Assembly (NCBI GenBank): GCA_020849175.1 | Contig: JADLGR010000302.1 | Span: 1-32,305 of the forward strand | DNA: 32,305 nt | Direction of reading: 5' to 3' | Source: Deltaproteobacteria bacterium | GTDB lineage: Bacteria; Myxococcota_A; UBA9160 | Part shown: piece after piece, positions 1-32,305 of the stretch | Layout of the letters: each line of letters starts with the position of its first letter | How positions within the stretch are numbered: position 1 is the first letter of the stretch | Made by a program: the position numbers and the translations under genes | Notes under the pieces: model-generated | Told to the model about the DNA's origin: nothing | Databases searched by the model: none | The model's input: the letters and a program-made list of their open reading frames with translations, nothing else

Positions 1-59
1 ACGACATGAGAGATCTCCTCTTCGGGTTTTTCGACGACGAGGAGACGACGCGAAGCCAT
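1..59 (-). CDS. N-terminal fragment of a leftward gene, runs off the window
   Basis: Too short for the ORF track. On the minus strand an ATG at 59-57 follows a purine-rich GGGAAGGGGAG stretch, much like the ribosome binding site of the divergent LuxR gene. It opens a frame reading MASRRLLVVEKPEEEISHVV that stays open to the window edge. The RRLLVVE start resembles the first beta strand of a response-regulator receiver domain, but the acidic pair that normally follows is replaced by KPEEE, so no family is assigned. Its position makes it the divergent partner of the LuxR/B12-fold pair across a 240-bp control region. Only about 19 residues are visible, so confidence is limited. Confidence 0.42.
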   Translation of the reverse strand, partial: MASRRLLVVEKPEEEISHV

Positions 60-96
60 CTCCCCTTCCCGAAGCGGATCATCTCGTGCGTGACGG

Positions 97-199
97 CGTG
101 GTGTCCCTACCACGAGTGATAGAGCGTACACTCACGTGCGGGACGACGAAGCACACGACAGCGTGTCGATCGAAAACTGTCGTCGAGATGGGAGTTTTC
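97..199. promoter_or_regulatory. Divergent intergenic region with three spaced inverted repeats
   Basis: Between the leftward start at 59 and the LuxR start at 301 there are several perfect dyads: CGTGGT-N6-ACCACG (97-114), ACACG-N4-CGTGT (153-166) and GAAAACT-N14-AGTTTTC (172-199). The region is more AT-rich than the flanking genes. Such a cluster fits operators for one or more dimeric regulators, possibly the adjacent LuxR protein acting on its own promoter. No convincing -35/-10 pair was identified by eye. Confidence 0.4.
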
Positions 200-224
200 A
201 CGCCCCCCATTCGTGTCGCAGATT

Positions 225-240
225 CTATCGATATCGATAG
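225..240. promoter_or_regulatory. Perfect 16-bp palindrome, candidate operator
   Basis: CTATCGATATCGATAG is its own reverse complement over all 16 bases and lies 60 bp upstream of the LuxR start codon. It is AT-rich in a GC-rich neighbourhood, and it suits a dimeric DNA-binding protein. Which regulator binds is not shown by the sequence; the LuxR-type product next door is the obvious candidate. Confidence 0.45.
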
Positions 241-300
241 CCTCACCGTCGGAGACGAGGAGTAGAATTCGCCTTGCGTGTTCCCGGGAAGGGGTGCTCC

Positions 301-1434
301 ATGACGATCGACGAACTCGTCCCGTCGCTCATCGGATCCATCTACGAGGCCGCGATCGATCTCGATCGGTGGCAAGCAGTGCTTGCCGCCGTGCGGATGG
401 CGTTCGGCGCCGAGTCTGTGCTGCTCTGGCGTCGCACTCCCTCGTCTACGCGAGCGGCCGTCGTCTGCACGGCCGGTCTTCCCGACGGAGTCGATTGGCG
501 GCGCGTCACGGAGTCTTCTGCTTGCAGGGCGCGTCTGCGCGCGTACGAGTCTCTGACAGCGCTCGAGGCTGACGAGATCGGAGCGCTCCTTCCGCTCGGA
601 GAGCGTCCCTTCGAGGAGCTGCCCACCGCATGGCGCGAGCGCCATGAGACCGAGCGTGGCCTCGTCGTCACGTTGATCCGTGAGCCGGGCCATGCGGCGC
701 TCATCGAGATGGTGCGCCTGCGCGGTGCTTCTCCCTTCGCTGAGAGAGACTGGGATCTCGCTCGTGCCGTGGCGCCTCACCTCGCTCGTGCGATCGTGAT
801 CGAGCGCGATCGCGAACGGAGTCGGATCCGGAGCGCCGCAGCGGCAGCCCTCGGAGAGCGCCTCCCGATGGGGGTGATCCTGGTCGACGCGGACGCCGCG
901 TTGATCGACTGCAGCCGGCGCGCGAACGAGATTCTCGAAGAGGGAGATGGCCTCTACTGCGATTCGGGTCGTCTCTCGACGGCGAACCGCTCGGAGTGTC
1001 GGCGTCTCCACGAGGCGATCCACTGGGCGGTGGGAGAGGCGCGCGGCGCAGCGACCTCCGAGACGTTCTCACTCTCGGTCGAGAGACGATCGGGTCGATC
1101 GCCACTCCTCGTCGAGGTCGCGGGGGTCACCGGAGGAGCGGCGCATGGTGATCTTCTCGAGTCCCAGGCGCTCGTCTACGTGAAGGATCCCGACCGTGGC
1201 GCTGGCATCTCGACCGATGCGCTGCGCAGGGCCTTCGGTCTCACGCGAACCGAAGCCGAGGTCACGGCCCGAATAGCGACGGGGCTGAATCATGCGGAGG
1301 TGGCACAGGCGCTCGGCGTCACGGTCTGCGCGATCCGCTTCCATCTGAAGAGCATCTACGCGAAGACGGCAACGCAGCGGCAGGCGGAGCTCGTCTACCT
1401 GCTCGCGAGCGATTCCGAGCGGCTCGCCGGGTAG
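301..1434 (+). CDS. LuxR-type HTH transcriptional regulator with GAF/PAS-like sensor region
   Basis: Predicted cytoplasmic regulator of 377 residues. The C-terminal ~60 residues carry a LuxR/GerE helix-turn-helix (LTRTEAEVTARIATGLNHAEVAQALGV, then AIRFHLKSIYAKT). The N-terminal ~180 residues look like a GAF-type sensor fold and the middle (around MGVILVDADAALIDCSRRAN) is PAS-like; these two assignments are by pattern only. The ORF track opens at 274, but the ATG at 301 is preferred because GGAAGGGG precedes it at good spacing. The cobalamin-binding-fold gene begins 3 bp after the stop, so the two are probably co-transcribed and functionally linked. There is no receiver domain, so control is more likely by ligand or by the partner protein than by phosphorylation. 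The upstream region holds four inverted repeats. Confidence 0.85.
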   Translation: MTIDELVPSLIGSIYEAAIDLDRWQAVLAAVRMAFGAESVLLWRRTPSSTRAAVVCTAGLPDGVDWRRVTESSACRARLRAYESLTALEADEIGALLPLGERPFEELPTAWRERHETERGLVVTLIREPGHAALIEMVRLRGASPFAERDWDLARAVAPHLARAIVIERDRERSRIRSAAAAALGERLPMGVILVDADAALIDCSRRANEILEEGDGLYCDSGRLSTANRSECRRLHEAIHWAVGEARGAATSETFSLSVERRSGRSPLLVEVAGVTGGAAHGDLLESQALVYVKDPDRGAGISTDALRRAFGLTRTEAEVTARIATGLNHAEVAQALGVTVCAIRFHLKSIYAKTATQRQAELVYLLASDSERLAG

Positions 1435-1437
1435 GGC

Positions 1438-2085
1438 GTGGGGCGCGGTGTGCGCCGCCCGTGGACCGCGGCGGCCGCGGCGCTGCGCTCCACGCTCGAG
1501 GCGTATGATGCCGCAGCGGCGCGCGACGTCTTCGACGGCCTTTCCCACTGGCATGGCATCGACGTGGTGGCGGTCGAGATCCTGCCACTGCTCCTGCGTC
1601 GCCTCGCCGAAGAGCGGCCCGAGACGAGCCGGGAGCACGCGGCCCGATGCGAGTTCGTCCGCGGGGTACTCGAGGAATGCCTGTTTCGGGTAGCGCGTGG
1701 TTGGGCGGAGGGGGACGGCCCACGAGCGGTCCTGAGCGCGGCCTCCGGTCTCCCGCGTGAGTTCGAGGCAATCGGCTTCGGCCTCGCGCTCCGGCGTCGT
1801 GGCTGGAGGATCATCTACCTCGGGACGGAGGCGCCGATCGAGACGCTACGGCTGGCCATCGAGCAGCTACGGCCGCGTCTGGCGGTGGTAGGTCTCTCGG
1901 AAGGCGATCGGTACGGGCACCACGACGCGACCGCGCTGCGGCGGCTCGCGATCCGCGTTCGGCTCGCACTCCTCGGCGCGAGTGCCGAGTTCGCAGCGTC
2001 GATCGGCGCCACGGCTCTCGGTCCCGATCTGATCGCCGAGGCGCGGCGAATCTCGGTGGACGCCGTGGAGCCGCTCCGACACTGA
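1438..2085 (+). CDS. Cobalamin-binding-fold protein lacking the DxHxxG histidine
   Basis: A 215-residue protein with the layout of stand-alone B12-binding modules. A helical cap (about 10-95) contains an EH pair (E66-H67) placed like the EH motif of CarH-type photoreceptors. A Rossmann-like part follows (about 96-210) with LRRRGWRIIYLGTEAP, the usual strand and loop of B12-binding domains. In the family the loop before this strand carries E/DxHxxG, whose His ligates cobalt from below; here it reads EFEAIG, with Glu at the His position (E110). The cap Trp of CarH is also not evident. It may bind cobalamin base-on, bind another tetrapyrrole, or be a degenerate sensor. The GTG start lies 3 bp after the LuxR stop, suggesting translational coupling and a joint sensor-regulator role (inference). 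Confidence 0.7.
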   Translation: MGRGVRRPWTAAAAALRSTLEAYDAAAARDVFDGLSHWHGIDVVAVEILPLLLRRLAEERPETSREHAARCEFVRGVLEECLFRVARGWAEGDGPRAVLSAASGLPREFEAIGFGLALRRRGWRIIYLGTEAPIETLRLAIEQLRPRLAVVGLSEGDRYGHHDATALRRLAIRVRLALLGASAEFAASIGATALGPDLIAEARRISVDAVEPLRH

Positions 2086-2107
2086 GGAGGCGCGTCGCGG
2101 GCGCCGC

Positions 2108-3283
2108 CTACGGCGCCACCCGCGTCTGGCACGCGTCTCCGATCCCGTCGGCGTCGGCGTCGGCCTGCTCGGGGTTCCACCAGCCGGGGCACAGATCGGC
2201 CGGGTCCTCGACGCCGTCGCAGTCGGGGTCGGGTGCGTCGCACGCGAGCGCCACGGTGGCCCACACGGGGCGGTGATCCGAGAGCGCGTCGCAGCGCGCC
2301 CCCGGGCAGATACCCGGCGCGAGGGTCTTCACACCGCGCGCGTAGAGAAGGTCGATCACGAGTGCGATTTGGTCGATGGCCGTCGTTCGCTCGGCGAGGG
2401 AGAGCGCTGCGTGCGCATCGCGAAAGCCCGCCTCGCGGAAAGCCTGCATGTTCTGGTCTTCGAAGCCGCCATGGATTGCGAAGACCATCTCGTAGGTGTT
2501 CAGGTCGCCGCCCACCACGACCGGCCAGAAGACGCTCTTCGCGTCGTCGAGGATCTCGCGGACCTGCGCGTCGCGCACGGCGAGGGGCGGGTTCGATTCG
2601 AGGTGCGCGGCGTACACGCGGAGCAGATGGTCTGCGATCCGGATGTCCGCCGCGATCGCAACGCGGCCTCCGAGACGGGGCTCGTCGGGGTTCGGATGAC
2701 CCACCGGCGTGTACCAGCTCCGGTTCTGCGCGAAGCGGATCTGACGAACGTTCGCGAGTGGCCAGCGCGAGACGATGGCGTTGCCGTGCTCGCACAGAGG
2801 CGGATCGTACGGACCCGTCTCGCCCCGGTCTCCTGGCAGCTCGACGAACTCGGTCGCGTAGACGTAGTAGCCGCCGAAGGCCTGCGCGTAGTCCCGCGCC
2901 ACGTTGCGGAACTGCGTGCGGCGGCAGCCGCGATCGACTTCCGAGAGCAGCAGCACGTCGGGCACGGGAACGGCCGGGTCGTGCAGCAGCAGATCGAGCT
3001 GCGCGTCTTGCCCGAACCCGCGCTCGATGTTGTAGGCGAGAACCACGATCTCGCGCTTCGGAGCGGGAGGAGTCGTCGCGAACGAGTCCCCCTCGATCGT
3101 GCAGTGGACGAAGGTCGTGTCGGCCGCGTGATCGGGATCGGCCGCCTCGTCGCACAGGCGCTCGGTACGAACGTCCGGCGCGCGCCCCTGCCACTCGAAC
3201 TCTCGGAAGCACCCCGCGAGCGCGAGGCTCCCGGCGAGAGCGCATACGGTCGTGACGAGAGCGGATCGGAGGGGGGGCCGCAC
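2108..3283 (-). CDS. Lipoprotein endonuclease/exonuclease/phosphatase-family enzyme with thrombospondin type 3 segment
   Basis: About 391 residues. The start is taken as the GTG at 3283, which follows AGGAGA and opens a lipoprotein signal (hydrophobic stretch ending LAGC); the ORF track's earlier start adds 31 non-homologous residues and an avoidable antiporter overlap. Endonuclease/exonuclease/phosphatase (EEP) motifs appear in order: VLAYNIERG, LLLSEVDRG (metal-binding Glu), GNAIVSRWPL, GGDLNTYE (Asp-x-Asn) and a C-terminal SDHRPVWA. Substrates of the family are phosphodiesters, in DNA, sphingolipids or inositol phosphates. The last ~40 residues are Asp-rich with DPDCDGVEDPADLCP and DADADGIGDAC, typical of calcium-binding thrombospondin type 3 repeats, consistent with a surface or periplasmic location. 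The exact substrate cannot be told. It lies downstream of the antiporter gene on the same strand. Confidence 0.85.
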   Translation of the reverse strand: MRPPLRSALVTTVCALAGSLALAGCFREFEWQGRAPDVRTERLCDEAADPDHAADTTFVHCTIEGDSFATTPPAPKREIVVLAYNIERGFGQDAQLDLLLHDPAVPVPDVLLLSEVDRGCRRTQFRNVARDYAQAFGGYYVYATEFVELPGDRGETGPYDPPLCEHGNAIVSRWPLANVRQIRFAQNRSWYTPVGHPNPDEPRLGGRVAIAADIRIADHLLRVYAAHLESNPPLAVRDAQVREILDDAKSVFWPVVVGGDLNTYEMVFAIHGGFEDQNMQAFREAGFRDAHAALSLAERTTAIDQIALVIDLLYARGVKTLAPGICPGARCDALSDHRPVWATVALACDAPDPDCDGVEDPADLCPGWWNPEQADADADGIGDACQTRVAP

Positions 3284-3368
3284 GGCATCTCCTGGCGCAG
3301 CCGCTCCAGCGTACAGCATGCGGAGTCCTGCGCCCGTGCGCCGCGCGGCCCCGGCAGAGGACCGGCAG

Positions 3369-5423
3369 CTACGCAACCCCCCGCTTGTGAACGATCAGCA
3401 TCGAGGCCGGGCACTCGCTCGCGAGGCGCTCATGGCTCGTACCGAGATACGTCGGCTGCAAGCCCAGCTCCTCCGAGACGCCGATCACGACGAGGTCGTA
3501 TCCGCTCCGCGCCTCTTCGACCACGGTCTCGATCGGCTCCTGGCTCATCACCATCCGCACCGTGATCGCGGAGGAGTCGGCGAGGTCTTCGAGCGAGAGA
3601 CCGGGGGGCGCGGGCGGCGGTGCCGGCGTCGGGCGTACGACGTGGAGCACGGTGAGCTCGACGTCTTCCTGCGCGGCGATGCGCCGCGCGAGATCGAGAG
3701 CGCCGAGATCGTGCGCCGATCCGAGATAGGGAACGAGCACGCGGCGCCACGGGCGAAAGTGTCGCGGCAGATATACGGCCACGTCGGAACGCGCCGTCGT
3801 CATCACGTCGTAGATCGTCCCCGAGAGAATGCTCTGGCGCAGGACGGGCTTGTGCCAGCCCATGAGAAGAAGATCGGCGCGCTTGGCGTACGCCACCTCG
3901 ACGATGTCCCGCCCGATGTTCTGGCTCATGAACGTGAGCGGACGCACGTTCGTCCCCTGATCGGCCGCAGCCGCCAGCAGCGGCTGGAGCGTCTCGCTCT
4001 CGGCAGGACGGGTGAGCCGGCCTGGATCGAGCATCGCCTGGTCGGCCGCCGGGAGCAGGTGCAGCGCATAGATGCGGTCGCGGTCCGACGGGGCGAGACT
4101 CGCCGCCATTCGCAGCAGCTCGGGCCCCGCCGACGGGAGCGCCACGGGAACGAGCACCGTGAAGGCCTTGACGTCCTCCGGCACACCGAGCGCTTCTTCA
4201 CGGATCCGTCGCGCAGGATGGATCCACTCGACCAGTGGCGAGGTCATGAACGTCGTCACCAGCGCCATCAGCACCATCATCGTGAAGAGCGCGGGCGAGA
4301 TGACGCCGATTTCGAGGCCCACCGTGAGGAACACGAGCTGGATGAGACCGCGCGTGTTCATGAGGGCACCCAGGGCACTGGCCTCGCGCCATCCGAGTCC
4401 CGTGAGGCGCGCTGCGAGCGCGGAGCCGCCGAACTTTCCGATCACGGCGGCAAGGATGATGAGCGCGCAAGCGATCCACATCTCGGCGCCGCTCACGAGA
4501 CCAAGGCTCGTTCGAAGTCCGGTGACGGCGAAGAACAGCGGCAGCAGGAAGACGACCGTCACGTCGTGCAGCTTCTCTCCGAGCTCGTGAACGAAGCCCG
4601 AGTCCTTCGGCAGAATCGAGCCGAGGACGAACGCGCCGAACAGAGCATGGATGCCGAGCCACTCGGTCGCGTACGCCGAGAGTGCGAGCGCGACGAGGAC
4701 GATCGCGAGCATGTCCTGCGTGAGTCGCCCGCGGCTGTGGTAGTAGGCCTCGAGCCGGCGAAGCGCCGGCCGTGCGGCGTAGATCATTGCCAACACGTAG
4801 ACCGCAGATCCGACGAGCGTGAAGACGAGCGGCTGATCCCCGGCCTCGCTGCGAACGAGCGCGACGACGGCGGCGAGGATCACCCACGCCGTCACGTCGT
4901 CGATCGCAGCGCAGGCGATCGTCATGACGCCAAGGCGCGTTCGCAGCAGGTTGCGCTCGGCGAGAATGCGGGCCAGGACGGGGAAGGCCGTCACCGACAT
5001 CGCGGCGCCCATGAAGAGCGCGAACTCGTCGAAGCGTACGCTGCGGTCCGAGAGGCGCGGGTACAGATGCAGGGCGAGCAGTGCGCCGAGCAAGAACGGT
5101 ACCGCGATGCTCGCGTGACTGGTGACGATCGCAGCCCGCCCGCGGTTTCGAAGCAGCCTGGGATCGAGCTCGAGGCCGACGAGGAACATGAAGAGCAGGA
5201 CGCCAACCTGACTGAGAGGGCCCAGGTTCGCGAGGCTACCGGGTGGGAAGAGCCGGCCCGAGAGCTCGGGCGCCGCCCAGCCGAGCAGCGATGGGCCGAG
5301 CAGGAAGCCCGCCACCATCTCGCCCATGACCTGCGGCTGTCCCATGCGGCGAAAGACGAAGCCGGCAACGCGCGCCGTCGAGAGGATGACGGCGATCTGC
5401 AGCATGAGGATGAGCAGGGACAC
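3369..5423 (-). CDS. CPA2-family cation:proton antiporter with tandem C-terminal USP domains
   Basis: A 684-residue inner-membrane protein. Residues 1-400 form a Kef/CPA2-type antiporter with about 12 hydrophobic segments, including the family pattern GQPQVMGEMVAGFLLGPSLLG near the N terminus and AIDDVTAWVILA mid-membrane, whose Asp pair fits the ion-binding site. Residues ~405-540 and ~550-684 look like two universal-stress-protein domains (for example ADLLLMGWHKPV in the first, YDLVVIGVSEELG in the second) that would face the cytoplasm and bind nucleotide or regulate transport. No TrkA-N domain is present, unlike KefB/KefC. The transported ion (K+ or Na+) is not determinable. The start is MSLLILMLQ at 5423, 12 bp after the small anchored protein gene, so the two are probably one transcript. 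Confidence 0.9.
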   Translation of the reverse strand: MSLLILMLQIAVILSTARVAGFVFRRMGQPQVMGEMVAGFLLGPSLLGWAAPELSGRLFPPGSLANLGPLSQVGVLLFMFLVGLELDPRLLRNRGRAAIVTSHASIAVPFLLGALLALHLYPRLSDRSVRFDEFALFMGAAMSVTAFPVLARILAERNLLRTRLGVMTIACAAIDDVTAWVILAAVVALVRSEAGDQPLVFTLVGSAVYVLAMIYAARPALRRLEAYYHSRGRLTQDMLAIVLVALALSAYATEWLGIHALFGAFVLGSILPKDSGFVHELGEKLHDVTVVFLLPLFFAVTGLRTSLGLVSGAEMWIACALIILAAVIGKFGGSALAARLTGLGWREASALGALMNTRGLIQLVFLTVGLEIGVISPALFTMMVLMALVTTFMTSPLVEWIHPARRIREEALGVPEDVKAFTVLVPVALPSAGPELLRMAASLAPSDRDRIYALHLLPAADQAMLDPGRLTRPAESETLQPLLAAAADQGTNVRPLTFMSQNIGRDIVEVAYAKRADLLLMGWHKPVLRQSILSGTIYDVMTTARSDVAVYLPRHFRPWRRVLVPYLGSAHDLGALDLARRIAAQEDVELTVLHVVRPTPAPPPAPPGLSLEDLADSSAITVRMVMSQEPIETVVEEARSGYDLVVIGVSEELGLQPTYLGTSHERLASECPASMLIVHKRGVA

Positions 5424-5435
5424 GCGCCGTCGCCC

Positions 5436-5903
5436 TCAGCGATCGCCCGAGACGCGCTCGGCGCGGAACGAGACCGGCGCGCACGCGGCGCAGCCTCCGG
5501 CCCAGAGCTGGCCGGCGAGCTGTGCGACGCGTCCGTCCATGATGAAGTCCGCTGCGAGCTCGAGCGGGGCCTGCGGACACGCCGCTCGTGCGGTGCCGAG
5601 CATCGGAAGGCTCGCGGCGCGGCCCCACAGGCGCGTTCCCCGAAGGATCGCCTCGAGCCGCGTTCGCGCGGGATCATTGAGCGTCACGTCCGCGTGCACA
5701 CCCGACTGCTCGACGTCGAAGGCCGGTGCGTCGGGGGCCAGCTCGACGCACGGCGGGACGAGCTGGGCTGCGGGAGCGATCTCTGCGCGCCACACGCCGC
5801 CGATGTCCGGCGGCGCTCCGAGGCGGCCTCCGAGCCGCAGGATTCCCACGACGCCCAGCACAGGAAGCCCGACGAGGACGAGGTAGAGCAGGACGATTTT
5901 CAT
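5436..5903 (-). CDS. Small membrane-anchored protein of unknown function beside the antiporter
   Basis: 155 residues starting at MKIVLLYLVLVGLP; the ORF track's TTG start at 5933 adds ten polar residues before the hydrophobic segment and is less likely. One N-terminal membrane segment (about residues 3-24) precedes a periplasmic-looking domain with GGVWRAEIAP, a VPPCVEL segment and a CAACAP motif near the C terminus. The four or so cysteines could form disulfides outside the cytoplasm. I do not recognise the family. It ends 12 bp before the antiporter start on the same strand, so an accessory role in ion transport is possible but is inference from position only. Confidence 0.65.
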   Translation of the reverse strand: MKIVLLYLVLVGLPVLGVVGILRLGGRLGAPPDIGGVWRAEIAPAAQLVPPCVELAPDAPAFDVEQSGVHADVTLNDPARTRLEAILRGTRLWGRAASLPMLGTARAACPQAPLELAADFIMDGRVAQLAGQLWAGGCAACAPVSFRAERVSGDR

Positions 5904-6018
5904 GCGCCGGCTCGCTGCACCACGGGAGATCAAAGCGGATCGGCCGGCTCGGCGCGACCCCGAAGGGACCGTGCACCGGACGCAATCCTGTCTACAGTGA
6001 CGCCCGAAAGGAGCCGCA

Positions 6019-6657
6019 ATGATCCGCGGGTCTCGTCAGACGGCGCTCGTGACCCTGGCGCTCGCACTGCTCGCCGTCGTCCTGGTGTCCGCGAAGCCAA
6101 AGCCGCCGCCCGACTACTTCCCGCTGCGCGTGAACGACTGGTGGAAGTACCGATCGACGCAGGCCAGCGGCGCGATCTCGGAGTTCACGCTCGCAGTGAT
6201 CTCCGAAGACAAACGCGCCGACGGATTGCTGCGCCGTACGGTCGAGCTGTCGAACCCGAATCCACTGATTCGCGACCGGTACGTGAAGCCGCCCGGATCG
6301 GTGCTTCTCGTCGACGAGGAGTACCTCGGCAGCGGCGGCAGGGCCTCGTTCGATCCGCCCCGTCCGATCCTCCAGTATCCGCTTCGGCCCGGAGCGAGCT
6401 GGCAGTGGAGCGGAACCGGGCGAGGTGGGATCCGGATCGAGGAAGCGAGCGAGGTCCTCCCGAGCGAGCGGGTCGAGACACCTGCCGGACGCTTCGACGC
6501 GGTGAAGGTCGTCGTGCGCATCGCACAGGGCGGCGCACAGGCGACCAAGACCTCGTGGTACGCCGCCGGAATCGGTCTCGTCCGGCAGGCGACCGATTCG
6601 GGTGGCGTCGCGTCGACGACCGATCTCATCGACTACAGCTTCAAGCGCAGGAAGTGA
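6019..6657 (+). CDS. Secreted protein of unknown function, DYFPL-x-WWKYR type
   Basis: 212 residues with an ATG start and GGAGCC close upstream. A cleavable signal peptide is clear (MIRGSRQTALVTLALALLAVVLVSA). The mature part begins DYFPLRVNDWWKYR, a start seen in many exported hypothetical proteins of deltaproteobacterial-type and acidobacterial genomes, and continues as an apparently beta-rich domain with ETPAGRFDAVKVV (also typical of that group) and a final SWYAAGIGLVRQ. These features suggest a periplasmic or secreted beta-sheet domain; the function is unknown. The beta-lactamase-fold gene begins 4 bp after its stop, so they likely form an operon. Confidence 0.75.
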   Translation: MIRGSRQTALVTLALALLAVVLVSAKPKPPPDYFPLRVNDWWKYRSTQASGAISEFTLAVISEDKRADGLLRRTVELSNPNPLIRDRYVKPPGSVLLVDEEYLGSGGRASFDPPRPILQYPLRPGASWQWSGTGRGGIRIEEASEVLPSERVETPAGRFDAVKVVVRIAQGGAQATKTSWYAAGIGLVRQATDSGGVASTTDLIDYSFKRRK

Positions 6658-6661
6658 TCCG

Positions 6662-7858
6662 GTGCCGGACAGTCGACACTTTTCAGAGTCGCCCGAGGCC
6701 GTGGGAATCGATCCCGAGAAGCTCGACGCCGTGTTCGAACGCGCGGCGCGCGAGGTGCGAGAGGGGCTGCTTCCGTCCGCGCAAGTGGCCGTGGCACGCA
6801 GCGGGCGGATCGCCGGGATGCGGACCTTCGGGAGCGTGACGCACGGCGGGCGCCCCGCACCGGCGACGAACGAGACGCTGTACGTCATCTACTCCTGCAC
6901 CAAGGCGATCACCTCGGCGGCGGCATGGATCCTCATCCAGGAGGGCAACCTCGGCGAAAGTGAGCACGTCGCCGACGTCGTTCCGGGATTCGGAACCCAT
7001 GGCAAGCAGGCCGTTCGCGTCGAGCATCTGTTCACGCACACGGCAGGCTTTCCGAACGCGCCGATGCCTCCCGAGACCTGGAACGATCGCGACGCACGGC
7101 TCGCGCGCTTCGCGCGCTGGCGACTCGACTTCGAGCCCGGCTCGCGAATGCAGTACCACCCGACCTCGACCATGTGGGTGATCGCCGAGATCGTCGAGCG
7201 GCGAAGCGGCATGCCGTGCCGTGAGTTCGTCCGCTCGCGCATCGCGGGACCGCTCGGCCTCGGCGATTTCCACGTCGGCCTTCCACCGAGCGAGCACGAA
7301 CGGCTGGCGGACATCGTGCACGTCGGCGAGGCGCTCTCGCCAGACGAGCTCGCGCGACTGGGCTTTCCCGTCGACCCGGCCAGCGAAGTGACCGAGCAGG
7401 CGCTCGAAGCCTTCAACCAGCCGTTCGTTCGCGAGGCAGGCGCGCCCGGAGGCGGCGCAGTGACGAACGCCGGCGAGCTCGCGCTCTTCTACCAGGCGCT
7501 GCTCCGCGATCTCGGCGAGCACGCGGGCGGCCGCGTGTGGAACGCAGCGACGCTCGCAGACGCCCTTCGCGTCCGCACGGGAGCGATGCTCGATCCCATG
7601 CTCGGCAAGCCGGCCAACCGCGCGCTCGGCATGGTCGTCGCCGGCGACGAGAGCCGCGTCTTTCTCGGCTTCGGGCACACCAACTCGCCGCGCAGCTTCG
7701 GCCACATGGGCGCCGGCGGGCAGGTCGCGTGGGCGGATCCCGAGACCGGGATCTCGTTCGTCTACCTGACGAACGGCTGCGACCGACACCCGCTGCGAAT
7801 GGGCCGCCGCGGCGTCGGTCTCTCGAGCCGCGCCGCCGCTTGTCTGCTCGGCGGCTGA
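6662..7858 (+). CDS. Serine hydrolase of the beta-lactamase/class C (PBP-like) family
   Basis: 398 residues from a GTG at 6662 that follows CAGGAAG; the track's start at 6602 lies inside the preceding gene. The nucleophile motif SxxK is YSCTK (S78, K81); the Tyr motif region is MQYHPTS, and the KTG-like third motif is replaced by HMGAGG, as in esterase/EstB-like and D-aminopeptidase-like members. No convincing signal peptide is seen, so it is probably cytoplasmic, which argues for an esterase or peptidase role rather than antibiotic resistance. Family members hydrolyse ester or amide bonds of varied small substrates; the substrate here is unknown. It forms a pair with the preceding secreted protein and converges on the enolase-GNAT gene 17 bp away. 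Confidence 0.85.
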   Translation: MPDSRHFSESPEAVGIDPEKLDAVFERAAREVREGLLPSAQVAVARSGRIAGMRTFGSVTHGGRPAPATNETLYVIYSCTKAITSAAAWILIQEGNLGESEHVADVVPGFGTHGKQAVRVEHLFTHTAGFPNAPMPPETWNDRDARLARFARWRLDFEPGSRMQYHPTSTMWVIAEIVERRSGMPCREFVRSRIAGPLGLGDFHVGLPPSEHERLADIVHVGEALSPDELARLGFPVDPASEVTEQALEAFNQPFVREAGAPGGGAVTNAGELALFYQALLRDLGEHAGGRVWNAATLADALRVRTGAMLDPMLGKPANRALGMVVAGDESRVFLGFGHTNSPRSFGHMGAGGQVAWADPETGISFVYLTNGCDRHPLRMGRRGVGLSSRAAACLLGG

Positions 7859-7875
7859 TTCCGCTCGAAACGACG

Positions 7876-9543
7876 CTAGCGGCGCCGCGTCGTCTCTTCG
7901 TAGAGCCGGTACCGCGTCTCCACCATTCCGAGTCTGTCGTAGGTCTGCCGGGCGCCGTCGTTCTCGCACTCGACATAGAGACGAAGGCCGTGGACGTCCG
8001 GCTCGCCGGCCGCAAGATCGCGGACGTGTTCGTGCAGCCGGCGGTAATGTCCGCGGCGCCGGTGCCCGGGATGGACGTAGACGTTCTGGATCCACCAGAA
8101 CCAGCCGTTTCTCCAGTCGCTCCACTCGGTGGTGAGCATGAGCGTCGCCACCACTTCGCCCGCCTCTTCGACGACGAATGTCCGCCCGCGCGTCGGGTCG
8201 GAGAGCAGCGAGGTCATGCCGGCACGCAGCGTCGCGGGATCGAGCGCCAGACTCTCGCTCTCCTTCGCCATCGCGAGGTTGAACGAGACGAGACGCTCGA
8301 CGTCGGACGGACGCGCCTCGCGAACGGCGGTCGCACCGCCGGCCGGAACGTCCGCACGCGACACCGAGCGCGGCGGCTCGATCACGACGGCTTGCGCGGT
8401 CGCGTACCGCGCGAGCGCCTCCTCGTCGAGCGTTACGCCGAGACCGGGCGCGGCCGGCACGCGGACGAAGCCGCCCGAGCAGTCGAGCGCGCCGGTCACG
8501 AGATCGTCCTCGAGCATGACGTGCCCGAAGAGCTCCATCGCGTGGCCGAGAGCGTCTGCGCGTGCGGCGCCGATGTGGGCCTGCGCCGCCGACGCGATTC
8601 CGAGCGGCTGATTGTGGAGGACGACGCCCATGCCGAGGCGTGCCGCTTCGTCGATCGCACGAAGCGCGAGCGTGATGCCGCCCGGCCGCTCCGAGTTGAC
8701 GCCGAGCACGCGAACGGCGCCGAGGTCGGCGAGGGCGAGAAAGTCGGCGAGCGAGAAGCAGCCTTCGTGCGCCATGAGCGGTACGTCGACGGCACGCTGC
8801 ACCTGCGCCATGCCGCGCCAGTCCGCGGCTGCGACGGGCTGCTCGGCGCAGTCGATCCCGAACGGCGTGATGGCGCGGATCGCCTCGATCGCCTCCGCCG
8901 GCGCGTACGCCTGGTTGTAGTCGACGCGCAGTCGAGCAGCCGCGCCGAGCGCGTCGCGCACGCGCGCGACGATCGCGCGGTCGACCTCGAAGCCGCGCCC
9001 GAGCTTGAGGCGGAAGGTCTGCACTCCGCCCTTCTGGAACGCGAGCGCGAGCGAAACCATCGAGCCGGGGTCCAACAGCGGCACGAGTGCCGCGAGCGGG
9101 AGCGACTGCACGCGCCCTCCCAGCAGCTCGCAGACGGGCCGCCCCGCGATTCGTCCGGCGAGGTCCCAGCACGCCATGTCGAGCAGGCCCTTCGCGACCT
9201 CGCAGCGGGCGACGTTTGCGTCCATGCGCGCCTGGAGCGCATCCACGTCGAACGGACTCGCGCCGAGAACGTAGCGTGCGAGGCCGCCCGCCACGGCGTC
9301 GATCACCTGCGCGGGCGAGACGCCCGTCTCGGGCAGCCAGACGAAGGCCTCGCCGACGCCCTGGCTTCCGTCCTGCGCCGTCAAGCGTGCGATCACGAAG
9401 TCGCCACCCTGCCACGGCTCCTCGGCGGCAATTGCCATGCCGAGGCCGCCCTCGGAGCGCGCCATGGTCTCGCGCACTTCGGCGCGGAAGGGCACGTGCA
9501 CCGGGAACAGCTCGATGCGTTCGATCGTCGGAGCTTCGCGCAT
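7876..9543 (-). CDS. Fusion of mandelate racemase/enolase-superfamily enzyme with GNAT acetyltransferase
   Basis: 555 residues from the ATG at 9543; the open frame upstream to 10080 runs antisense through the acyltransferase gene and lacks homology. Residues ~1-370 are enolase superfamily: TFRLKLG (second Lys of KxK kept, first is Arg), VDYNQAY, CAEQPV and AHEG supply the Asp, Glu and Glu metal ligands, and VVLHNQPLG has a His where mandelate racemase has its catalytic His. The Asp partnering that His in mandelate racemase aligns with Asn in GVNSERPGG. Residues ~385-550 form a GNAT domain (VYVHPGHRRRGHYRRL as the acetyl-CoA loop, then YVECENDGARQTYDRLGM). No frameshift or stop separates the halves. 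The enzyme may act on an amino-acid-like or hydroxy-acid substrate that is also N-acetylated; this is inference. Confidence 0.85.
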   Translation of the reverse strand: MREAPTIERIELFPVHVPFRAEVRETMARSEGGLGMAIAAEEPWQGGDFVIARLTAQDGSQGVGEAFVWLPETGVSPAQVIDAVAGGLARYVLGASPFDVDALQARMDANVARCEVAKGLLDMACWDLAGRIAGRPVCELLGGRVQSLPLAALVPLLDPGSMVSLALAFQKGGVQTFRLKLGRGFEVDRAIVARVRDALGAAARLRVDYNQAYAPAEAIEAIRAITPFGIDCAEQPVAAADWRGMAQVQRAVDVPLMAHEGCFSLADFLALADLGAVRVLGVNSERPGGITLALRAIDEAARLGMGVVLHNQPLGIASAAQAHIGAARADALGHAMELFGHVMLEDDLVTGALDCSGGFVRVPAAPGLGVTLDEEALARYATAQAVVIEPPRSVSRADVPAGGATAVREARPSDVERLVSFNLAMAKESESLALDPATLRAGMTSLLSDPTRGRTFVVEEAGEVVATLMLTTEWSDWRNGWFWWIQNVYVHPGHRRRGHYRRLHEHVRDLAAGEPDVHGLRLYVECENDGARQTYDRLGMVETRYRLYEETTRRR

Positions 9544-9669
9544 GGCGCGTGCAGGGTAACGCTCGGACCTCGCACGCGGGATGGCCCGCCGGCGCAGGCC
9601 CCGCTCCGAGCCCGCTGAACTCCCCCGCCTGGCGATCCGATACCGTGAGCGCCGACGAGGGAGGGGTTC

Positions 9670-10749
9670 GTGGCGGAGGCCGGACAGCGCGATCTCGCGC
9701 AGATGCTGGAGCGCGATCATCTGCCCGCCCTCGACGGCGTCCGGGCGGTGGCGGTGCTCCTCGTGATGTTCTCGCACTCGCCGCTCGGACGCGCGCCGGG
9801 CGACCTCGGCGTGAGCGCCTTCTTCGTCCTCAGCGGCTTCCTGATCACCTGGCTCCTGCTGCGCGAGCGCGCCGACACGGGAGGCATCTCGCTTCGCCGC
9901 TTCTACGTCCGGCGAACCCTGCGGATCTTCCCGGCCTACTACGTGTTCCTGCTGGTGTCGCTCGTGGCGGACAGCGTCCTCGGGACGCCCTGGACGCTCG
10001 GCCTCGCGGCGGCGGCGTTTCTGTACGGCATGAACTACTACAATGCGCTGCTCGGACATCCGAGCACGTCGCTCGCGCACTGCTGGTCACTCGCCGTGGA
10101 GGAGCAGTTCTACCTGCTCTGGCCGTGGCTGTTTCGCGCCCTCGCTCCGCACGGTCGCGGTACGCTCGCGAAGTGGCTCTCCGGCATCATCGTCGGCGTC
10201 ATGACGTGGCGCTGCGTCCTCTATCTCGGGCTCGGCGTTCACGAGGCGTACGCGTACAACGCGTTCGATACGCGCTTCGACAACCTCGCGATCGGCTGTC
10301 TGCTCGCGGTCGGTCTCGGCGACGAGCGTATCCGGCGCATCGCGACACGTCTCGCCCGGTCTCAGCTCCTGCCGCTCGCGACGCTCGTGCTGCTCTGGAT
10401 CTCGCGCGAGCGCATTTCGAATGCGTGGCACCATGGTCCGGGCTTCACGGTCGACGCCGTTCTTCTCGCCGTGCTGCTCGTCCAGACCATTCAGCTCACG
10501 CACACGCGCCTGTGGAGCTGGCTCGATCACCCCGCCGTGCGCGCCGTCGGGCGCATCTCGTATCCGATGTATCTGTGGCACGCGTGGGGTCTGTCGGCGG
10601 GCCGTCACGCAACGCTGCTGCCGCCGGAAGGCCGCTTCGCGCTCGGCGTCGTGCTGACCATCGCCCTGGCGAGCGCGTCGTACGTCCTCGTCGAGAAGCC
10701 GTTCCTGCGGCTCAAGCGCCGCTACGAGCTCCATCGCCCCGAGGCCTGA
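9670..10749 (+). CDS. Membrane acyltransferase, acyltransferase 3 (OafA/YrhL) family
   Basis: 359 residues from a GTG preceded by GAGGGAGGGG. It opens with HLPALDGVRAVAVLLVMFSHS, the signature of acyltransferase-3 proteins with the conserved His at the end of the first membrane segment, then the RRTLRIFPAYYV arginine-rich loop of the family. About ten hydrophobic segments follow. AT3 proteins transfer acetyl or other acyl groups to extracytoplasmic sugars such as O-antigen, peptidoglycan or exopolysaccharide. No SGNH domain is attached. Its 3' end overlaps the convergent PAP2 gene by 38 bp. The acceptor is unknown; no polysaccharide cluster is visible nearby. Confidence 0.88.
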   Translation: MAEAGQRDLAQMLERDHLPALDGVRAVAVLLVMFSHSPLGRAPGDLGVSAFFVLSGFLITWLLLRERADTGGISLRRFYVRRTLRIFPAYYVFLLVSLVADSVLGTPWTLGLAAAAFLYGMNYYNALLGHPSTSLAHCWSLAVEEQFYLLWPWLFRALAPHGRGTLAKWLSGIIVGVMTWRCVLYLGLGVHEAYAYNAFDTRFDNLAIGCLLAVGLGDERIRRIATRLARSQLLPLATLVLLWISRERISNAWHHGPGFTVDAVLLAVLLVQTIQLTHTRLWSWLDHPAVRAVGRISYPMYLWHAWGLSAGRHATLLPPEGRFALGVVLTIALASASYVLVEKPFLRLKRRYELHRPEA

Positions 10750-11434
10750 CGCCGTGGCGGGCCTCGATCCGGTCGAACGGCGCGCTCGCGAGACCGCCCG
10801 GAAGGCACAGCCACGCGCCGAGAACGCCGAGCGCGGCGCCGAAGAGAACGTCGCTCGGAAAGTGTGCCGCCGAAACGATGCGCTGCGCGCCCGAGACGGC
10901 CGCCAGCACGAAGAAGAACGTGCGTCCCGCCGGATAGCGCCACGAGAGCATGCTGGCGAGCGCGAAGCCCGTCGCGGCGTGCGCCGAAGGAAACCCTTCT
11001 TGAAGGCTCGGGAGCCGGCCGAGCGAGAACCATCCGCTGAAGCTGTCGAGAACGTTCCCGTGGAGATCGAACGCACGCGGCCGCGTTCGTGACACGATCA
11101 GCTTGATGCCGTTGGCCAGCAGGCCGCCGAGAACGGTCCCCGCGATGAGCCGCGGTATTCGCGCACGGTTTGCGCGGTCGAGCAGGAAGACCGCGATCAG
11201 GATCACCGTCGCGCCGACGCCGTGGGCGAAGGCTTCGGAGAGTCGAATGGCCTTCTCGACGGAGCCCGGCAGGTGCCCGCTCGTCGCCCCGCGCACGACG
11301 GCGAGATCGAGGGGCAGGGCCAGCACGGCGAAGGCGGCGAGCGTGACCGGGACGAGCCACGTCGGCCGACGCCGCGACGCCGCGACCTGCGTAGCGGCAG
11401 GCCCGGACTCGGCCCGCCCGGAGACGGCTGTCAT
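10712..11434 (-). CDS. PAP2-family membrane phosphatase
   Basis: 240 residues with about five or six membrane segments. All three phosphatase motifs are present: KLIVSRTRP, the PSAH centre in EGFPSAHAATG, and the third motif in AQRIVSAAHFPSDVLFG. The family removes phosphate from lipid phosphates such as phosphatidate or undecaprenyl pyrophosphate at the outer face of the membrane. The Arg-rich C terminus (IEARHGVRPRGDG) overlaps the end of the convergent acyltransferase gene. The start is the ATG at 11434, and the divergent thioredoxin-TPR gene starts 105 bp away, so both promoters share that interval. Whether it recycles undecaprenyl pyrophosphate or acts on phosphatidate cannot be decided. 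Confidence 0.87.
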   Translation of the reverse strand: MTAVSGRAESGPAATQVAASRRRPTWLVPVTLAAFAVLALPLDLAVVRGATSGHLPGSVEKAIRLSEAFAHGVGATVILIAVFLLDRANRARIPRLIAGTVLGGLLANGIKLIVSRTRPRAFDLHGNVLDSFSGWFSLGRLPSLQEGFPSAHAATGFALASMLSWRYPAGRTFFFVLAAVSGAQRIVSAAHFPSDVLFGAALGVLGAWLCLPGGLASAPFDRIEARHGVRPRGDGARSGA

Positions 11435-11539
11435 GCGGACCCCACGGGTCGGACGAGCCTACCCGGAGGGTGCCGGGGCTGCCACCACGACCGGCGCTCC
11501 CCCCTTGCCCCGGCTGCCGCCGGGCTGCACGGTTCGCAC

Positions 11540-12403
11540 ATGGCCGCAGGGGCGAACGTTCACGATGCAGGCGATGCGACGTTCGAGCGCGAGGCGATCG
11601 AGCGCTCGAAGACCGTGCCGGTCGTGGTCGACCTCTGGGCGCCGTGGTGCGCGCCGTGCCGGAGCCTCGGCCCCATTCTCGAGCGCCTTGCCGAGGAGCA
11701 CGGCGGCGCCTTCGAGCTGGTGAAGGTGAACGTCGACGAGAGCCCGGCCACCGCGAGGGCTCTAGCCGTACGCAGCATCCCGACGGTGATCGCGCTGCGC
11801 GATGGGCGCGTCGTATCGCAGTTCGAGGGTGCGCTTCCAGAGGCCTCGGTGCGGCGATTCCTCGAAGCGGTGCTCCCCACGCGCGCCGACGGTCTCGTCG
11901 CCGAGGGCCGCCGCTTCGCCGACGCCGGCCATCTCGACACAGCAGAGAGTCGTTATCGCGAAGCGCTCACCCTCGATGCGCGGCATCCCGGCGCCCTCCT
12001 CGCACTCGCAGCCCTCATGGGCGATCGCGAGGACACGGCGCCCGCGCTCGAGCTGCTCGAGCGCATCGGCCCGGGTCTGCCGGAATCGGAAGCTGCCGAT
12101 CGGCTCGCCGCCGCGCTTCGCACGCGGGGCGCTGCGGCCGGCTTCGACGAGGCTGGCCTGCGCGCGCGCCTCGCCGCGTGCGACGGCGACCTCGACGCAC
12201 GCGTCGACCTCGGCCTCGGGCTCGCCGCGGCCGGCCGGCACGAGGAGGCGCTCGAGACACTGCTGGACGCCCTGCGCCGCGATCCGAAGCACCGCGACGA
12301 GGCCGCGCGGCGCGCGATGATCGATCTCTTCGCGCTGCTCGGCGCCGACCACCCGCTCACGCAGCGCTACCGAAGTGCCCTCGCACGCGCGCTGTTCCGG
12401 TGA
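11540..12403 (+). CDS. CnoX/YbbN-like thioredoxin-TPR protein
   Basis: 287 residues from the ATG at 11540, which begins just before the thioredoxin fold; the track's earlier start has no homology. Residues ~10-112 form a thioredoxin domain with WCAPC (C37, C40) and the cis-Pro in SIPTV. Residues ~120-285 form tetratricopeptide-like helices (LVAEGRRFADAGHLDTAESRYREAL and later repeats). This matches CnoX, a chaperedoxin that protects substrates from oxidative aggregation and passes them to chaperonins. The E. coli protein has SxxC, while forms with CxxC, as here, are expected to be redox-active. No signal peptide, so cytoplasmic. It is divergent from the PAP2 gene and appears monocistronic. 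Confidence 0.85.
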   Translation: MAAGANVHDAGDATFEREAIERSKTVPVVVDLWAPWCAPCRSLGPILERLAEEHGGAFELVKVNVDESPATARALAVRSIPTVIALRDGRVVSQFEGALPEASVRRFLEAVLPTRADGLVAEGRRFADAGHLDTAESRYREALTLDARHPGALLALAALMGDREDTAPALELLERIGPGLPESEAADRLAAALRTRGAAAGFDEAGLRARLAACDGDLDARVDLGLGLAAAGRHEEALETLLDALRRDPKHRDEAARRAMIDLFALLGADHPLTQRYRSALARALFR

Positions 12404-12421
12404 TCCGGTGATGCGACGAAG

Positions 12422-12460
12422 AAAAAGGCGCTCCGGTCGTTCGACCGGAGCGCCTCTCTC
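12422..12460 (-). terminator. Strong intrinsic terminator for the PEP-CTERM gene (possibly bidirectional)
   Basis: A perfect 12-bp stem GGCGCTCCGGTC / GACCGGAGCGCC (12427-12438 and 12443-12454) closes a 4-nt loop. On the minus strand it is followed by TTTTTCTTC, a classical U tract, 18 bp after the PEP-CTERM stop codon. On the plus strand it is followed by the pyrimidine run TCTCTCC and could also end the CnoX-like transcript. Confidence 0.9.
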
Positions 12461-12477
12461 CCAGGGAGGCGCGCAGG

Positions 12478-13173
12478 CTACGCGCTCGCCCGCTTGCGTC
12501 CCATGAGCGCGAGGCCGGCGAGGCCGAGGCTCATGAGCGCCATGGTTTCCGACTCCGGCACGACGGTCGTCGAGAGCGACACGAAGCCGTAGTCGTTGTT
12601 CCGGTAGCTCGCCGGCATGTCGGGGCCGATCGGCGAGAGCGTGATCGCCGTCACCGCAGCGCTGCCGAACGGATCGGCGATGCTCCACACGCCGCCCATG
12701 CCGAAGGTGCCCGGCGAGACGTTCGACACCGTGCCGGCGCCCGTCCACGCGGCCGTGGTGCCACTCGTCACCGCGAGCACGTAGCTCGTGCTCGAGCCGT
12801 CTGCGAAGGTCGCCGTCACCAGCGCCTGCTCGTCGTAGACGTCGTCCTCTTCGAACGCGGCGTAGAGCTTGCCGAGGCTGAGATCGGTCACGATCTGCGC
12901 CTCGGTGAACGCGAACGTGATCGACTCGGGGCCCGAGAGGTCGATTTCGCCGAACTCGTAGCCGCTGAAGATGCCGACCGAGTCGTATCCGCCCGAGACC
13001 TTGTGAATGAACTCGCCGCCTCCGGCCGTCGCGGTGGCGTAGCCGAGGTCGACGAAGGTCGTGAACGACGCAATGTCGGTGGTGTCGATCGTGAACGCGC
13101 CGGCGGTCACGGGAGCGAGAGACAGGCCGAGCGCGGCGCACAGAGACAGGAGCAGCGACCGGGAGCGGGGCAT
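12478..13173 (-). CDS. PEP-CTERM exported protein
   Basis: 231 residues. An N-terminal signal peptide (MPRSRSLLLSLCAALGLSLAPVTAGA) precedes a beta-rich, Ser/Thr/Gly-rich domain with few charged lysines. The C terminus is a tripartite sorting signal: VPESETMAL, a hydrophobic helix, then the basic tail GRKRASA. The canonical motif is VPEP, and here the second Pro is Ser. In this system exosortase cleaves the tail and the protein is released to, or anchored at, the cell surface, often with exopolysaccharide and biofilm matrix; no exosortase is in the window. The start is preceded by GAAGGAAG. Upstream lies a well-matched sigma-54 promoter and downstream a strong terminator, so it is a monocistronic, specially regulated unit. 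Confidence 0.85.
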   Translation of the reverse strand: MPRSRSLLLSLCAALGLSLAPVTAGAFTIDTTDIASFTTFVDLGYATATAGGGEFIHKVSGGYDSVGIFSGYEFGEIDLSGPESITFAFTEAQIVTDLSLGKLYAAFEEDDVYDEQALVTATFADGSSTSYVLAVTSGTTAAWTGAGTVSNVSPGTFGMGGVWSIADPFGSAAVTAITLSPIGPDMPASYRNNDYGFVSLSTTVVPESETMALMSLGLAGLALMGRKRASA

Positions 13174-13286
13174 GGGCGCACTTCCTTCGCATCATCCCCC
13201 CGCGCTGCCGGCGCTCGCCGGCCTGCGGGTCCGGATGGTGTTCAGAAAGCCGCGTATCCAGTTCCCAGTGAGGCGCACCGAGAGAA

Positions 13287-13303
13287 TGCAACCCGGATGC
13301 CAG
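13287..13303 (-). promoter_or_regulatory. Sigma-54 (-24/-12) promoter for the PEP-CTERM gene
   Basis: On the minus strand the sequence reads CTGGCATCCGGGTTGCA. It matches the RpoN consensus TGGCAC-N5-TTGC at all positions except the last base of the -24 box, with the required 10-nt gap between the invariant GG and GC. Transcription would begin near 13275, leaving a leader of about 100 nt before the ATG at 13173. PEP-CTERM genes are known in several bacteria to be driven by sigma-54 with the PrsK/PrsR two-component system. Confidence 0.75.
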
Positions 13304-13563
13304 CAACCCCGAGAGCGCGGGTGGACGACGCCAGACCTCGGGCGGGCGGGGGCGTTGCGGGCACATCTGCGCACGGACCCCGCACGGTCCACCGGCCGCA
13401 GGCGGCGTGCAGATTGTGTCGCGGGCTTCCACTGCGCGGCATGAGCCGCTCTCCCGGCGAGTCTTGCGGCAACTGCGGGTGGCGTCATGCTCGGGGATCG
13501 CAGCCGCGCGTTGCCGGGGCGAGCGCGGAGCGATCGGGAACCAGACGTAGAGAGGAGAGCGGG
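13304..13563. other. Intergenic region upstream of the sigma-54 promoter and the SDR gene
   Basis: Together with 13174-13286 this makes a 390-bp gap without a supportable gene. Sites for a sigma-54 enhancer-binding activator of the PEP-CTERM promoter would be expected here, but I could not pick out a clear pair. The plus-strand SDR gene has a GAGGAG ribosome binding site at the right end. Short open frames in the track overlap here in several phases and have no homology or codon support. Confidence 0.5.
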
Positions 13564-14313
13564 ATGGATCTCGGACTCGGCGGCAAGGGTGTAGTCGTCA
13601 CCGGCGCCAGCCGCGGCATCGGCCGCGAGATCGCCCTCGCCTTCGCGCGAGAAGGCGCCGCGATCGCGATCTGCGCGCGGGGTCGGGAGGCGCTCGACCG
13701 CACGGCGGCCGAGGTCCGCGCGCTCGGCGCGAAGGTGCACGCCGCCCCGTGCGACATCGCCGACCGCGCCGCGCTCGAGGCGTTCCTCGACGGCGCGCAC
13801 GAGGCGCTCGGCGCCGTACACGTGCTCGTCAACAACGCGTCGGGCTTCGGCATCATGGACGGCGAGCAGGGCTGGAAGGCCGGCTTCGACGTCGACGTGA
13901 TGGCGACCGTTCGCGCCTGTTGGAAGGTCGTGCCGTGGATCGAGGCCGCGGGCGGCGGCGCGATCGTGAACATCTCGTCGATCTCGGGTCTCGGCGCCGG
14001 CGTCACGGTGCCCTACGGCGCCGCGAAGGCGGCCGTCATCAGCCACGCGACGTCGCTCGCGATGACGCTCGCGTCGAAGAAGATCCGTGTGAATACGGTG
14101 GCGCCCGGCGCGATCGAGTTTCCGGGTGGAAGCTGGGACCTGATCAAGAAGGCGAACCCGAAGATGTACGAGGGAACGCTGCGGCGAATCCCGTGGAAGC
14201 GCCTGGGCGCGCCCGAAGAGGTCGCGAACGCGGTCGTCTTCCTCGCCTCCGACGCAGCGAGCTGGATCACGGGGACGACGCTCGTCGTCGACGGCGGGCA
14301 GATGCTGACGTGA
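13564..14313 (+). CDS. Short-chain dehydrogenase/reductase (classical SDR)
   Basis: 249 residues from the ATG at 13564, preceded by AGAGGAGAG. The Rossmann motif TGASRGIG lies near residue 15, NNASG follows the fourth strand, the catalytic Ser is in IVNISSISG, and YxxxK is PYGAAKAA. The C terminus ends with the usual ITGTTLVVDGGQ. ICARGREAL after the second strand, with Arg after the small residues, favours NADP(H). The family covers 3-oxoacyl reductases, alcohol and sterol dehydrogenases; the short NNASGFG and the GSWDLIKKANP insert before the end suggest a fatty-acid or xenobiotic type, but the substrate is not determinable. It is the first gene of a plus-strand run with the HupE-like genes, although a 77-bp gap makes co-transcription uncertain. 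Confidence 0.9.
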   Translation: MDLGLGGKGVVVTGASRGIGREIALAFAREGAAIAICARGREALDRTAAEVRALGAKVHAAPCDIADRAALEAFLDGAHEALGAVHVLVNNASGFGIMDGEQGWKAGFDVDVMATVRACWKVVPWIEAAGGGAIVNISSISGLGAGVTVPYGAAKAAVISHATSLAMTLASKKIRVNTVAPGAIEFPGGSWDLIKKANPKMYEGTLRRIPWKRLGAPEEVANAVVFLASDAASWITGTTLVVDGGQMLT

Positions 14314-14390
14314 CCTCGAGCCGGCCAGCCCCGACTCCGAACTGCGTCGGCGCCGATGTGCTAGGGTCGCGTACGACGGGAGGAATCGAC

Positions 14391-15032
14391 GTGGGACGTG
14401 ACCGATTCTACCGGCGAGTGAGGCCACAGCGAACGGTACGGCGTCTCACGCTGCCGCTCTTCGCGCTGTCTTCGCTCCTCGTGGCGACCTCGGCGCTCGC
14501 ACACACCGGGCAGCAAGACGCGGCGAGCGGATTCGCCGCTGGCTTCCTGCATCCGATCACCGGCTTCGACCACCTTCTCGCGATGCTCGCGGTCGGCATG
14601 TGGGGAGCGCAGCTCGGCATGCCGGCGCTCTGGGTGCTGCCCGTCGCGTTCCCGCTGGTCATGGCCGTCGGCGGCGCGCTCGGGATCCTCGGCGCTCCGC
14701 TACCGGCCGTCGAGCCCGCGATCGTTCTCTCGGTGCTGCTGCTCGGAGTCGTGATCGCGATCGGCCGCAAGCCGCCAATCGTCTTCGCAGCCGCGCTCGT
14801 CGCCTTCTTCGCGGTCTTTCACGGCTACGCGCATGGTCGCGAGCTTCCCGAGGCCGCGAGCGCGATGGCCTTCAGTGCGGGCTTCGTGCTGGCGACCGGA
14901 TGCATTCACCTGACCGGGATCGGCATCGGCTTCGTGACGAAGCTTCCGAACGGGAGTCTGCTGCTGCGCGCCGGCGGCGCCGCGATCGCGATGGCCGGCG
15001 TCCTGTTCGCGTGGCACCTCGGCGGGGCGTAG
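14391..15032 (+). CDS. HupE/UreJ-family membrane protein
   Basis: 213 residues from a GTG at 14391 preceded by GGGAGGA; the track's start at 13749 lies inside the SDR gene. An N-terminal signal sequence ends near SALAHTG, and the diagnostic HupE segment GFLHPITGFDHLLAMLAVGMWG follows, then five or six membrane helices. The His and Asp residues of HPxxGxDH are thought to bind Ni2+ or Co2+, and the family is assigned to nickel or cobalt uptake, originally next to hydrogenase and urease genes. Neither enzyme is in this window. The next gene overlaps its 3' end and is a related protein, so they are almost surely co-translated. Confidence 0.85.
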   Translation: MGRDRFYRRVRPQRTVRRLTLPLFALSSLLVATSALAHTGQQDAASGFAAGFLHPITGFDHLLAMLAVGMWGAQLGMPALWVLPVAFPLVMAVGGALGILGAPLPAVEPAIVLSVLLLGVVIAIGRKPPIVFAAALVAFFAVFHGYAHGRELPEAASAMAFSAGFVLATGCIHLTGIGIGFVTKLPNGSLLLRAGGAAIAMAGVLFAWHLGGA

Positions 15033-15616
15033 CCCGCGCGGCGCTGGCAGCGCTCGCGTCGATGGCCATTGCCGCACCGGCGCACGCACACGGCGACGCG
15101 AACCTCGGCGATTTCTACCAGGGCCTTCTTCAGCCGCTGTACCATCTCGAGTTCCTGCTCGCGGCGCTGGCGCTCGCGCTCTTCTCGACACACCAGGAGC
15201 CGCGCGCCTCCCTCACGATGTGCGCGAGCTTCGCGGCCGGAGTCGCGTTCGGCAGCGCCTCGTCGCTGCTCGGTGTCGGTGGCGAGGGATCGCTCTGGGG
15301 ACCGCGACTGTGCATGCTCGGTGTGGGGCCGATGGTGGCGCTGCGCCTGCGGGTGCCCGCGATCGTGGCCATGGCGCTCGGCGCCGTGGCCGGCATCGCG
15401 CAGGGGCACGCCGCGACGCAGGGCGAGCTCGCGCAGATCGCGCGGCCCGTGCTGTGGACGCTCGGCCTCGCGGTCGGCGCCGGCCTGCTCGGCGCATGGG
15501 CCAACGCCGTGACGGACCGCTTCCGCGCCTTCTGGGTGCAGGTCGGCGTGCGAATCGCCGGGAGCTGGATCGCCGCTCTTGGCCTGCTCGCGAGCGTGCT
15601 GGCGCTACGGCGATGA
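15011..15616 (+). CDS. Second HupE/UreJ-like membrane protein
   Basis: About 201 residues if it starts at the GTG at 15011, which gives a complete signal peptide (VAPRRGVARAALAALASMAIAAPAHA) and overlaps the upstream stop by 22 bp; a start at the ATG 15062 would leave only a stub of the signal. After the cleavage site comes GDFYQGLLQPLYHLEFLLAALALALFS, laid out like the HupE metal-binding start but with QPLYHLEF in place of HPxxGxDH, so only one His of the motif remains. Five or so further hydrophobic helices follow. It is likely a diverged partner of the preceding gene, perhaps forming a heteromeric transporter. The start codon is uncertain and the metal-binding role is inference. Confidence 0.75.
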   Translation: MAPRRGVARAALAALASMAIAAPAHAHGDANLGDFYQGLLQPLYHLEFLLAALALALFSTHQEPRASLTMCASFAAGVAFGSASSLLGVGGEGSLWGPRLCMLGVGPMVALRLRVPAIVAMALGAVAGIAQGHAATQGELAQIARPVLWTLGLAVGAGLLGAWANAVTDRFRAFWVQVGVRIAGSWIAALGLLASVLALRR

Positions 15617-15624
15617 GGCGCTCG

Positions 15625-15966
15625 TCAGGCCGCCTCGAGCTCGCGCACGAGAACGGCCATCTCGGCTTCGAGCGTGGCGAGTGCGGCGGCGAGATCCGTC
15701 AGGTCTGCGGTGCGACCCATCTTCTCGAGGCGAAGGGCGGCGTCGGCGGCGGCTCGGGCGCCGAAGTTCGAGACCGCTCCCTTCAGCGTGTGTGCAGCGC
15801 GCGCGACGAGCGCGGCATCGGCCGCATCCGCCGCGACGCGTACCTCGTGCAGCAGCTTCGGCGCCTCGGCCTTCATCGTGTCGACGAGCTCGGCGAGAAG
15901 ATCCTCGTCGCCGTCGAGCTCGGCCAGCATTGCTTCTCGATCGAACGCGACTCCCTCTCCGCCCAT
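15625..15966 (-). CDS. Stand-alone Hpt (histidine phosphotransfer) domain protein
   Basis: 113 residues from an ATG preceded by GAAGGAGAA. The protein is a single helical-bundle Hpt domain with the phosphorylated His in AAHTLKGAVSNFGA (H59) and the usual Lys and Gly next to it; AALATLEAEMAVLVREL forms the last helix. Such proteins relay phosphoryl groups between a receiver domain of a hybrid kinase and a response regulator. No kinase or receiver is adjacent, so the partners are encoded elsewhere. The upstream gene on the same strand is DAHP synthase 81 bp away, with a GC-rich hairpin between. Confidence 0.88.
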   Translation of the reverse strand: MGGEGVAFDREAMLAELDGDEDLLAELVDTMKAEAPKLLHEVRVAADAADAALVARAAHTLKGAVSNFGARAAADAALRLEKMGRTADLTDLAAALATLEAEMAVLVRELEAA

Positions 15967-15983
15967 GCGTTCTCCTTCGCATG

Positions 15984-16008
15984 CGGCGGGGCGACGCAGG
16001 CCCCGCCG
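15984..16008 (-). terminator. GC-rich hairpin between DAHP synthase and the Hpt gene
   Basis: CGGCGGGGC / GCCCCGCCG forms a perfect 9-bp stem with a 7-nt loop. No U tract follows on either strand. It lies about 40 bp after the DAHP synthase stop and just before the Hpt ribosome binding site, so it could attenuate read-through, stabilise an mRNA 3' end or shape Hpt translation. Confidence 0.45.
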
Positions 16009-16047
16009 TAGCGTCAGGGACCTTGTCGGCAGGACGGAGCGGAAGCG

Positions 16048-17109
16048 TTATGCCGTGCGGCGGCGCTCGCGGACGGCGTCGGCGAGCTGTCCGAACAGCG
16101 GCAGCGTTCGCTCCCATCCCATGCAGGCGTCCGTGATGCTCTGGCCGAAGACGGGCGGCTTGCCCGGTTCGAGATCTTGCCGGCCGTCCACGAGGAAGCT
16201 CTCGAGCATGATGCCGAAGACGTGCCGGCTGCCCGCCGCGATCTGCTCGGCGAGGTTCTGGACGACCTCGGGCTGCCGGCGCGGGTCCTTGCCGCTGTTG
16301 CCGTGGCTGCAATCGATCATGACGCGCGGCGGAAGGCCGAGCCGCGCGAGCGCGTCGACCGCCTGCGCGATGTGCTCGGGTCCGTAGTTCGGACCCGCCG
16401 TCCCGCCGCGCAGGATGACGTGGCAGTCGGGGTTTCCCCGGGTCTCGAAGATCGCAGCCACGCCCTGCTTCGTCACCGAGAGGAAGTGGTGCGGATGCGC
16501 GCTCGCCAGGATCGCGTCGATCGCGACCTGCAGCTTGCCGTCGGTCCCGTTCTTGAATCCCACCGGCATCGAGAGGCCCGACGCGAGCTCGCGGTGGATC
16601 TGGCTCTCGGAGGTCCGGGCGCCGATCGCGCCCCACGAGACGATGTCGGCGAGGAACTGCGGCGAGATCGGGTCGAGGAACTCACAGCCCGCCGGGAGGC
16701 CGAGGCGCGTCACGTCGAGAAGGAAACGTCGTCCCCTTCGCAGGCCCTGGTTGATCGCGAAGCTCCCGTCGAGATGCGGATCGTTGATGAGGCCCTTCCA
16801 GCCGACGGTGCTGCGCGGCTTCTCGAAGTAGACGCGCATCACGACGAACAGATCGGCGCGGTGCGCGTCGGCGATCTTGCGCAGGCGCTCGGCGTACTCG
16901 AGGCCTGCCGCCGGGTCGTGGATCGAGCACGGGCCGACGACCACGAGCAGCCGGTCGTCGCGGCCGGTGAGAACGTCAGCGACCTGCTCCCGGCTGCGTG
17001 CGACCGTCGCCGAGCCCTCGTCGTCGAGGGGAAGCTCCTCCATGAGGATCGCCGGCGGAATCAGCGGCTTGAGATTCTCGATGCGCAGGTCGTCGGTGCG
17101 GAAGTGCAT
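16048..17109 (-). CDS. aroG: 3-deoxy-7-phosphoheptulonate (DAHP) synthase, AroFGH class I
   Basis: 353 residues from the ATG at 17109 (MHFRTDDLRIENLKPL); the track's upstream extension is not homologous. The enzyme condenses phosphoenolpyruvate and erythrose 4-phosphate in the first step of the shikimate pathway. Class I signatures are present in order: VVVGPCSIHDP, MRVYFEKPRSTVGWKGLINDP, the SWGAIGARTSESQ substrate loop, GFKNGTDG, MIDCSHGNSGKD and GQSITDAC with the metal ligands. The length and N terminus are those of the E. coli AroF/AroG/AroH type, which is usually feedback-inhibited by an aromatic amino acid; which one cannot be read here. The gene is divergent from the tetR-RND operon. 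Confidence 0.95.
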   Translation of the reverse strand: MHFRTDDLRIENLKPLIPPAILMEELPLDDEGSATVARSREQVADVLTGRDDRLLVVVGPCSIHDPAAGLEYAERLRKIADAHRADLFVVMRVYFEKPRSTVGWKGLINDPHLDGSFAINQGLRRGRRFLLDVTRLGLPAGCEFLDPISPQFLADIVSWGAIGARTSESQIHRELASGLSMPVGFKNGTDGKLQVAIDAILASAHPHHFLSVTKQGVAAIFETRGNPDCHVILRGGTAGPNYGPEHIAQAVDALARLGLPPRVMIDCSHGNSGKDPRRQPEVVQNLAEQIAAGSRHVFGIMLESFLVDGRQDLEPGKPPVFGQSITDACMGWERTLPLFGQLADAVRERRRTA

Positions 17110-17164
17110 GCGGGCTCCGGTGGCGAGAGTGCGCGAGCCACCCGGGGCGCGCCAGGGCTGGACT

Positions 17165-17188
17165 CTGAACTTCCATTCAGTAAACTGA
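17165..17188. promoter_or_regulatory. Overlapping inverted repeats in the aroG-tetR intergenic region, candidate TetR operator
   Basis: CTGAA-N6-TTCAG (17165-17180) overlaps TCAGT-AA-ACTGA (17177-17188) in an AT-richer stretch of the 142-bp divergent region. TetR repressors of efflux operons usually bind such dyads by their own start, so this is a candidate site for the regulator encoded at 17252. A smaller CTCGG-C-CCGAG dyad at 17232-17242 lies next to the tetR start. Confidence 0.45.
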
Positions 17189-17251
17189 GCCGAGCGCCAT
17201 TTTTCTGATTTTTCCTTCAAGAGGGGCCGGACTCGGCCCGAGAGAGTCTCG

Positions 17252-17878
17252 ATGACCGCGACACCGGCCTCGCCTCCTCGTGAGCGGGCGCGCAGCGCGC
17301 GCCGGCAGGCTCTGCTCGAGACGGCCGAGCAGGTCTTCGCCGAGCGTGGCTTCGAGGGCGCCACCATGGCGGAGATCGGAACCCGCGCCGGCTACTCCGC
17401 GGGCAACCTCTACAACGTCTTCGAGAGCAAAGAGGCCCTGTTTCGGGAGGTCATCACGGCGAGCAGCCGGGCCCTCAACGAGGCGCTCGGGGCGACACTC
17501 GCCGCCTCGGCGCCCCTCGGCGAGACGCTCGACCGCTTCGTCGACGTGATGGTGCGCTTCGTGATCGAGCACCGCGCGTTCTTCGCCCTCTACGTTCGCG
17601 TGACGGAGGGCCGCGACTGGACGGCCGGGCAGCTCGGCGACGAGTGGCGCCGGCTGCGCGACGAGCACAACGCGACGATCGTCGCACGGCTTCGCCGCGC
17701 GATGACCGGCCGCGAGATCCCGAAAGAAGATCCCGAAGCGTGCGCCGATCTCGTCGGCGGCACGCTCTACCGCCATCTCGTTCGCTGGATCGACCTCGGC
17801 GGCCGCGAGGAAGACCTCGTGCGCAGCCTGCCCGGCGTACGGCGGCTGCTGCATCGGGCGCTGGGGGTGAAGCGATGA
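17252..17878 (+). CDS. TetR/AcrR-family regulator of the RND operon
   Basis: 208 residues. The N-terminal helix-turn-helix is typical: LLETAEQVFAERGFEGATMAEIGTRAGYSAGNLYNVFESKEALFREVI. The C-terminal ~140 residues are the variable ligand-binding helical domain, beginning with AFFALYVRVTEGRDW-type helices. Its stop overlaps the start of the membrane-fusion gene (ATGA), and the RND pump gene follows in the same way, so it almost certainly controls this operon, probably as an autorepressor released by a pump substrate. An AT-rich divergent region with dyads lies upstream. The ligand is unknown. Confidence 0.92.
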   Translation: MTATPASPPRERARSARRQALLETAEQVFAERGFEGATMAEIGTRAGYSAGNLYNVFESKEALFREVITASSRALNEALGATLAASAPLGETLDRFVDVMVRFVIEHRAFFALYVRVTEGRDWTAGQLGDEWRRLRDEHNATIVARLRRAMTGREIPKEDPEACADLVGGTLYRHLVRWIDLGGREEDLVRSLPGVRRLLHRALGVKR

Positions 17879-19005
17879 CGCGGATGACGTGGACGAGCTG
17901 GAGGACGTGTGCTGCGGTCGTGCTGGCGGGACTCGCGCTCGCTTGCGGCGCTCCGCACGAACAGGCGCAGACCGCTCCGGTGGCGGCGGCCGATCCGTCG
18001 ATCGAGGTCGAGACGGCGGTCGTCTCACGCGGCGCGATCCAGCCGCGGGTGGCCGCGCCGGGAAGTCTCGTCGCCCGCCGCCAGAGCGAGATCGGCGCCG
18101 AGGTGCAGGGACGGATCGAGCGCGTCTTCGTGAACGTGGGCGACCGCGTCGCCGCGGGAGACCCGCTGTTCCAGATCGACCGCTCCTCGTACGAGGCACA
18201 GCTCGCACAGGCGCGTGCGGGAGCCGACCTCGCGAAGGCGGAGCGCATGCAAGTCGAGTCCGACCTCGAGCGCGCGCTCGCCCTGCGCCGCAAGGACGTC
18301 ATGGCCGAGCAGCAGGTCGAGAAGCTGCGAACGGGGCTCGAGGTGGCGCGCGCGCACGAGCGGCAGGCGGCGCAGGCCGTCGAGCTGGCGAGCCTCGCCC
18401 TCGGGCGCACGCTCGCTCGCGCACCCTACGCCGCATCGGTCGCCCAGCGGCTCGCCGACGAGGGCACGACCGCGCGTACGGCGCCGCAAACCGTCGTCGT
18501 CGTGCTGCAAGAGGTGTCGCTGCTCGAGGCGCGGGTCGCGATTCCCGAGAGTCAGCTCCACCTGGTGCAGATCGGCGATCACGCAACGCTGCGCGTCCAG
18601 GGTCTCGCCGACCCGATCGACGCGCAGGTCACGAGCGTGAGCGACGCCGTCGATCCGGCGACGCGAACGTATCTCGTCAAGATGGCCGTACCGAACCCCG
18701 ACCACGCACTCAAGTCGGGCGTCTTCGTCCACGTCGAGATCACGCCCCGGCGAGCCAGCGAGGTCGTGCTCGTGCCGCGAAGGGCCGTTCGGAGCGAGGA
18801 CGGAGAAAGTCGGGTCTTCGTGATCCGCGATGGACGCGCCGTGCCCGTGACGGTGCGCCTCGGTCTCGTCTCCGAGTCCTCCGCGCAGATCGTCTCGGGC
18901 GTCTCCGTCGGCGAGGAGGTGATCGTCGGTGAGGCGATCTCGTCGCTCGCCGCCGGACAGCGCGTCCGCGTCGTGCGCGCCGAACGTCCGGAGGCGCGCT
19001 CGTGA
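17875..19005 (+). CDS. RND efflux periplasmic adaptor (membrane fusion) lipoprotein
   Basis: 376 residues from the ATG at 17875, overlapping the tetR stop by four bases. The signal ends in a lipobox, LALACG, so it is an inner-membrane lipoprotein facing the periplasm. A lipoyl/biotinyl-like half-motif (GAEVQGRIERVFVNVGDRVAAGDPLFQID) precedes a helical hairpin (about 110-185, rich in Ala, Glu and Arg), then the second lipoyl half, a beta-barrel (RVAIPESQLHLVQIGDHATLRV) and the membrane-proximal domain (VFVIRDGRAVPVTVRLG). It joins the RND pump to an outer-membrane channel; no TolC-like gene is in the operon, so a channel is supplied from elsewhere. Confidence 0.93.
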   Translation: MTRMTWTSWRTCAAVVLAGLALACGAPHEQAQTAPVAAADPSIEVETAVVSRGAIQPRVAAPGSLVARRQSEIGAEVQGRIERVFVNVGDRVAAGDPLFQIDRSSYEAQLAQARAGADLAKAERMQVESDLERALALRRKDVMAEQQVEKLRTGLEVARAHERQAAQAVELASLALGRTLARAPYAASVAQRLADEGTTARTAPQTVVVVLQEVSLLEARVAIPESQLHLVQIGDHATLRVQGLADPIDAQVTSVSDAVDPATRTYLVKMAVPNPDHALKSGVFVHVEITPRRASEVVLVPRRAVRSEDGESRVFVIRDGRAVPVTVRLGLVSESSAQIVSGVSVGEEVIVGEAISSLAAGQRVRVVRAERPEARS

Positions 19006-22000
19006 AGATCGCAGACGTCTCGATCCGCCGCCCCGTCTTTGCCGTGATGCTGATCGGCGGCCTCGTCGCACTCGGTCTGGTCTCGATGCCGCGTCTTGGC
19101 GTCGACCTGTTCCCGCGCGTCGAGTTCCCGATGGTGACCGTCGTGACGGTGCTCGAAGGCGCCTCGCCCGACACCGTCGAGCGCTCGGTGACGCAGCCGC
19201 TCGAGGAGGCGATCAACTCGATCGAAGGAGTCCGCAAGCTTCGAAGCGCGTCGAGCGACTCGCTCTCGCAGATCTTCGTCGAGTTCGACCTCGAACAGGA
19301 CGTCCACCGCAAGGCACAGGACGTTCGCGACAAGGTGAGCGAGGCGCGCGGCGAGCTCCCCATCGACATCGAGGCGCCGATCGTCTCGCGCGTGGACCCC
19401 GACTCGTCGCCCATCCTGACGGTGCTCGTCGCGGGACCGCAGTCGATCCGATCGCTCTCGGAGCTCGCCGACAAGCGCCTCAAGCCCCGGCTCGAGCGCG
19501 TTCCGGGCGTCGGGTCGGTGACGCTCGTCGGCGGCCGCACGCGCGAGGTGCGCATCTGGATCGATCCCGTCCGGCTCACGGGCTACGCGCTCGCCGTCGA
19601 CGACGTCCTCGGCGCGCTGCGCCGCGAGCACGTCGAGCTGCCGGGAGGACGCGTCGAGACGGACAGCGAAGAGTTCGTCGTCAAGACGCGCGGCAAGCTC
19701 ACGAGCCCCGCCCAGTTCGGCGCTCTGGTCGTCTCCGAACGCGACGGCCGACTGGTTCGCCTCGCCGACGTCGCGACCGTCGAAGACGGCATGGCCGAGG
19801 AGCGTACCGTCGCGCGCCTCGACGGAGATCGTGGCGTCTCGCTGCAGATCCGTCGCCAGTCGGGCGAGAACACCGTGGCCGTCTCGAACGCCATCAAGGC
19901 CGAGCTCTCGCGCATTCGCGAGACGCTTCCGCCCGGCATCGAGCTGGTCGAGACGCAAGACCTCGCGCGCTTCATCCAGAGCTCGGTCGACGACGTCTTC
20001 GTCGACATGGCCTGGGGCGGCCTGCTCGCCGTCCTCGTCGTGCTCGCCTTCCTGCGCAGCGGACGCTCGACGCTGATCGCCGCGACGGCGATTCCGTCGT
20101 CCCTGATCGCGAGCTTCTCGTTCTTCTATTTCTTCGGCTTCACGCTCAACGTCCTCACCCTGATGGCGCTCTCGCTCTCGATCGGCCTGCTGGTCGACGA
20201 TGCGATCGTCGTGCTCGAGAACATCTACCGGCACATGGAGCTCGGCGAGGAGCCACGCGATGCCGCGTCGAGCGGAACCCGAGAGATCGGCCTCGCCGTC
20301 GTCGCGACCACGCTCTCGATCTGCGCCGTCTTCGTCCCGATCGCCTTCATGGGCGGCATGATGGGCCGCTTCTTCCGCGAGTTCGGGCTGGTGGTGACGG
20401 TCGCGGTCCTGGTCTCCATGGTCGTCGCGCTGACGCTCACGCCCATGCTCTCGTCGCGCTTCCTGCGAGTGAGCCATTCGCACGGCAGGGTCTATCACGC
20501 CTTCGAGAGCGCGTATGCAGGCCTCGAGCGTCACTATCGCGGTCTTCTCGCGTGGGGCCTCGCGCATCGGCCGACGATCGTCGGCATCGCCGCTGCCACG
20601 ATCATCGCCGGCCTGCTCATCGCGCGCGGCGTCCCTCTCGATCTCATCGTCGAGGCCGATCGAGGCGAATTCAGCGTCTGGATGAAGCTCCCTCTCGGGA
20701 GCACGCTGCCGCAAACACAAGCAAGTGTTGCAGCCGTGGAGGAGGCACTTCGCGCACAGCCGGACGTGCAATCGGTCTTCTCGACGATCGGAAGCGGAAT
20801 GCAGAAGCGCGTCAACGAGGCGACGCTCTTCGTGCAGCTTTCGCACAAGAGCGCGCGCGCCCGGACGCAGGCGCGGGTGATGGAGGACACGCGCCGCGTG
20901 ATCGCCGGCCTCGGCCTCCCGCTTCGAGACTTCGCCGTGGAGCACATTCCGTGGTTCAGCGCGATGGGCTCGCGCTTCACGCCGCTCATGTACTCGATCC
21001 GAGGCCCGGACGTCGACCGGCTGAACGGCTTCACGCAGAGCCTGATGGAGAAGCTGCGTGCGGCGGGCGGCTACCCCGACCTGACGTCCTCGTACGAAAC
21101 GGGCAAGCCCGAGATCTCGCTCGAGATCAACCGCGAGCGCGCGGCGGATCTCGGAGTTCCGGCACTGCAGATCGGGAGCACGATCGCGACGCTGATCGGC
21201 GGCCCGAAGATCGCGAGTCTCGAAGAAGGCGGAGAGCGCTACGACGTCCGCGTACAGGTGCTTCCGGAGTACCGCGACGACCCGCTCAAGCTCGGGCTCC
21301 TCATGGTTCGGGCGCCGACGGGTGCGCTGGTTCCGCTGCCGAATCTGGTCTCGGCACAGATCGCGAGCGGGCCGGTGCAGATCGACCGCGAGAACCGTGC
21401 GCGCGTCGTGACGCTGCTCGGCAACGTCGAGGGCAAGGCGCTCGGCGATGCCGCTCGCGAGGTCGAGCGCTTCTCGAAGGACCTCGGAATCACGGGCGAG
21501 TACGAGATTCACGCGGCCGGGCAGACCGAGCACATGGCCGAGAACGTCGCGGCGATCAGCTTCGCGTTCATGATGGCGATCGCGGCGCTCTACATGATCC
21601 TCGCCTCCCAGTTCAACTCGTTCGTCCATCCCTTTACGATGATGCTGGCGGCGCCGCTCTCGTTCGTCGGCGCCTTCGCGGCGCTCTGGATCGCGGGCCT
21701 GCACCTCGACATGATGGGTCAGATCGGGCTGCTCATGTTGATGGGGCTCGTCATGAAGAACGGGATCCTGCTGGTCGACTACACCAACACCTTGCGCGAG
21801 CGTGGAGTCGAGCGAAACGAAGCGGTCCTCGAAGCCGGGCCGACGCGGCTGCGCCCGGTGCTGATGACGACCGTCGCGACGATCTTCGGCATGCTGCCCG
21901 TCGCCTTCGGACGTGGCGACGGATCCGAGTGGCGCTCGCCGATCGGAATCCTCGCGATCGGTGGCCTGCTGACCTCGACCTTCCTCACGCTGCTCGTCGT

Positions 22001-22148
22001 TCCCGTGATCTACACGCTCGTCGACGACGCGCAGGAGGCGGTCCTTCGCGCCGCACGCGGGCTGCGAGCACGACGTTCCGGCCGCGCGTCGCCGCGCCAG
22101 ACGGGCAAGGTGAGCGTCCCGCCCGAAGCGGGCCACGCGCCGCTCTGA
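19002..22148 (+). CDS. RND-family efflux transporter, inner-membrane pump
   Basis: 1048 residues, the normal length for HAE-type RND pumps. It starts at a GTG overlapping the adaptor stop (GTGA). It opens [18 protein letters not shown], as in AcrB/MdtB relatives, has twelve predicted membrane helices and two large periplasmic loops. The proton-relay residues are kept: the Asp pair of helix 4 in [13 protein letters not shown] and the Lys of helix 10 in [15 protein letters not shown]. These mark it as a drug or lipid efflux type (not heavy-metal CusA). The single adaptor plus single pump suggests a homotrimer. Substrates cannot be inferred; no outer-membrane factor is encoded downstream. Confidence 0.95.
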
Positions 22149-22154
22149 TTCGCC

Positions 22155-22168
22155 GCGGCGAGAGCCGC
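22155..22168. terminator. Short hairpin between the convergent RND and selD genes
   Basis: GCGGC-GAGA-GCCGC forms a 5-bp stem closed by a GNRA-type tetraloop and occupies almost the whole 21-bp gap between the convergent stops. There is no U tract, so it is at best a weak bidirectional terminator. Confidence 0.35.
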
Positions 22169-22169
22169 C

Positions 22170-23213
22170 TCACGGTGCGACGTCGACGCTCCCCGGTTCG
22201 CCCGCGACGAGCACGCCGATGCTCGCAGCCGCGGGAGTTCCGCGCTTGCGTAGCGCCGTGAGGAGATCTCCCTCGCGATCGGGCGGCACGGCGAGCAGAA
22301 GCCCGCCCGAGGTCTGGGCGTCGGCGAGGAGCAGCCGCTGCGCGGCGTCGACGTTCGGGTCGAAGCGGGCGTAGGTCGCAGCGTGCTCGAGGTTGCGGCG
22401 GCTCCCACCCGGAGCGACACCCTGTGCCGCGAGCGCCGATGCGAAGTCGAGAGCAGGGACAGCAGCGGCGGCGATGCGCGCCGCCAGCCCCGACCCGAGT
22501 GCGAGGTGCCGCAGATGACCGAGCAGGCCGAAGCCGGTGACGTCGGTGGCAGCACGAACGCCTGCGGCGAGCGCGGCGTCCTTCGCGTCGCGGTTGAGCG
22601 TGGTCATGAGCGCAATCGAGCGCGCGATCTCCCGCTCGCCGAGCTGCTGGCTTCGGATCGCAGCCGAAGCGATGCCGAGACCGAGCGGCTTGGTGAGAAG
22701 CAGTCTGTCCCCGACACGTGCCTGTGTCTGGCGGAGGTCGCGGCCGGGTGCGACCTCCCCGATCACGCACAGGCCGTACTCGAGCTGTGGCGACTGGATC
22801 GTATGGCCGCCGGCGATCGCGCAGTCGGCCTTCGCGCACTGCGCGCTCGCGCCGCGGAAGATGCGGCCGAGCACCTCGAGCGGAAGCCGCTCCTGCGGGA
22901 AGCCGCAGATGGCGAGCGCGACGCGCGGCTCGCCGCCCATCGCGTAGACGTCCGAGAGCGCGTTCGTCGCGGCGATCGCACCGAACGCCTCGGCATCGTC
23001 GACGTTCGGCGTGATGAAGTCGACCGTGAACACCAGCGGCGATCCGGACGGCGGGCGTACGAGGGCCGCATCCTCGAGCGGCCCGACGTCGGGGTCCACC
23101 CAGGCGTGTGCAAGAGGCGCAAGGCTTCCCAGGACCTCGACCAGGTCCGGCGCGGCGAGCTTGCGGGCTCAACCACCACCGGGGGCCAGCTCCGTCAGCC
23201 GGAACTCGCTCAC
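22170..23213 (-). CDS. selD: Selenide, water dikinase with selenocysteine at codon 15 (TGA read-through)
   Basis: Makes selenophosphate from selenide and ATP, the selenium donor for Sec-tRNA and selenouridine. The ORF track begins at 23099 and lacks the active-site loop. Reading upstream in frame gives a GTG at 23213 with an AGGGAGG site, then MSEFRLTELAPGGG-TGA-ARKLAAPDLVEVL. The TGA (23171-23169) stands exactly where SelD has its catalytic Cys or Sec, followed by the conserved Lys (U15, K18 against C17, K20 in E. coli). With TGA read as Sec the protein is 347 residues, the length of E. coli SelD. Later motifs are intact: TVDFITPNVDDAEAFGAIAATNALSDVYAMGG, GGHTIQSPQLEYGL and TDVTGFGLLGHL. The usual second Cys of the loop is Arg here. 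A SECIS-like hairpin follows the TGA. Confidence 0.9.
23132..23148 (-). promoter_or_regulatory. Candidate bacterial SECIS element in selD
   Basis: Minus-strand GGACCT-GGTCG-AGGTCC forms a perfect 6-bp stem with a 5-nt apical loop containing GGU. It begins 20 nt after the in-frame TGA, so the loop lies within the window at which SelB reads bacterial SECIS elements (loop roughly 16-37 nt after the codon). The GU in the loop is the feature SelB recognises in E. coli fdhF. Confidence 0.65.
23169..23171 (-). other. In-frame TGA proposed to encode selenocysteine
   Basis: Codon 15 of selD counted from the GTG at 23213. The codons on both sides translate to conserved SelD sequence (LAPGGG before, ARKLAAPDLVEVL after), so this is recoding rather than a start/stop boundary. 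Confidence 0.85.
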
Positions 23214-23226
23214 GTGCCCTCCCTGC

Positions 23227-23242
23227 CGGCCCGAGAGGGCCG
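23227..23242 (-). promoter_or_regulatory. Small hairpin just upstream of the selD ribosome binding site
   Basis: CGGCCC-TCTC-GGGCCG (minus strand) forms a 6-bp stem with a 4-nt loop, ending about 13 nt before the GTG. It may influence selD translation or simply be GC-rich chance structure. Confidence 0.3.
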
Positions 23243-23325
23243 CACGAGGCGACGGTCGGCGAGCCGGACGGGCCGGTCAAGTCGCGGCGTTCGATCGCGG
23301 GAAAGGCCTTCGGTAACAGGGGGTT

Positions 23326-23363
23326 AAAATAAAGACCCGGACCTGCCTTGCGACCGATCCGGG
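23326..23363 (-). terminator. Hairpin followed by a U-rich tract upstream of selD
   Basis: On the minus strand CCCGGA-N16-TCCGGG is followed by TCTTTATTTTAA. The 6-bp stem has a long loop, so it is a modest terminator. It lies after the sigma/anti-sigma/secreted-protein genes and before selD and could separate their transcripts; the same AT-rich run could instead contribute to a selD promoter. Confidence 0.4.
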
Positions 23364-23418
23364 CCTCCCTGGGAAGGGGATATTTGGCTATCTGCTCTAG
23401 TAGTGGCCCGCCAGCGAG

Positions 23419-23448
23419 AAAGGTGTCACGCCGGGGGTCACTTTTTTT
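23419..23448. repeat. REP-like hairpin (AAAGGTGTCAC...GTCACTTTT)
   Basis: AAAGGTG can pair with CACTTTT (one G-T pair), enclosing a partly paired GC core, and a T7 run follows on the plus strand. GTGTCAC and GTCAC repeat imperfectly inside it. The shape resembles a REP-type palindrome, but only one copy is visible here. It lies 22 bp after the secreted-protein stop, so it could also serve as a terminator on the minus strand (followed by TTTCTCG). Confidence 0.4.
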
Positions 23449-23470
23449 CTTCTCGGCAGAACGGCCGGCG

Positions 23471-23965
23471 TTATCGCCCCTCGGGGAGACTCTGGGGTGC
23501 CTCGTAGGTCGGCGCCAGGCGTACGACGAGCCGCCCGTCCTCGTAGCTGTAGGCTCCGATCACGACCTGGTTTCCGCTTGGCACGTTCACGTGGGTCCGC
23601 AGCATCCCCTGCACCTCGACGCCCATGCGAAGGCCTCGCGGCGTGAACTCTTCGGGCTCGACACTCACCCAGTGTCCGGTCGGCAGGTCGACCTGCCCCA
23701 TCTGCCGCAGCGCCAGCGAGAGCTGGCGGAGCTGGAGCACGCGCAGGGTCTGCAAGTTGAACTCGCGGCCCAGCATCCGCGCGAGCTCCGCAGCGGCGGG
23801 ATCGATCGTGCCGGGCTGCGCCGAGACGTAGCCGATCAGGACTTCGACGTGGACCGGGGTCGCGTGCGCGACCTCGCGCCCCGGCTGCTGCGCGTGCGCT
23901 GCTCCCGCAGCAACGGCCAGCGCTGCCAGCGTCGTAAAGCCTCTCAGGACCCTAGAGAACCGCAC
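23471..23965 (-). CDS. Secreted protein of unknown function, third gene of the sigma/anti-sigma operon
   Basis: 164 residues from the GTG at 23965, preceded by AAGGAGG and lying 14 bp inside the end of the anti-sigma gene; the track's longer frame is a shadow. A signal peptide is clear (VRFSRVLRGFTTLAALAVAAGAAHAQQ). The mature part has EVLIGYVSAQPGTIDPAAAELARML, then a Leu/Gln/Arg-rich helical segment (LQTLRVLQLRQLSLALRQ) and a beta-rich C-terminal part (GYWVSVEPEEF-type strands). I do not recognise the family. Its coupling to an ECF sigma and zinc-binding anti-sigma suggests it is a periplasmic sensor, co-regulator or output of that system (inference). Confidence 0.75.
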   Translation of the reverse strand: MRFSRVLRGFTTLAALAVAAGAAHAQQPGREVAHATPVHVEVLIGYVSAQPGTIDPAAAELARMLGREFNLQTLRVLQLRQLSLALRQMGQVDLPTGHWVSVEPEEFTPRGLRMGVEVQGMLRTHVNVPSGNQVVIGAYSYEDGRLVVRLAPTYEAPQSLPEGR

Positions 23966-24476
23966 CGCCCGCCTCCTTCGCGCTCGCGACCGGCTTTGGA
24001 TCGAGCACCCAGATGATCGTGGACTTGTCGTCGGACGGAAGAACCGCGACCGGGCGACCCATCGTGTCGAGCTCTTCGACGACGTCGTCGCGCGGGGCCG
24101 CAGCGGGAAGCTGCAGGTAGAGCACGAACGCAATGGTCGCTGCCGCGAGGCCGCCGATCGGCAGCGGACCGAGCAGGGCCGCCCATCCGCGGCGCTCGCG
24201 GGCGGGTCGCTCCCGGGCCGCTGGCGTCGTGCGGTGACCCAGCTCGGCGTCGATTGCGGGCAGCCGCGCGGCGATCGCGGCCCACAGGTCGGGGCCGGGC
24301 ATCGCATCGCTCTGCTCCTCACGGACGAGGCTGGCGATCGCGCCGAGCGAAGCCATCTCCGCGCGACAGTGCGCACAGCGTGCGACGTGACGCGCGACGC
24401 GCCAGCGCGCAAGACCGCCGAGCTCGCCGTCGTGGAGCGCTTCGAGACGATCTTCGAATCTCTGACACGCCGTCAT
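23952..24476 (-). CDS. Zinc-binding anti-sigma factor (ZAS type), membrane-anchored
   Basis: 174 residues from the ATG at 24476, overlapping the sigma stop by 4 bp (ATGA). The N-terminal domain has MTACQRFEDRLEALHDGEL and the zinc motif HVARCAHC, the HxxxCxxC of anti-sigma domains that clamp ECF sigma factors. A single membrane segment lies near residues 105-125 (GGLAAATIAFVLYLQL), and a short extracytoplasmic tail follows with STIIWVLDP and a Lys/Glu/Gly-rich end. The order sigma, anti-sigma and overlapping stops give stoichiometric synthesis. The trigger that releases sigma is not evident. Confidence 0.88.
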   Translation of the reverse strand: MTACQRFEDRLEALHDGELGGLARWRVARHVARCAHCRAEMASLGAIASLVREEQSDAMPGPDLWAAIAARLPAIDAELGHRTTPAARERPARERRGWAALLGPLPIGGLAAATIAFVLYLQLPAAAPRDDVVEELDTMGRPVAVLPSDDKSTIIWVLDPKPVASAKEAGGAVL

Positions 24477-25198
24477 GCCCCTTCCTCCTGCGGCTCGCCG
24501 GCCGTCGTAATCCCCGACGCCTGGAGGAGCTTCTGGACGCGCTTTCGTGCGTAGTGCAATCGGCTCATGACCGTTCCCTTCGGAATGCCGAGGGTCTCCG
24601 CGATCTCCGCATAGCTGAGGCCGTCCACCTCGCGAAGGATCAGCGTCTCTCGGGCTTCGGGCGGAAGCTCTGCGATCGCCTCCCCGACTCGCCGGCGGAC
24701 CTCCGCGCGCTCGAGCTCGGTGTCGGGACCCGACGGCGCCGGCTCGCTGCCGGCCGCCGGGACGGGCTCTGCGGTCAGGGCACCGCCCTCGACGCGCGCC
24801 TCTGGCCACTCGACGGTGCGATCGGCCTTGCTGCGTCTTCGCATGTCGAGGCAGACGTTGAGGGTGAGGCGGTAGAGCCAGGTGTAGAGGCTCGAGCGTC
24901 CTTCGAAGCGGCGCAGCGAGACGTAGGCCTTGAGAAAGGCGTCCTGCACTGCATCGCGCGCCAGGTCTTCGTCGCGGAGCACGCGCGCCGCGAGTCGAAA
25001 GAGCCGGCCTTGATGACGCTGCACCAGCACCCGGAAAGCCTCGTGATCTCCGGCCCTCGCCCGGGCGATCGTGTCCGCATCCGCCGCCATGGACGGAGCG
25101 CCTGCCTGCGACTCCCGAAGCTGCGGGGCGCTCATGTCCTCGCTCTCGGGACCGCCGTCGACGGGCCCGCCCTCTCCGCTGCCCTTCTCCGACGTCAC
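24473..25198 (-). CDS. ECF-type RNA polymerase sigma factor
   Basis: Up to 241 residues from a GTG at 25198; ATGs at 25135 (after a GCGAGG site) or at MAADAD are possible alternatives. Region 2 is clear: DEDLARDAVQDAFLKAYVSLRRFEGRSSLYTWLYRLTLNVCLDMRRR. A spacer rich in Pro, Glu and Ala (about 130-175) is longer than usual and leads to region 4: LPPEARETLILREVDGLSYAEIAETLGIPKGTVMSRLHYARKRVQ. It is RpoE-like in organisation. Overlap with the anti-sigma gene shows they act together. The promoter it recognises, probably including its own, could lie in the polA end, but I could not identify one. Confidence 0.92.
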   Translation of the reverse strand: MTSEKGSGEGGPVDGGPESEDMSAPQLRESQAGAPSMAADADTIARARAGDHEAFRVLVQRHQGRLFRLAARVLRDEDLARDAVQDAFLKAYVSLRRFEGRSSLYTWLYRLTLNVCLDMRRRSKADRTVEWPEARVEGGALTAEPVPAAGSEPAPSGPDTELERAEVRRRVGEAIAELPPEARETLILREVDGLSYAEIAETLGIPKGTVMSRLHYARKRVQKLLQASGITTAGEPQEEGA

Positions 25199-25226
25199 CG
25201 GGCCGCCCCGTATTCGCGCGGCCGCA

Positions 25227-27929
25227 TCAGTGCGCCTCGCGCCAGGATCGTCCCACGCCGGCCTCGACCAGAAGGGGTACCCGGAGCGCGAGGATCTCCT
25301 GCATGCAGCGCGGCACCTCGTCGCGCACCCGGTCGAGCTCGGCCTCGGGCACCTCGAGCACGAGCTCGTCGTGGACCTGCAGGATCATCCGGCTCCGCAG
25401 TCCCGCGCCGCCAAGGAGCGCGTCGACCTCGACCATCGCCTTCTTGATCAGGTCGGCCGCCGTACCCTGGATCACCGTGTTGACCGCCATGCGCTCGGCG
25501 GCGCTGCGGAGCGTTCGGTTGCGCGAGCGAAGGTCTGGAAGGTACCGGCGTCGTCCGAGGAGCGTGCGAACGAAGCCGTCGCGTGCTGCGGCTGTGATCG
25601 TCTCGTCGAGGAAGCGTCGTACGCCGCGATAGCGCTCGAAGTAGGCATCGATCATCGCCTGCGCTTCGCCGCTCGCGATCCCGAGCTGGCTCGCGAGACC
25701 GAAAGCGCTCGAGCCATAGACGATCCCGAAGTTCACGGCCTTGGCGCGTGCGCGCTCGTCGGCCGTGACGTCGGCCGGAGCCTTGCCCGCCACCTCGGCC
25801 CAGGTGCGGCGGTGGATGTCCTCACCGCGGCGGAAGGCGTCGATCAGGCTCTCGTCGCCCGAGTAGTGCGCGAGGATGCGCAGCTCGACTTGCGAGTAGT
25901 CGGCGGAGAGCAGACGGCAGCCCTCCGCCGGAATGAACGCCTCGCGAATTCGCGCACCCTCGGGCGTGCGGATGGGAATGTTCTGGACGTTCGGGTTCGT
26001 ACACGAGAGGCGCCCCGTCGCAGCGCCGGTTTGCACGAAGGTCGGATGGATGCGGCCCGTGGCGGGATGAACGAGCGGCGGGAGCGCGTCGACGTAGGTG
26101 CTCTTGAGCTTCGCGAGCCTGCGGTGCGCGAGGATCCGTGCGGGCAGCTCGTGCTGTGCGGCGAGCTGCTCGAGTACTTCTTCGTCCGTCGAGAAGCCCG
26201 TCTTCGTGCGCCGGCCGGCGGGGAGCTTCAGCTTCTCGAACAGGATGCGCTGGAGCTGCTTCGGCGACCCGATCTGGAAGCTCTCGCCCGCGAGCGTGTG
26301 GATCTCGGCCGCGATCCGCGTGAGGTCGCGCTCGTAGGTGACGGAGAGCTCCTTCAGCACGGACTCGTCGATGCGGATGCCGGTTCGCTCCATGCGCGAG
26401 AGAACGGCGGTGAGCGGAAGCTCGACCTGAGCGAACAGAGCGTCGAGCCCATCGCGCGTGAGGCGTTCGGCGAGCAGCGGCGCCAGCGCGTGCGCTGCGG
26501 CCGCCTGCTCGCCGGCCCAGTCCGTGAGCGCGCGCACGGGGACAAGCCCCGGGTCGAGCGCTTTCGCGCCGCGCCCCACGAGATCCTCCCACGAGCGAAG
26601 GCTTCGGCCGAGAAGGCGCGCTGCGAGCGACTCGACGCTGCGCGACGAGGCAGGATCGAGCAGGTATGCCGCGAGCTCGACGTCGAACGCGGGGGAAGGC
26701 AGCTCGGCGCCGCACTCGGCGAACAGGCTCTGCACGCGCTTCGACGCGGGTGCGGCCCACGGGCGCGCGCCGACACCCGAGAGGAGCGTCCCGAGCGTCC
26801 GTGCGACGTCCGTCGCGTCGCAACCCCCGTGTCCCGCCGGAACGTAGGCGGCTTCGGCGCCGCCGCGCGCGACCGCGAGCCCGAGCAGCTCCTCGCGAAG
26901 GACACCTTCGCCGCGGGCCACGGCGACGAGCGTCACGCGCGGCTCCTCGGCGAGCGAGCCCGCGAGCGACGCGAGCGCCGTGCGATCGCCGGCGATCGTC
27001 GTCGTGGTCTCGGTCTTCGCGGCCGCAGGAGCCGCGGGGACGCTGGAAGTCTTCGGATCGAGCGCCTGCAGCAGGCGTGTGAACTCGAGACGCTCGAAGA
27101 GCGCGCGAAGGCGCGCGAGATCCGGCTCTCGGCGAACGAGGTCGTCGATTCCGAGCGGAAGCGGGACCTCGCGGTCGAGCGCGGCGAGCTGCTTCGAGAG
27201 CCGTGCAGCCTCGGCGCCGGCCAGCAGCGCCTCGCGTGCGCGTTTTGCCGGCACCTCGTTCGCGTGCGCGAGCAACGACTCGACGCTTCCCCACTGGCGG
27301 ATCAGCTGCGACGCGCCCTTCTCGCCGATCCCCTTCACACCCGGGATGTTGTCACTCGGATCGCCCGCCAGTGCGCGCACGTCGAGAACCCGGTCCGGCG
27401 GCACACCGAAACGCTCCTCGACCTCGGCCGGCCCGTACCGGCGATCCTTCATGGTGTCGAGGAGCGTCACGCGATCGCTCACGAGCTGCATGAGGTCCTT
27501 GTCGGTCGAGACGATCGTGACGCGCAGCCCCTCTGGCGCCTTCGCCACCAGCGTCGCGATCACATCGTCGGCTTCGACGCCCGAAACCTGCAGCACCGGA
27601 ATTCGATAGGCGCCCGCCACCTCGTGTGCGAGCGGGATCTGCGCCGAGAGGTCCTCGGGCTGCGCTTCCCGCGTGGCCTTGTAGGCCGGGAACAGGCGCT
27701 CGCGAAAGCTCCCGCCCGGGGCATCGAAGACGACGACGACGTGATCGGGCGACTCGTCGCGCAGCACCTTCTGGAGCATCGTCACGAAGCCGTAGACCGA
27801 GCTCGTCGGCTGTCCGGACGAGTTGCGAAGCGGCGGAAGGGCGAAGAAGGCGCGATACAGCGTGTTGGCTGCGTCGATGATGACGAGCCGGGACGCTGTC
27901 CCGGCGGCTGCGGGCTTCGCGGGAGGCAC
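25227..27929 (-). CDS. polA: DNA polymerase I, with degenerate 3'-5' exonuclease domain
   Basis: 900 residues from a GTG at 27929. Residues 1-290 are the 5'-3' exonuclease (LVIIDAANTLYRAFF, FDAPGGSFRERLFPAYKATR, GVEADDVIATL, STDKDLMQLV, ALAGDPSDNIPGVKGIGEKGA). Residues ~310-490 have the size of the proofreading domain but lack its DxE, NxxxD and YxxxD residues. Residues ~500-900 are the polymerase with motif A LLSADYSQVELRILAHYSGD, motif B RARAKAVNFGIVYGSS and motif C ILQVHDELVLE. It fills Okazaki gaps and repair patches. It is upstream of the sigma gene by 28 bp on the same strand, though its ties to that operon are uncertain. Confidence 0.96.
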   Translation of the reverse strand: MPPAKPAAAGTASRLVIIDAANTLYRAFFALPPLRNSSGQPTSSVYGFVTMLQKVLRDESPDHVVVVFDAPGGSFRERLFPAYKATREAQPEDLSAQIPLAHEVAGAYRIPVLQVSGVEADDVIATLVAKAPEGLRVTIVSTDKDLMQLVSDRVTLLDTMKDRRYGPAEVEERFGVPPDRVLDVRALAGDPSDNIPGVKGIGEKGASQLIRQWGSVESLLAHANEVPAKRAREALLAGAEAARLSKQLAALDREVPLPLGIDDLVRREPDLARLRALFERLEFTRLLQALDPKTSSVPAAPAAAKTETTTTIAGDRTALASLAGSLAEEPRVTLVAVARGEGVLREELLGLAVARGGAEAAYVPAGHGGCDATDVARTLGTLLSGVGARPWAAPASKRVQSLFAECGAELPSPAFDVELAAYLLDPASSRSVESLAARLLGRSLRSWEDLVGRGAKALDPGLVPVRALTDWAGEQAAAAHALAPLLAERLTRDGLDALFAQVELPLTAVLSRMERTGIRIDESVLKELSVTYERDLTRIAAEIHTLAGESFQIGSPKQLQRILFEKLKLPAGRRTKTGFSTDEEVLEQLAAQHELPARILAHRRLAKLKSTYVDALPPLVHPATGRIHPTFVQTGAATGRLSCTNPNVQNIPIRTPEGARIREAFIPAEGCRLLSADYSQVELRILAHYSGDESLIDAFRRGEDIHRRTWAEVAGKAPADVTADERARAKAVNFGIVYGSSAFGLASQLGIASGEAQAMIDAYFERYRGVRRFLDETITAAARDGFVRTLLGRRRYLPDLRSRNRTLRSAAERMAVNTVIQGTAADLIKKAMVEVDALLGGAGLRSRMILQVHDELVLEVPEAELDRVRDEVPRCMQEILALRVPLLVEAGVGRSWREAH

Positions 27930-27988
27930 GCGCAGACTATGACCCGGCCCGGCGTCTGGCGACAGGATCGGTTGCTAGGCTGCGGGCC

Positions 27989-28282
27989 GTGAGCACCCCT
28001 GTGAAGCGCAAAGCGGCTCCCGCCTTCCGCCCGACGATCTCGCTCGGCTTCGCGTATCTGGCGGCGTTCTTCCTGCTCTTCGCGCTCGCGCTCGCGCTTC
28101 CGGCGCTCTGGCCGCTGCTCGGGAGCACGGCTCCGGGCCCCGAGCTCCAGGAGCTCGCGCGAGAGACCGCGAGGGCCACCCTGCGACCACGCATCGGCCT
28201 CGCCTTCGCTCTCGCCGTGCTGGCGACCCTCGCCGGGACCTGGCTTCGCGTCCTGCCGGGGATGCCGAAGGACACGCCGTAG
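27989..28282 (+). CDS. Small protein with two predicted membrane segments
   Basis: 97 residues from a GTG at 27989, divergent from polA across 59 bp. Two hydrophobic helices are likely (residues ~18-45, SLGFAYLAAFFLLFALALALPAL, and ~70-92, GLAFALAVLATLAGTWLRVLP) joined by a charged loop with ELARETARATLRPR. No homology is recognised. The frame has coherent codon use and no competing frame, but it is short, so confidence is moderate. Confidence 0.6.
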   Translation: MSTPVKRKAAPAFRPTISLGFAYLAAFFLLFALALALPALWPLLGSTAPGPELQELARETARATLRPRIGLAFALAVLATLAGTWLRVLPGMPKDTP

Positions 28283-28317
28283 CCGGCGAGCGCCATCCGC
28301 TCCGTTCCTGAATTCCG

Positions 28318-28572
28318 CTAGAGCACGTGCGCCGGATGAACGCGCTTCTCCAGATAGCGCTCGATGTCGCCGATGGTTCGCATCCGCTCGACGTCCTCGT
28401 CGGGGACCTGGAGGTCGAAGCTCTCCTCGAAGGCCATCACGAGCTCGATCACGTCGAGCGAATCGGCGCCGAGGTCGTCTTGCAGATCGGCTTCGGGCGC
28501 GAGCTCGACTTCGTCAGCGCCGAGGTGGCGGAAGAGGATCTGATGGATCCGTTCACGAATATCGGGCGCCAT
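28318..28572 (-). CDS. Acyl carrier protein
   Basis: 84 residues from the ATG at 28572 (MAPDIRERI), preceded by GGAGG; the track's start adds 11 residues. The phosphopantetheine site is GADSLDVIELVMAFEESF with Ser38, and the acidic helices and IGDIERYL near the end match fatty-acid-synthesis ACPs. It carries acyl chains as thioesters for lipid or polyketide-type synthesis. It is the last gene of the minus-strand run after a TetR gene. Whether it is the housekeeping AcpP or a second, dedicated ACP is unknown; no fab genes adjoin it, which favours the latter. Confidence 0.92.
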   Translation of the reverse strand: MAPDIRERIHQILFRHLGADEVELAPEADLQDDLGADSLDVIELVMAFEESFDLQVPDEDVERMRTIGDIERYLEKRVHPAHVL

Positions 28573-28661
28573 GCGGGGGCCTCCGCGGTCGGTCGGACGG
28601 CGCACACCGTCGGACTCCGCCCGGAAGTGAAAAAATGACCGTGAGTCAGAAAGCGAGGGAG

Positions 28662-28690
28662 AAGATCTCGAAATCGTGACGCGCTGTCAA
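28662..28690 (-). promoter_or_regulatory. Candidate sigma-70 promoter for the ACP gene
   Basis: A perfect TTGACA box (28690-28685 on the minus strand) overlaps the TetR stop codon. Seventeen bases later the -10 candidate GATCTT is weak, so this is tentative. The position, 90 bp before the ACP start, suits a separate promoter for that gene. Confidence 0.3.
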
Positions 28691-29382
28691 GCCCGGCTCT
28701 TCGCAGGCGGCGCGAGGCCGCGCAGCACGAGCTCGATCGCGTCGTCGAAGACTCGGTCGAGCCGGCGCCGGCGCAGGCGCCGTCGCGAGGGCGCGTGCTC
28801 GCTCTGGATCAGGCCGTTTGCGAGCGTCCACAGGATGTTCGCGACCTCCCACGAATCGCAGTCTCGGAACGAGCCGTCGCGCACACCGCCCGCGATCACG
28901 TCGGCGAGAATGCGAAGACACCCCTCCCAGAGCTTCGTCACTTCTTCGACGACGACCGGCGGAATCTCTCCGATCACTGCCTGGTTCTCGAGAGCCCAGA
29001 AGATCGGGAAGTACTCGCGGTTGCGGATCCAGTGCTCGAAGTAGAAGCGTGCGGTGCGACGGACCTGCTCGGGGGGCGCGACGTCTCCCGTGACCGTGGC
29101 GCGCAGGCGATCCTCGAACAGCCGACCGTCCTGCGACAGGACAGCGACGTAGAGATCGGCCTTGCTCTCGAAGTACCGGTAGAGTGTTCCCTTCGCGACC
29201 TCGGCGCGCTCGGCCACCTCATCGAGGTTCGCCGTCATGAAGCCGTCCCGGAAGAACACCACGCGTGCCGACTCGAGAATGCGCGCACGGCACAGCGCCT
29301 TCTTCTCGGAGCGCCGCGGGCGTACGGCGGCACCGCTCGAACCGCGCTGCGGTCGCCTGCCGCCGGCGCTCCCCGCCGTCAC
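28687..29382 (-). CDS. TetR/AcrR-family transcriptional regulator
   Basis: 231 residues from a GTG at 29382 that overlaps the stop of the carbonic anhydrase gene (GTGA). The track's start at 29454 lies inside that gene. After a basic, Gly/Arg-rich N-terminal arm of ~25 residues comes the helix-turn-helix: ILESARVVFFRDGFMTANLDEVAERAEVAKGTLYRYFESKADLYVAVL. The C-terminal helical domain has FYFEHWIRNREYFPIFWALENQ and a Cys/Trp-containing stretch typical of lipid-related TetR regulators. The short gap to the ACP gene suggests it may control that gene or this run, but its target is not shown by the sequence. Confidence 0.9.
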   Translation of the reverse strand: MTAGSAGGRRPQRGSSGAAVRPRRSEKKALCRARILESARVVFFRDGFMTANLDEVAERAEVAKGTLYRYFESKADLYVAVLSQDGRLFEDRLRATVTGDVAPPEQVRRTARFYFEHWIRNREYFPIFWALENQAVIGEIPPVVVEEVTKLWEGCLRILADVIAGGVRDGSFRDCDSWEVANILWTLANGLIQSEHAPSRRRLRRRRLDRVFDDAIELVLRGLAPPAKSRA

Positions 29383-29897
29383 GGCTTCATCTCTCGTGCG
29401 TAACGCGCAGCGAGCTCGACGTAGTGTCGCGCCTGCTCGCGCTGCCCTGCGCACTCGTCTTGCGTGAGCATTCGCACGACGCGAGCGGGCGTTCCCATCA
29501 CGACGGCGCCGGCCGGCACCTTCATGCCAGGCGGCACCACGGCCCCGGCGCCGACCAGCGCCCCCTCACCGACGTCCGAACCGTCGAGGACGATCGCGCC
29601 GATCCCGATGAGCGCTCCGTCGCCCACGCGACAGCCGTGAACCGTCGCGTGATGACCGATCGTGACGTCGTCGCCGATCAGCGCCGGAAAGCGATCGCGC
29701 GTCACATGGACGACGCACAGGTCCTGCACGTTCGACCGCGCACCGATCCGAACGCGGTGCACGTCCCCCCGCACGACCGTTCCGAACCACAGACTCGAGT
29801 GGGGGCCGACGTGGACGTCACCGCTCACGATCGCGCTCGGCGCGATCCACGCATCCGGATCGATCACAGGAGCGATGGCTCCGAGGGCCAGCCGCAT
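29379..29897 (-). CDS. Gamma-class carbonic anhydrase-like hexapeptide-repeat protein
   Basis: 172 residues from the ATG at 29897. The left-handed beta-helix hexapeptide pattern runs through the protein (IAPSAIVSGDVHVG, VRIGARSNVQDL, ALIGDDVTIGHHATVHGCRVGDGALIGIGAIVLDGSDVGEGALVGAGAVV). Candidate zinc-binding histidines are present in CVVHV and IGHHATVHG. The family includes Cam-like carbonic anhydrases and YrdA/PaaY hydrolases; the small size and the absence of the long acidic loop of Cam favour the YrdA/PaaY type, whose activities are mostly untested. A helical C terminus (QREQARHYVELAARYAREM) completes the fold. It is 28 bp after cysK and overlaps the TetR gene. Confidence 0.9.
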   Translation of the reverse strand: MRLALGAIAPVIDPDAWIAPSAIVSGDVHVGPHSSLWFGTVVRGDVHRVRIGARSNVQDLCVVHVTRDRFPALIGDDVTIGHHATVHGCRVGDGALIGIGAIVLDGSDVGEGALVGAGAVVPPGMKVPAGAVVMGTPARVVRMLTQDECAGQREQARHYVELAARYAREMKP

Positions 29898-29925
29898 GGC
29901 TCGTTCCCCCGCGTCCGCTCGCTCG

Positions 29926-30885
29926 CTAGCCGCCGATCTCGTCGCTTCCCTCGTGGCGGTACGGCGCGAAGAGATCCGTCGCGAGATACCGCTCGCCGAA
30001 GCTCGGCAGGATCGTGACGATCAGCTTCTTCTGATTGCCGGGCTGCTTCGCGTAGCGAAGGGCTGCGCAGACCGCCGCGCCGGAGGAGATGCCGCACAGC
30101 AGCCCTTCCTCCTTTGCGAGTCGCCGCGCCATCTCGAACGACTCGTCGTTCGAGACGGTGATCACCTGGTCGATGAGCGAGCGATCGAGAACGTCCGGGA
30201 TGAAGCCCGCACCGAGACCCTGGATCTTGTGCGGGCCCGGAGCACCGCCCGAGAGCACGGCGCTCCCCTCGGGCTCGACGGCCACCGCCTGGAACGATGG
30301 CCGTCGCGGCTTGATCACCTGCGCAACGCCCGTGATCGTACCGCCCGTGCCGACGCCCGAGATGAGCGCATCGACCTTTCCGTCGGTGTCGCGCCAGATC
30401 TCCTCGGCCGTGGTCTTGCGATGGATCTCGGGGTTCGCCGGGTTTCGGAACTGCTGGAGGATGAACGAGTCGGGGATCTCCGCCGCGAGCTGGTTCGCCT
30501 TCTCGATGGCGCCGCGCATCCCCTTGGGTCCTTCGGTGAGCACGAGCTTCGCGCCGAACGCGCGCAGCACCACACGGCGCTCGGGGCTCATCGTCTCCGG
30601 CATGACGAGAATGCAGGCATACCCCCGAACGGCCGCAACGAACGCCATCGCGATTCCGGTATTGCCGCTCGTCGGCTCGATCAGCACGGTCTTGCCGGGT
30701 CGGATCTGTCCGGCGCGCTCGGCCGCATCGATCATCGAGAGGCCGATGCGATCCTTCACGCTGCTCGCCGGGTTCTGGCCTTCGAGCTTGGCGACGATCT
30801 CGGCGTCGACACCTGCGGTCACGCGGTTGAGGCGTACGAGGGGCGTGTTGCCGATCAGTTCCGTGACGTCATGTGCGATCTTCAT
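29926..30885 (-). CDS. cysK: Cysteine synthase A (O-acetylserine sulfhydrylase)
   Basis: 319 residues, ATG preceded by AGGAGG. It makes cysteine from O-acetylserine and sulfide using PLP. The PLP lysine is in [11 protein letters not shown] (K44), the substrate loop is PTSGNTGIA, the phosphate-binding Gly loop is [11 protein letters not shown] and the C-terminal Ser motif is CGISSGAAV. Length and sequence pattern are those of CysK rather than cystathionine beta-synthase. It sits between truD (43-bp gap) and the carbonic anhydrase-like gene. No serine acetyltransferase is adjacent. Confidence 0.95.
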
Positions 30886-30928
30886 GGGGCCTCCTGCCCT
30901 GCCAAGCTAGCGCGGCACGGTGCCCGGG

Positions 30929-31936
30929 TCATGGCGGGGCGTCGCCGACGACCTCCTCGATCACGACCGTCGCGTAGCTTCCGGCGGCGAGCGTGAAGCG
31001 AAGCCGAACGTCGTCGCCGTCGATGGCGACGCTCGTCTCCGCCGGGAACATGCGGAGCGACCGCCGGGTTCCTCGGAGCGGAACGCCGGGGATGCGCGGC
31101 CTCACGGCGGCCGGGTCGAGGCCACAGGCCGCCAGCGCTGCTCGCTCGCGGGCCGCGGGCGCGCCACCGGGATCGATGGTCTTCGCGCCGAAGATGGGCC
31201 CGGTCGCGCTCACCTCGCCGCGAAGGGCGCGAGGCGCCTCCACCGCTGCGTCGTCGACCCGGAACAGCCCTCCCGACGCGTGGACGACCGCAACGTCGCC
31301 GTCCTCGAGGCCGTCGAGAGGCGTCTCGCGCAGTCGGAGCGCCTCGTTGAAGACGGCCGCCTGAAGTGCGGACACCGCGAAGCGAACCGTCCGCCGGTCC
31401 GCAGCGGGTCCGCTCCCGGCGGGCTTCTCGCCGCGCAGCGCCGCGAGTCCCACCGCGACGTTGCCCCCACCCCTTCCGAAGCGCTGCGCACCGAAGCGGT
31501 TCGGCAGCCCGCGCCGCGCCGCGTCGGCGAGCCGCCCATCGACCTGTTCTGCGCGAGCGCTTCCGACACCGCGCAGCGTGATCTCGAAGCGGTTGCCTCG
31601 CAAGTGCCCCGTCCGCAGCTTGTGGGGGTGGCGCGCCGCGGCCAGCACACGCGCTCCGGGCAGCGCGAGATCGAGCGCGCGCTCCGGGTCGAGGTCCGGC
31701 ACCGAGAACCACTGTCGCGTCACGGCGATGCGGTCCTTTCGGCCGGCGTAGCCGACGTCGCGGGGCGCGACATTCGCAGCGCGCGCGAGCGCGCGCGCCA
31801 CCTCCTCGGTGTTGCGCAGGCGCTTCTCGACCCACACGAACGTGTGTCCGCCGTCGCCGGACGGAGCGTAGAGCGGGATCTCCTCGACGACGAAGTCCTC
31901 GGGAGCGCCACGCGGTACTCCGACGTCGGTGATCAC
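30929..31936 (-). CDS. truD: tRNA pseudouridine synthase D
   Basis: 335 residues, starting at a GTG that overlaps the preceding acyltransferase stop (GTGA). TruD makes pseudouridine 13 in tRNA. The catalytic Asp is in GYAGRKDRIAVTRQ (D68), preceded by the N-terminal PEDFVVEEIP and followed by PNRFGAQRFG, a TruD signature. The central part contains the ALQAAVFNEALRLR segment of the TRUD insertion domain, and the C terminus ends in LRFTLAAGSYATVVIEE, the usual family ending. Length is normal. It needs no partner and is housekeeping. Confidence 0.95.
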   Translation of the reverse strand: MITDVGVPRGAPEDFVVEEIPLYAPSGDGGHTFVWVEKRLRNTEEVARALARAANVAPRDVGYAGRKDRIAVTRQWFSVPDLDPERALDLALPGARVLAAARHPHKLRTGHLRGNRFEITLRGVGSARAEQVDGRLADAARRGLPNRFGAQRFGRGGGNVAVGLAALRGEKPAGSGPAADRRTVRFAVSALQAAVFNEALRLRETPLDGLEDGDVAVVHASGGLFRVDDAAVEAPRALRGEVSATGPIFGAKTIDPGGAPAARERAALAACGLDPAAVRPRIPGVPLRGTRRSLRMFPAETSVAIDGDDVRLRFTLAAGSYATVVIEEVVGDAPP

Positions 31937-32305
31937 GCGCGGGCTGCGAGCTCGCGAGCCCCCTCGATCCGCTCGCGCACGGCATCGTGCAGCTCCTGCG
32001 TGAGCGCATCGCGATCCTCGAGGCTTCGATGCCGGGTCTCGATCGGCTTGCCGATCGAGACCGCAACCGTTCCCGACCGCTTCACCTCGTAGCCGGGAGG
32101 CAGGATCTCGAACGAGCCGTGGACCCCGATCGGCACCAGCGGCATGCCGGTCTTGAGCGCGAAGACCGCTGCGCCCTTCTTGAATGGACGCAACCTGGCG
32201 TCGGTACTGCGCGATCCTTCGGCGAAGAACAGCACGGAGACGTTCTCGATCAGCGCCATCCCGTGCTCGTCGAGCCGACCGATGTCGCCTCGCGTGTCGG
32301 ACCGG
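31933..32305 (-). CDS. PlsC-like 1-acylglycerol-3-phosphate acyltransferase, C-terminal part
   Basis: Runs off the right edge, so the N terminus with the HX4D motif is missing. The frame continues upstream of the track's ATG (RSDTRGDIGRLDEHGMALIEN) without a stop, showing the true start is outside. Acyltransferase motif III is FFAEGSRSTD, and the following PFKKGAAVFALKTGMPLVPIGVHGS carries motif IV. The domain transfers an acyl group to lysophosphatidate in phospholipid synthesis. About 123 C-terminal residues are visible. It overlaps truD by four bases, so these genes are translationally coupled, and an acyl carrier protein lies further down the same strand. Confidence 0.9.
   Translation of the reverse strand, partial: RSDTRGDIGRLDEHGMALIENVSVLFFAEGSRSTDARLRPFKKGAAVFALKTGMPLVPIGVHGSFEILPPGYEVKRSGTVAVSIGKPIETRHRSLEDRDALTQELHDAVRERIEGARELAARA

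Follow-up and report, generated by a model that had tools for sequence, protein, structure and literature searches.

Two adjacent genes of an uncultured myxobacterium, one for a LuxR/NarL-type regulator (gene A, positions 301-1434, + strand) and one for a stand-alone protein of the CarH cobalamin-binding-module family whose cobalamin motifs are lost (gene B, positions 1438-2085, + strand), form a real and conserved pair that is restricted to a single uncultured myxobacterial genus. Taken together, our analysis makes it somewhat probable that the pair is a two-gene regulatory unit in which gene B serves as a B12-free protein partner of the LuxR protein, that is, as a co-regulator or anti-repressor. 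As such, the pair is a modest variant of a known layout, in which a B12-fold partner is encoded beside a regulator. In the window (the whole stretch of 32,305 nucleotides that was analyzed), 3 bp separate the two genes; the first-pass annotation had reported a LuxR gene and a separate B12-fold-type gene at this distance, and the gene calls, the GerE domain and the CarH matches bear this out. Gene A encodes 377 amino acids, is preceded by a probable ribosome-binding site (GGAAGGGG, at about 286-294) and ends in a C-terminal GerE helix-turn-helix (HTH) at residues 314-365, which passes the Pfam gathering score (E 1e-05; 25.5 bits against 23.5). GerE is the sole Pfam match in gene A, and the sensor-like N-terminal region falls into no Pfam family. 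The GAF/PAS-like regions previously proposed for this protein thus find no counterpart in Pfam; a PAS-like strand pattern is seen only in a low-confidence AlphaFold model (mean pLDDT 42).

Kinship of gene B to the CarH module

Gene B starts with GTG and encodes a protein of 215 amino acids that is related by sequence to a module of a four-helix cap and a Rossmann domain. Several comparisons connect it to CarH: (i) the NCBIfam CarH model matches it with an E value of 1.3e-10 and 41 bits, far below the 400-bit equivalog cut-off; (ii) the CarH chains of Thermus thermophilus appear among its PDB sequence matches at about 2e-4, CarH and methionine synthase being the only B12 proteins there; (iii) profile-profile alignment (hhalign) with eight CarH proteins extends over 170 columns with a probability of 98.9% and an E value of 3.7e-17; and (iv) an in-house CarH profile scores it at 65 bits. 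The score of gene B for the B12-binding Pfam family lies below that family's cut-off, no MerR DNA-binding domain is matched in its 215 residues, and no solved SCHIC or AerR chain is found among its PDB sequence matches. In a maximum-likelihood tree, gene B forms a long branch joining a MerR-fused CarH protein with intact motifs (L074; support 97/92), although the sampling is skewed towards gene B-like sequences, so that the tree gives descent from the CarH family and not the exact sister. An AlphaFold model built from two sequences is of low confidence (mean pLDDT 50); a PDB fold search with it yielded no significant match overall (best E 0.19), with a stretch of about 78 columns superposing on CarH chains at an rmsd of 3.0 (probability 0.95, E 1.5). 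As judged from sequence, these data show that gene B descends from the CarH family, and the earlier proposal of a CarH-type cap plus Rossmann module stands at the level of homology, on the strength of the NCBIfam, PDB and hhalign matches. Compared with CarH/LitR, whose chains are its nearest solved structures by sequence and whose cap and Rossmann module it matches over about 170 columns, gene B differs in that it has no MerR domain, has lost both the Wx9EH and the E/DxHxxG motif and is paired with a LuxR protein.

The loss of these motifs can be followed column by column. Around the axial motif, the alignment runs without gaps from strand GPRAVL through strand RIIYLG, and its register is set by the strand and the helix on either side (GPRAVLSAASGLPREFEAIGFGLALRRRGWRIIYLG versus GPRALLACAPGEQHELGLIAFGAVLHRRGWRIAYLG). 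In this register, the remnant of the lower axial motif E/DxHxxG (positions 1750-1767, + strand) corresponds to residues 105-110, LPREFE, with Leu105 in place of Glu, Arg107 in place of His and Glu110 in place of Gly, and all three replacements are identical in the relative of gene B from G001, the second genome of the genus. The remnant of Wx9EH (positions 1618-1653, + strand) spans residues 61-72, with Trp replaced by Pro61, Glu by Cys71 and His by Glu72; the same columns hold Ser, Arg and Glu in the G001 relative. Among 41 CarH-type domains, by comparison, these columns hold Trp in 41, Glu in 40 and His in 41, and the axial columns hold Glu or Asp in 41, His in 39 (Tyr in the other 2) and Gly in 34. 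All six scored cobalamin motif columns therefore differ in both gene B homologs: at the sequence level, the whole scored cobalamin site is gone, not one ligand.

Two details of the first-pass annotation change with this register. It had placed a Glu at the position of the axial His, which requires a slip of three residues, the column itself holding Arg107; and it had assigned gene B an EH pair of the CarH type. The visible EH (residues 66-67) is displaced by five residues from the EH columns of CarH in the profile-profile alignment, where the true columns are C71-E72, and reads IH in the relative. One profile-to-sequence alignment did match both EH dipeptides, at the cost of deleting 4 residues and inserting 5 in the cap, whereas the G001 relative was aligned to the same profile without either. 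With six motif columns replaced, classical His-ligated sensing of B12 or light by gene B is unlikely.

Conservation of the pair and its upstream block

A whole-genome search identified one close relative of gene B, in G001 (record CAJPFO01, Myxococcaceae bacterium), which was also returned by a scan of 84,980 species that is sensitive to close relatives only. There, the LuxR gene again adjoins the gene B homolog, at a distance of 6 bp, and the proteins of the two species are about 80% identical for both genes (79% for the LuxR protein). The flanks differ: in the window, the pair is followed on its 3' side by an endonuclease/exonuclease/phosphatase-family gene and then a Na/H exchanger, whereas in G001 it lies among genes with PEP-CTERM-like ends and a sulfatase. 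The first of these window genes (2108-3376) bears a weak match to a thrombospondin type 3 repeat near its C-terminus, and further along the window (12478-13173) a protein has at its C-terminus a tail that looks like a PEP-CTERM sorting signal; genes around the pair in L006 encode similar tails. The first-pass annotation had made conservation of the pair in relatives one of its checks, and the pair was indeed found in one second species, so that the co-occurrence of the two genes rests on one comparison between two genomes.

Outside the genus, G002, the remaining genome of the family, gave no match to gene B. Profile searches covering 80 genomes from the order and 379 from the phylum returned no further stand-alone relative of this kind; those hits that were inspected proved to be CarH-type proteins with a fused MerR or HTH domain, metabolic corrinoid proteins or weak matches. 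A plasmid search gave no match to gene B, and viral contigs supplied nothing usable as extra sequences for its alignment. LuxR relatives of gene A, on the other hand, occur in 33 of the 80 genomes of the order, and in the scanned loci none of them has a gene-B-like neighbor except the copies in the genus. One LuxR homolog, in G041, lies about 1 kb from a canonical corrinoid protein; it was rejected as a further pair, since it belongs to a different, metabolic-looking cluster. At locus L037, a LuxR relative of gene A (2845-4065) precedes a canonical stand-alone corrinoid protein (5077-5724, with the motif DIHDLG) by about 1 kb, and the neighboring genes resemble 2-hydroxyacyl-CoA dehydratase subunits, an enoyl-CoA hydratase and an old-yellow-enzyme-like protein.

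Both genes are under purifying selection, with dN/dS values of 0.25 for gene B and 0.28 for gene A in the two-species comparison. Within gene B, residues 85-125 carry 17 synonymous and 2 nonsynonymous changes, while the rest of the protein has 55 and 58 (p 0.0009 in a Fisher test, to be read in the light of this stretch having been picked after inspection). The remodeled axial motif falls within this stretch, where constraint on the protein is strongest, which points to a role that has been maintained and not to decay.

Conservation extends upstream of the operon to a block at positions 213-272 (+ strand), a putative operator or promoter. Its part from 224 to 272, which holds CTATYGATATYGATAG, is identical between the window and G001 at 42 of 49 positions and thus as conserved as coding DNA, compared to about 32-60% identity over positions 1-200. 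At 225-240, CTATCGATATCGATAG contains a direct repeat of TATYGA and is a perfect palindrome in the window; two C-to-T differences between the species leave the 6-bp direct repeat intact and disrupt the palindrome. A regulon search with this 16-mer, allowing up to two mismatches, found it at the operon and nowhere else in either genome, and because it is otherwise absent the repeat may be an operator of the A-B operon. An Rfam search found no riboswitch, and searches for a sigma-70-type promoter and an intrinsic terminator were likewise negative. The occurrence of the pair in a second species, the different flanks, the purifying selection and the conserved upstream block all speak for the two-protein regulatory unit that had been proposed.

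Role of gene B and alternative explanations

A precedent for such a unit is AerR/PpaA, a separate B12-fold subunit that is encoded beside the PAS-HTH regulator CrtJ/PpsR and acts on that regulator (PMC9144470, PMC10734443); it is overlooked in the earlier view that the module of known B12 photoreceptors is fused to a MerR domain. Gene B is likewise a stand-alone gene of the B12-fold family adjoining a separate HTH regulator. AerR, however, keeps its axial His (His145) and binds cobalamin, whereas gene B has Arg107 in the His column as defined on the CarH family alignment, outside which AerR itself lies; and CrtJ regulates photosystem genes and is of the PAS type, whereas gene A is of the LuxR/GerE type. 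Loss of the cobalamin motif also has a precedent in HP1 (Rru_A0625) of Rhodospirillum rubrum, a PpaA/AerR-like protein that has lost the motif and still affects transcription (PMC10734443). HP1 resembles gene B in being encoded beside a regulator, and differs in having PpsR as its partner in a photosynthesis cluster, in being shorter and in belonging to a separate lineage. Given AerR/PpaA and HP1, a separate B12-fold subunit is less novel than first stated. Within the CarH family, CarA of Myxococcus xanthus is a CarH paralog that works without B12 (PMC9304148); like gene B it has lost the Trp of Wx9EH, although it retains the MerR domain, the B12-binding motif and the EH pair.

The layout of AerR/PpaA, the motif loss of HP1 and the B12 independence of CarA together make a B12-free co-regulator the likeliest role of gene B. 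In the mechanism that we propose, a CarH-type module that has shed its MerR domain and its cobalamin site would bind the LuxR protein and alter its DNA binding, as AerR/PpaA does with CrtJ/PpsR; the signal would be read either by the N-terminal part of gene A or by the remodeled pocket of gene B; and the pair would control its own operon through the repeat at 225-240, with the use of this operator and the direction of regulation both conjectural. As a guess, a salt bridge between Glu72 and Arg107 could shut an empty pocket. Evidence against the partner role comes from the LuxR-family members of the order that stand without a gene-B-like neighbor, which indicates that the family of gene A can in general do without such a partner.

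Other readings of gene B have to be set against this one. The replaced residues Glu72, Arg107 and Glu110 would suit a polar or charged ligand, and the axial loop and helix that carry part of them are strongly constrained, with the new residues identical in both homologs; gene B might thus bind another small molecule in its remodeled pocket and relay the signal to the LuxR protein. We regard this as unlikely, since neither sequence nor gene context nor structure indicates a ligand and a protein-interaction surface explains the constraint equally well. The most novel idea, a new kind of two-subunit sensor in which a CarH-derived module without DNA-binding domain or cobalamin site gained a new ligand or ligand-free switching and became the input subunit of a LuxR regulator, is similarly doubtful. 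That the two genes are mere neighbors and gene B a decaying remnant would fit its confinement to one genus and the loss of conserved cobalamin residues, but the dN/dS of gene B, its intact frame in two species and the persistence of the pair amid differing flanking genes make this quite improbable.

The first-pass annotation had suggested a possible sensor of light, B12, redox state or another tetrapyrrole, and the substitution of every scored CarH ligand-motif position weighs against a sensor of B12, light or a tetrapyrrole. Continued cobalamin binding, for example base-on and without a protein His, with the pair sensing B12 or light, is very improbable: the homology to CarH and the ordinary B12-binding domains encoded in both genomes of the genus speak for it, and against it stand the replacement of the Trp, Glu and His of Wx9EH and of the axial Glu, His and Gly, with Arg and Glu where His and Gly belong. 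Nor does either genome encode a photosynthetic reaction centre (Photo_RC), and the phytoene/squalene synthase-family genes sit as adjacent pairs that may be hopanoid genes. Least credible is a sensor of heme or another tetrapyrrole in the manner of AppA, whose SCHIC domain has the B12 fold and ligates heme with a His that sits two residues from the one used for B12 (PMC9144470). The parallel lies in a B12 fold with altered ligand use, in the action of SCHIC on PpsR and in the conservation of H37, H67, H162 and C81 in both gene B homologs; the stretch between residues 68 and 160 of gene B, however, lacks a His, so that the shifted heme ligand of SCHIC has no counterpart near that position, and the PDB sequence matches likewise fail to point to SCHIC or AerR.

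Genus context and meaning

Neither genome of the genus contains a CarH protein above the NCBIfam cut-off, a threshold that none of the 14 control genomes reached either. The genus does encode a second CarH-type regulator (L068/L105 on contig C291 of G000; L104 on contig C33 of G001), in which an HTH_17/MerR-like domain is fused to the B12 cap and Rossmann domains, Wx9EH is intact and the axial His is replaced by Tyr (DPYLLA). This replacement hints that classical B12 sensing has been lost in the genus while ordinary B12-binding domains remain.

If gene B is indeed a B12-free partner of the LuxR protein, the AerR/CrtJ layout would extend to LuxR proteins, and the genus would represent a second lineage, besides that of HP1, whose B12-fold partner has lost the cobalamin motif. 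The reuse of the B12 fold as a pure protein-interaction module would then become testable.

Follow-up and report, generated by a model that had tools for sequence, protein, structure and literature searches.

A single open frame on the minus strand of the window (the whole stretch of DNA analysed, the 32,305-nucleotide contig JADLGR010000302.1) joins a complete enolase-superfamily enzyme to a complete GNAT acetyltransferase, and the fusion is restricted to the window's own genome. In every other genome examined the two halves are separate genes. The fusion supports a functional pairing of the enolase and the GNAT. Such a merger points to two enzymes that act one after the other, with molecules resembling amino acids as the most likely substrates. 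The reading we favour, tentatively, is a bifunctional enzyme that acylates and inverts an amino-acid-like substrate and that arose from the recent fusion of operon neighbours.

Frame and domains of the fused gene

The frame comprises 555 codons plus a stop (Table 1). An earlier note on this DNA had described it as uninterrupted, and as joining a racemase-like fold to a complete GNAT domain; both descriptions are borne out. The frame is free of stops, and the coding statistics are positive in this frame only, favouring it along both domains, with a neutral score confined to the linker (residues ~391-420). Pfam places MR_MLE_N (PF02746) at residues 47-142 (1.9e-11) and MR_MLE_C (PF13378) at 164-376 (5.6e-47), both above the cut-off, and Acetyltransf_1 (PF00583) at 447-540 (3.5e-13). 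The complete enolase-superfamily fold extends over residues ~7-388 and the complete GNAT over ~405-552. Structure prediction, which had been proposed as a check, folds both halves: the AlphaFold model, built from 68 sequences, has a mean pLDDT of 92.5, with a floppy linker, disordered at residues 398-402, between two well-defined domains. Against the same-genus relative, the enolase part shows dN 0.19 and dS 0.69 and the GNAT part dN 0.20 and dS 0.86; purifying selection acts on both domains. No promoter- or terminator-like sites were found near the fused gene, and no Rfam matches across the window.

The GNAT half carries PF13508 above the Pfam cut-off in addition to PF00583, and matches PDB 3dsb over the whole domain in phmmer (4.4e-34). 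Its signature EWSDWRNGWFWWIQNVYV is common to stand-alone GNATs of many phyla; 3dsb, a 'putative acetyltransferase' of the same family that differs in being stand-alone, shares the EWSDWRNG...WIQ(S/N)VYV signature. We know of no established function for 3dsb. The loop R495-RRGHY500, whose last position is Tyr or Phe in most of this GNAT family by alignment, is the acetyl-CoA pyrophosphate-binding loop by the Q/RxxGxG/A motif established for GNATs. Stand-alone GNATs of the same large family, 43-74% identical to this half, occur in Myxococcota, Planctomycetota, Acidobacteria and others, and GNATs of this family are found without the enolase in many phyla. The genes next to them in Planctomycetes and Acidobacteria, among them phosphoribosyltransferase-like and PRA-CH genes, pointed to no particular substrate. 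In Planctomycetes, the stand-alone GNAT gene is regularly divergent from a gene of ~170 aa with a phosphoribosyltransferase domain (L033-L081, 19 loci; for example L054, 7577-8086).

Elsewhere in the window, one 684-aa protein (3369-5423) combines a sodium/proton antiporter domain with two universal stress protein domains, and two tandem HupE/UreJ membrane proteins are encoded at 14481-15616, in a neighbourhood that lacks urease and hydrogenase genes.

Table 1. Position of the fused gene, its domains and the residues discussed, in window coordinates
Feature	Position	Strand	Basis
Whole fused gene, 555 aa	7876..9543	-	ATG at 9543, TAG stop at 7878-7876; stop-free single frame
Enolase-superfamily domain, residues 1-388 (N-terminal capping domain and barrel)	8380..9543	-	PF02746 and PF13378; pLDDT mostly >90
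Linker, residues 389-404	8332..8379	-	pLDDT <50 at 398-402; coding score 0.02
GNAT acetyltransferase domain, residues 405-555	7879..8331	-	PF00583; phmmer match to PDB 3dsb
R178-L179-K180, KxK position, end of barrel strand 2	9004..9012	-	alignment, model
D208, first metal ligand position (strand 3)	8920..8922	-	alignment, model
E234, second metal ligand position (strand 4)	8842..8844	-	alignment, model
H259, replacing the third metal ligand Asp/Glu (strand 5); subfamily-invariant	8767..8769	-	alignment, model
N283 (strand 6); Lys in MLE-type relatives	8695..8697	-	alignment, model
H310 (strand 7), candidate general acid/base; Gly or Thr in distant homologues	8614..8616	-	alignment, model
E337 (strand 8), invariant	8533..8535	-	alignment, model
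R495-R-R-G-H-Y500, acetyl-CoA pyrophosphate-binding loop (Q/RxxGxG/A position)	8044..8061	-	alignment columns

Separate genes in relatives and the origin of the fusion

The enolase half is 71-76% identical to the stand-alone enolases of loci L003-L008, L112 and L115, and 53-68% identical to those of L009-L012, L113 and L114. The subfamily occurs in only 10 of 379 genomes of the phylum. Among 98 relatives, ten carry the enolase, ten carry the GNAT (E<=1e-20) and seven carry both; in these seven the two are always side by side or fused, and an overlap of this size would arise by chance with a probability of 9.5e-7 if kinship is ignored. The search for an enolase-GNAT architecture proposed earlier thus yields the fused form in the window but no second case in 80 loci, 98 relatives or 379 phylum genomes, and a literature search for such fusions returned nothing useful. 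An extended tblastn match to the GNAT in G021 (residues 284-554) was considered as a second fusion and rejected, because the match runs by chance into the reading frame upstream. An enolase of the same subfamily (55%) is also encoded at L009 8088-9161, on a contig from the bin of an Asgard archaeon (Sigynarchaeum); it has a long branch and deviating composition, and may reflect transfer or mis-binning.

Unfused enolase and GNAT genes adjoin on the same strand in seven relatives. In six (L003, L005-L008, L112), the enolase, an amidohydrolase and the GNAT are successive same-strand genes, mostly separated by gaps of 0-23 nt or joined by ATGA-type overlaps. The order in L003, L006, L007, L008 and L112 is enolase, YtcJ-like amidohydrolase, in some a DUF2817 gene, and GNAT; L005 has the same order with a damaged middle gene. 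The amidohydrolase gene of L005 is frameshifted at about 5520, where matches resume in another frame, by sequencing error or gene decay; an apparent 888-aa amidohydrolase-DUF2817 fusion at this locus was rejected as a product of the frameshift. G041, G071 and G080 have the enolase and amidohydrolase without the GNAT, as do Rhodobiaceae/Parvibaculum (L010-L012), where the enolase is accompanied by DUF2817, a diaminopimelate/ornithine-type PLP decarboxylase and the amidohydrolase. An RpiR-type regulator lies upstream on the opposite strand in L010-L012; such a gene occupies the same place in L006, and homologues are found there in L114 and L008. Enolase, YtcJ-like amidohydrolase and DUF2817 form a conserved, uncharacterised set (L003 3151-4785, L006 9173-11955, L114 1970-4671, L010 9172-13071). 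The operon GNATs and that of L013 form one supported clade (98/94).

DUF2817 displays the HxxE...H...E and DLNRNF residue pattern of M14 metallo-enzymes. Foldseek ranks succinylglutamate desuccinylase/aspartoacylase-like proteins and the cyanophycin dipeptide hydrolase CphZ at the top for its model, with low TM-scores (0.3-0.5); a literature search on its function gave nothing useful. Orthologues of the amidohydrolase and DUF2817 are absent from the window genome, a draft of 371 contigs that is 94.8% complete, which has only amidohydrolase paralogues of 30-39% identity and no DUF2817. The complete pathway is therefore not visible in this genome.

The only same-genus genome (L004/G001) has the enolase and GNAT as neighbours with a 67-nt gap, and no amidohydrolase gene between them; the two were therefore already adjacent before the fusion. 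Both window halves pair with L004 in the trees (enolase 82/92, GNAT 92/80). A stop near 8350, separating two genes, had been named as the finding that would speak against a single protein. Such a stop is present at that place in the sister species, where the enolase ends with TAG at 2250-2252 and the GNAT starts with GTG at 2320, preceded by a GAAAGAGG-like, ribosome-binding-like sequence; the window has no such stop. The window junction is the L004 junction shortened, in frame and stop-free, and the linker is the former intergenic stretch. Because the halves are separate elsewhere, including in the one same-genus genome, the fusion is a recent event of a single lineage or, less likely, an assembly error. 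The simplest history consistent with the sequences would be that the genus first lost the amidohydrolase gene and that a small deletion then removed the stop.

Active site of the enolase half

The N-succinyl-Arg/Lys racemase 2p88 ranks first for the enolase half both by profile (2.1e-56) and by fold (3.7e-29), with a Foldseek TM-score of 0.91 by target length; dipeptide epimerases and muconate lactonising enzymes (MLE) are the other nearest structures by both measures. The NCBIfam model of DgcA (N-acetyl-D-Glu racemase, NF042940) scores 75.2 bits against a cut-off of 400, and muconate cycloisomerase, galactarate/talarate dehydratase and cis-3-hydroxyproline dehydratase also match below cut-off. 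The capping domain and (beta/alpha)7beta barrel of the superfamily are recovered by Pfam, the model and Foldseek.

The residues of the active site depart from those of the nearest relatives. K180, D208, E234, H259, N283, H310 and E337 are invariant in all 15 aligned subfamily members; R178 is kept in 14, with Cys in L011. The superfamily has three acidic or Asn metal ligands, located where strands 3, 4 and 5 end. The earlier note had stated that the metal ligands are kept, which holds for D208 and E234 and fails for the third. At that place all 15 subfamily members have His259, in contrast to the Asp of the five top PDB hits and of 14 distant homologues of the enolase in related genomes. The same five structures and 14 homologues have Lys-x-Lys on strand 2 and Lys on strand 6, the positions that characterise N-succinylamino acid racemases (NSAR), dipeptide epimerases and MLE. 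The replacement of the first Lys by Arg noticed earlier is found at R178, with the catalytic second Lys retained as K180; on strand 6 the second catalytic Lys is replaced by the invariant N283. The description of a kept catalytic His with its Asp changed to Asn is apt when mandelate racemase serves as the yardstick for its His-Asp dyad: H310 stands on strand 7 and its partner on strand 6 is N283, the positions being judged by strand. The nearest relatives are, however, of the MLE and N-acyl-amino-acid racemase kind, with Lys at the position of N283. K164, E247 and D270 of mandelate racemase (established numbering, matched by strand) presumably correspond to R178, H259 and N283. Mandelate racemase also resembles the enolase half in the second Lys of KxK, the strand-7 His and the strand-8 Glu, again by strand, and differs in that the overall sequence is nearer to MLE-type enzymes. 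By alignment, R178, N283 and H310 distinguish the subfamily from the N-acyl-amino-acid racemases and dipeptide epimerases that are its nearest relatives in sequence and fold.

Known pathways, proposed reaction and its alternatives

In the Geobacillus NSAR pathway, the published scheme nearest to this pairing and the one of which the fused protein would be a one-chain version, an enolase-superfamily racemase reportedly inverts N-acylated D-amino acids and a hydrolase is said to free the L-amino acid. A passage in PMC8762209, citing Sakai et al. 2006, describes a GNAT-related enzyme that N-acylates D-amino acids alongside an enolase-superfamily N-succinyl-amino-acid racemase. The likeness to the fused protein lies in the same two folds, one N-acylating and one probably racemising, in 2p88 as the best match and in the hydrolases of the relatives' operon. 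The fused protein differs in being one chain and in its RxK, His259 and Asn for the strand-6 Lys; the full set of enolase, GNAT and putative hydrolases is found in six relatives, whose hydrolases are of amidohydrolase and M14 types and are missing from the window genome. The earlier note knew of no characterised enzyme with this architecture. The architecture indeed has no known precedent; the pairing is less unprecedented than the note assumed, since the published NSAR scheme, which joins these two activities, is a precedent in kind.

DgcN-DgcA likewise runs via N-acetylation, to which the NCBIfam name 'N-acetyl-D-Glu racemase DgcA' points, followed by racemisation; DgcN is not known to be a GNAT. 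It is a known route from D-Glu to L-Glu (PMC10845958) and has been called an irreversible racemisation pathway (PMC12363236). The DgcA model matches the enolase half weakly, far under its cut-off. The dipeptide epimerases (L-Ala-D/L-Glu, YcjG/YkfB, 3jva, 1jpm) share the fold at ~27-30% identity, and the M14-type enzymes neighbouring the relatives' enolases recall murein-peptide use. Their two-Lys mechanism is impossible here because the strand-6 Lys is Asn283, and the metal ligand is altered as well.

In the reaction we infer, the GNAT half would acylate the amine of an amino-acid-like substrate, with acetyl-CoA or succinyl-CoA as the donor. K180 of the enolase half would then abstract the alpha-proton from this N-acylated acid with the help of a divalent metal bound by D208, E234 and probably H259, and the return of a proton from the H310 side would invert the centre by racemisation or epimerisation. 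The relatives' hydrolases (YtcJ-like amidohydrolase and M14-type DUF2817) could remove the acyl group or cleave a peptide bond, and such hydrolysis would pull the conversion one way. The earlier proposal that one substrate is both epimerised and N-acylated gains support from the operon context and from the unfused same-strand neighbours in seven relatives. An operon that includes two putative amide hydrolases, and sometimes a diaminopimelate/ornithine-type decarboxylase, is in keeping with a role in processing N-acyl amino acids or peptides. Acylation followed by inversion is opposed by the three altered positions that define NSAR and dipeptide epimerases (KxK to RxK, Asp to His259, strand-6 Lys to Asn283), by the hydrolase orthologues missing from its own genome, by the low TM-scores of the DUF2817 matches, and by the occurrence of family GNATs without the enolase and of some enolase operons without the GNAT.

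Because catalytic residues have changed, the reaction may be a different one, with elimination as the main rival. A real fusion whose enolase half carries out another enolate reaction (dehydration, beta-elimination or cycloisomerisation) on an amino or hydroxy acid, with the GNAT acylating the product or a related amine, is rather unlikely, yet it is the rival that we take most seriously. RxK, His259, Asn283 and His310 are unlike those of known racemases of this type, the sub-cut-off NCBIfam matches include a muconate cycloisomerase and two dehydratases, and elimination could draw on the strand-7 His, which has no Asp partner, as its general acid; on the other hand, the nearest folds and profiles are amino-acid and dipeptide epimerases and MLE rather than sugar-acid dehydratases, and the operon partners resemble amide hydrolases. 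Loss of normal Mg2+ enolate chemistry, leaving the enolase half as a scaffold or with another metal and the GNAT as the sole conventional activity, is very improbable. The His at the third metal position throughout the subfamily would agree with such a loss, but no member departs from the second Lys, D208, E234, N283, H310 or E337, and the subfamily occurs in several phyla, in operons of its own and under strong purifying selection.

It is also improbable, though less so, that the joined frame results from faulty sequencing or assembly of a metagenome-assembled genome, or from meaningless read-through of a lost stop, with the proteins separate in life. The two genes of all other genomes, the stop and 67-nt gap of L004, the neutral coding statistics across the linker and the fragmented draft would all agree with this. 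However, the joining frame is stop-free, so that two genes would arise only through a frameshift or a newly acquired stop. The in-frame GTGs at residues 387 and 394 have no ribosome-binding-like sequence before them, with 3/6 matches against 5/6 before the L004 GNAT, although the start of the whole fused frame also has only 3/6. The same-genus genome, moreover, lacks an amidohydrolase between the pair as well.

How to assign functions in the enolase superfamily has long been a problem, for which gene fusions offer some of the best clues by indicating which enzymes share a substrate. The fusion, together with the relatives' operon, narrows the substrate to a carboxylate with an acylatable amine and names a testable set of enzymes. 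More guardedly than for the reaction itself, we suggest that the subfamily may be a new enolase subgroup with a two-carboxylate/one-His metal site and an RxK/Asn/His set, coupled to an N-acyltransferase, through the operon and in the window through fusion, in a pathway that acylates and then inverts (or eliminates) an amino acid derivative. Of more lasting interest is the conserved enolase subfamily that carries His at the third metal position, along with its operon. If the invariant His that replaces an acidic ligand does bind the metal, it would widen the known range of active sites in the superfamily.
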